From Myxococcaceae bacterium (lineage in GTDB: Bacteria > Myxococcota > Myxococcia > Myxococcales > Myxococcaceae): 34,311 bases of DNA. This document shows positions 1-34,311 of the stretch, one piece after another. Made by a program: the position numbers and the translations under genes. Location of the stretch: assembly GCA_019694575.1 (NCBI GenBank), contig JAIBBR010000050.1, positions 1 to 34,311 of the forward strand, written 5' to 3'. The notes under the pieces are model-generated. The model ran no database searches. It saw nothing but the letters and a program-made list of their open reading frames with translations, and had not been told where the DNA came from. Positions within the stretch are counted from its first letter, which is position 1; each line of letters begins with the position of its first letter.

Positions 1-26
1 CCATGCACTGGAGCGAATACAGGTGA
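1..26 (+). CDS. C-terminal end of an upstream gene (partial)
   Basis: Only the last seven codons (MHWSEYR) and a TGA at 24-26 are in the window. The stop overlaps the GTG start of the next gene by four bases (GTGA at 23-26). This is the same coupling seen at the next two gene junctions, so the cut gene is probably the previous member of the same operon. Too little is visible to name a family. Confidence 0.5.
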
Positions 27-1060
27 GTGCCCTCGCCCCGGTGCAGTGGGTGCGCCTCAACCCCTGGGTGCGCGTGCTTCGCCTGGAATACCAGGGCGAT
101 AATTTTCTCATTTGGTTCGGGGCCACTGCGTTGGCGGCAACGGCCAAAACTTTTCACTGCGGCTGGTTCTTGGTTGGGCTTGTGATGCTCGTCTTGGCGC
201 AAGCAGCGCTGGAACTGCTTGACGGGTACTACGATGATGCTCACGGCGCGCACGGGGTGAAACACCACAACGCTCCGCGGTGGACGGGAGGCAGCGGCGT
301 ACTGGCGGCAGGGCTCTTGTCGCCGACGTCAGTCAAAAAAGTCGCCTGGACCTGCGGCCTTTTGGCTACCGCGCTCTTCATTTGGGTAACGGCAGAACGA
401 ACAGGCTGGGCCGGGTTTGCAATAGGGCTTGCCGGCGCTGTCGCTGGAGCCGGTTGGGCCATGCCACCTTTGAAGCTGTCTTATCGGGGCTTGGGGGAAA
501 TCACGCAGGGCGTGGTTTTGGGGCCGCTCATGGCTGCGCAGGCGTGGACGATAGCCAGTGGCCATTTCGAGTGGAAAGCGCTTTTGGTGGGGCTGCCTTT
601 CGGTGCCTTGGAGCTCGCAATGGGGCTCCTCAACAACTTCATCGATCGCGAGAGCGACGCACGTGCTTCGAAAAAAAACTGGGTTGTTCGGCATGGAGCG
701 CAAGCGGGCGCCGTGGCACATGCGGCCGCGCTCACGCTGGGTTTTGCCTTCCACGCTTACTTGGTGTGGGTCGGAACACTGCCCATGCTGCTGGCCTGCT
801 GTCTGCTGCCGGCCACGCTGGCGTGGAACGCCTCTCGAAAAGTTTTCGCGGTGGTGCGGTCGCCGTCGGCAGAACAGGCGCAACGGCTGGCGGCAGAATT
901 TCCGACGTATGGGGTGGTGACGGCGTATGGGCTGACCTTCGTTTTCGCCTCTCTCGCATGGCTGTCGCAGCGCGAGCCAGAAATCAGCCTCTGGCTCGCG
1001 GTGGCATTCGCACTCTGCTACGCGCCGGTACTCGGAGTGCTCTGGGCGAGGCGAATATGA
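23..1060 (+). CDS. UbiA-superfamily prenyltransferase, MenA-like
   Basis: This is a polytopic membrane protein of 345 residues. UbiA enzymes transfer a polyprenyl chain to an aromatic or other acceptor using Mg2+ held by two Asp-rich motifs. Both are visible: D67-x3-D71 in LLDGYYDDAHG and D208-x3-D212 in NNFIDRESDARASKK. Between them GGSGVLAAGLLSP (about 89-101) resembles the GGSRVL.GL.SP stretch of MenA, so the MenA branch is the closest family by eye. The first motif has D67 where UbiA and MenA usually have Asn, so the acceptor may differ from dihydroxynaphthoate. The GTG start overlaps the preceding stop by four bases, and its own stop overlaps the downstream methyltransferase start (ATGA). 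The family is confident; the substrate is not. Confidence 0.85.
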   Translation: MSALAPVQWVRLNPWVRVLRLEYQGDNFLIWFGATALAATAKTFHCGWFLVGLVMLVLAQAALELLDGYYDDAHGAHGVKHHNAPRWTGGSGVLAAGLLSPTSVKKVAWTCGLLATALFIWVTAERTGWAGFAIGLAGAVAGAGWAMPPLKLSYRGLGEITQGVVLGPLMAAQAWTIASGHFEWKALLVGLPFGALELAMGLLNNFIDRESDARASKKNWVVRHGAQAGAVAHAAALTLGFAFHAYLVWVGTLPMLLACCLLPATLAWNASRKVFAVVRSPSAEQAQRLAAEFPTYGVVTAYGLTFVFASLAWLSQREPEISLWLAVAFALCYAPVLGVLWARRI

Positions 1061-1665
1061 GCTCTGTCTACGAACGAAGTGCTCCTGTCTATAACGCCGT
1101 CTCGCGGTTGCTTGTCTTCGAGCGAAAGCTGCGAAATGCGGCCGCCCAAGCCCTCGGAGCTCCGGAACGGGTGCTCGATGTCGGCTGTGGAACCGGTTTT
1201 CAGTTCGCCCATTTGCCGGCGTCGACGCGTCACGTGATTGGCGTCGATATCAGCCCAAGTTCTCTGGCGGTGGCGCACCAAGTGGCCGCCAAACGCGGGC
1301 TGGCCTTCATCGGCATCGTGGGTGACATGGCAGACACCATTTTACCGGCCCATTCGTTCGATGCCGCTATCGGGGTATTCTCAATGAGCGTCATTCCCCG
1401 ATGGGAAATGGCGCTCACCCGTTGCGTGAAAGCCGTAAAGCCGGGTGGAAAAATCGTTCTTCTGGAACAAGAGCGGGTAACGCGGGGAACAGCACGGCTT
1501 TTCAACCCCCTCGCCCAAGTCGTCAACCAATTGCTCGGGGCCGATAACACGCGCAGCTATGGTCCCACCCTCGAAGCCATGGGGTGTTCCGTCGAGAAAC
1601 ACCCGGCCTGGGGTGGTTTGTACGCGCTTACTGTTGCGGTGAAACCAAAGGCAGCAGCTCGATGA
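1057..1665 (+). CDS. SAM-dependent class I methyltransferase (UbiE/MenG-like)
   Basis: This is a soluble protein of 202 residues. The SAM-binding motif I VLDVGCGTGFQF lies at about 39-50, followed by an acidic motif II (VIGVDIS) and a post-I region with GDMAD. The C-terminal half has VKPGGKIVLLEQE, typical of class I methyltransferases. The N-terminal YERSAPVYNAVSRLL resembles the UbiE/MenG start (YD..A..Y...). The frame is open well upstream, but ATG at 1057 overlaps the prenyltransferase TGA as ATGA, so I start there. Position between a UbiA-type prenyltransferase and a diiron protein suggests methylation of a prenylated ring. Other small-molecule substrates cannot be excluded from sequence. 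Confidence 0.8.
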   Translation: MSSVYERSAPVYNAVSRLLVFERKLRNAAAQALGAPERVLDVGCGTGFQFAHLPASTRHVIGVDISPSSLAVAHQVAAKRGLAFIGIVGDMADTILPAHSFDAAIGVFSMSVIPRWEMALTRCVKAVKPGGKIVLLEQERVTRGTARLFNPLAQVVNQLLGADNTRSYGPTLEAMGCSVEKHPAWGGLYALTVAVKPKAAAR

Positions 1666-2378
1666 ACCCAGTCGCGCTCAAGTACACCGACGGGGTTCGA
1701 CGTCGCCACGGTGAGCCCGACTGGACAAAGCCCTGTTTCCCTCAGCGAGACGAGCGGCTGGCGAAATGGCGCGCAGCCCAAGCCATGCCGACTGTCTCCA
1801 CACCGCCCGAGAGGGGGAGTCGACTCTCGCTGTGGACAGAATGCTTGGCCAAAATTCGGAGCGCCGAGCGCTTCGCCGTCGAGCAGGGGTTTTCTGGAAA
1901 CGACCCCGTACTCAAATTGCTGGAGTTAGAAGAGCGTTACCACAGCGACCTGCTCGGAGAAGTTCTCCAGCAGCTCGGAGCAGCGCCCCTTTTGCGCCGG
2001 CCTTCTGTCCTCACGCGGGTTCTGTTTTGGGCGATGAGCGCCCTTCCCGCGGCGCTGCACCAGATTGAAGTTTATCTGGGCGAGCGCGTTGGGCTGGCGG
2101 TCTTTCTTTTTCTGCGCGCGCAATTGCCGAGCGTGGCGTCACCCACTCACCTGCCCTTTCTCGAATTGCTCTTCGACGACGTGATTGCCGATGAAGAAGC
2201 CCACGTCTGGTACGCCCAGGCGCTCCTTTCCACAAGGCAGCTCGCTGTCGCCAAATGGCTTCTGCCACTCACCCGCTGGGCTGTGACGCAAGAGCTACCC
2301 GAGCTTCAAGCGTTGGCGGGCAAAAAGGGTATTCAATTCATGCTCGCGCAGCTTGAAAGCGCCAACGACACGGTTTGA
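1662..2378 (+). CDS. Ferritin-like diiron carboxylate protein
   Basis: This is a 238-residue protein starting at an ATG that overlaps the methyltransferase stop (ATGA at 1662-1665). It carries two ExxH motifs, E91-R-Y-H94 in ELEERYHSDLL and E178-E-A-H181 in DEEAHVWYA. Acidic residues sit in the helices before each: E60/E69 before the first, E136/E141 before the second. This E..ExxH..E..ExxH layout is the ferritin-like diiron pattern, also used by the Coq7 quinone hydroxylase and the MiaE tRNA hydroxylase. Given the UbiA-like and UbiE-like neighbours, a ring hydroxylase in the same pathway is an attractive inference. I cannot assign it to Coq7 by eye, and the 50-residue N-terminal extension is unexplained. 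Confidence 0.65.
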   Translation: MNPVALKYTDGVRRRHGEPDWTKPCFPQRDERLAKWRAAQAMPTVSTPPERGSRLSLWTECLAKIRSAERFAVEQGFSGNDPVLKLLELEERYHSDLLGEVLQQLGAAPLLRRPSVLTRVLFWAMSALPAALHQIEVYLGERVGLAVFLFLRAQLPSVASPTHLPFLELLFDDVIADEEAHVWYAQALLSTRQLAVAKWLLPLTRWAVTQELPELQALAGKKGIQFMLAQLESANDTV

Positions 2379-2413
2379 CGCCAGCTTCTCACGCGCTCTA
2401 AACGCCACAACGC

Positions 2414-3622
2414 GTGAACGTGAAATTCGTCAGGTGGTCGACCCTCACCGCGCTCGTGGTGTGTACTGCGGCAGGGGGCCAAGTACATGCCCCCACCGCT
2501 GGCGCTCCTTCTGACGAGCCCACGCCGAGCAAAGCCACAGGTGAAATTGCCCACAGCGAAGAAAAAGACACGCCGCCCAAACTCAAAGGTTTCGATGTCG
2601 AGCTGACGCTGTTCGATTCTTCGGGCGTTTACTTCGCCGCCGAAGCCTACACGCAGACGCTCTCGCTCGAAATCACGCCGTCGTACGCGTTCGGCAAGCA
2701 GTGGTTCAAAGGCAGTTGGGGCGAAAAACTGTCGGCCAGCGTGCGCCTGCCGATTGAAGCCGAGCTCACCGGAAACGACCCTCGCTTTCGCGGGCGTTCC
2801 TTCGCTTCACCTTCACTCTTCGATTTTCCTGAGCAGGTGGTGATTGACGAAAACTCAGAGGTCACCACGTCGGGCAGCGTCGAAGGGCTGGCGCACCAAC
2901 CCGTGCTCTTAGGAGACCTGTGGCTCGGCGTTTCACACAACAAGCTCTACGTCATTCCCAAGCTCGAGGTAACGCTGGCCGCCAACATGCGGGCGGTCAT
3001 TCCCACTTCAGTCGCCAGCCGCAACTCAGGCCTCATCACCACACTTTCGCTGGGTCTGTCGGCAGAACGCGAATTCGGCCCCCTCACCTTGAGCTACGTC
3101 TTTCGGCCCGCGAAATATTTCTATTCGCGCAGCTCGCCCGCTCTCATTCCTCTCACCGAAACCGTGCAGGTCAACGGCCGCGAGACGACGCTGTGGCGCC
3201 CCGATTCAACCGGCAACACCAACCCCCACTTCGGCCTTTCACATGCAGTGGAGCTGTCGGCGAAATTGCCGCTCGGCTTTTCATTGAGCGCGTCGTACGT
3301 GCTGACGCAAGTGGCTCCGTTACCGCTGAGCGGTTGCGCGGTCGAAGGCATACCCACCGCTGACGTGTGCCGCGACGGGCCACTGGTGAGCGATTTGCGT
3401 GGCAGCGCCTGGCGTGAAGACCACTGGTTTTCAGCCCAAGCTGACCTCGAATTGAAAGCCTTCACCGTCTCGCTCGGGGTCTCGACTTACCGGCCGCTGC
3501 GTGACACCAACGGCTCAGTCTCACAACCATTCTGGTCTGCCAACCGCAACAATTACACCACCGTATTTCTCTCTGTCGCCACCAGCCTGTCGCAAGTGGC
3601 CGAGCTGTACGACCCGCCTTGA
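2414..3622 (+). CDS. Secreted outer-membrane beta-barrel-like protein
   Basis: This is a 402-residue protein with a GTG start and an N-terminal signal peptide (WSTLTALVVCTAAGG). A short Pro/Glu-rich linker follows, then a long stretch of alternating hydrophobic residues typical of transmembrane beta-strands, for example LSASVRLPIEAEL, LEVTLAANMRAVI, LTTLSLGLSAE and FSLSASYVL. No catalytic motif is visible. The single Cys pair (about 300-315, GCAVEG and DVCRDG) may form a disulfide in an external loop. The gene ends 14 bases before the metalloprotease start, so the two are very likely co-transcribed. It could be a surface partner or export path for the protease, but that is inference from adjacency only. 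Confidence 0.6.
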   Translation: MNVKFVRWSTLTALVVCTAAGGQVHAPTAGAPSDEPTPSKATGEIAHSEEKDTPPKLKGFDVELTLFDSSGVYFAAEAYTQTLSLEITPSYAFGKQWFKGSWGEKLSASVRLPIEAELTGNDPRFRGRSFASPSLFDFPEQVVIDENSEVTTSGSVEGLAHQPVLLGDLWLGVSHNKLYVIPKLEVTLAANMRAVIPTSVASRNSGLITTLSLGLSAEREFGPLTLSYVFRPAKYFYSRSSPALIPLTETVQVNGRETTLWRPDSTGNTNPHFGLSHAVELSAKLPLGFSLSASYVLTQVAPLPLSGCAVEGIPTADVCRDGPLVSDLRGSAWREDHWFSAQADLELKAFTVSLGVSTYRPLRDTNGSVSQPFWSANRNNYTTVFLSVATSLSQVAELYDPP

Positions 3623-3636
3623 GAAAGAAGCAACTT

Positions 3637-6600
3637 ATGCGTTCCCTTCTCTTTCCACGCCTCGCTTACCTCGCGCTCGCCGCGGTCTGCTTCGCCTGTG
3701 GAGGCCCCACTCACCCCCGCAACACCTTGCAGGTCGACGCCATCGCCAAGAGCGACCTCAACGGCGAGTGGTACTACCGGCAAACCGTGGTGGGCGTGCC
3801 CTTCAGCACCGGCTTCACCTTCGTCGGAGAGCAGGGCGACAACGAGATGGAAAAAATCGTGTGGGACATTCAAGAAGATGTCCTCACCGCGCGGCGCGCT
3901 TACGAATATGTGCGGGGCAGCGAAGCGGGCGAGCCGCACCAAGTCTCAGGCTCCGAAGAGAAATACCAAGGCGCGCCGGTGGCCGCGTTTCGCATCAAGA
4001 GCCACTTCGACATCATTCGCGAATACAACACGTCGACCGGTGAAGAATACGACAAGCTGATTGAGAGCGAAGAGCGCAAGTGGTTCGAGCGCCAATTCAT
4101 TCGCGTCAATTGGGCCGAGAACCTGGTCACCAACTTCAACTTTTTGGCTGACTACAACACCGGTTCGGTCACGCCCATTAAGCAAGACCCGGTGCCGTAC
4201 TACATTTCTGACCCCACCGACCCCGACGCGTTTCGTTTGGAGCGCGATTCGTCGACCGAGCCCGCCAACTACATGGAGCTGACGCAGAAGCTGGTGGCGT
4301 CTCCCGAAATGGTGACCTTCGAAGACGGCACCTCGTGGCCATTGTGCTTTTTGGAGTACGCCACCCAAGACTGCGCCAGCCAAGAAATCAAAGTGCGCAA
4401 CAGCTTTCGCCGTGTCACCCCGCGTGACTTCGACCCCACTGCGTACGACGACCATTCGATGGAACGCTTCGGCTACTTCACCACCGAGCGCAAGAGCTAC
4501 AACCGCCAGTACGGCGTGACTGAGCCGGGCCGCGTGCGTTTGCTCAACCGTCACAACGTGTGGCGCAAGTCGTTGTCGACGCAAGCTTGCGTCAAAGACG
4601 CTGACTGTGGAACAGCCGCTCCCGGCGTGCGCTGCATTACCGAGCTGCCTGATGCACCGGTTGACGCCAGCGGCGCGGTGACCGGCACCTGCTCGTTGGC
4701 GTACGCGGTGCGCAATTTAGAAAACCCGGCCGATACAAACAGCCGAGACTTGGGTCCAGCGCCCATCGTTTATTACGTGAACGACACCTTCCCCGCTGAC
4801 TTGAAGGGCATGGCTGCCGAACTGGGCCGGCAATACAACGAGGTGTTTCGTAACATCGTCAAGACGGCGTCGGGCAAAGAGCCCACCTCGCCCACCTTCG
4901 TGGTGTGCCCCAATAACCCGGTACAAGCGGGCGACCCCGAGGTGTGTGGCAGCCCCGGCACCCACCCGCGCATCGGCGACATTCGTTTCAACATGCTCTA
5001 TTGGATAGACGACCCCACCAGCGCGGGGCTTTTGGGGTACGGGCCAAACTCCAACGACCCCGAGACGGGCGAAACCATCGCCGCCACCGCGTTCATTTAT
5101 GGCGCTGAAGTCGACCTCTATGCCGCTTACGCGCGCGACTTGGTGCGCTTGGTGAATGGCGAAATGTCACCCGACCAATTCATCGGCGGCGTCAACGTGC
5201 GCGACTGGGTAGCAGGCAACGCGTTTGGCGCCAAAGCCAAAACCGCGACGCAAGCCGAAGTCGAAGCGGCACAAGCGCACATGCAAACTGACTGGGTGAA
5301 AGGCCTGCCCAAAACGCCGCAGGTGAAGAAAGGCACTGTGAAAGCGCTGCGCGAAATGGTGCGCACCCGCGGACAAGCGCTCGCCCGCTCCCCGATGCTG
5401 GCGGGGCAGCCCGGCATGTCGGCGCAACGTCTGTCGCGGCTCAACGGCACCGACGTCGAGCGCAAGCTGCTCACGCCCGACGTGTTGATGGCACGGGGCA
5501 TCAACCCCCGCAGCACGCTCGGTACGCTCGACATCAGTAAGGTGCGCCCACTGCAGTTGGTGAGCTCGGCGCGTTCAAAGCACTTGCGGCTGCAACGGCA
5601 ACATTTGTCAGCGCATACCGTCGACATGGCTGCCACGCTCGATGACACCGTGGTGGGCTTCGCACTCGCGCAGAAGGGCCAAAACCCGCAAGCCGTGTGG
5701 AAACGCATTCGTGAGCTGGTGTTTCTTTCTACCGCGCTGCACGAAGTCGGCCACACGCTGGGCCTGCGCCACAACTTCGCGGGTTCTTATGACCCGATGA
5801 ACTACCCCAAACAATATTGGGACCTGCGCACCGCCAACGGCACCAAGACGCCCAAGCAACGCTACCTGGAGCCCGAGTCACCAGCTGAAATCAGCGGCAT
5901 CGCTTTGCCCGGAGGGCTGCGCGCAGGCATTTCTGAATTCATGCAATCGTCGGTGATGGACTACGGCGCCAACTTCAATTCAGACATTCAAGGCCTGGGT
6001 AAGTACGACAAGGCGGCGCTCAAGTTCGGCTATGGAAACGTGGTCGAAGTTTTCAACACCACGCGAGACACCTATTTCATTGGCGCGCTGCAGGCGGGTG
6101 TCACCTATGGCGAAACCTTGCCGGTGATGGTCGACTGCTCCGGCCAAAATTACGTCAGCTCGCACTACACGTCGCTGCCCGCCCAGGTCGATTTAGAATC
6201 TCGCTCCGACGTGCCTTATGCGTCGATTCGCAGCGAAGTGCTGCGGCCCGACTGCGAGTATGCCGACCCCGTGCTGGTCGACGCCAACAAACGGGTGATG
6301 GTGCCGTACAAGTTCTGTTCTGACGAGTTCGAGGGTGTTTCCACCGGGTGCGAAGCCTTCGACCGCGGCGCCGATGTTTACGAAGTGGCCTCGAATGCGA
6401 TGACCACGTACCGAAACTATTACGTGTTCGACGCTTTTCGACGGCAGCGCCTGGGCTTCGACCCCGAGGCCTATTGGGACCGCGTCTATTCGCGCTACCT
6501 CAACACCTTGCGTAACCAGATGCAGTTTTATGTGCTCGACCGCTCGTTCTACGACGACGCTGACCCCTCGTTCTGGACCGACCCCAACGGTTACGGCCCG

Positions 6601-7464
6601 TACACGCTGGCGGTGTCGCAGGGCTTCGACTTCTTGGGAGACATGCTGATGACACCCGAGCCCGGGCCGTACCAAAAATACATCGGAGACGACGGCCGCA
6701 GCGCGTTCTACATGGACGAGTACAGTTCTGACCCGCCCGCGTTTTCTTTGAGCATCGGTGAAGCGCGTTACTTCGAAACCAGCTGGGACTACGACTCGGG
6801 TTACTACTGGTACGACCAAGTGCGAAACGTGGGTAGCTTCATCGACAAAGTGTCAGCGATTGCCGCCATCACCGACCCCGAGACGTACTTCGTCGGCAAA
6901 GACACCGCGGCTGACGAGCGGCAGTACGCCATTAATTACTTCCGGCTTTACCCGGAGCAGACGCTCAATGTGTTTTCGGCCGCGCTCACCGACCGGTGGG
7001 ACAAGCTGGCCCCATTGTGGACCGGCAGCCGCTTCGTGAAGCGCCCCATTTCAGGACCCATCGGAGCGCCGGCCGCGGGTGAGTACCCCGTCGACCCACA
7101 GCTCGACTTCACCGTGCAGCTGTGGATGGCGAGCTTGGGTAACGCGCTTATTCCCGCCACGTTCGACCCAACCTATTCTGATTCAGCGCGGCTGTGGCTC
7201 GCGGGTAACGGCGCGCAGATTTCGCCCACCTTACCCACCGTTACGTTTGAAGACCCATTCAGCGGCAAGACGTACACCGCCGTCTCATACAAGCAGGGCA
7301 GCAACGAAAACGGCATCGCAGCGCGCATGGTGGCCCGCGCCAATGAGCTCAAGGGGCGTCTCGACGCGATGGACCCAGCAACGACGACAGCGCTCAAGAG
7401 CTACATCGAGTTGCTCGAGTCGCAGCGTTCAATCAGCGCGGTGTACGCCGACCCGGTGCAATAA
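3637..7464 (+). CDS. Large metzincin-type zinc metalloprotease, probable lipoprotein
   Basis: This is a 1275-residue protein. The frame is open from a TTG at 3619, but the ATG at 3637 follows AGAAAGAAG at a good distance and begins a clean signal peptide (MRSLLFPRLAYLALAAVC) ending FAC-GG, which suggests a lipoprotein. The zinc site HEVGHTLGLRH gives ligands H702, H706 and H712 and catalytic E703. The Met-turn SSVMDY follows with M774. Together these define a metzincin. The architecture resembles large bacterial proteases of the DUF5117/DUF4953 type, but I cannot confirm those domains by eye. A Cys-rich insert (about 315-352, C..DADC..C...C) resembles inserts in myxobacterial secreted proteins. 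The C-terminal 400 residues are rich in Tyr and Asp and unassigned. Confidence 0.8.
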   Translation: MRSLLFPRLAYLALAAVCFACGGPTHPRNTLQVDAIAKSDLNGEWYYRQTVVGVPFSTGFTFVGEQGDNEMEKIVWDIQEDVLTARRAYEYVRGSEAGEPHQVSGSEEKYQGAPVAAFRIKSHFDIIREYNTSTGEEYDKLIESEERKWFERQFIRVNWAENLVTNFNFLADYNTGSVTPIKQDPVPYYISDPTDPDAFRLERDSSTEPANYMELTQKLVASPEMVTFEDGTSWPLCFLEYATQDCASQEIKVRNSFRRVTPRDFDPTAYDDHSMERFGYFTTERKSYNRQYGVTEPGRVRLLNRHNVWRKSLSTQACVKDADCGTAAPGVRCITELPDAPVDASGAVTGTCSLAYAVRNLENPADTNSRDLGPAPIVYYVNDTFPADLKGMAAELGRQYNEVFRNIVKTASGKEPTSPTFVVCPNNPVQAGDPEVCGSPGTHPRIGDIRFNMLYWIDDPTSAGLLGYGPNSNDPETGETIAATAFIYGAEVDLYAAYARDLVRLVNGEMSPDQFIGGVNVRDWVAGNAFGAKAKTATQAEVEAAQAHMQTDWVKGLPKTPQVKKGTVKALREMVRTRGQALARSPMLAGQPGMSAQRLSRLNGTDVERKLLTPDVLMARGINPRSTLGTLDISKVRPLQLVSSARSKHLRLQRQHLSAHTVDMAATLDDTVVGFALAQKGQNPQAVWKRIRELVFLSTALHEVGHTLGLRHNFAGSYDPMNYPKQYWDLRTANGTKTPKQRYLEPESPAEISGIALPGGLRAGISEFMQSSVMDYGANFNSDIQGLGKYDKAALKFGYGNVVEVFNTTRDTYFIGALQAGVTYGETLPVMVDCSGQNYVSSHYTSLPAQVDLESRSDVPYASIRSEVLRPDCEYADPVLVDANKRVMVPYKFCSDEFEGVSTGCEAFDRGADVYEVASNAMTTYRNYYVFDAFRRQRLGFDPEAYWDRVYSRYLNTLRNQMQFYVLDRSFYDDADPSFWTDPNGYGPYTLAVSQGFDFLGDMLMTPEPGPYQKYIGDDGRSAFYMDEYSSDPPAFSLSIGEARYFETSWDYDSGYYWYDQVRNVGSFIDKVSAIAAITDPETYFVGKDTAADERQYAINYFRLYPEQTLNVFSAALTDRWDKLAPLWTGSRFVKRPISGPIGAPAAGEYPVDPQLDFTVQLWMASLGNALIPATFDPTYSDSARLWLAGNGAQISPTLPTVTFEDPFSGKTYTAVSYKQGSNENGIAARMVARANELKGRLDAMDPATTTALKSYIELLESQRSISAVYADPVQ

Positions 7465-7478
7465 ACAGGTAAACAGGT
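7463..7478 (+). repeat. 8-bp tandem duplication after the protease stop
   Basis: AAACAGGT occurs twice in direct tandem, starting inside the TAA stop of the metalloprotease gene. It fills the 15-base gap between that gene and the convergent kefC stop. No terminator hairpin is visible in this gap. Confidence 0.7.
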
Positions 7479-7479
7479 G

Positions 7480-9357
7480 TCACCGATTGGCTGCAAACCG
7501 CGCGTTGACTTCGTCGCGCAGCGATTCATTGTCCCACCCGGGGTCTTTGAGGTGCGCGCGGCCTCCCATTTCGTCGGCCATGGCTTTTTCGAAGTTGGCG
7601 AGCGCCTTTTTCGCTTCGGTGAGCCACACGTCATCACCTTGCCCGACAAATTGCAGCATTTCTTCCAGGGCGGCGTCGTCGTGCTCTCGCCAGCGCTGCG
7701 CAATGCGATGCGCGGTGTGCGCGCGCACGCCCAAGCGTTTCAGCGCGCCCTGCCCCAACTCGAGCGAGCTGCCCAACGTTTCGCGAACAATGTGGGTAAT
7801 GCCGATTTTACGCAGTTGGTAATAGTGCTGGCGGTTGCGGGCGCGGGCCAAAATTTCAAGCTTGGGAAAATGGCGGCGCACCAGCTCGGCGACTTCGAGC
7901 GATTTTTCTGGCTCGTCAATGGCCAACACGAAGAGCTTGGCGTTCTCGCAGCCGGCCGAATAAAGCAAGTCGAGCCGCGATGCGTCGCCGTAGTACACGG
8001 GCTGCCCCAAACGGCGCAGCACATCGACGATTTCGGGGTCTAAATCGAGAACTGTGACTGGGTAACCCGCCATGCGCACCAGGCGGCCCACCACTTGGCC
8101 CACCCGCCCGAAGCCCGCCATCACCACCGCGGCATCGTCGTGGCTTACCGCGTCTTGAGAACGCTGCGGCATTCGGGCGGCAAGCGCAGGCAACACCCAC
8201 CGCTCGAGCACCATGAACAAGCCGGGCGTGGCAAGCATCGACAGCGCGACGACCGCCACCAAAGGCCGGCCCACCTCTTCGCCGAAGACGTGGGTTTGCT
8301 GCCCGAAAGAAATGAGCACGAAAGCAAATTCACCCACCTGCGCCAAACCAAAGGCGGTGATGACGCGCGCCGGCTTTTCTAACCCGAAGATGCGCGCGAA
8401 ACCGTACATCGTCACCAGCTTAAGCAAGACAATGCCCAACAGCAGCCCGGCGATGAGCAGCGGTTTGTCGAGCAGCAGACGAAAATCAATTTCGGCGCCC
8501 ACCGAAATGAAGAACAAACCGAGCAACAGCCCTTTGAACGGCTCGATGTCGCTCTCGATTTCGTGGCGGTACTCGCTGTCAGCCAACACCACGCCCGCGA
8601 GAAACGTACCCAGCGCGGGAGACAACTCGACGGCCTGCATCAGCGCCGCAATCGCCACCACCAACAGCAGGGCAAAGGCGGTGAAAATTTCGCGCAGCCG
8701 CGTCTCGGCCAAGAAGCGAAACGCGGGCCGCACCACGAAGCGACCCGAGAGCACAATCAACGCCACTGCCCCGACAATGAAGAGCGCCTGTAACCACCCC
8801 GGCCGTGCCGAGCCGGGCGCCAGACTCAAGGCCGGCCCATGCTCTGCCGCCAGCAGCGGAAAAACCGCGAGAATGGGTATCACCGCCAAGTCTTGAAAGA
8901 GCAGCACCGAAAACGCCGACTGCCCGCCTTGCGTTTTCAGCAGGCCTTTCTCGCCCAAGCTCTGCAGCACGATGGCCGTCGACGACATCGCGAAAATCAA
9001 ACCGACAGAGAGCGACACGCGCCAACCGGCCCCAGCGAGCAGCCCCAGCCCCATCACCACGAAGGCCGTACCCGCCACCTGCATACCGCCGAGCCCGAAA
9101 ATCGGGCGCCGCAAGTCCCACAAAAGAGCAGGGCGCAGCTCCAAGCCGACGAGAAAGAGCATCATCACCACGCCAAACTCGGCGAAGTGCATCACGTGGC
9201 CGCCGCCGCCCACCAGGCCAAGCAAGCTGGGGCCAATCAATACGCCGGCGATGAGGTACCCAAGCACACTGCCCAGGCCGAGCCGCTTGGCGACGGGCAC
9301 GCACAACACTCCCGCGGCCAAGTAAATGACGGCCTGCACCAACACCGAGCCCGTCAC
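7480..9357 (-). CDS. kefC: KefB/KefC-type K+:H+ antiporter (CPA2) with NAD-binding RCK domain
   Basis: This is a 625-residue membrane protein. About 12 hydrophobic segments occupy residues 1-380, with the CPA2 signatures GYLIAGVLIGP near the N-terminus, FLVGLELRP, and SSTAIVLQSL and LFQDLAVIPIL in the core. A cytosolic TrkA-N/RCK domain begins near residue 410 with the Rossmann motif GFGRVGQVVGRL and an acidic DLDPE at the end of the second strand. The C-terminal tail is charged. Kef systems export K+ in exchange for H+ when electrophiles or glutathione adducts are sensed. The ATG overlaps the stop of the upstream kefF-like gene by four bases, matching the known pairing of Kef channels with an ancillary flavoprotein. 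Glutathione dependence in this organism is not shown. Confidence 0.9.
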   Translation of the reverse strand: MTGSVLVQAVIYLAAGVLCVPVAKRLGLGSVLGYLIAGVLIGPSLLGLVGGGGHVMHFAEFGVVMMLFLVGLELRPALLWDLRRPIFGLGGMQVAGTAFVVMGLGLLAGAGWRVSLSVGLIFAMSSTAIVLQSLGEKGLLKTQGGQSAFSVLLFQDLAVIPILAVFPLLAAEHGPALSLAPGSARPGWLQALFIVGAVALIVLSGRFVVRPAFRFLAETRLREIFTAFALLLVVAIAALMQAVELSPALGTFLAGVVLADSEYRHEIESDIEPFKGLLLGLFFISVGAEIDFRLLLDKPLLIAGLLLGIVLLKLVTMYGFARIFGLEKPARVITAFGLAQVGEFAFVLISFGQQTHVFGEEVGRPLVAVVALSMLATPGLFMVLERWVLPALAARMPQRSQDAVSHDDAAVVMAGFGRVGQVVGRLVRMAGYPVTVLDLDPEIVDVLRRLGQPVYYGDASRLDLLYSAGCENAKLFVLAIDEPEKSLEVAELVRRHFPKLEILARARNRQHYYQLRKIGITHIVRETLGSSLELGQGALKRLGVRAHTAHRIAQRWREHDDAALEEMLQFVGQGDDVWLTEAKKALANFEKAMADEMGGRAHLKDPGWDNESLRDEVNARFAANR

Positions 9358-9971
9358 GGAGTGCCTTTCTGCTCGCCAACGGGCAGCGCCGAATTGATGC
9401 GGGTGAGTCGGGCCGCGGCCTCGAGATTGATGGTACCGTCGCGCAGCGCTTCGAGCAGCTGGCGGTACTCAACCACCACTGGAGCAAATTGCGCGTCGCT
9501 TTCGACATGAAACGCGCTGTGCACCACGAAGGGCGGCAAGAATGTCATGCGGCATAAATGGGCGGTCAACTCATAGGGTGCGAGCAATTGCCGCACGCTG
9601 AAGCGGTTGAAGCCTTGCTCGCTGTAAGCCTGCTCGGGCCCTCCGGTCGACACCACGTTGAGAGTGATTTTCCCGTCTAAGTGGTGGCCTTTTTGGCCGT
9701 AGGCCCAGTTGTGCTCGAGCACCAGGTCTTGCCATTCTTTCAAAATTGCCGGGGTTGAGTACCAATAGAACGGGTGCTGAAAAACGATGACGTCGTGCTC
9801 CAAAAGCAACTTCTGCTCACGGCGCACCGAAAGCTGCATCGCCGGGTATGCCTCGTACAAGTCGTGCACGGTGACACCCTCGACACCGCGCGCGCCGTCG
9901 AGCAACCGGCGATTCACCCGCGAACGCTCGAGCACCGGGTGCGCAAGCAAGAGCAAAATTTTGCGCGTCAC
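9354..9971 (-). CDS. kefF: KefF/KefG-like NAD(P)H oxidoreductase (flavodoxin fold)
   Basis: This is a 205-residue protein with the family signatures LLLAHPVLERSRVNRRLL at the N-terminus, FQHPFYWYSTPAILKEWQD near residues 65-85, and a TGGPEQAYSEQG loop around 115-125. Members of this family bind FMN, act as quinone or electrophile reductases and activate Kef antiporters by binding to them. It overlaps kefC by four bases downstream and fabI by four bases upstream, so the three should be translated from one message. The KefF/KefG split cannot be decided by eye. Confidence 0.85.
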   Translation of the reverse strand: MTRKILLLLAHPVLERSRVNRRLLDGARGVEGVTVHDLYEAYPAMQLSVRREQKLLLEHDVIVFQHPFYWYSTPAILKEWQDLVLEHNWAYGQKGHHLDGKITLNVVSTGGPEQAYSEQGFNRFSVRQLLAPYELTAHLCRMTFLPPFVVHSAFHVESDAQFAPVVVEYRQLLEALRDGTINLEAAARLTRINSALPVGEQKGTP

Positions 9972-10789
9972 GCGGTTGGAAGGGCAGCGCCTTCGTCGGT
10001 GTTGGGCACCGGCTCGGCGCCAACGGCGTGGTAGCCGCCGTCGACGTGAATCACTTCGCCGGTGGTTTGGGGCATCCAGTCAGAGAGCAGCACGCAAATG
10101 GTGCGGGCCACCGCGTCGGCGCAGTTACCGTCTTTGGCGCTCCAGCCGAGCGGCGCTTGACGGCCCCACTTGTCTTCCAAGTGTTTGAACCCGGGTATGC
10201 CCTTGGCAGCGATGGTGGCAATGGGCCCCGCGGCCACCGCGTTGACGCGAATTTTTTTCGGCCCCAAGTCGCGCGCCAAATAACGCACCGTAGCGACGAG
10301 GGCGGCTTTGCAAACACCCATCCAGTCGTAGAGCGGCCAAGCTTGGGTGCCATTGTCGAAGTCGACGGTGACGAACGAGCCTCCGTCGGTCATCAGTGGC
10401 GCGAGAGAAGCGGCCAGTTCTTTCATCGAGAAGGTCGAAATTTGAAACGCCTTGCTCACGCTTTCCCACGGGGCGGTGAGAAAGCGGCCTCCCAGCGCGT
10501 CTTCGGGCGAGAAGGCAACCGAGTGCAACACACCGTCGACGCGGCCCCACTTGGCTTTCAACGTGTCGTGCAACGCGGTGAAATGCGCGGGTTGGCTGAC
10601 GTCGAGCTCGAGCACCTCGGGCGCAGGGGTCAAGCGGCGGGCAGCGCGTTGGGTGAGCGACATCGGCCGGCCGAAGCTGGTGAGAATCACCTCGGCGCCT
10701 TCTTCCAAAGCCCGTTCGGCGACTTTGAACGCAATCGATTGCTGGGTGAGTACACCCGTGACGAGCAATTTCTTACCTTTGAGCAGCAT
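9968..10789 (-). CDS. fabI: Enoyl-ACP reductase, InhA-like FabI
   Basis: This is a 273-residue short-chain dehydrogenase-type reductase for the last step of fatty-acid elongation, NADH-dependent reduction of trans-2-enoyl-ACP. The N-terminus LLVTGVLTQQSIAFKVAERA is the FabI nucleotide loop. HSVAFSP follows, and the catalytic pair is Y154-x6-K161 in YDWMGVCK. DVDF-type and AAGPIATIAAKGIPGF segments complete the fold. Several stretches (SIAFKVAERALEEGAEVILTS, YDWMGVCKAAL, NAVAAGPI) resemble actinobacterial InhA more than E. coli FabI. The C-terminal tail after HVDGGYHAVG is longer than usual and acidic. It is the first gene of a three-gene overlapping set with kefF and kefC. The ATG is about 110 bases from the divergent FHA gene, so the promoter lies in that gap. 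Confidence 0.92.
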   Translation of the reverse strand: MLLKGKKLLVTGVLTQQSIAFKVAERALEEGAEVILTSFGRPMSLTQRAARRLTPAPEVLELDVSQPAHFTALHDTLKAKWGRVDGVLHSVAFSPEDALGGRFLTAPWESVSKAFQISTFSMKELAASLAPLMTDGGSFVTVDFDNGTQAWPLYDWMGVCKAALVATVRYLARDLGPKKIRVNAVAAGPIATIAAKGIPGFKHLEDKWGRQAPLGWSAKDGNCADAVARTICVLLSDWMPQTTGEVIHVDGGYHAVGAEPVPNTDEGAALPTA

Positions 10790-10897
10790 GCGGCGAAGCT
10801 ATAACCAATATTTTGACGCGCGCGAGAAGAACTCGCCTTGAAGAGGGCGTCTCGTCTACTCTCACGCCGCCGTTCGCGCGGGGGCCACAAGCAAAAA

Positions 10898-11407
10898 ATG
10901 CCTATCGATAGTCCAGTGGGTCCGTTGGTTACACTTGAAGAAGTCATTCAAGAAGCCAAGCGCCTGGGTGACAACCTTGAAAAAGACTTCACCACGCCGG
11001 TGCTATGGGTGGTGGCGCCGTCGGAGCCGTGGGCCGAGCAAACCGCGATTCGCACCACGCACGACTTGACCCCTCCCTCGGTGCAGATGTTGCCCACCCT
11101 GGTGGTGAAAATCGCCCGCCGTTCGTTGGTGACGACGCCCGAAATTTCGTTCGGTCGCGCGCCGGTGTGTGAAGTGATTTTGCCTTTCGCCGCGATGAGC
11201 AAGCACCACGGTTTTTTCCGGCAGGAGCCCGACGGCAGTTGGGTGGTCGCCGATGTCGGTTCAAAGAACGGCACCTACTTAAATGGGCAGCGCATCACGG
11301 CGATTTCGCCCATCAAAGACGGCTCGTCACTGCGCTTTGGTGACGTGACGGCGAAGTTTCTGTTGCCGAAGAGTTTTTGCGACAACCTGCGCAAGCGGTT
11401 TCATTAA
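10898..11407 (+). CDS. FHA-domain protein
   Basis: This is a 169-residue protein from the ATG at 10898. A TTG-started frame at 10838 would add a basic, low-complexity N-terminus and is less likely. The forkhead-associated fold covers about residues 65-155. The phosphothreonine-binding residues are R87 in FGRAP, S101 and H104 in MSKHHG, and N124 in GSKNGTYLNG. FHA domains bind pThr peptides, so this protein probably reads out a Ser/Thr kinase. No kinase gene is in the window. The N-terminal 60 residues contain an acidic helix (LVTLEEVIQEAKRLGDNL) and no recognised domain. It is transcribed alone, divergent from fabI and convergent with a lipoprotein gene. Confidence 0.85.
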   Translation: MPIDSPVGPLVTLEEVIQEAKRLGDNLEKDFTTPVLWVVAPSEPWAEQTAIRTTHDLTPPSVQMLPTLVVKIARRSLVTTPEISFGRAPVCEVILPFAAMSKHHGFFRQEPDGSWVVADVGSKNGTYLNGQRITAISPIKDGSSLRFGDVTAKFLLPKSFCDNLRKRFH

Positions 11408-11489
11408 CGCGCGGGTGACGCCCATTTTGTCTACTGCGAACCCAGACGAACACGGGTTGCCACCAAGCCGCATGAAGCGTTCACCGTTT

Positions 11490-12005
11490 CTACAAACAGC
11501 GGGCGTTGATGGCACTGCTGCAACGGCCCGAGACACATTGATCATTTTCGTCGCATTTTTCGCCGGCCAATCGCTTGCAGTAGGTCTGCTCGCAAACGCG
11601 GCGAATACCGTCGATAGAAGAACATTGCGCTGACTGCTCGCACCGCTGTGCGTCGAGGTCGGCCGATGAGACCTGGCAAGTGTAAGGGCTGCTCGAAGTT
11701 CCGCGGCAGTTGGCGAGCGCTTCAGCGCAGTCGCTCTTGTCTCGACAGGTCTGGCCCAGTTCTTTCTTTGGAGTGCACGTACCTTCGGTGTAACAACCGG
11801 CGTCGATCTTTATGTTGCAGGCGCTGGAGTAATCGCAGAATAAATTCGCCGCGCATGGGTTGGACGCAGCGCTCCCTGGTCGGCATGAAGCGCCCCGGGG
11901 TAAATTCATCTGCAGCTCAACGCCGCCATCTTTGTCGCCCGCCTGCACGGTGAGATCGCAACCTGCCACCAGCAGCGCTCCTATCAACAATGGTTGATGC
12001 TTCAC
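11490..12005 (-). CDS. Cys-rich secreted lipoprotein (beside module A)
   Basis: This is a 171-residue protein. GTG at 12005 is chosen because a full AAGGAGG lies eight bases upstream; the longer TTG-started frame would translate through that site. The signal peptide MKHQPLLIGALLVAGC ends in a good lipobox (LVAGC). The mature part has 18 further Cys residues in repeated C-x(4-6)-C and GxxC..DDQC..G.C-like spacings, for example LGQTCRDKSDCAEALANC and GEKCDENDQCVSGRC. Such domains are common in myxobacterial surface proteins and are disulfide-rich. It is divergent from the module A barrel-like gene. A different Cys-rich lipoprotein sits next to the paralogous module B, so an association of the types is plausible. 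Confidence 0.75.
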   Translation of the reverse strand: MKHQPLLIGALLVAGCDLTVQAGDKDGGVELQMNLPRGASCRPGSAASNPCAANLFCDYSSACNIKIDAGCYTEGTCTPKKELGQTCRDKSDCAEALANCRGTSSSPYTCQVSSADLDAQRCEQSAQCSSIDGIRRVCEQTYCKRLAGEKCDENDQCVSGRCSSAINARCL

Positions 12006-12013
12006 GTTCCTCG

Positions 12014-12020
12014 CCTCCTT
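12014..12020 (-). promoter_or_regulatory. Strong Shine-Dalgarno AAGGAGG deciding a GTG start
   Basis: AAGGAGG on the minus strand lies eight bases before the GTG at 12005. It fixes the start of the Cys-rich lipoprotein and excludes the in-frame TTG at 12023. Confidence 0.75.
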
Positions 12021-12171
12021 CAATCAAGCCCCCAACCCTTCAGGCCTTTCGCGCGAGGTATTGGAATTCGCCTCTCACTTTTATCTTGGAATCGGTGGCA
12101 GCCTTCAATCGGCCCTTCCCACCGCGTGGTATGAGTCCGGCGTGTTTTCGGTCGCTCCTCCCGCGTGGGTG

Positions 12172-13119
12172 ATGACGCTTATCTCGCTGGTACTGATCAG
12201 CCCAAGGCCAGCGGCGGCGGAAGAACGCCAGGTGGCGTTGACATACGTCGTCGAGCCCAAACTCAAGACCTGCCCCGATGAGAAATGGGTGCGGCAAGCG
12301 GTGGCTGCGCGGCTGGGCTACGATCCATTTCATTCAGGCCCGGGCACGAAGATTGAGGCGCGCATTCGCAGCGAGGACAAAGGGCTCGGCGCAACCCTGG
12401 AAGTCACCACCGCCGAGGGAAAACCGGCAGGTCGCCGGCAATTCACTTCAGCCACCGGAGACTGTTTAGAATTGGTGTCGGCCATGGAGCTCGCCATCGC
12501 CATCGCGGTTGACCCGCACTATTTGTCGCGCCCAGCACCCGTCGAGGCAACCGTGGAACAACCGCCGCCTGCTCCACCGCCAGCGACTCCCCTCGCCACG
12601 CCCGCGCCTGTCGTCAACGCACCACCGTCGACACCGCTCGAATTTCAAGCCCAGCTGGGAGCACTGGGAAGTATCGGCTTATCGCCTTCGGTCGTGCCCG
12701 GTGTCACCCTGCAACTTTCACTGCGCTGGCCTCGCTTCAGTCTGGGACTCGATGGCCGCGCCGACTGGGCGGGCAGCATGAACGTGGGCACCGGCCGTAT
12801 CTGGACTTCGACGCTGCTGGGGGCCCTCGTGCCCTGTGGTCACTTCGGCCGCTTCGCGGGGTGCGGCGTACTCTCAGTGGGGGCGATACAGGTAACCGGC
12901 GAAATCGCCGAAGCGCGACGAGAAACCAGCCCCTTGGTGCTGGTGGGCGGCCGCCTCAAAGCTGACTTTGCACTCTCCACGCGCATCTCCTTGCAGCCGT
13001 TTCTCGACGTACAGGCAGTCGTCACGCGGGTCACCGTGCTCTCGGGCACACAGCCTGTGTGGGTGACGGCGCCCGTGACTGGCGCGGCGGGCCTCACCGT
13101 GGGGTTTCACTTTCTATGA
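12172..13119 (+). CDS. Module A secreted protein: conserved N-terminal domain plus barrel-like C-terminus
   Basis: This is a 315-residue protein from ATG 12172. The frame is open back to TTG 12061, and a GTG at 12139 is also possible, so the start is uncertain. A signal peptide (MTLISLVLISPRPAAA) is followed by a domain of about 100 residues with a Cys near the front (KLKTCPDE), VRQAVAARLGYDPF, and a second Cys in TGDCLELVSAMELAIAIAVDP. A Pro/Ala linker then leads to a beta-rich half with a close Cys pair (VPCGHFGRFAGCGVLSVG). The protein at 24136-25113 shows the same features in the same order, so these are paralogs. Both sit directly upstream of an ECF sigma gene. I know no functional name for this family; outer-membrane location is inferred from the strand pattern. 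Confidence 0.7.
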   Translation: MTLISLVLISPRPAAAEERQVALTYVVEPKLKTCPDEKWVRQAVAARLGYDPFHSGPGTKIEARIRSEDKGLGATLEVTTAEGKPAGRRQFTSATGDCLELVSAMELAIAIAVDPHYLSRPAPVEATVEQPPPAPPPATPLATPAPVVNAPPSTPLEFQAQLGALGSIGLSPSVVPGVTLQLSLRWPRFSLGLDGRADWAGSMNVGTGRIWTSTLLGALVPCGHFGRFAGCGVLSVGAIQVTGEIAEARRETSPLVLVGGRLKADFALSTRISLQPFLDVQAVVTRVTVLSGTQPVWVTAPVTGAAGLTVGFHFL

Positions 13120-13150
13120 TGAATGGGCCGTTCGGCTTGCAATACGTCGC

Positions 13151-13672
13151 ATGATGCAAGGGCTCGATATCAACCAGCTCTACGGCACCGAGCTGCCGTA
13201 CGTGTACAGCTTTTTGTACCGACTGGGCTGCCGAAACACCGAGCTCGAAGACTTGGCGCACGATGTCTTCGTCACCGCAATGCGGCGCAGCAGCACGTAT
13301 GACCCAAGCCGCCCGGTGCGTCCCTGGTTGCTCGGTATCGCTTTCCGCGTCGTCGCCGACGCCCGCCGCCGGCCGTCTGCGCAGCGAGAACGCCTCGAAG
13401 TGCCGAGCGAAGACGTGGCCTATGAAGGTGAAGACGCAGATGAGCGACTCGCCCAACGCGACCGCCGCGCGTTGATTGACGAGGCGCTGACCTCGCTCGA
13501 CGCCGACCGGCGCGCCGTCTTCGTGATGTACGAGTTGGAAGGCATTCCCGCGGCTGAGATTGCCGAAGCCATGGGCACCCCCGTCGCGACGACGTACTCG
13601 CGGCTGCGCGTCGGGCGAGAAGAATTCACCGCGGCCGTGCGCCGCATTCAGCTTCGGCGAGGTGAGCGATGA
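13151..13672 (+). CDS. ECF-type RNA polymerase sigma factor (module A)
   Basis: This is a 173-residue sigma factor with only regions 2 and 4. Region 2 runs from about 8 to 75 with LEDLAHDVFVTAMRR and RPVRPWLLGIAFRVVADARR. The linker is acidic. Region 4 (about 110-165) contains ALTSLDADRRAVFVMYELEG, AEIAEAMGTPVATTYSRL and a basic end, the -35-binding helix-turn-helix. It lies 31 bases after the barrel-like gene, and its TGA overlaps the ATG of the membrane-anchored partner (ATGA at 13669-13672). That is the usual arrangement of an ECF sigma factor and its regulator. It aligns throughout with the sigma factor at 23528-24100. The target promoter is not identifiable here. Confidence 0.88.
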   Translation: MMQGLDINQLYGTELPYVYSFLYRLGCRNTELEDLAHDVFVTAMRRSSTYDPSRPVRPWLLGIAFRVVADARRRPSAQRERLEVPSEDVAYEGEDADERLAQRDRRALIDEALTSLDADRRAVFVMYELEGIPAAEIAEAMGTPVATTYSRLRVGREEFTAAVRRIQLRRGER

Positions 13673-14409
13673 TAGATTCGAACGTGAAGCCGCTGCCACG
13701 CGACATCGCAGACTTGCTCCAGTCTGCGCCGCGGCCTGAAATGCCGGCTGGCTTCGAAGCGAAATTGCTGACGCGCATTCAGGCCAGTCTCGAAGTGCCG
13801 GTGCCCACGAGAAGGGGCGAGGCCTCTTCCGCTTCGGCATCACCGGGCGCCGAAACCAGCGCAGCGCTTTCGAAGATGGGCAGCTGGGGAATTCCCATCA
13901 GCATCGCCGCGCTCACGGTGGGCGTGGGTTCAGGCATTCTCGTAGGCCGCGCAACTGCGCCAGAGCCGGTTCCCGTCATCGCCGAGGCAACGCCACCACC
14001 CGTTTCACCTGCGCGCCCAGAAACACCACCTCCTCCTGCGGCAGACCCCCAAGAACAGCGTGAACCTGTGAAAAGTGAACCGCCTTCACGGAAAACAGAG
14101 ACCAAACGTCAGGCCGATATGGCCGGCTCCACCCGCGACGTCTCATTGGCCGACGAACGCGCGTTGATTGAAATCGCCCGCACTGCCTTGGCGAAACGGC
14201 AGACGGGAAAAGCGCTCGAGACACTTCAAGCGCACGCCGAAAAATTCTCCACCGGTCAGTTGGTGGAAGAGCGCGAGAGTCTTTGGGTGCAGGCGCTCGT
14301 CAATGCCGGCGAAAAAGCCCAGGCACTGAAAAAGGCAGAGGCGTTTCGCCAGCGCTTTCCCGACAGCATGTTGCTGCCTGCGGTCGATGCCGCGCTGACC
14401 GCTCCGTAA
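13669..14409 (+). CDS. One-TM membrane partner of the ECF sigma factor, putative anti-sigma (module A)
   Basis: This is a 246-residue protein. An N-terminal cytosolic part of about 60 residues has the pattern LL..A....MPAGFEAKLLTRI and no HxxxCxxC zinc motif. One hydrophobic segment follows (about 65-88, PISIAALTVGVGSGILVG), then a Pro/Glu-rich linker and a C-terminal helical domain of about 90 residues (LIEIARTALAKRQTGKALE, then LWVQALVNAGEKAQALKK and FRQRFPDS). That domain looks like one to two TPR-type hairpins and should be periplasmic. It matches the C-terminus of the protein at 22747-23538. Position and coupling support a role as anti-sigma or sensor, but the usual anti-sigma domain is not visible. 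Confidence 0.65.
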   Translation: MIDSNVKPLPRDIADLLQSAPRPEMPAGFEAKLLTRIQASLEVPVPTRRGEASSASASPGAETSAALSKMGSWGIPISIAALTVGVGSGILVGRATAPEPVPVIAEATPPPVSPARPETPPPPAADPQEQREPVKSEPPSRKTETKRQADMAGSTRDVSLADERALIEIARTALAKRQTGKALETLQAHAEKFSTGQLVEERESLWVQALVNAGEKAQALKKAEAFRQRFPDSMLLPAVDAALTAP

Positions 14410-14588
14410 AGTTCGGACAGATGGCGTTAATGGGACGAGGGCTTCTGCACGCGTCGCGGTAGTCGTCTCGGTCGAGGTCTCGAGGGGGCAGCGAAAGGGA
14501 ACCAAGCTGCCCGAGCACAGAGCGGCGAAGGCAACGTGACGCACGAATCGCCGCCGTCGTCTCTACAGAGCCTTTCCTCGTCACCGCG

Positions 14589-14629
14589 AAAAGCAAAGCG
14601 CGGGCCCGCATCGAAATGCGAGTCCGCGC
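14589..14629 (-). terminator. Intrinsic terminator of the DUF1508 lipoprotein gene
   Basis: On the minus strand a 14-pair stem (arms 14616-14629 and 14598-14611, with one G-U wobble and one C-A mismatch) closes a UUCG tetraloop at 14612-14615. It is followed by TTTGCTTTT at 14597-14589. It lies 30 bases after the lipoprotein stop codon. In the plus direction no U-tract follows, so it should act on the minus-strand transcript only. Confidence 0.85.
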
Positions 14630-14658
14630 TCGTGAATGAGGCCAATAATAGACTTTCG

Positions 14659-15444
14659 CTAGCGGGCGATCTGCCCCGACAGAATTTCAACCAAGTCGGC
14701 GATGGCTTCACCGGCGTCGGTGCTGGTCTCGAACAAGGCACTGCGCGCAATCACTTCGCCATTCGCCGCGCGCAACACGAAGTACACGCGGCCGTCAGCG
14801 GCCTCGAGCACCTGGTAGCGGAAGACATTGGCACCGTTGGTCTGCACCGAGCTCACGCCGTTGTTCGCGCTCGCTTTAGAGGTATAGGCCTGCGACTGCA
14901 GCATGACTTGGCCGTTCGCCGCTTTGAGGTTGAAGTAGTAGCGCGCGTCGACGCCCTTGAAGACTTCGAACTTGGGAGCGCCACCGGCTGCCGGCTCATC
15001 GATGATGGCCACCTTCACCAACCCACGCACCGTGTTGATGCCGCGCACCGCGTTGGCCTGGCTCACGTAGTAGCCGCTCACGCCGATGACTTTGTGGTTC
15101 GCCGCGGTGAGCACGAAGTACCACGCACCGTCGCTGGTCTCGCGAACCTGATAACGACTCTCGTTGCTGCCGTTTTTTTTCACCGAGGCGATGCCGTTCT
15201 TCATGCCAGCTTCTGACACGTAACCTTCAGAACCGAGCACCTTCTGACCGTTACCCGCAACCAACTGGAAGCGGTGCTGCCCCCGGCTGTCGACGTAAGT
15301 CTGAAAACGCGCCTGCGCCGCGAGGGCCGCTTCTTCTTGCGAAAGCACGTCGTCCGCGCCCACCCCGTCAGCGTCGGTTTCCACGCCGCACGCCGAAAGA
15401 GCCGCCACCACCAAAACCGAAAGAGTCAGTCGCAAAAAGTTCAT
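14659..15444 (-). CDS. Lipoprotein with four tandem DUF1508 (YegP-like) repeats
   Basis: This is a 261-residue protein. A signal peptide ends in a lipobox (LVVAALSAC). After a short acidic spacer come four repeats of about 48 residues. Each has the YegP-type core [FY]-x-V/T....G..[YF].L.AANG.VI..S..Y.S...A..GI..V, for example YQVLEAADGRVYFVLRAANG in the last copy and YQVRETSDGAWYFVLTAAN in the second. DUF1508 domains usually occur as one or two copies in small proteins without export signals, so a four-copy lipidated version is unusual. Function is unknown. The gene has its own sigma-54-type promoter and intrinsic terminator, so it is a single-gene transcript facing a sigma-54 activator gene. 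Confidence 0.8.
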   Translation of the reverse strand: MNFLRLTLSVLVVAALSACGVETDADGVGADDVLSQEEAALAAQARFQTYVDSRGQHRFQLVAGNGQKVLGSEGYVSEAGMKNGIASVKKNGSNESRYQVRETSDGAWYFVLTAANHKVIGVSGYYVSQANAVRGINTVRGLVKVAIIDEPAAGGAPKFEVFKGVDARYYFNLKAANGQVMLQSQAYTSKASANNGVSSVQTNGANVFRYQVLEAADGRVYFVLRAANGEVIARSALFETSTDAGEAIADLVEILSGQIAR

Positions 15445-15494
15445 CTTTGTTTTTTCCCTTTTGAAAGTGTTTCCGCCTATTTGCGACGCCTCGA

Positions 15495-15510
15495 TGCAGC
15501 TCGCGTGCCC
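15495..15510 (-). promoter_or_regulatory. Sigma-54 (-24/-12) promoter of the DUF1508 lipoprotein gene
   Basis: The minus strand reads GGGCACGCGAGCTGCA. It matches TGGCACG-N4-TTGCA at all fixed positions except the first and the twelfth, and it keeps the essential GG and GC dinucleotides ten bases apart. The start point would fall near 15484, giving a leader of about 40 bases with AAAGGG before the ATG at 15444. The divergent gene encodes a sigma-54 activator. Confidence 0.75.
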
Positions 15511-15561
15511 AAGGCCAAGCCTCGCTAAGCACCTAAAAACACTCTATCGCTTCATTTCAAA

Positions 15562-15580
15562 TGTTGCGTATCATGCAACA
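15562..15580. promoter_or_regulatory. Inverted repeat TGTTGC-N7-GCAACA, candidate activator site
   Basis: Perfect 6-base arms are separated by seven bases. The centre lies about 85-90 bases upstream of the predicted sigma-54 start near 15484, a normal distance for an enhancer-type site. It is also about 30 bases before the activator gene's own ATG, so it could serve autoregulation. The stretch from 15581 to 15602 is almost pure A/T and could favour bending. Confidence 0.55.
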
Positions 15581-15602
15581 AAAATATTATTTATATAAAT
15601 GA

Positions 15603-17120
15603 ATGTCTCTTCAGGTTGATACAGCTGCTGAGCTCCATTCAGCCGATATGGAGCAAGTCGCTCGCCGCTTGGTGGAAGTCGCCTGCCAAGTGACCGGGTC
15701 AACCCATGGCGCCGTCTTTCTCTACGACGCCAAGCTCAAGGCGCTCACCGTCGACTTTCACAGGGTGAATGGCGTGATAGTGGCGCTGCCTGGCACCGGC
15801 TCGGTACTTCGCCGTCGCAAAGATGGGCGCCCGAACGGCATTGCCTTCGCCTGCTTCGAAACCGGTCGACCGTACCTGTGTAACGACACTTCGGCCGACA
15901 CGAATTACGCGCACTACTTCTCAGAAGTGGGCTCGGTGCTCGCGGTGCCGATTCCCTGGCAGGGCCGGCCCATTGGGGTGCTGACCGTTTCTTCTCCGCG
16001 CAAGCACGCTTTTCAGCCCGAACAAATGGGAGCGCTGCAAGAAGTGGCGGGCTCTTCGGCGCAATTTCTTCGCCGCGCGCAGTTGGCCGGAGCCACCCGC
16101 GCCTCGGGCCGCCCCTTCGTCATCAAAGGGCTGTCTCCCCAATGGCTCGAAGTGGAGCGGCGCATCGAGCAAGTTTCTTCCACCGACGTTCCGGTGCTGG
16201 TGCAGGGCGAGAGCGGCACCGGCAAAGACTTGGTGGCGCGCGCGATTGTCTTCAACAGCAAGCGCAGCGGCAAAGCGTTCGTCACCGTGAACTGCGCGGC
16301 GATTCCTGAAACCATGCTCGAGAGCGTTCTCTTCGGCCACGTGAAGGGCGCGTTTACCGGCGCCACCTTCGACAAGCTGGGAGAATTTCAAAAAGCCGAT
16401 GGTGGCACTCTTTTTCTCGATGAATTGGGAGAGCTGCCTTTAATGCTGCAAGCGAAAGTGCTGCGCGCCATCGAGCAGGGAGAAGTCACTCCGCTGGGAA
16501 GCAACGCGCTTCCGCAGCGCGTCGACGTGCGCCACATCTGCGCCACCAACCGCGACTTGGCGGCAATGGTGAGACAGGGAAAATTTCGGGACGATCTCTA
16601 TTACCGCGTGGGCGTGATGACGCTCGATTTGCCCGCGCTGCGCACGTACAAAGACAACTTAGAAATTCTCTCGCAGGTCTTTTTGCAGCAGGCGGCGAAG
16701 AAGTACGAGCGGGCGGTGAAGGGCATTACCCGCGAGGCGATGTCAGTGCTTTTTGCGCACGATTTTCCCGGCAATGTGCGCGAGCTGAAAAATGCCCTCG
16801 AGCACGCGGTGATTATGAGCACCACCGGCGAAGTGCGCGCGGAAGACTTGCCTCGGCCGTTGAGAGAATCACAGCCTGCTCCAGCCATGTCCACGGCGAC
16901 TCCCGCTGCAACCACGGAAAAGACGTCGCTGGCGGCCTTGCGCGAGGTGTGGCTTGCTCCGCATGAACGACGTTATTTGACTGAATTGCTCGATGGGTGC
17001 GGCGGTAAAGTCGACACGGCAGCTCAGAAAGCCGGCGTCAACCGCGTCACGTTCTACCGGTTGATGAAAAAGCACGGCCTGCGCATGTCACGCTCGGTGA
17101 AAGCAGCGGCTACGAGCTAA
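15603..17120 (+). CDS. GAF-AAA+-Fis HTH sigma-54-dependent activator
   Basis: This is a 505-residue regulator. A GAF domain covers about 10-160 (CQVTGSTHGAVFLYD, then SVLAVPIPWQGRPIGVLTVSS). The AAA+ domain has Walker A GESGTGKD (203-209), the sigma-54-contacting GAFTGA loop (249-254), and Walker B GGTLFLDELGE (267-277). An arginine-rich sensor region (FRDDLYYRVGVM) and a Fis-type helix-turn-helix (KVDTAAQKAGVNRVTFYRLMKKHG) complete it. It has no receiver domain, so the signal is probably a small ligand or redox cue at the GAF domain. No purine-rich Shine-Dalgarno is visible before the ATG, which follows an A/T-only run. It is divergent from a gene with a -24/-12 promoter, the most likely target. 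Its stop overlaps the convergent barrel gene by four bases. Confidence 0.92.
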   Translation: MSLQVDTAAELHSADMEQVARRLVEVACQVTGSTHGAVFLYDAKLKALTVDFHRVNGVIVALPGTGSVLRRRKDGRPNGIAFACFETGRPYLCNDTSADTNYAHYFSEVGSVLAVPIPWQGRPIGVLTVSSPRKHAFQPEQMGALQEVAGSSAQFLRRAQLAGATRASGRPFVIKGLSPQWLEVERRIEQVSSTDVPVLVQGESGTGKDLVARAIVFNSKRSGKAFVTVNCAAIPETMLESVLFGHVKGAFTGATFDKLGEFQKADGGTLFLDELGELPLMLQAKVLRAIEQGEVTPLGSNALPQRVDVRHICATNRDLAAMVRQGKFRDDLYYRVGVMTLDLPALRTYKDNLEILSQVFLQQAAKKYERAVKGITREAMSVLFAHDFPGNVRELKNALEHAVIMSTTGEVRAEDLPRPLRESQPAPAMSTATPAATTEKTSLAALREVWLAPHERRYLTELLDGCGGKVDTAAQKAGVNRVTFYRLMKKHGLRMSRSVKAAATS

Positions 17121-17761
17121 TCAGCCTCGAAGCGCATCAGCAACGACAAGCCGAACTGCCAGTGAGAGCCACCCGAACCTTCGTTCATGTGAATGCCCAC
17201 CCGCTCGTTGTAGTTCAAATAGAATTCAGACCAGCTCAAAATGGTGCCGCGGGTGTAGAGCCCCACGCCAATCGACTTGGCGAAGAAGTACTCGACGTTG
17301 AAACCCGTTTGAAACACCAACCCGTCCATGCCGCGGCGCTGCCCGACAATGCCCCACCCCGCGCCGAAGTAGACGTTCATATCGAGCGGAATGGGCCGCT
17401 CTTCACGTTTCATCCACAACAGTTCCAACGGGTGCCAGGCCAAGGAGCCGGTGACAAAGCCGCCTCCGCCGCGGGTGGCTTCAGTCAGGTTCCAACCTGT
17501 CGCAGAAACCGACGCCTCAATCGAGGCATGCCCTAGCACGTTGTAACCAAAGCGAATTCCCAAATTGTGGGTGTTTTGCAGGTCACCAATGAAGGTGTCA
17601 GCGTTGACCGCGCCTACCTGCTTGGCAAGGTGCTCCCGGTCAAACGACCAGATGCCATACCCATATTGAATGCCAAAGATGACCCCGCCTGCCTTGAAAT
17701 TGGGCTTACCCGCGTGGGCGGCGCTGCTCATCAGAACCATGAGAAGAAAAAGTGAACGCAT
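17117..17761 (-). CDS. Small outer-membrane beta-barrel-like protein
   Basis: This is a 214-residue protein from ATG 17761; a TTG six codons upstream is the alternative. The signal peptide MRSLFLLMVLMSSAAHA is followed by strand-like segments rich in Gly, Tyr and Phe (GGVIFGIQYGYGIW, LGIRFGYNVLGHASIEASVS, VYFGAGWGIVGQ, FGLSLLMRF). The protein ends close to a C-terminal aromatic, as in OmpA/OmpX-sized barrels. No Cys or catalytic motif is seen. It lies tail to tail with the sigma-54 activator (four shared bases) and head to head with sucA with only 41 bases between the start codons, so its promoter must reach into sucA or overlap the sucA promoter. I do not recognise a named family. Confidence 0.6.
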   Translation of the reverse strand: MRSLFLLMVLMSSAAHAGKPNFKAGGVIFGIQYGYGIWSFDREHLAKQVGAVNADTFIGDLQNTHNLGIRFGYNVLGHASIEASVSATGWNLTEATRGGGGFVTGSLAWHPLELLWMKREERPIPLDMNVYFGAGWGIVGQRRGMDGLVFQTGFNVEYFFAKSIGVGLYTRGTILSWSEFYLNYNERVGIHMNEGSGGSHWQFGLSLLMRFEAD

Positions 17762-17802
17762 ACGTAGAGAGCCGACCAAGCACGTAATAGAAAGGGCGGG
17801 CC

Positions 17803-20658
17803 ATGTCGAATGCCTCTGAGACCTTTTTGACCGGCGCGAATATCGATTTCATCGAAGCCCAATATGAGCGGTTCTTAAAAGACCCGGGCAGCGTCGACCC
17901 CAGCTGGGCACAATTGTTCGGTGCCACCGGCCGTGATGGCCGCCCCATCATCACCGACGGGCTCGACGTCAAAGCCCTTTTTGCGAATGGGCGCCCCAAA
18001 AACGGCGCCGCCGCGATGGGTTACGCGCCTGTGCCGCCAGGGCCCGGCCTGCCGTCTGACATCATCGGGCTGCAAGGCAAAGTCGACCAGACCATCATCT
18101 CTTTTCGGCTTCGGGGCCATTTGCAGGCCCAGCTCGACCCGCTCGGTGTGCCCCGCCTCGCGCTCGAGCACGTGGCCGACATCGGCATGGTGAGCCGCGC
18201 GCACTTCACCGACAACGAGCTCGACGTGCTGGTCGACCCCCAAGGGTTGTTCGACGAAGCCCGTGCTCCGGTGCGCCAGGTGATGTCGCGGCTGCGGCAC
18301 ACGTACACCCGCCACATTGGCGTTGAATACATTCAAATGATGGACAGCGACCGGCGCCGCTGGCTGATGCGCCGCATGGAGCACTCGGAAAACCGCACCG
18401 AGTATTCTCTCGATGAGCAGCGCCGCATTCTCGACAAGCTGGCCAAGGCCGAAGCTTTCGAAACCACCATTCACACCAAGTTCAAATACGCCAAGCGCTT
18501 TTCCATCGAAGGGGCGGAAAGCCTCATTCCGATGATGGACGCGTTTTTGGAACTGGGCGGTTCGCTGGGCATTCGCGAGGTGGTCATTGGCATGGCCCAC
18601 CGCGGCCGCTTGAACGTGCTCACCAACGTGATGGGCAAATCGCCCGACCAGATTTTCAGCGAATTCATCGGGCCTGAAGACCCGACCCGCTATTTGAACC
18701 GCGGCGACGTGAAGTACCACATGGGCTTCTCGAGCGATTTCACCACGCTCGGCGGGCAGAAAATTCACTTAACCCTCGCTTTCAACCCCAGCCACTTGGG
18801 CGTGGTGCACCCCGTGGTCGAAGGCCGCGTGCGCGCCAAGCAAGACCGCGCGGGCGAAGGCGGCAGCCACGCCATTGTGCCCTTCGTGATTCACGGCGAC
18901 GCCGCGTTCAGCGGGCAGGGCTTGGTGGCCGAAACTTTGAACCTGGCTGAACTGCAGTCGTACAGCACGGGCGGCACGGTGCACGTGGTCATCAACAACC
19001 AGCTTGGGTACACCACGCTGGCCGACCAAGGCCGCACACCGCTCTATTGCACCGCGATGGCGCAAATGCTCGACACGCCGGTATTTCACGTCAATGGCGA
19101 CGATGCCGAAGCCTGCGTTCACGTCATGCGGCTGGCCACCGAGTACCGCCAACGCTTTCATGCCGACGTGGTCATCGACTTGGTGTGTTACCGCAAATAT
19201 GGCCACAACGAAGGCGACGAACCGGCCTTCACCCAGCCCAAAATGTACGAGCTGATTCGCGCGCACAAAACGCCGCGTGAAATTTACCACCAGCAACTGG
19301 TGGCTTCGGGCCGCTTGACCGAGGCCGAAGCCGAGTCGATTCATGCTACTGCGGTGAAGGCCTACGCCGAAGCCCACACCCGCGCCACGACCAAGAGCCA
19401 GTTCACTGAACCCAGTCACCTGCTCGGCGTGTGGTCTAATTACCGGGGTGCGGCCGACAAAGACACGCCCCAAGTCACCACCGGGCTGCCACTTGCCGAA
19501 CTGAAAAAGCTGCTCGATGTGCTGGCCACCGCACCCGCTGGTTTTACGCTGCACAAGGGCGTGCAGTCGGTGCTCGACAAGCGCAAGAAAATGGTCGCGG
19601 GCGACGAGCCTATCGACTGGGGCGCGGGTGAAATGCTCGCCTACGCCAGCTTGCTCGCAGGCGGAGCCTCGCTGCGGCTCACTGGGCAAGACACCGAGCG
19701 CGGCACTTTTGCTCACCGGCACGCGGTGCTGCACGATACCAAGACCGGCAACCGCGCTTTTGCTTTGGCGCCGTTCGTCTCGGGCAACGGCCGAGCGATG
19801 GTCATCAACAGCCCACTGTCTGAAATGGCCTGCTTGGGTTTCGAGTTCGGCTACAGCTTGGACTACCCCGACGCGCTCGTCGCATGGGAAGCGCAGTTCG
19901 GCGACTTCGCCAACAACGCCCAGGTGGTAATTGATCAATTCATGGCCGCGGCCGAAGACAAGTGGCGGCGGTTGTCGGGCCTCACCTTGCTTTTGCCCCA
20001 TGGTTACGAAGGCGCGGGGCCTGAGCATTCGAGTGCACGCCTCGAGCGCTATTTAGAGCTGGCCGCCGAAGACAACGTGCAGGTCTGCTACCCCACCAAC
20101 TCAGCGCAGATTTTTCACCTCTTGCGCCGGCAAGTGTTACGGCCGATTCGCAAGCCCTTGGTGGTGATGACGCCGAAGAGCCTTTTGCGCTTGGCCGAAG
20201 CTGCCGCGCCGTGGTCAGACTTCACCAGCGGCGGTTACAAGCGCATCATCAGCGAAACCAACCCGCAAGTCGAAGCTGCCAATGTGCAGCGCCTGTTGTT
20301 GTGCAGCGGCAAGGTGTACTTCGACTTGGTGAAAGCGCGCGACGCGGCGAAAGACTTCAGCATCGCCATTGTGCGGGTCGAGCAGCTCTACCCGTTGCCT
20401 GAAGACGGTCTCAAAGCCACGCTCGACGCGTACCCCAAGCTGCGTGAAGTGTTCTGGGTGCAAGAAGAGCCCAAAAACAGCGGAGCCTGGCGCTACATGT
20501 TGGAACCGCTGCTCCATTTGACACACAACAGTGCCACCAAGCCGAAGGTGCAATACGTTGGGCGCGTGGAGAGTGCGAGCCCCGCCACCGGCTACCCCAA
20601 AGCCCACGAGTACGAGCAAAAGCTGCTCGTCGACGAAGCCATTGCCAAAGGAAAATAA
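17803..20658 (+). CDS. sucA: 2-oxoglutarate dehydrogenase E1 component
   Basis: This is a 951-residue enzyme that decarboxylates 2-oxoglutarate with thiamine diphosphate and passes the succinyl group to SucB in the TCA cycle. The N-terminal IDFIEAQYERFLKDPGSVD is the E1 arm that contacts the E2 core. GMAHRGRLNVLTNVMGK, HGDAAFSGQGLVAETLNL and INNQLGYTT form the ThDP/Mg2+ site, and FHVNGDDAEACVHV and YRKYGHNEGDEPAFTQP follow. The pyrimidine-domain part has NSPLSEMACLGFEFGYSLD and LLPHGYEGAGPEHSSARLER. Length is normal for the family. The start has GAAAGG nine to ten bases upstream. sucB follows after six bases. No E3 (lpd) gene is adjacent. Confidence 0.97.
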   Translation: MSNASETFLTGANIDFIEAQYERFLKDPGSVDPSWAQLFGATGRDGRPIITDGLDVKALFANGRPKNGAAAMGYAPVPPGPGLPSDIIGLQGKVDQTIISFRLRGHLQAQLDPLGVPRLALEHVADIGMVSRAHFTDNELDVLVDPQGLFDEARAPVRQVMSRLRHTYTRHIGVEYIQMMDSDRRRWLMRRMEHSENRTEYSLDEQRRILDKLAKAEAFETTIHTKFKYAKRFSIEGAESLIPMMDAFLELGGSLGIREVVIGMAHRGRLNVLTNVMGKSPDQIFSEFIGPEDPTRYLNRGDVKYHMGFSSDFTTLGGQKIHLTLAFNPSHLGVVHPVVEGRVRAKQDRAGEGGSHAIVPFVIHGDAAFSGQGLVAETLNLAELQSYSTGGTVHVVINNQLGYTTLADQGRTPLYCTAMAQMLDTPVFHVNGDDAEACVHVMRLATEYRQRFHADVVIDLVCYRKYGHNEGDEPAFTQPKMYELIRAHKTPREIYHQQLVASGRLTEAEAESIHATAVKAYAEAHTRATTKSQFTEPSHLLGVWSNYRGAADKDTPQVTTGLPLAELKKLLDVLATAPAGFTLHKGVQSVLDKRKKMVAGDEPIDWGAGEMLAYASLLAGGASLRLTGQDTERGTFAHRHAVLHDTKTGNRAFALAPFVSGNGRAMVINSPLSEMACLGFEFGYSLDYPDALVAWEAQFGDFANNAQVVIDQFMAAAEDKWRRLSGLTLLLPHGYEGAGPEHSSARLERYLELAAEDNVQVCYPTNSAQIFHLLRRQVLRPIRKPLVVMTPKSLLRLAEAAAPWSDFTSGGYKRIISETNPQVEAANVQRLLLCSGKVYFDLVKARDAAKDFSIAIVRVEQLYPLPEDGLKATLDAYPKLREVFWVQEEPKNSGAWRYMLEPLLHLTHNSATKPKVQYVGRVESASPATGYPKAHEYEQKLLVDEAIAKGK

Positions 20659-20664
20659 AACACC

Positions 20665-21891
20665 ATGTCAGCTGAGCTCAGAGTGCCGCAGTTGGGCGAG
20701 TCGATTACCGAAGCGGTGGTCGGCAAGTGGAACAAGAACGTGGGTGACAGCGTCGCCGCCGATGAACCGGTGGTGGTGCTCGAGACCGACAAGGTGACGG
20801 TCGACGTGGCGGCGCCCAGCGCGGGCGCGCTTTCCAACATCGCCTTCCCCACCGGAGCCAAGGTGCGCATCGGCGATTTGCTCGGTACCATCGACACGGC
20901 AAAGGCCGGTGCGGTAGCCAAGCCTGCTGCGTCTCAACCGCCGGCCGCCCAGGCTCAGGCCACTCAAGTAGCGCCTGCGTTTGCTCCCGCCTCCAACGGC
21001 GTGGAGCAAAAACAGCCCTCACCCACTCCGGTGGCGCGCAACGTCGCCGCGGGCATGGGCGTCGACACCCGTCAGATTCAGGGTTCTGGCACGGGCGGGC
21101 GGGTAATGAAAGACGACGTGGTGCGTGCAGGTGCGGCTGGGGCGGCACAGGGCCCGGTTGTTCCCGTGGCGGCACGTTCTACCGTGGCTGGCGCACGGGA
21201 AGAACGCGTGCGCATGACGCCGCTGCGAAAACGCGTGGCTGAACGCTTGCTGCAGGCACAGTCGACCGCGGCCATTCTCACCACCTTCAATGAAGTCGAC
21301 ATGGGCGAGGTGATGACGCTGCGCAAACAATACGGCGACAAATTTCAAACCAAGCACGGCGTGAAGCTGGGCTTCATGGGCTTCTTCGTCAAAGCGGTGA
21401 TTGAAGCGCTGAAGACTTTTCCCGCGGTGAACGCCAGCATTGACGGTGAAGACGTGGTGTTCCACCACTATTACGACATTGGCGTGGCGGTGTCGGGCTC
21501 GCGCGGCTTGGTGGTACCGGTGGTGCGCGACGCCGACACAATGTCGATGGCCGACTTGGAAAAAACCATCGCCGAGCTTGGCACCAAGGCGAAGAACGAC
21601 AAGTTGACGCTTAACGATTTGCAGGGCGGTACCTTCACCCTTTCGAATGGAGGCATCTTCGGCTCGATGCTTTCGACGCCGATTTTGAACCCGCCGCAGA
21701 CCGGCATTTTGGGCATGCACAACATCGTCGACCGCCCGGTGGTGCGTGACGGTCAAATCGTGGTGCGCCCGGTGATGTTCTTGGCGCTCAGTTACGATCA
21801 CCGGCTCATCGATGGCCGCGAAGCGGTGCAGTTCTTGGTGCGGGTGAAAGACTGCATTGAAGCGCCCGAGCGCATGCTGCTCGACATTTGA
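20665..21891 (+). CDS. sucB: Dihydrolipoyllysine-residue succinyltransferase (E2 of 2-oxoglutarate dehydrogenase)
   Basis: This is a 408-residue protein. A lipoyl domain covers 1-77 with the lipoylated Lys in [10 protein letters not shown] Pro/Ala/Gln-rich linker follows, then a peripheral-subunit-binding domain ([25 protein letters not shown], about 113-145). The catalytic core ends with [17 protein letters not shown], whose His and Asp are the acyltransfer residues. [20 protein letters not shown] starts the core, as usual for this E2 class. It accepts the succinyl group from SucA and forms succinyl-CoA. There is one lipoyl domain. The final codons and stop are duplicated just downstream as a 15-base tandem repeat. 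Confidence 0.97.
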
Positions 21892-21907
21892 ATGCTCGAC
21901 ATTTGAA
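21878..21907 (+). repeat. Perfect 15-bp tandem duplication across the sucB stop
   Basis: TGCTCGACATTTGAA occurs twice with no gap. The first copy contains the last codons and TGA of sucB; the second lies immediately after it. The duplication does not change the protein, because translation stops in the first copy. Confidence 0.9.
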
Positions 21908-22077
21908 GAAACGCCGCCTCGGCTGCAGAGCGGTCATTTCGAGCGTTGGCTTAAATGAGACGAGCCACGTTGAAATGCGGGGCTTGGGAGCCTTCTCGGC
22001 GTTTGCTCAGGGCAGCTGTGCGGCCGGCTCGCAGTCGTGTTTCTCCGTTCATTCTTGGAAGTGTGAGCCATTCTTCG

Positions 22078-22344
22078 TCAATTGAACGATGAACGAAAGC
22101 CTCGCTGTGCCGATTCGGACATAAGAGCACCACGGCAACCAAAGAAACTGACGGCGACCTTCACCGCCCCTTTGGAGCCAGGCTTGCGACGCCACAGGTA
22201 CCCAAGCGGAATGTCGGTTTGGTATTGCGCCTCTGTTAGCGGCTTCTGGGGCACCGTGGCTACGTTCGACGTGATCGTGATGTTCAGAGAAGGCGGCTGG
22301 ACGATGTACCCCGAACGGGCACTTGCGTGGCCGCTTTTAGACGC
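22078..22344 (-). pseudogene. Possible C-terminal remnant of a minus-strand gene
   Basis: An open stretch of 88 codons on the minus strand begins right after a stop inside the 8-bp repeat array and ends at TGA 22078-22080. It has no ATG near its 5' end. Part of it reads like a secreted or beta-rich protein (GYIVQPPSLNITITSNVA, then PLTEAQYQTDIPLGYLWRR). Third codon positions are mostly G or C. The same third positions are shared with an antisense frame on the plus strand, so this does not settle the strand. I favour the minus frame because the plus reading is rich in Trp, Arg and Cys. The 5' part would have been lost where the repeat array now stands. No family recognised. Confidence 0.35.
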
Positions 22345-22460
22345 TCAGACGCTCAGACGCTCAGACGCTCAGACGCTCAGACGCTCAGACGCTCAGACGC
22401 TCAGACGCTCAGACGCTCAGACGCTCAGACGCTCAGACGCTCAGACGCTCAGACGCTCAG
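22341..22460 (+). repeat. Octanucleotide tandem repeat, 15 perfect copies of ACGCTCAG
   Basis: Fifteen identical head-to-tail copies of ACGCTCAG fill exactly 120 bases. They are flanked by a partial AG on the left and ACG on the right. There are no spacers and the unit is not self-complementary. Eight is not a multiple of three, so any change in copy number shifts frame. On the plus strand all frames stay open and encode DAQTLRRS repeats. On the minus strand every frame meets TGA. Perfect identity suggests recent slippage or expansion. Confidence 0.97.
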
Positions 22461-22746
22461 ACGAGAAAAAACCCAGACCGCGAAAATAGAAAAGAAAAAA
22501 GCACACGTCAGGTCTCGTGATTGGCGCAGCACCGCATCTATGTCTTCAGCCAACCTCTCGGAACTCTCTCGGGCCGTCTCATTACCCCGAACAAGGTGCC
22601 AGTGCGCTCTTGAGCGCCGCCGCCGAAATGGTGCACGACGTGGGTTACGCCGAGTCGATGCGACCACTGCAAACTGGCTGGTATCCTCGCACTGCCGTTT
22701 CTCTTCGTCGCTGTGGTTCGCATTCGCGCTGATGAAACGTACCACC

Positions 22747-23538
22747 CTACAAATCGCTGACCGCGGCATCGACCGAAGCGCGAAACAAACCCTTCGGGTA
22801 CTGTGCACGGAACACTTCAGCCCGCTGACGCGCTTCGTCGAAACGGCCCAAAGCCTTCAACGTCAGCACCTGCATTGCCGCGCGTTCTTCAGCCATCTGC
22901 CCACGGGGAAATTTTTTCTCGTGCTGATTCAAAGCGCTCAACGCATCGACCGCGTTGCCACGCGAGAGCGCGGTACGGGCTTGCTCGAGCAACGAGCGTT
23001 CGATGCCCAAGGCGTCACCTTGCACCGGTGCGGAAGGCGCTACGCGGGGAGCCACGGGTTTTACCACCGGAGCCGCTCTTTCGGGCGCCGCTGCGATGGC
23101 CGCGGAAGGCGCAACTTCCACTGGAGCGGGAGGACGAGCCCCCACCGGTACCGGCACGGCGCGTTCTTCGATGCTCACCGAACGGTTGTTCGACAGGTTC
23201 TCACCAATTTCCACTCCCACCACGCCGCCGGTGGCCAACGCCGCCACGCCGACGCCAACCAACCACTTCACCATCACCGCCTTCGTCACACCTGCCACGG
23301 GAGCCGCCCCCGCCGTGACTGCTGCGGGAGCCGTCGCCACGCTCACCGTCGGAGCCGCCGCTTGGGCCGTACTGGCCGAGGCCACCGCCGTACCCGCCAC
23401 CGCGCCGGCGAAAATTTCCGTACCCAACCGTTCGAGCAAACGGTTGCGCACCGCGCTCGGCATGCCCCCGGCGCTGCGCTCGGCATCGAGCAGCGACTGC
23501 AAAGCACCCGGCATCGGCTCGAGCTCATCAGGCCGCAT
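22747..23538 (-). CDS. One-TM membrane partner of the ECF sigma factor, putative anti-sigma (module B)
   Basis: This is a 263-residue protein. The ATG at 23538 has GGAGGGC six to seven bases upstream and lies inside the end of the sigma gene (11-base overlap). The N-terminal cytosolic part (LQSLLDAERSAGGMPSAVRN, then LLERL) matches the module A protein and has no zinc-binding HxxxCxxC. An Ala/Thr-rich stretch leads to one TM segment (about 88-108, VKWLVGVGVAALATGGVVG), a Pro/Ala/Val linker, and a C-terminal helical domain (LLEQARTALSRGNAVDALSAL, then LTLKALGRFDEARQRAEVFRA). That domain aligns with its paralog and is TPR-like. It is the last gene of the module B operon. Confidence 0.65.
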   Translation of the reverse strand: MRPDELEPMPGALQSLLDAERSAGGMPSAVRNRLLERLGTEIFAGAVAGTAVASASTAQAAAPTVSVATAPAAVTAGAAPVAGVTKAVMVKWLVGVGVAALATGGVVGVEIGENLSNNRSVSIEERAVPVPVGARPPAPVEVAPSAAIAAAPERAAPVVKPVAPRVAPSAPVQGDALGIERSLLEQARTALSRGNAVDALSALNQHEKKFPRGQMAEERAAMQVLTLKALGRFDEARQRAEVFRAQYPKGLFRASVDAAVSDL

Positions 23539-24100
23539 GCTCGCCCTCCGCTCCTGCGGTAGACCGGCCCTTCGACATGGCAGGGGTACCCCCTTGCTTC
23601 AATTGCTCCACCGCTTCGGCAAAATCGCGCCGCGCCAAGCGCAAACGCGAGTACGCGGTATTGAGCGGCACGTCTAACACTTGCGCCACTTCGGGAATGG
23701 CGATGCCGTCGAGCTCGTGCATCACAAATACAGCGCGGCGCTCCATCGGCATCGTCGCGAGCGCCTTCTTCACCATCGCCTGGGCTTGCCGGCGGGCCAC
23801 CCACTCGTCAGACGTGGGAGCGCTGTCTTCAGCATCGACATCGTCTGCGCCCACTTCGCGAGATTGCCACGCCAGTTGCCGAAAGTCAGAGGCAAGGCGC
23901 ATGGCAATACCGAACAACCACGGGCGAATCGGCCGGGCGGCGTCGTAGTGGGCGAGTTTTTTCCACGCCACACTGAACACGTCGTGCGTCAAATCTTCCA
24001 AATGCGCGGACGCCACGCCCAGGCGGCGAAGCGAGTTCCAGACGTAGTCCAGCTCGGCTTCGTAAATGCGCTTGAAGTCTTGGGCGCTCAAGGTTGCCAC
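23528..24100 (-). CDS. ECF-type RNA polymerase sigma factor (module B)
   Basis: This is a 190-residue sigma factor. Its frame is open far upstream across the two preceding genes, so the start must be chosen. GTG 24100 gives a protein that lines up with the N-terminus of the module A sigma factor; GTG 24121 and TTG 24091 are alternatives. Region 2 has LEDLTHDVFSVAWKKLAHYD and RPIRPWLFGIAMRLASDFR. Region 4 has ALATMPMERRAVFVMHELDG and IPEVAQVLDVPLNTAYSRL. It follows the barrel-like gene after 35 bases and overlaps the membrane partner by 11. Its C-terminal tail is longer than that of the module A protein and low in complexity. Target promoters are unknown. Confidence 0.85.
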   Translation of the reverse strand: MATLSAQDFKRIYEAELDYVWNSLRRLGVASAHLEDLTHDVFSVAWKKLAHYDAARPIRPWLFGIAMRLASDFRQLAWQSREVGADDVDAEDSAPTSDEWVARRQAQAMVKKALATMPMERRAVFVMHELDGIAIPEVAQVLDVPLNTAYSRLRLARRDFAEAVEQLKQGGTPAMSKGRSTAGAEGEHAA

Positions 24101-24135
24101 GGGCAGTTGCCCCGATAGCACACGAGGCTCTCGAC

Positions 24136-25113
24136 TTAGTACCCCGCCACTCTGTAGCCGATGCTGATCAATGCGAAAAACGACAACGCTGGGCTTCTCC
24201 ACACTTCGTTGGCGCCCACGTAGAGCACGGTGGTGGTCGGCTGGGCTTGGGCCGCCAGCTGCAGGCGAAGCCGCCACGCTTCGGCGAACCCAATGTCGAC
24301 GTAAGGCTGCAACCCGAGCGACGCGGTGAAGGTGTATGCCGAGCGGGCCTGGGGCACATCGACCGCCCAACTGCTCAGCACGCCCAATTGGGTGGTGAAG
24401 CAAGCTCCCCACCGCGCGCCGACGCAGAGCAAACCGCCGACGGTCACCACCGAGACGCCCACGCTGCCTTGGCTTAGGCCTAAATAAGAAGGAGCGGTGA
24501 AATTCACCCGCGCGCCCGCGCTCAGCCATCGCCATTCCCAAGCTACGTCGCCCGTCACTTGCAACATCACCGTCGGCACTTGGTTGAACGCCGCGCCGGG
24601 GCCCACGCTGACCACCGTGCGCGGGCTCGAGGCAGGGCGCTCCACCGAGAAAGGCGGAGGAGTTCCCGCGTCTATCGGCTCTCTCGAAGTCACTGGCGCG
24701 CGGACTTGGGCCCGGGGCGGCAACACGGGCTGCAAGTCTCTTTCTGTTCCCGCGTCGGGCTGGGGAAGCTCGGGCCTGGTCAGCAACAGGGGATCGACCG
24801 CCAGCGCCGCGGCCAACGCCGTGGCCGACACCAATTCGCCGCAGTCTTCTCCCGTCGAGGTGAGGCTGCGCTCGCCTTTTACTTCTCCCTTCGCGTCGGT
24901 CACTTTCAGCACCGCCACCCGCAGCGCCTTCTCTTTGCGAAAGTTGACCCACATGCGCAGTGGCCCTTCGGCGTTGAAGGGCGAAAAACCAAGCCGCTCG
25001 GCCACCGCCCGCTCGAAGTTGTCTTGGGTGCCGCACCCCGCTGACGGCTCGGCCGTGAAGCTCAGCTGGTGCTGCGCAGCGCCCAACACCAGAAACATTA
25101 GCGCGGCATTCAC
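24136..25113 (-). CDS. Module B secreted protein: conserved N-terminal domain plus barrel-like C-terminus
   Basis: This is a 325-residue protein from GTG 25113. That start is preceded by GGAGG nine bases away and overlaps the lipoprotein stop as GTGA; the longer ATG 25134 frame would include the Shine-Dalgarno. The signal peptide is MNAALMFLVLGAAQHQ. The N-terminal domain repeats the layout of the module A paralog: a Cys near the front (SAGCGTQ), FERAVAERLGFSPF, and TGEDCGELVSATALAAALAVDP. After a Pro-rich linker the beta-rich half has the same close Cys pair (GGLLCVGARWGACFTTQLG). Sequence identity is modest, so the duplication is old. Function unknown; it probably sits in the outer membrane or periplasm. 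Confidence 0.72.
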   Translation of the reverse strand: MNAALMFLVLGAAQHQLSFTAEPSAGCGTQDNFERAVAERLGFSPFNAEGPLRMWVNFRKEKALRVAVLKVTDAKGEVKGERSLTSTGEDCGELVSATALAAALAVDPLLLTRPELPQPDAGTERDLQPVLPPRAQVRAPVTSREPIDAGTPPPFSVERPASSPRTVVSVGPGAAFNQVPTVMLQVTGDVAWEWRWLSAGARVNFTAPSYLGLSQGSVGVSVVTVGGLLCVGARWGACFTTQLGVLSSWAVDVPQARSAYTFTASLGLQPYVDIGFAEAWRLRLQLAAQAQPTTTVLYVGANEVWRSPALSFFALISIGYRVAGY

Positions 25114-25778
25114 TGGCAACTGCCTCCGGTGCACTTTGTGCTGAAGGGGCAGTTCTCGCAGGTGGCTCCCCCGTGACCACAGGTGATGTCTGCATCACCT
25201 GCGACGCACTGGCCGCCGAAGCAGCACCCGGCACAGTTGGTAGGGCCACACTTTTCGCAGCGCCCATCGATGCAATTTTCGAGATGGCCGCATTGCTTGC
25301 ACAATTCGCCACCTTTGCCGCACGTAAAGGTTCCCGTGCCCGAGTTACAGCCGAAGAGCCCGTCACAGCAGCCAGCGCACACGCCACACTGCGAGGTGAC
25401 GGGCTGGCAGGCTCCAGAAGAACACGTTGTTCCGGTGGTACAAGCCCCACAGGCCGCACCGTTGTTTCCACAACGCGATAGGTTTTGCTGCGACCATGGC
25501 ACGCACGTACTACCGTCGCAGCAGCCGGCGCAGGTACTGCCACAGGTGGGCAACGGGCGGCAGCTTCCGGCAGAGCAGGCAGTGCCGGACAAACAGCGGA
25601 TACAGTCGCTCCCCAAAGAGCCGCACTGCGTGTCGCTTTGCAGGGCAGAGGAAACGCAACCTTGGGGGGTGCAGCAGCCGTTGCAGGTAAGGGCGTCGCA
25701 CGCCTCACCCGACAATTGCACACGTTGTTCACAGGCGATGAACGACACCGCCAACACCCCAATGAACGCCGCGCGCAT
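25110..25778 (-). CDS. Lipoprotein with four 10-Cys repeats (module B)
   Basis: This is a 222-residue protein from ATG 25778, which begins a signal peptide (MRAAFIGVLAVSFIAC) ending at a lipobox-like FIAC. The mature protein has 41 Cys: the lipid-attached one plus four repeats of ten. Each repeat reads C-x(2-4)-C-x2-C-C-x(4-5)-C-x(8-10)-C-x6-C-x2-C-x5-C-x4-C. The C-x6-C-x2-C-x5-C-x4-C half is invariant in spacing in all four. This implies about five disulfides per repeat and a rigid exported rod. Its stop overlaps the next gene as GTGA, so it is the first gene of the module B operon. It is not the same Cys pattern as the lipoprotein beside module A. Confidence 0.8.
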   Translation of the reverse strand: MRAAFIGVLAVSFIACEQRVQLSGEACDALTCNGCCTPQGCVSSALQSDTQCGSLGSDCIRCLSGTACSAGSCRPLPTCGSTCAGCCDGSTCVPWSQQNLSRCGNNGAACGACTTGTTCSSGACQPVTSQCGVCAGCCDGLFGCNSGTGTFTCGKGGELCKQCGHLENCIDGRCEKCGPTNCAGCCFGGQCVAGDADITCGHGGATCENCPFSTKCTGGSCQ

Positions 25779-25936
25779 GGCTTCACCATAGCTCCACCCA
25801 TGTCGTTGGGCCCTGGGCGGTACTTCCGTCTTGCGAATGTGTTTTTTTAGCGACCGTCGCAGCCTGACCATTTGAGCAAGAAGCCCTTTCGAAACACGCC
25901 CGACGGCTAGCAAACCTGACGGCTGTGCTCTACCGA

Positions 25937-28900
25937 TTACCGACCAACTGCCGCGGCTCGACGGGAGGTGCGGCCAGCGAGCTTCGACTTGGCGCCGTCA
26001 GCGAGCAAGTAGAACGCCGGCACCACCAACAAGCTGAGCAGCGTTGACACCACCAAACCGCCAATTACCGCCACCGCCATGGGTTGCCGCAGTTCAGAGC
26101 CCGGGCCCAACGCCAACGCCGCGGGCACCGCCGCCATCATCGTGGCGATAGACGTCATCAGAATGGGCCGCAGCCGCACGGGGCCTGCTTTGAGCATTGC
26201 CTCGTACGCCGACGCTCCCGCTTCGCGCAGGTGGCTGGCGTAGTCGACCAGCATGATGGAATTCTTCTTCACGATGCCCATCAACAACAGCAGGCCAATC
26301 ATCGAGAAAATGTTGAGCGATTTGCCGCTGACGAGCAGCGCCACCGTGGCCCCGGCCACTGAGAGCGGCAAAATGGTGAGCACCGTCACCGGGTGCAAGA
26401 ACGAATTGAACTGCGACGCCAGCACCATGTAGGCGACGAGAATGCCCAGCCCAAGCGCGATGAGCAGCCCTTGAAAAGACTCGCGAAAAGCCACCGAGGC
26501 CCCACCCAGCACCGCGCGGTAACCGGGCTTCAACTCAGTCGACAGCTGTTCAACCATGGCCAGCGCTTCGTTTTGGCTCTTGCCGGGCGCGGGGTTGGCG
26601 AAGAACGAAATCGCACGTTCACGGTCGCGGCGGGTTATCGCCTGCAGCGCCGGGCGCTCTTCTTGCTTTATGAGCGAGGCCAAGGGCAACAGCTCGCCCG
26701 AGGGCGCGCGCACCTTCAGCCGGCCCACGTCTTCAGGGCTTGAACGTTGGCTGGCGAGCAGGCGCACCCGAATGTCGAGCCGCCGCCCGTTGCTGTTGTA
26801 TTTGCCGGCGCGAACGCCTCCCACCATCACGTTGATGGTGGTGGCCAAATTTTCAATTGAGATGCCCAAGTCTGAGGCGCGCTGACGTTCAGGCGTGATG
26901 CGCAGCTCGGGTTGGCCCAGTTGGTAGTCAGAGTCCAAATCGACCACCATGCCCGAGGCGAGCATTTTCTGTTTCATCACCTCGGCTTGTTGCACCAGCG
27001 TTTCCCAGTCGCTGCCGCGCACCGAAAACTCGATGGGAAAACCGCGCTGGGCGGTGAAGCCCGACTGCGAGAGGTCTTGCACGAAAGCCCGCACGCCCGG
27101 GTAACTGTTCAGCTCTTTGCGCAGCACCTGCGCGAATTCTTGCTGGGTAAGCTTGCGCTGGTCAGGCGGCTTCATCGTCAAGAAGAGCATGCCGCCGTTC
27201 ACGCTGGCGCCGCCGAAACCGCCCACCACCAAATATGCCCGCTCGGTCTCGGGCCGGTTCAAAATGAACGTCTCGGCGCGCTTGAGCAGCTGGTCGGTCT
27301 CGTCGAGGCTCGAGCCCACCGCGGTTTGAAAGCGAATCATCATGCGCGACTGGTCTTGCGAGGGCACGAATTCGTTCGGCAACAGCTTGAAGAGCAGCAC
27401 CGCGCCCGCGGTCATCACCACCGCCGAAGCGAGCACCCACCCCGCGTGGTCCAAACCTTTTTTTAGCACCCGCTCGTAGCGCCGCTCCAGGGCATGAAAC
27501 GCAGCATCGACCCAGCGGCCCACCCGCCCACGGTGCTCGCGCGACACATTGAGCAACTGCGCGGCCCGGGCTGGCGCCAACGTCACCGCTTCGACATAGC
27601 TGAACATCACCGCCAGGCAGAGCGTGACACCAAACTGCAAGAAGAAGCGGCCAATCACCCCTTCCATGAACACCACGGGAATGAAAATGGCGATCACGGC
27701 GACCGTGGCGGCCAACGCGGCAAAGGTGATTTCACCCGTACCTTCGCGGGCGGCTTTCTCTTTGGGTTTACCCATTTCGGCGTGACGAAAAATGTTTTCC
27801 ATCACCATGATGGAATCGTCGACCACGATGCCTACCGCGAGTGAAAGCCCGAGCAGCGAAAAGGTGTTGAGCGTGAAGCCCAAGAAATAAATCACCGCGA
27901 CGGTGCCGAAGAGCGACATCGGTATCGCCAACACCACGTTGAGTGTGCTCGAGAGGCTACCCAAGAACATCCAGCACACCAGGGCGGTGAGCAGCACGGC
28001 GAGCAACAGCTCAAACTCAACCTCGTGCACCGACTCTTCAATGAATTGCGCCGAATCGAAGTTGATGCCCAGCTGCATGTCTTTGGGCAAATCTTTCTTC
28101 AGCTCTTCGAGAGCCGCTTTGACCTGGTTCGCCACTTCGACCGCGTTAGACCCCCGCAGCTTCTTGATGCCCAACCCTTGTGCCGGCTGCCCCATGACGC
28201 GCGAGGTGCGGCGACGATCTTCGAAGCCGTCTTCGACCAGCGCGACTTGGCTCAAGTACACCGGCGCGCCGTCGACTTCGCGAATCACCAGCTGCCGCAG
28301 CGTCTCTAAGTTGACCGCTTCACCCAAAACGCGCACCGACACTTCGCGGCTGCCGGCTTCGAGAAAACCTCCGGGCAATTCAATGTGCTGTTTTTGCAAC
28401 GCGTCGACCACGTCGGCCGCGGTCACCTTGTGCTCGTCGAGCCATTCGGCATTCAGCCAAATGCGCACGTTGCGCTCCAAATAGCCGCCCATGTTGATTT
28501 CGCCCACGCCGGGCACCGTCTGCAGCTTTTCTTTCACCCGGTAGCGCGCGTAGTCGCTCACCACTGCTTGCGGGTACGGGCCCGAAACGCCCACCCACAA
28601 AATGGGCTGGTCTTCAGGGTTGGTTTTCGACACCACCGGAGGGTCGATGTCGCGCGGCAACCGCCGCTGCGCCTGCGCCACCTTGGTCTGTACGTCTTGC
28701 AAAGCGGCGTCGACGTTGCGCTTCAAGTCGAGCTCAATGGTGATGCTGGCCGACCCCTGGCGCGAGGTGCTGGTGAGGCTCTTGATGCCTTCGACCTGCA
28801 CCACCGCTTCTTCGAGCGGTTCGACGACGTCGTTCTCGATGATTTCGGGGGCCGCGCCTTCCCATGTCACCGCCACGGTGATGGTGGGAAAATCGACATC

Positions 28901-29014
28901 GGGAAACTGGCTAATGCCAATGCGGTTGAAAGCCACCAGGCCGAACAAAATGGTGGCGAACATCATCATCCACGCGAGCACTGGCCGGCGAATGCATATT
29001 TCAGTCAGGCTCAC
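25937..29014 (-). CDS. RND efflux transporter, inner-membrane permease (HAE1 type)
   Basis: This is a 1025-residue protein with the standard RND layout: TM1 at the N-terminus (CIRRPVLAWMMMFATILFGL), two large periplasmic loops and 12 TM segments in two halves. The proton-relay pair is D399-D400 in GIVVDDSIMVMENIF. The partner Lys is K917 in GIVKKNSIMLVDYA, matching D407/D408 and K940 of AcrB. Early loop signatures FPDVDFPTI and TSTSRQGSASITIEL are typical of the hydrophobe/amphiphile exporter group. It exports drugs, detergents or lipids using proton influx. It overlaps the membrane-fusion gene by four bases. Substrate is not predictable from sequence. No local TetR or MarR regulator is present. 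Confidence 0.95.
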   Translation of the reverse strand: MSLTEICIRRPVLAWMMMFATILFGLVAFNRIGISQFPDVDFPTITVAVTWEGAAPEIIENDVVEPLEEAVVQVEGIKSLTSTSRQGSASITIELDLKRNVDAALQDVQTKVAQAQRRLPRDIDPPVVSKTNPEDQPILWVGVSGPYPQAVVSDYARYRVKEKLQTVPGVGEINMGGYLERNVRIWLNAEWLDEHKVTAADVVDALQKQHIELPGGFLEAGSREVSVRVLGEAVNLETLRQLVIREVDGAPVYLSQVALVEDGFEDRRRTSRVMGQPAQGLGIKKLRGSNAVEVANQVKAALEELKKDLPKDMQLGINFDSAQFIEESVHEVEFELLLAVLLTALVCWMFLGSLSSTLNVVLAIPMSLFGTVAVIYFLGFTLNTFSLLGLSLAVGIVVDDSIMVMENIFRHAEMGKPKEKAAREGTGEITFAALAATVAVIAIFIPVVFMEGVIGRFFLQFGVTLCLAVMFSYVEAVTLAPARAAQLLNVSREHRGRVGRWVDAAFHALERRYERVLKKGLDHAGWVLASAVVMTAGAVLLFKLLPNEFVPSQDQSRMMIRFQTAVGSSLDETDQLLKRAETFILNRPETERAYLVVGGFGGASVNGGMLFLTMKPPDQRKLTQQEFAQVLRKELNSYPGVRAFVQDLSQSGFTAQRGFPIEFSVRGSDWETLVQQAEVMKQKMLASGMVVDLDSDYQLGQPELRITPERQRASDLGISIENLATTINVMVGGVRAGKYNSNGRRLDIRVRLLASQRSSPEDVGRLKVRAPSGELLPLASLIKQEERPALQAITRRDRERAISFFANPAPGKSQNEALAMVEQLSTELKPGYRAVLGGASVAFRESFQGLLIALGLGILVAYMVLASQFNSFLHPVTVLTILPLSVAGATVALLVSGKSLNIFSMIGLLLLMGIVKKNSIMLVDYASHLREAGASAYEAMLKAGPVRLRPILMTSIATMMAAVPAALALGPGSELRQPMAVAVIGGLVVSTLLSLLVVPAFYLLADGAKSKLAGRTSRRAAAVGR

Positions 29015-30141
29015 GGCATGCCGCCCGTGCCAGCCGCGCCCGGTTCGGCTTGGTTGGTAGGCCAGGGTGTGACCGTCACCTTGGCGCCTTCTTTGAGCGC
29101 TTCTGCCCCGCGCACCACCACTTGCGCGCCAGCTTGCAGACCGTCGCGCACTTCAATCAACCCGTCGGCGGTGCGCATGCCCAGCGTCAACACCCGCTCG
29201 TGGGCGGTGTCGCCTTCAATGACGTACGCGAGAAAACCACGCTCTGAGGGCCGCACCGCACTCTGGGGAATGACCGGTGCCTCTTTGGTCGCCCCCACGG
29301 GAATGTTGATTTCTGCAAACGCACCCGGCCGCGCGCGCAGCACGTCTTCTTTCGCCACCTCGCCCGTCACCGCCACCATGCGCGAGGTGGGGTCGGCTGA
29401 ATCGGCCACGAAGGTGATACGCGCCGACATCGGCGTGCGCTCGCCGCGCAAAACGAACTGCAGGTTTTGCCCCACGGTAAGCGACTTGGCGTCGTCTTCA
29501 GGCACTTTGAAGCGCACCAACAGCGGGTCTTTGCGCACCATGGTGGCGAGCGGCGTACCGACTTGTACATACTGGCCGGTCTGCACCGCGCGGGTTTGAA
29601 TCACGCCTGCCGCGGGAGCCCTCACGTACGCGTCACGCAAATCGACCTGGGCTCGCTCGAGCGCCACCTGGGCCGCCGCCAAGTCGGCCGAGGCGGTGGC
29701 GAAACGGTTGCGAAAAGTCTCGAGCTCTTCAGCGGGCAACAACCCGGGCGCTTTGGCCTGCGCGGCTTCGCGCCGCTTCATGCCCGCTTCGGTGTCGTCG
29801 TACGCCGCCTTGGCTTTGGCGATCGACGCTTGGGCGGCTTTCACCGCCAGCGCGTAACGGCGGGCGTCGATTTCAACCAGCACGTCACCGGCTTTCACCG
29901 TTTGCCCTTCAGTGAAGCGTGCCGCGTCGACAGCACCGGGCACCCGCGCGGTGATTTGCAACGTCTCGAAAGCCTCGACCGAGCCCACGGCGCCCAGTTG
30001 GTATTCGACTTTGCGCAGCTCGACAGGGGCCACTTCGACTGGAAAAGCGAGCGCCTTCTTCTGCGCCACCGGTGCATCGAAATTGCTCTTTTGCGAGCAC
30101 GCCGCCGCCAGTGCCACCAGCAAAACCGTCAAACGCTTCAT
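29011..30141 (-). CDS. RND periplasmic adaptor (membrane fusion) lipoprotein
   Basis: This is a 376-residue protein. The signal peptide ends LVALAAAC with lipidated C15. A barrel-sandwich/lipoyl half-motif (ARVPGAVDAARFTEGQTVKA) comes next. A helical hairpin of about 70 residues follows (LAVKAAQASIAKAKAAYDD to LAAAQVALERAQVDLRDAYV), and then the second half-motif (RAPAAGVIQTRAVQTGQYV). The beta-barrel and membrane-proximal domains complete the chain. It bridges the RND permease and the TolC-like channel. It overlaps both neighbours by four bases (ATGA), which supports a strictly co-translated tripartite pump. Confidence 0.93.
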   Translation of the reverse strand: MKRLTVLLVALAAACSQKSNFDAPVAQKKALAFPVEVAPVELRKVEYQLGAVGSVEAFETLQITARVPGAVDAARFTEGQTVKAGDVLVEIDARRYALAVKAAQASIAKAKAAYDDTEAGMKRREAAQAKAPGLLPAEELETFRNRFATASADLAAAQVALERAQVDLRDAYVRAPAAGVIQTRAVQTGQYVQVGTPLATMVRKDPLLVRFKVPEDDAKSLTVGQNLQFVLRGERTPMSARITFVADSADPTSRMVAVTGEVAKEDVLRARPGAFAEINIPVGATKEAPVIPQSAVRPSERGFLAYVIEGDTAHERVLTLGMRTADGLIEVRDGLQAGAQVVVRGAEALKEGAKVTVTPWPTNQAEPGAAGTGGMP

Positions 30142-31460
30142 GGCGTCACCTCTCGCCCCAGTGGGTCTAAACCCAGTGCCGCCCGCACGTCGAGCAGCGC
30201 CAGCACCACGGCGTACCGCTTCTGCACGTGTATCGCCGAGGCCTCGAACTGCCGCGCCGAGGCGTCAGCCAGCTGCAGCGCCGAGGTGAGCCCTTGCCGA
30301 TAAAGCAGCCCGCTTTCAGTGGCGTTGCGGGTGGCAATCTCTTCGGCGATGCGGGCCTGCAAAAGGCCGGCCCGCGAGGTGCGCAGCGCCACCAGCGCAT
30401 TCTCAACATCGACCGCGACTTTTCGTTCTCGCAACCGCGCTTGCAACGTGGCCGCGCGCGCTTGTGCCAGCAGGGCATCGCGGGCGCCGTAACGGTCGCC
30501 GCCGTCAAAGAGCACCCAGGTCAAATCGAAGCCCAAGTAACCGTCGAGCGCCCGGCCGGCCAAGCCCGTTTCATTGGTCGCGCGCGCTTGCCCGGTGGCG
30601 CTGAGCGACGGTACCCAGCGCATTGACGGCTCGTCGGCAGCATGGCCTGCGGCCACCGCTGATTCTTTGAGCGCCAACACGTCGGAGCGGTGCTCTTGGG
30701 CTTGGGCCACTGTGGCAGCTTCGACTTCAAGGGGCTGTGCGTTGGCGGTGGTGACAAGCGACTCGGGCTCGGTGAGCGTCTGCACTTTGGCCGTGGGCAC
30801 GTCGAGCAAGTAACCCAAGCTGACGCGGGCTGAAGTCGCGCGGCCTACTGCTTCGGTACGGTTGACTTCGGCAGTCGACGCTTCGAGCTGCGCCAGCGTG
30901 ACGTCGTTGGTGCCGGCCAAGCCCGCAGTTTGCCGGGCCTGCGCATCTTTCAACGCTTGTTGCGCGACTTCTGTGTGCTTTTCGGCTGCTTTGAGCAACG
31001 CGTCGGCGGCGATGGTTTGCAAAAACGCATCGGCGGCTTCGAAGGCGAGCAGCCGGTGGTCTTCACGGCTCAAATGCTCACTCGCGCGCAAATTCGCCGA
31101 AGCGGCGCGATAAAGCGGAATGCCGCGGGCGTCGAACAGGGTCCACTTCATTTGGGCGGTGGCCGAAAACGCGTTTATCTGCGTCAGCGGTACCTGGGTA
31201 CCGTTGATGTCGCGGGTGTTCTCGAAAGCGCGGCGGGTGTAATTGCCGTTGAGCGACACGGTGGGAAAGAAGAACGCGCGGGCCTGCTTCAGCCGGCCGG
31301 CCGCGGCCTCTTTGTCTGCGTCGGCAATGCGTGCGCGCTCATTGCGCTCCACCACCGCTTCGAGCGCTTTTTCCAACGTCAGCGGCTCGGCGGCCGCACA
31401 CACACCGCACGCTCCCAAGGCGAAAAGAAGGGCCCAACGCGGGGTAAGGGCGCGAGACAT
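30138..31460 (-). CDS. TolC-family outer-membrane efflux channel
   Basis: This is a 440-residue protein from ATG 31460; a TTG two codons upstream is less likely. A signal peptide (WALLFALGACGVCAAA) is followed by LTLEKALEAVVERNER, the usual TolC-family start, and two repeats of long helices with intervening strand pairs (FFPTVSLNGNYTRR in the first half, WVPSLSATGQARATNETGL in the second). The second repeat ends with LLYRQGLTSALQLADASARQ, matching the G..S..D..DA pattern of the family. It is the first gene of the TolC-MFP-RND set and lies 53 bases after the hotdog gene with no visible terminator between. Confidence 0.92.
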   Translation of the reverse strand: MSRALTPRWALLFALGACGVCAAAEPLTLEKALEAVVERNERARIADADKEAAAGRLKQARAFFFPTVSLNGNYTRRAFENTRDINGTQVPLTQINAFSATAQMKWTLFDARGIPLYRAASANLRASEHLSREDHRLLAFEAADAFLQTIAADALLKAAEKHTEVAQQALKDAQARQTAGLAGTNDVTLAQLEASTAEVNRTEAVGRATSARVSLGYLLDVPTAKVQTLTEPESLVTTANAQPLEVEAATVAQAQEHRSDVLALKESAVAAGHAADEPSMRWVPSLSATGQARATNETGLAGRALDGYLGFDLTWVLFDGGDRYGARDALLAQARAATLQARLRERKVAVDVENALVALRTSRAGLLQARIAEEIATRNATESGLLYRQGLTSALQLADASARQFEASAIHVQKRYAVVLALLDVRAALGLDPLGREVTP

Positions 31461-31513
31461 ATGCAACTGCTCTTAACCCCCGAGTTGCAGAAAGGCCAAG
31501 GGCGGCGGCACTT

Positions 31514-31984
31514 TCAGCCTTCTACACGGGTCCACAGGGCTGTTTGGTCGCCCTCGTAAACCAAAGTGTCGCCTTCTTTGAACTCGAAAGAATAACGCCC
31601 CAGCACTTTGGTGTTGCCCGGCCGCACGTGCGTGGCCGCGACTTTGAGCAGCAGCTTCGCCCCCGGCTTGGCCAGCGCATGAAACCGCGCGTGGTGAATG
31701 CGCGCGCCGTAGCCAATCCACCCCTGCTGGTGGCGCAACCCAAGCACGTAATACGCATGCGCCAGGCCCAAAATGCCGGTGAGGTGCACCATCAAGCCAC
31801 CCGAGAGATGCCGCGGGTGCCGCACCGGGTGTACGCGCTGGGTGCGCGTAATCGGCATGTCTTCGTGCACGGTCATCGCCGCGACGACAACCGACTTCGC
31901 TTTGTCGACCTCGACAATGTCGTCGAGCAACATGCCTTCGGGGGCATAGGGAGAATCATCGAGGAACGCTTGCTCCAGCGGCAT
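31514..31984 (-). CDS. FabZ-like hotdog-fold protein
   Basis: This is a 156-residue protein from ATG 31984, preceded by AAGGAG in the tail of the peptidase gene; a longer open frame runs into that gene. It follows the FabA/FabZ outline: an N-terminal MLLDDIVEVDKAKSVV, a central HPVRHPRHLSGGLMVHLTGI, YGARIHHARFHALAKPGAKL and a final strand EFKEGDTLVYEGDQTALW. Compared with FabZ (HFP..P.MPGVL..E) the His region is partly kept, but the catalytic Glu is not evident in the following helix. It may therefore bind or process an acyl thioester without being a classical dehydratase. It sits two bases after the S9 peptidase stop. Confidence 0.65.
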   Translation of the reverse strand: MPLEQAFLDDSPYAPEGMLLDDIVEVDKAKSVVVAAMTVHEDMPITRTQRVHPVRHPRHLSGGLMVHLTGILGLAHAYYVLGLRHQQGWIGYGARIHHARFHALAKPGAKLLLKVAATHVRPGNTKVLGRYSFEFKEGDTLVYEGDQTALWTRVEG

Positions 31985-31986
31985 GG

Positions 31987-34155
31987 TTAAAGGTTCTCCT
32001 TGAAGAAGCCGGCAATGCGTTGCCACAAGCGCTCGAGCACCAACGGTTCAGGCACCATGTGCGTGAAATTCGACAGCGGCAGCACCTGGTGCGGCTTACC
32101 GGCGCGAAACAGGGCGTCAGAGAGCTTCAACGAGTGCACGAAGTACACGTTGTCGTCGCCGGTGCCGTGAATGAGCAGCAGCCCAGACGTGGCGTCTTTC
32201 ACATAGCTCATCGGCGAGCTGACTTCGTACGCGTGAGGGTGCGCTTGCGGTAGCCCCAAGAAACGCTCGGTGTAGTGCGTGTCGTAGTCGAGCCAGTCGG
32301 TCACCGGCGCTCCCGCCACCGCGGCCTTCACCACGTCAGAGCGTTTGAACGAGAGCAAGCTGGCCATCGTGCCGCCGAAAGACCAGCCGTAGACGCCGAC
32401 CCGCTTCATGTCCATCTCGGGTACTTCTTTGGCCAGCGCGGTGAGGGCGTTTATTTGATCATCAACCGTCGTCGTCGCGAAGTCGTACTTGATGGCGCGT
32501 TCCCAGTCGCGGCCACGGCGCGGTGTACCCCGCCCGTCGAACTTCACGACCACGTAGCCTTGATCAGCCACCCACTGCAAAAGCAGGTTTTCGCGCAACG
32601 AATCGACCACTTCGCGGTGCCCCGGCCCACCGTACACATTCAAAATCACCGGGAGCTTGCTGCCGCTCTTCACTCCGCCCGTCGGCCGCACGACGCCCGC
32701 CCAAAAACCGGGTTCGCCACCGACCTGGCGAATCTCCATGTTCAATTTCACCGAAGGCTCTACCGCCACTGAAGGCAGCTCGCCCACCACCGTGCCGTCG
32801 CTCTTGTGCACCGTGCTCTTCGGCATGTGCTGACGGCTGGTCTTGGCAATCACCAGCGCCTTGCCGTCTTCAGAAAGCTGGGCGGTTTGGGTGCCCGGGT
32901 CTTTGTCTTGCGGTTGAAAACGCATCGGCGCCGCGCCCCATTTTTGTCGCCACACTTCGGTCTGCGTCGGGTTGGGCCCACCGGCGAAGTACACTTGCCC
33001 AGTGACGTTGTCGAAGCCCACCCACTCGGCGAAGCCCGCTTCTTTCTTCACCCACGTCTCTTTGAACGAGCCGTCAGCATTGCGCAGCTCGATTTCAGGG
33101 CCGCCGTTGCGCTCGGTCAACCAGAAAAAGCCTGAGCCGTCAGCACGCCACTGGGGAAAATCTTGGTCCAAATTGAGCCACGCCGCATCGTGCTCCTCAA
33201 GCAAGCGTTGCGTCTGGCCGGTGGCCGCGTCGATGCGCAACAGCTCTTGCATTGTCTGCTCACGGTTTTGCACCAACACCGTCAGAGCCCCTTGCGACGG
33301 CCAATTTACCGTCGCCACGTAGGGGAACTTCTCGACGTCCCATTGCACTTGCCGCGGCTTGCCGGTGCCCGACACCGGCTTCACCCACAACGCCACCCGC
33401 ACGTTCTGCTTGCCGGGGCGCGGGTAATAAAACTGTTCTGCGTGGGCTTCGGGGTGCATCGGGTCAGCGATTGAAAACTGCTCCATGCCGGCGTGGTTCG
33501 ACGATTGGTAAATCACCTGCTGGCTGTCGGGCGAAAACCAGAAGCCCGAAAAGCGGCTCATTTCTTCTTGCGCCACGAATTCGGCCAAACCATTCGGCTT
33601 CTCATCGGTGCCGCCTTGGGTGACGCGCTGCTCGCGGTTCTTCGCAAGCGCAATCACGTACACGTCGTTGGCCCGCACGTAGCCAACTGAACGGCCATCG
33701 GGGCTGAACTTGGGGTCAATCGCCGCGCCTTCGCCGGTTTTCAGTTCGGTGACGAATTGGCTGGCCAGCTCGACAACGTACAACCGGCCCGAGAGCGCGA
33801 CGAGAATGCGCTGGCCATCTTTCGAGAGCGCAAATGACGTGAACCCCCGCGCGCTCACCCGCATGCGCTCGAGCCGGGCTCTTTCTGCAACCGACAATTG
33901 CTCGGCCGCGCCTTTGAGCAGCGCGGCGGGCGTGAGCAATTCGCGCGTCTGCCCACTGGCGACATCGAAGGCATAGAGCAGCTGCCCCGGGTCAGTGGCT
34001 TGGGCGCGCAGAAAGAGCACTGTCTTGCCGTCGGGCGTGAAGACGGCCGAACTGGGCCGCCCCGCGAGGTAGCGCCGCGTCTGGGCGTACTCGCGAAGAA
34101 ATTCGTTACCAAGGGGGGCTGCCGCTATCACCAGGGCCATTGCGAACACGCTCAT
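31987..34155 (-). CDS. S9 family serine peptidase (dipeptidyl-peptidase IV-like)
   Basis: This is a 722-residue secreted enzyme. A signal peptide (MSVFAMALVIAAAP) is followed by a beta-propeller half with WD/PD40-like blades (VFTPDGKTVLFLRA, PKFSPDGRSVGYVRA, FWFSPDSQQVIYQS) up to about residue 450. The C-terminal alpha/beta hydrolase has S592 in VYGWSFGGTMAS, D667 in HGTGDDNVYF and H699 in NFTHMVPEP, the order and spacing of the DPP IV triad. An E-E dipeptide in VAQEEMSRFSGFWFS corresponds to the substrate amino-terminus anchor of DPP IV. It likely removes N-terminal dipeptides in the periplasm or outside. It starts a minus-strand run that includes the hotdog gene and the efflux genes. Confidence 0.92.
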   Translation of the reverse strand: MSVFAMALVIAAAPLGNEFLREYAQTRRYLAGRPSSAVFTPDGKTVLFLRAQATDPGQLLYAFDVASGQTRELLTPAALLKGAAEQLSVAERARLERMRVSARGFTSFALSKDGQRILVALSGRLYVVELASQFVTELKTGEGAAIDPKFSPDGRSVGYVRANDVYVIALAKNREQRVTQGGTDEKPNGLAEFVAQEEMSRFSGFWFSPDSQQVIYQSSNHAGMEQFSIADPMHPEAHAEQFYYPRPGKQNVRVALWVKPVSGTGKPRQVQWDVEKFPYVATVNWPSQGALTVLVQNREQTMQELLRIDAATGQTQRLLEEHDAAWLNLDQDFPQWRADGSGFFWLTERNGGPEIELRNADGSFKETWVKKEAGFAEWVGFDNVTGQVYFAGGPNPTQTEVWRQKWGAAPMRFQPQDKDPGTQTAQLSEDGKALVIAKTSRQHMPKSTVHKSDGTVVGELPSVAVEPSVKLNMEIRQVGGEPGFWAGVVRPTGGVKSGSKLPVILNVYGGPGHREVVDSLRENLLLQWVADQGYVVVKFDGRGTPRRGRDWERAIKYDFATTTVDDQINALTALAKEVPEMDMKRVGVYGWSFGGTMASLLSFKRSDVVKAAVAGAPVTDWLDYDTHYTERFLGLPQAHPHAYEVSSPMSYVKDATSGLLLIHGTGDDNVYFVHSLKLSDALFRAGKPHQVLPLSNFTHMVPEPLVLERLWQRIAGFFKENL

Positions 34156-34311
34156 CGTGAGAAAGCCGCTTACTACGCCTGTTTCACGCGGGCTTCACGA
34201 CACTTTGGAATGTGCGGCCAGAGCTGGGGAGCCGCTTAAGTGTGTCGTCTTCGCTACGTTAGGTGCGCCCATAATCCGCATCGCGGCGTCTCTCGTCTCT
34301 CGCCGCACGCA

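Follow-up and report, generated by a model that had tools for sequence, protein, structure and literature searches.

Three overlapping genes at one end of a contig from a myxobacterium appear to encode a UbiA-type prenyltransferase, a methyltransferase and a ferritin-like diiron protein, and the question that they raise is what such a trio might make. The window, by which we mean the whole stretch of DNA analysed, is contig C96 (34,311 bases, starting at a contig edge) from an assembly of 5.28 Mb in 220 contigs that is 98.9% complete. A sequence-only reading of the locus had proposed a possible unusual quinone or prenylated-ring pathway. Below we establish the extent of the trio, examine each protein together with the genome's own menaquinone genes, and weigh the products that the three enzymes could form.

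Extent of the trio and its neighbours

The features of the locus are as follows.

3..26, forward strand: possible end of an upstream gene (MHWSEYR, stop), cut by the contig edge, with a 4-base overlap with the UbiA start
23..1060, forward strand: UbiA-superfamily membrane prenyltransferase, 345 residues, MenA-like but divergent; motifs DGYYD (67–71) and NNFIDRESD (from PF01040, below-cut-off MenA-type models and a structure model)
1057..1665, forward strand: class I SAM-dependent methyltransferase, 202 residues (PF13649, PF08241 and PF01209 above cut-off)
1662..2378, forward strand: putative ferritin-like diiron protein, 238 residues; predicted ligands E69, E91, H94, E141, E178 and H181 (from a ligand alignment and a structure model)
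2414..3622, forward strand: probable beta-barrel protein of the outer membrane (judged by eye, without a Pfam match); boundary, outside the trio
3619..7464, forward strand: metzincin-type metalloprotease (PF16313 Met-zincin); boundary, outside the trio

Both internal junctions of the trio can be read directly from the sequence as ATGA, a 4-base overlap in each case, which bears out the earlier description of three genes joined in this manner. UbiA starts with GTG at 23, with GGAG 9 bases ahead of it, the methyltransferase with ATG at 1057, preceded by GAGG, and the diiron gene with ATG at 1662. Overlaps of 4 bases are ordinary in the window, occurring in 7 of the 13 same-strand neighbour pairs in a hand-made list of 21 window genes, and a scan for promoters and terminators gave nothing in excess of shuffles.

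A cut, overlapping gene had also been described upstream. A frame with a TGA stop at 24–26 does share the 4 bases GTGA with the UbiA start at 23. The window shows just seven of its residues (MHWSEYR), and on the evidence of this short frame a gene cut by the contig edge is likely. Bases 2–31 occur nowhere else in the genome with up to two mismatches allowed, and no contig overlapping the window's start came to light. The FAD-linked oxidase that lies 5′ of the outer-membrane/metzincin pair in three relatives was considered as the cut gene and rejected on the mismatch of its C-terminus, which reads LNPGVLFD or LNPGVLFDP in those relatives as against MHWSEYR at the window edge.

Downstream, the outer-membrane-like gene starts 35 bases past the trio. 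This gene and the metzincin gene are kept together in all five relatives read (out of 15 other genomes matching the first gene of the pair), the metzincins being 60–65% identical, and the trio is upstream of the pair in none of the five; in G019, where a contig starts with the pair, the upstream side could be followed only via a probable matching contig end. We therefore rejected an extension of the trio to include the pair, which is found without it in these relatives and looks like an independent unit. At the G025 locus, a methyltransferase resembling that of the window (32% over 100 residues, E 5e-07) lies just 3′ of the metzincin gene, and neither UbiA nor the diiron gene is alongside it.

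Identity of the three proteins

The first protein belongs to the UbiA superfamily, as indicated by a PF01040 match of 64.2 bits (Pfam cut-off 34.2) together with a UbiA-fold model. This AlphaFold model (pLDDT 75.5) finds its best PDB structure matches by Foldseek in AfUbiA (E 1.4e-05) and UBIAD1 (E 9.3e-05), with an archaeal lipid synthase and DGGGP synthase (6m31, 7bpu) ranked below them. UBIAD1 is also the sole PDB sequence match (E 0.0053), a resemblance that is remote and, by sequence, weak. Identity to nine aligned homologues is 22–29%. The best NCBIfam matches are nine MenA-type models (eight named DHNA polyprenyltransferase and one phytyltransferase), none of which is reached at its cut-off (best 81.7 bits against 277). 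With MenA (NF004749, NF004751, TIGR00751) the window protein shares the superfamily and the second motif, NNxxDxxxD, but it has DGYYD in place of NDYxD, a different loop, scores below all the cut-offs and a location outside the men locus, where the genome's MenA is encoded separately.

The earlier observation of Asp for Asn in the first Asp-rich motif proved correct: the column of D67 holds Asn in 9 of 10 aligned UbiA rows, whereas D71 and the second motif are unchanged. Since UBIAD1 has Ser at this column in another alignment, the Asp does not serve as a diagnostic mark. In a 33-row tree the window UbiA sits on a branch of 4.01 outside a 24-row clade (support 100/99) that contains MenA, a placement about which we are unsure owing to long branches; the program itself issued a long-branch warning, and the MenA clade includes one row that is surely in the wrong place, the DPPR synthase (length 8.66).

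The second protein carries the SAM-binding, glycine-rich DVGCGTG and scores above cut-off in six Pfam methyltransferase families, UbiE/COQ5 included (PF13649 66.4 bits, cut-off 27; PF01209 Ubie_methyltran 37 bits, cut-off 20.1), placing it among the class I SAM methyltransferases. In NCBIfam no model is reached at cut-off among the best 25 of 70, which include UbiE/MenG, UbiG and MpqE. The protein shares the class I SAM fold with UbiE/MenG and MpqE, and an AP.Y start with the genome's MenG, but it scores 45.2 bits against a cut-off of 158.35 for the UbiE/MenG model TIGR01934 and 37 against 335 for MpqE, whereas the genome's MenG scores 239 and 192, respectively. Its best NCBIfam model is CpaM, the corrinoid protein-associated methyltransferase (58 bits, cut-off 180), followed by UbiE and MenG models (45), and no corrinoid protein gene was seen adjoining it; the best PDB matches are MitM proteins (E 1.8e-09). 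With CpaM as the best NCBIfam model and MitM proteins as the best PDB matches, a ring substrate is therefore not indicated by the methyltransferase sequence.

We read the third protein as a ferritin-like, R2-type diiron protein without a close solved relative, because six putative ligands are conserved and a confident model (pLDDT 89.6) predicts a ferritin-like bundle. The pattern E, ExxH, E, ExxH is found in the alignment and, in the model, on a four-helix bundle; E91, H94, E141, E178 and H181 are invariant across 15 aligned rows, and E69 is absent only in the truncated L057. In Pfam the protein matches PF00210 Ferritin alone, at 16 bits and below the cut-off of 24.5, with no match to MiaE or to AurF (PF11583), and NCBIfam gave no match. 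Among the relatives, L015 matches AurF PF11583 below threshold (E 0.12, 12 bits against 29.6).

A VIA comparison of the model gave Z 15–16 to RNR R2, R2lox and toluene/o-xylene monooxygenase (ToMO) hydroxylase over 212–222 of the 238 residues at 7–13% identity, which is a modest margin since helical models without a clear match reach Z of about 14; the fold is common to the whole length, and fold alone shows no function. COQ7, MiaE and AurF do not appear among the VIA matches, of which at most 50 are given, and this carries no weight against them. Foldseek with the model returned nothing at E ≤0.001, its best matches being aldehyde deformylating oxygenase (0.044), R2lox (0.052) and COQ7 (7sss_E, 0.074). 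The ligand pattern of COQ7 is of the ferritin-like diiron kind, as in the window protein, but PF03232 (COQ7) is unmatched by the window protein in Pfam up to E 10. A profile search of PDB sequences with the diiron alignment gave as its best hits DNA helicase II (E 0.0019), a short match that we attribute to chance, and bacterioferritins at E ≥0.23.

Relatives of the diiron protein were found in 10 of 195 Myxococcota genomes at E ≤0.001, counting the window's own genome and one false match (G018, at L003 and L017, where the open frames code for proteins of other kinds and two stops interrupt the match), and at ten loci in the species genome collection, two of them in Woesearchaeota. Most are 28–37% identical and 285–330 residues long; a second group is 22–25% identical, with 294–308 residues. 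These uncharacterised ferritin-like proteins keep the diiron ligands, and the window protein, at 238 residues, is shorter. Grouping with MiaE or another non-quinone family had been named beforehand as grounds for giving up a quinone role. There is no MiaE match in Pfam, and the relatives with which the protein does group are uncharacterised; none of those read has UbiA or this methyltransferase nearby.

Menaquinone genes, distribution and codon use

The genome has four UbiA genes, namely CyoE on C57 (266.9 bits, cut-off 210.3), MenA on C156 (331.2 bits, cut-off 264), DPPR synthase on C204 (255.7 bits, cut-off 234) and the window UbiA. MenA lies inside a men locus where MenE, MenC, MenA, MenB, MenH, MenD and MenF follow one another on one strand, with DAHP synthase and MenG on the other. 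NCBIfam scores in bits (cut-offs in brackets) are 357 (330) for MenE, 489 (380) for MenB, 245 (209) for MenH, 429 (244) for MenD, 264.5 (225) for isochorismate synthase and about 239 (158) for MenG; DAHP synthase is likewise above its cut-off, and MenC is below (112 bits against 131). COQ7 had no match anywhere in the genome, in a search whose Caulobacter control was positive. Because this men locus is separate, the window UbiA and methyltransferase are extra, divergent paralogues, and the trio as the genome's main menaquinone pathway was rejected, a classical locus with its own MenA and MenG being present on C156. The sequence-only reading had assigned the three genes as we do here, with support now from Pfam and the models, and had judged the route not to be that of canonical menaquinone, with which the separate men locus agrees.

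Searches of the 195 Myxococcota genomes, the window's own included, did not turn up the trio a second time. The UbiA search matched 137 of these genomes at E 0.001, at no more than 34% identity except to itself among the matches listed. At 29 UbiA loci with flanks of about 1.5 kb, at least 11 of which lie among men genes as judged by eye, the methyltransferase and the diiron gene were absent nearby. The methyltransferase search matched 113 genomes at 1e-8, the best other match by E-value being 34% identical, and in six of the match neighbourhoods both UbiA and the diiron gene were missing at E 0.01. Around the diiron relatives, UbiA and the methyltransferase were absent at E 0.01 from 17 loci (13 distinct, given three repeats and one false match; some flanks are short, 4–8 kb), and neither was present within 3.4 kb of the relatives in G126 and G127. 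Plasmid searches with the diiron protein and UbiA gave no match, scans of viral contigs with UbiA and with the diiron alignment gave none that was confirmed, and a literature search found no account of a UbiA, methyltransferase and diiron trio among the matches listed. The trio is a combination of familiar superfamilies not met elsewhere in these searches, and since the genes stand together in one genome only, their functional link rests on adjacency there.

Synonymous codon scores set the trio apart as the three lowest of 35 genes tested in the genome (z of −5.9 for the methyltransferase, −5.4 for the diiron gene and −5.0 for UbiA; MenA +0.3, MenG +1.6), in a test tilted somewhat by references made of other genes, the trio being excluded from every one. 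Two other window genes come close, with z of −4.4 each. Atypical codon use, the absence of orthologues and the outlying UbiA together suggest acquisition of the trio from outside, and low expression instead of transfer may be the source of the odd codon use.

Possible products of the trio

The account that we favour, and to which we give an even chance, is that the trio forms an accessory, probably acquired prenyl-aromatic cassette for a prenylated, methylated and oxygenated product distinct from menaquinone. By analogy with their superfamilies, whose members can prenylate an aromatic or similar acceptor, methylate, and oxidise with O2, the UbiA would work in the membrane, coupling a prenyl diphosphate to an aromatic compound; the methyltransferase would add a methyl group, at C or O; and the diiron protein would use O2 to oxidise the ring or a side chain. 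We infer that the three proteins share one pathway, and likewise its step order, acceptor, prenyl donor and outside acquisition; their action on one molecule is drawn from gene coupling alone. Enzymes of the UbiA type also take part in secondary metabolism; the 1,6-dihydroxyphenazine prenyltransferase is one reported case (PMC4044012). From the original proposal of an unusual quinone or prenylated-ring pathway, the prenylated ring survives as the most economical explanation, but a main quinone pathway does not, given the men locus on C156.

The trio might instead make a second isoprenoid quinone, respiratory or antioxidant, which would be prenylated, methylated and hydroxylated and would exist beside menaquinone, since prenylation, methylation and oxidation by a diiron enzyme are steps of the kind used in making quinones. 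We consider this unlikely. The window UbiA is nearest to MenA-type models and has UBIAD1 as its one PDB sequence match, and O2-dependent hydroxylation is known in plastoquinone synthesis, with methyl-plastoquinone described as a new quinone (PMC13386864); however, the genome has menaquinone genes elsewhere and lacks a COQ7 match, the methyltransferase scores far under the UbiE/MenG, UbiG and MpqE cut-offs, and the trio offers a single oxidase with no head-group synthesis gene visible beside it. More unlikely still is a tailoring of menaquinone itself, in which the trio would modify DHNA or demethylmenaquinone to give a side-branch menaquinone that differs in its prenyl chain, in the position of its methyl or by a hydroxyl group. 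The organism should have DHNA to offer, and a MenA-like UbiA and a UbiE-like methyltransferase do adjoin the diiron protein, but the UbiA is 24% identical to the genome's MenA, lies outside the MenA clade and differs from that MenA in its first motif and in the loop that follows (TGGSGVL).

The probability that we assign to the absence of any joint pathway is lower again. The genes would then be acquired or drifting neighbours brought together by chance, and the diiron protein would act like its standalone relatives, a picture with which the 13 distinct relative loci devoid of UbiA or methyltransferase homologues and the lack of a second trio genome in our searches are consistent; the 4-base overlaps at both junctions in a row, and a codon use that is atypical to a similar degree in the three genes, argue against it. 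Modification of a membrane lipid is very unlikely. Here the UbiA would prenylate a non-aromatic acceptor, as archaeal DGGGP synthase does, and the other two enzymes would modify the lipid, but the matches of the UbiA model to the archaeal enzymes are at fold level only and below AfUbiA and UBIAD1, and its NCBIfam matches are MenA-type and not GGGP transferases. A more specific proposal, namely a dedicated pathway by which a myxobacterium that makes menaquinone would also form a prenylated quinone or quinol not described before, with the diiron protein as a ring hydroxylase of an uncharacterised family independent of COQ7, strikes us as improbable to the same degree as chance adjacency.

Should the three proteins act together in a prenyl-aromatic cassette, it would be a compact one whose diiron oxidase comes from a family as yet unnamed, and it would provide the first testable pathway context for the diiron family of Myxococcota and Woesearchaeota. 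If the product were a quinone, the pathway would represent the use of a COQ7-independent diiron enzyme in quinone synthesis.

Elsewhere in the genome there are three polyprenyl synthases, and a search for type III PKS gave one sub-threshold match, on C136.

Gene pair downstream of the prenyltransferase, methyltransferase and diiron genes

Just downstream of this trio lies a gene pair that is taken as a separate unit:

2414-7464, outer-membrane-like protein gene and metzincin gene, with a 4-base overlap between the two

The two genes also co-occur in the five relatives read, with identities of 40-51% for the outer-membrane-like protein and 60-65% for the metzincin. The metzincin of the window is 1281 aa long and carries HEVGHTLGLRH.

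Diiron-family genes in other genomes

The uncharacterised diiron family spans two domains, a distribution that may reflect transfer. At two loci from Woesearchaeota, a methionyl-tRNA synthetase gene is directly followed by a diiron-family gene (L061:5119-8801, by Pfam; L062:4966-8636, by eye). Standalone members adjoin TetR-type regulators (Pfam) at L056:7196-8801 and L018:8833-10418, which hints that they are inducible oxidases.

Paired UbiA-family genes and a tandem repeat

Two adjacent, divergently transcribed UbiA-family genes (Pfam), one of the TGGSRVL type, are found in a large myxobacterial genome (L107:3987-6219), with no men genes seen nearby; the arrangement is similar at L034 and L042, likewise from large myxobacterial genomes.

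Within the window, positions 22339-22463 hold a perfect tandem array of the 8-base unit AGACGCTC (15.6 copies, 100% matches), possibly a slippage (phase-variable) site.
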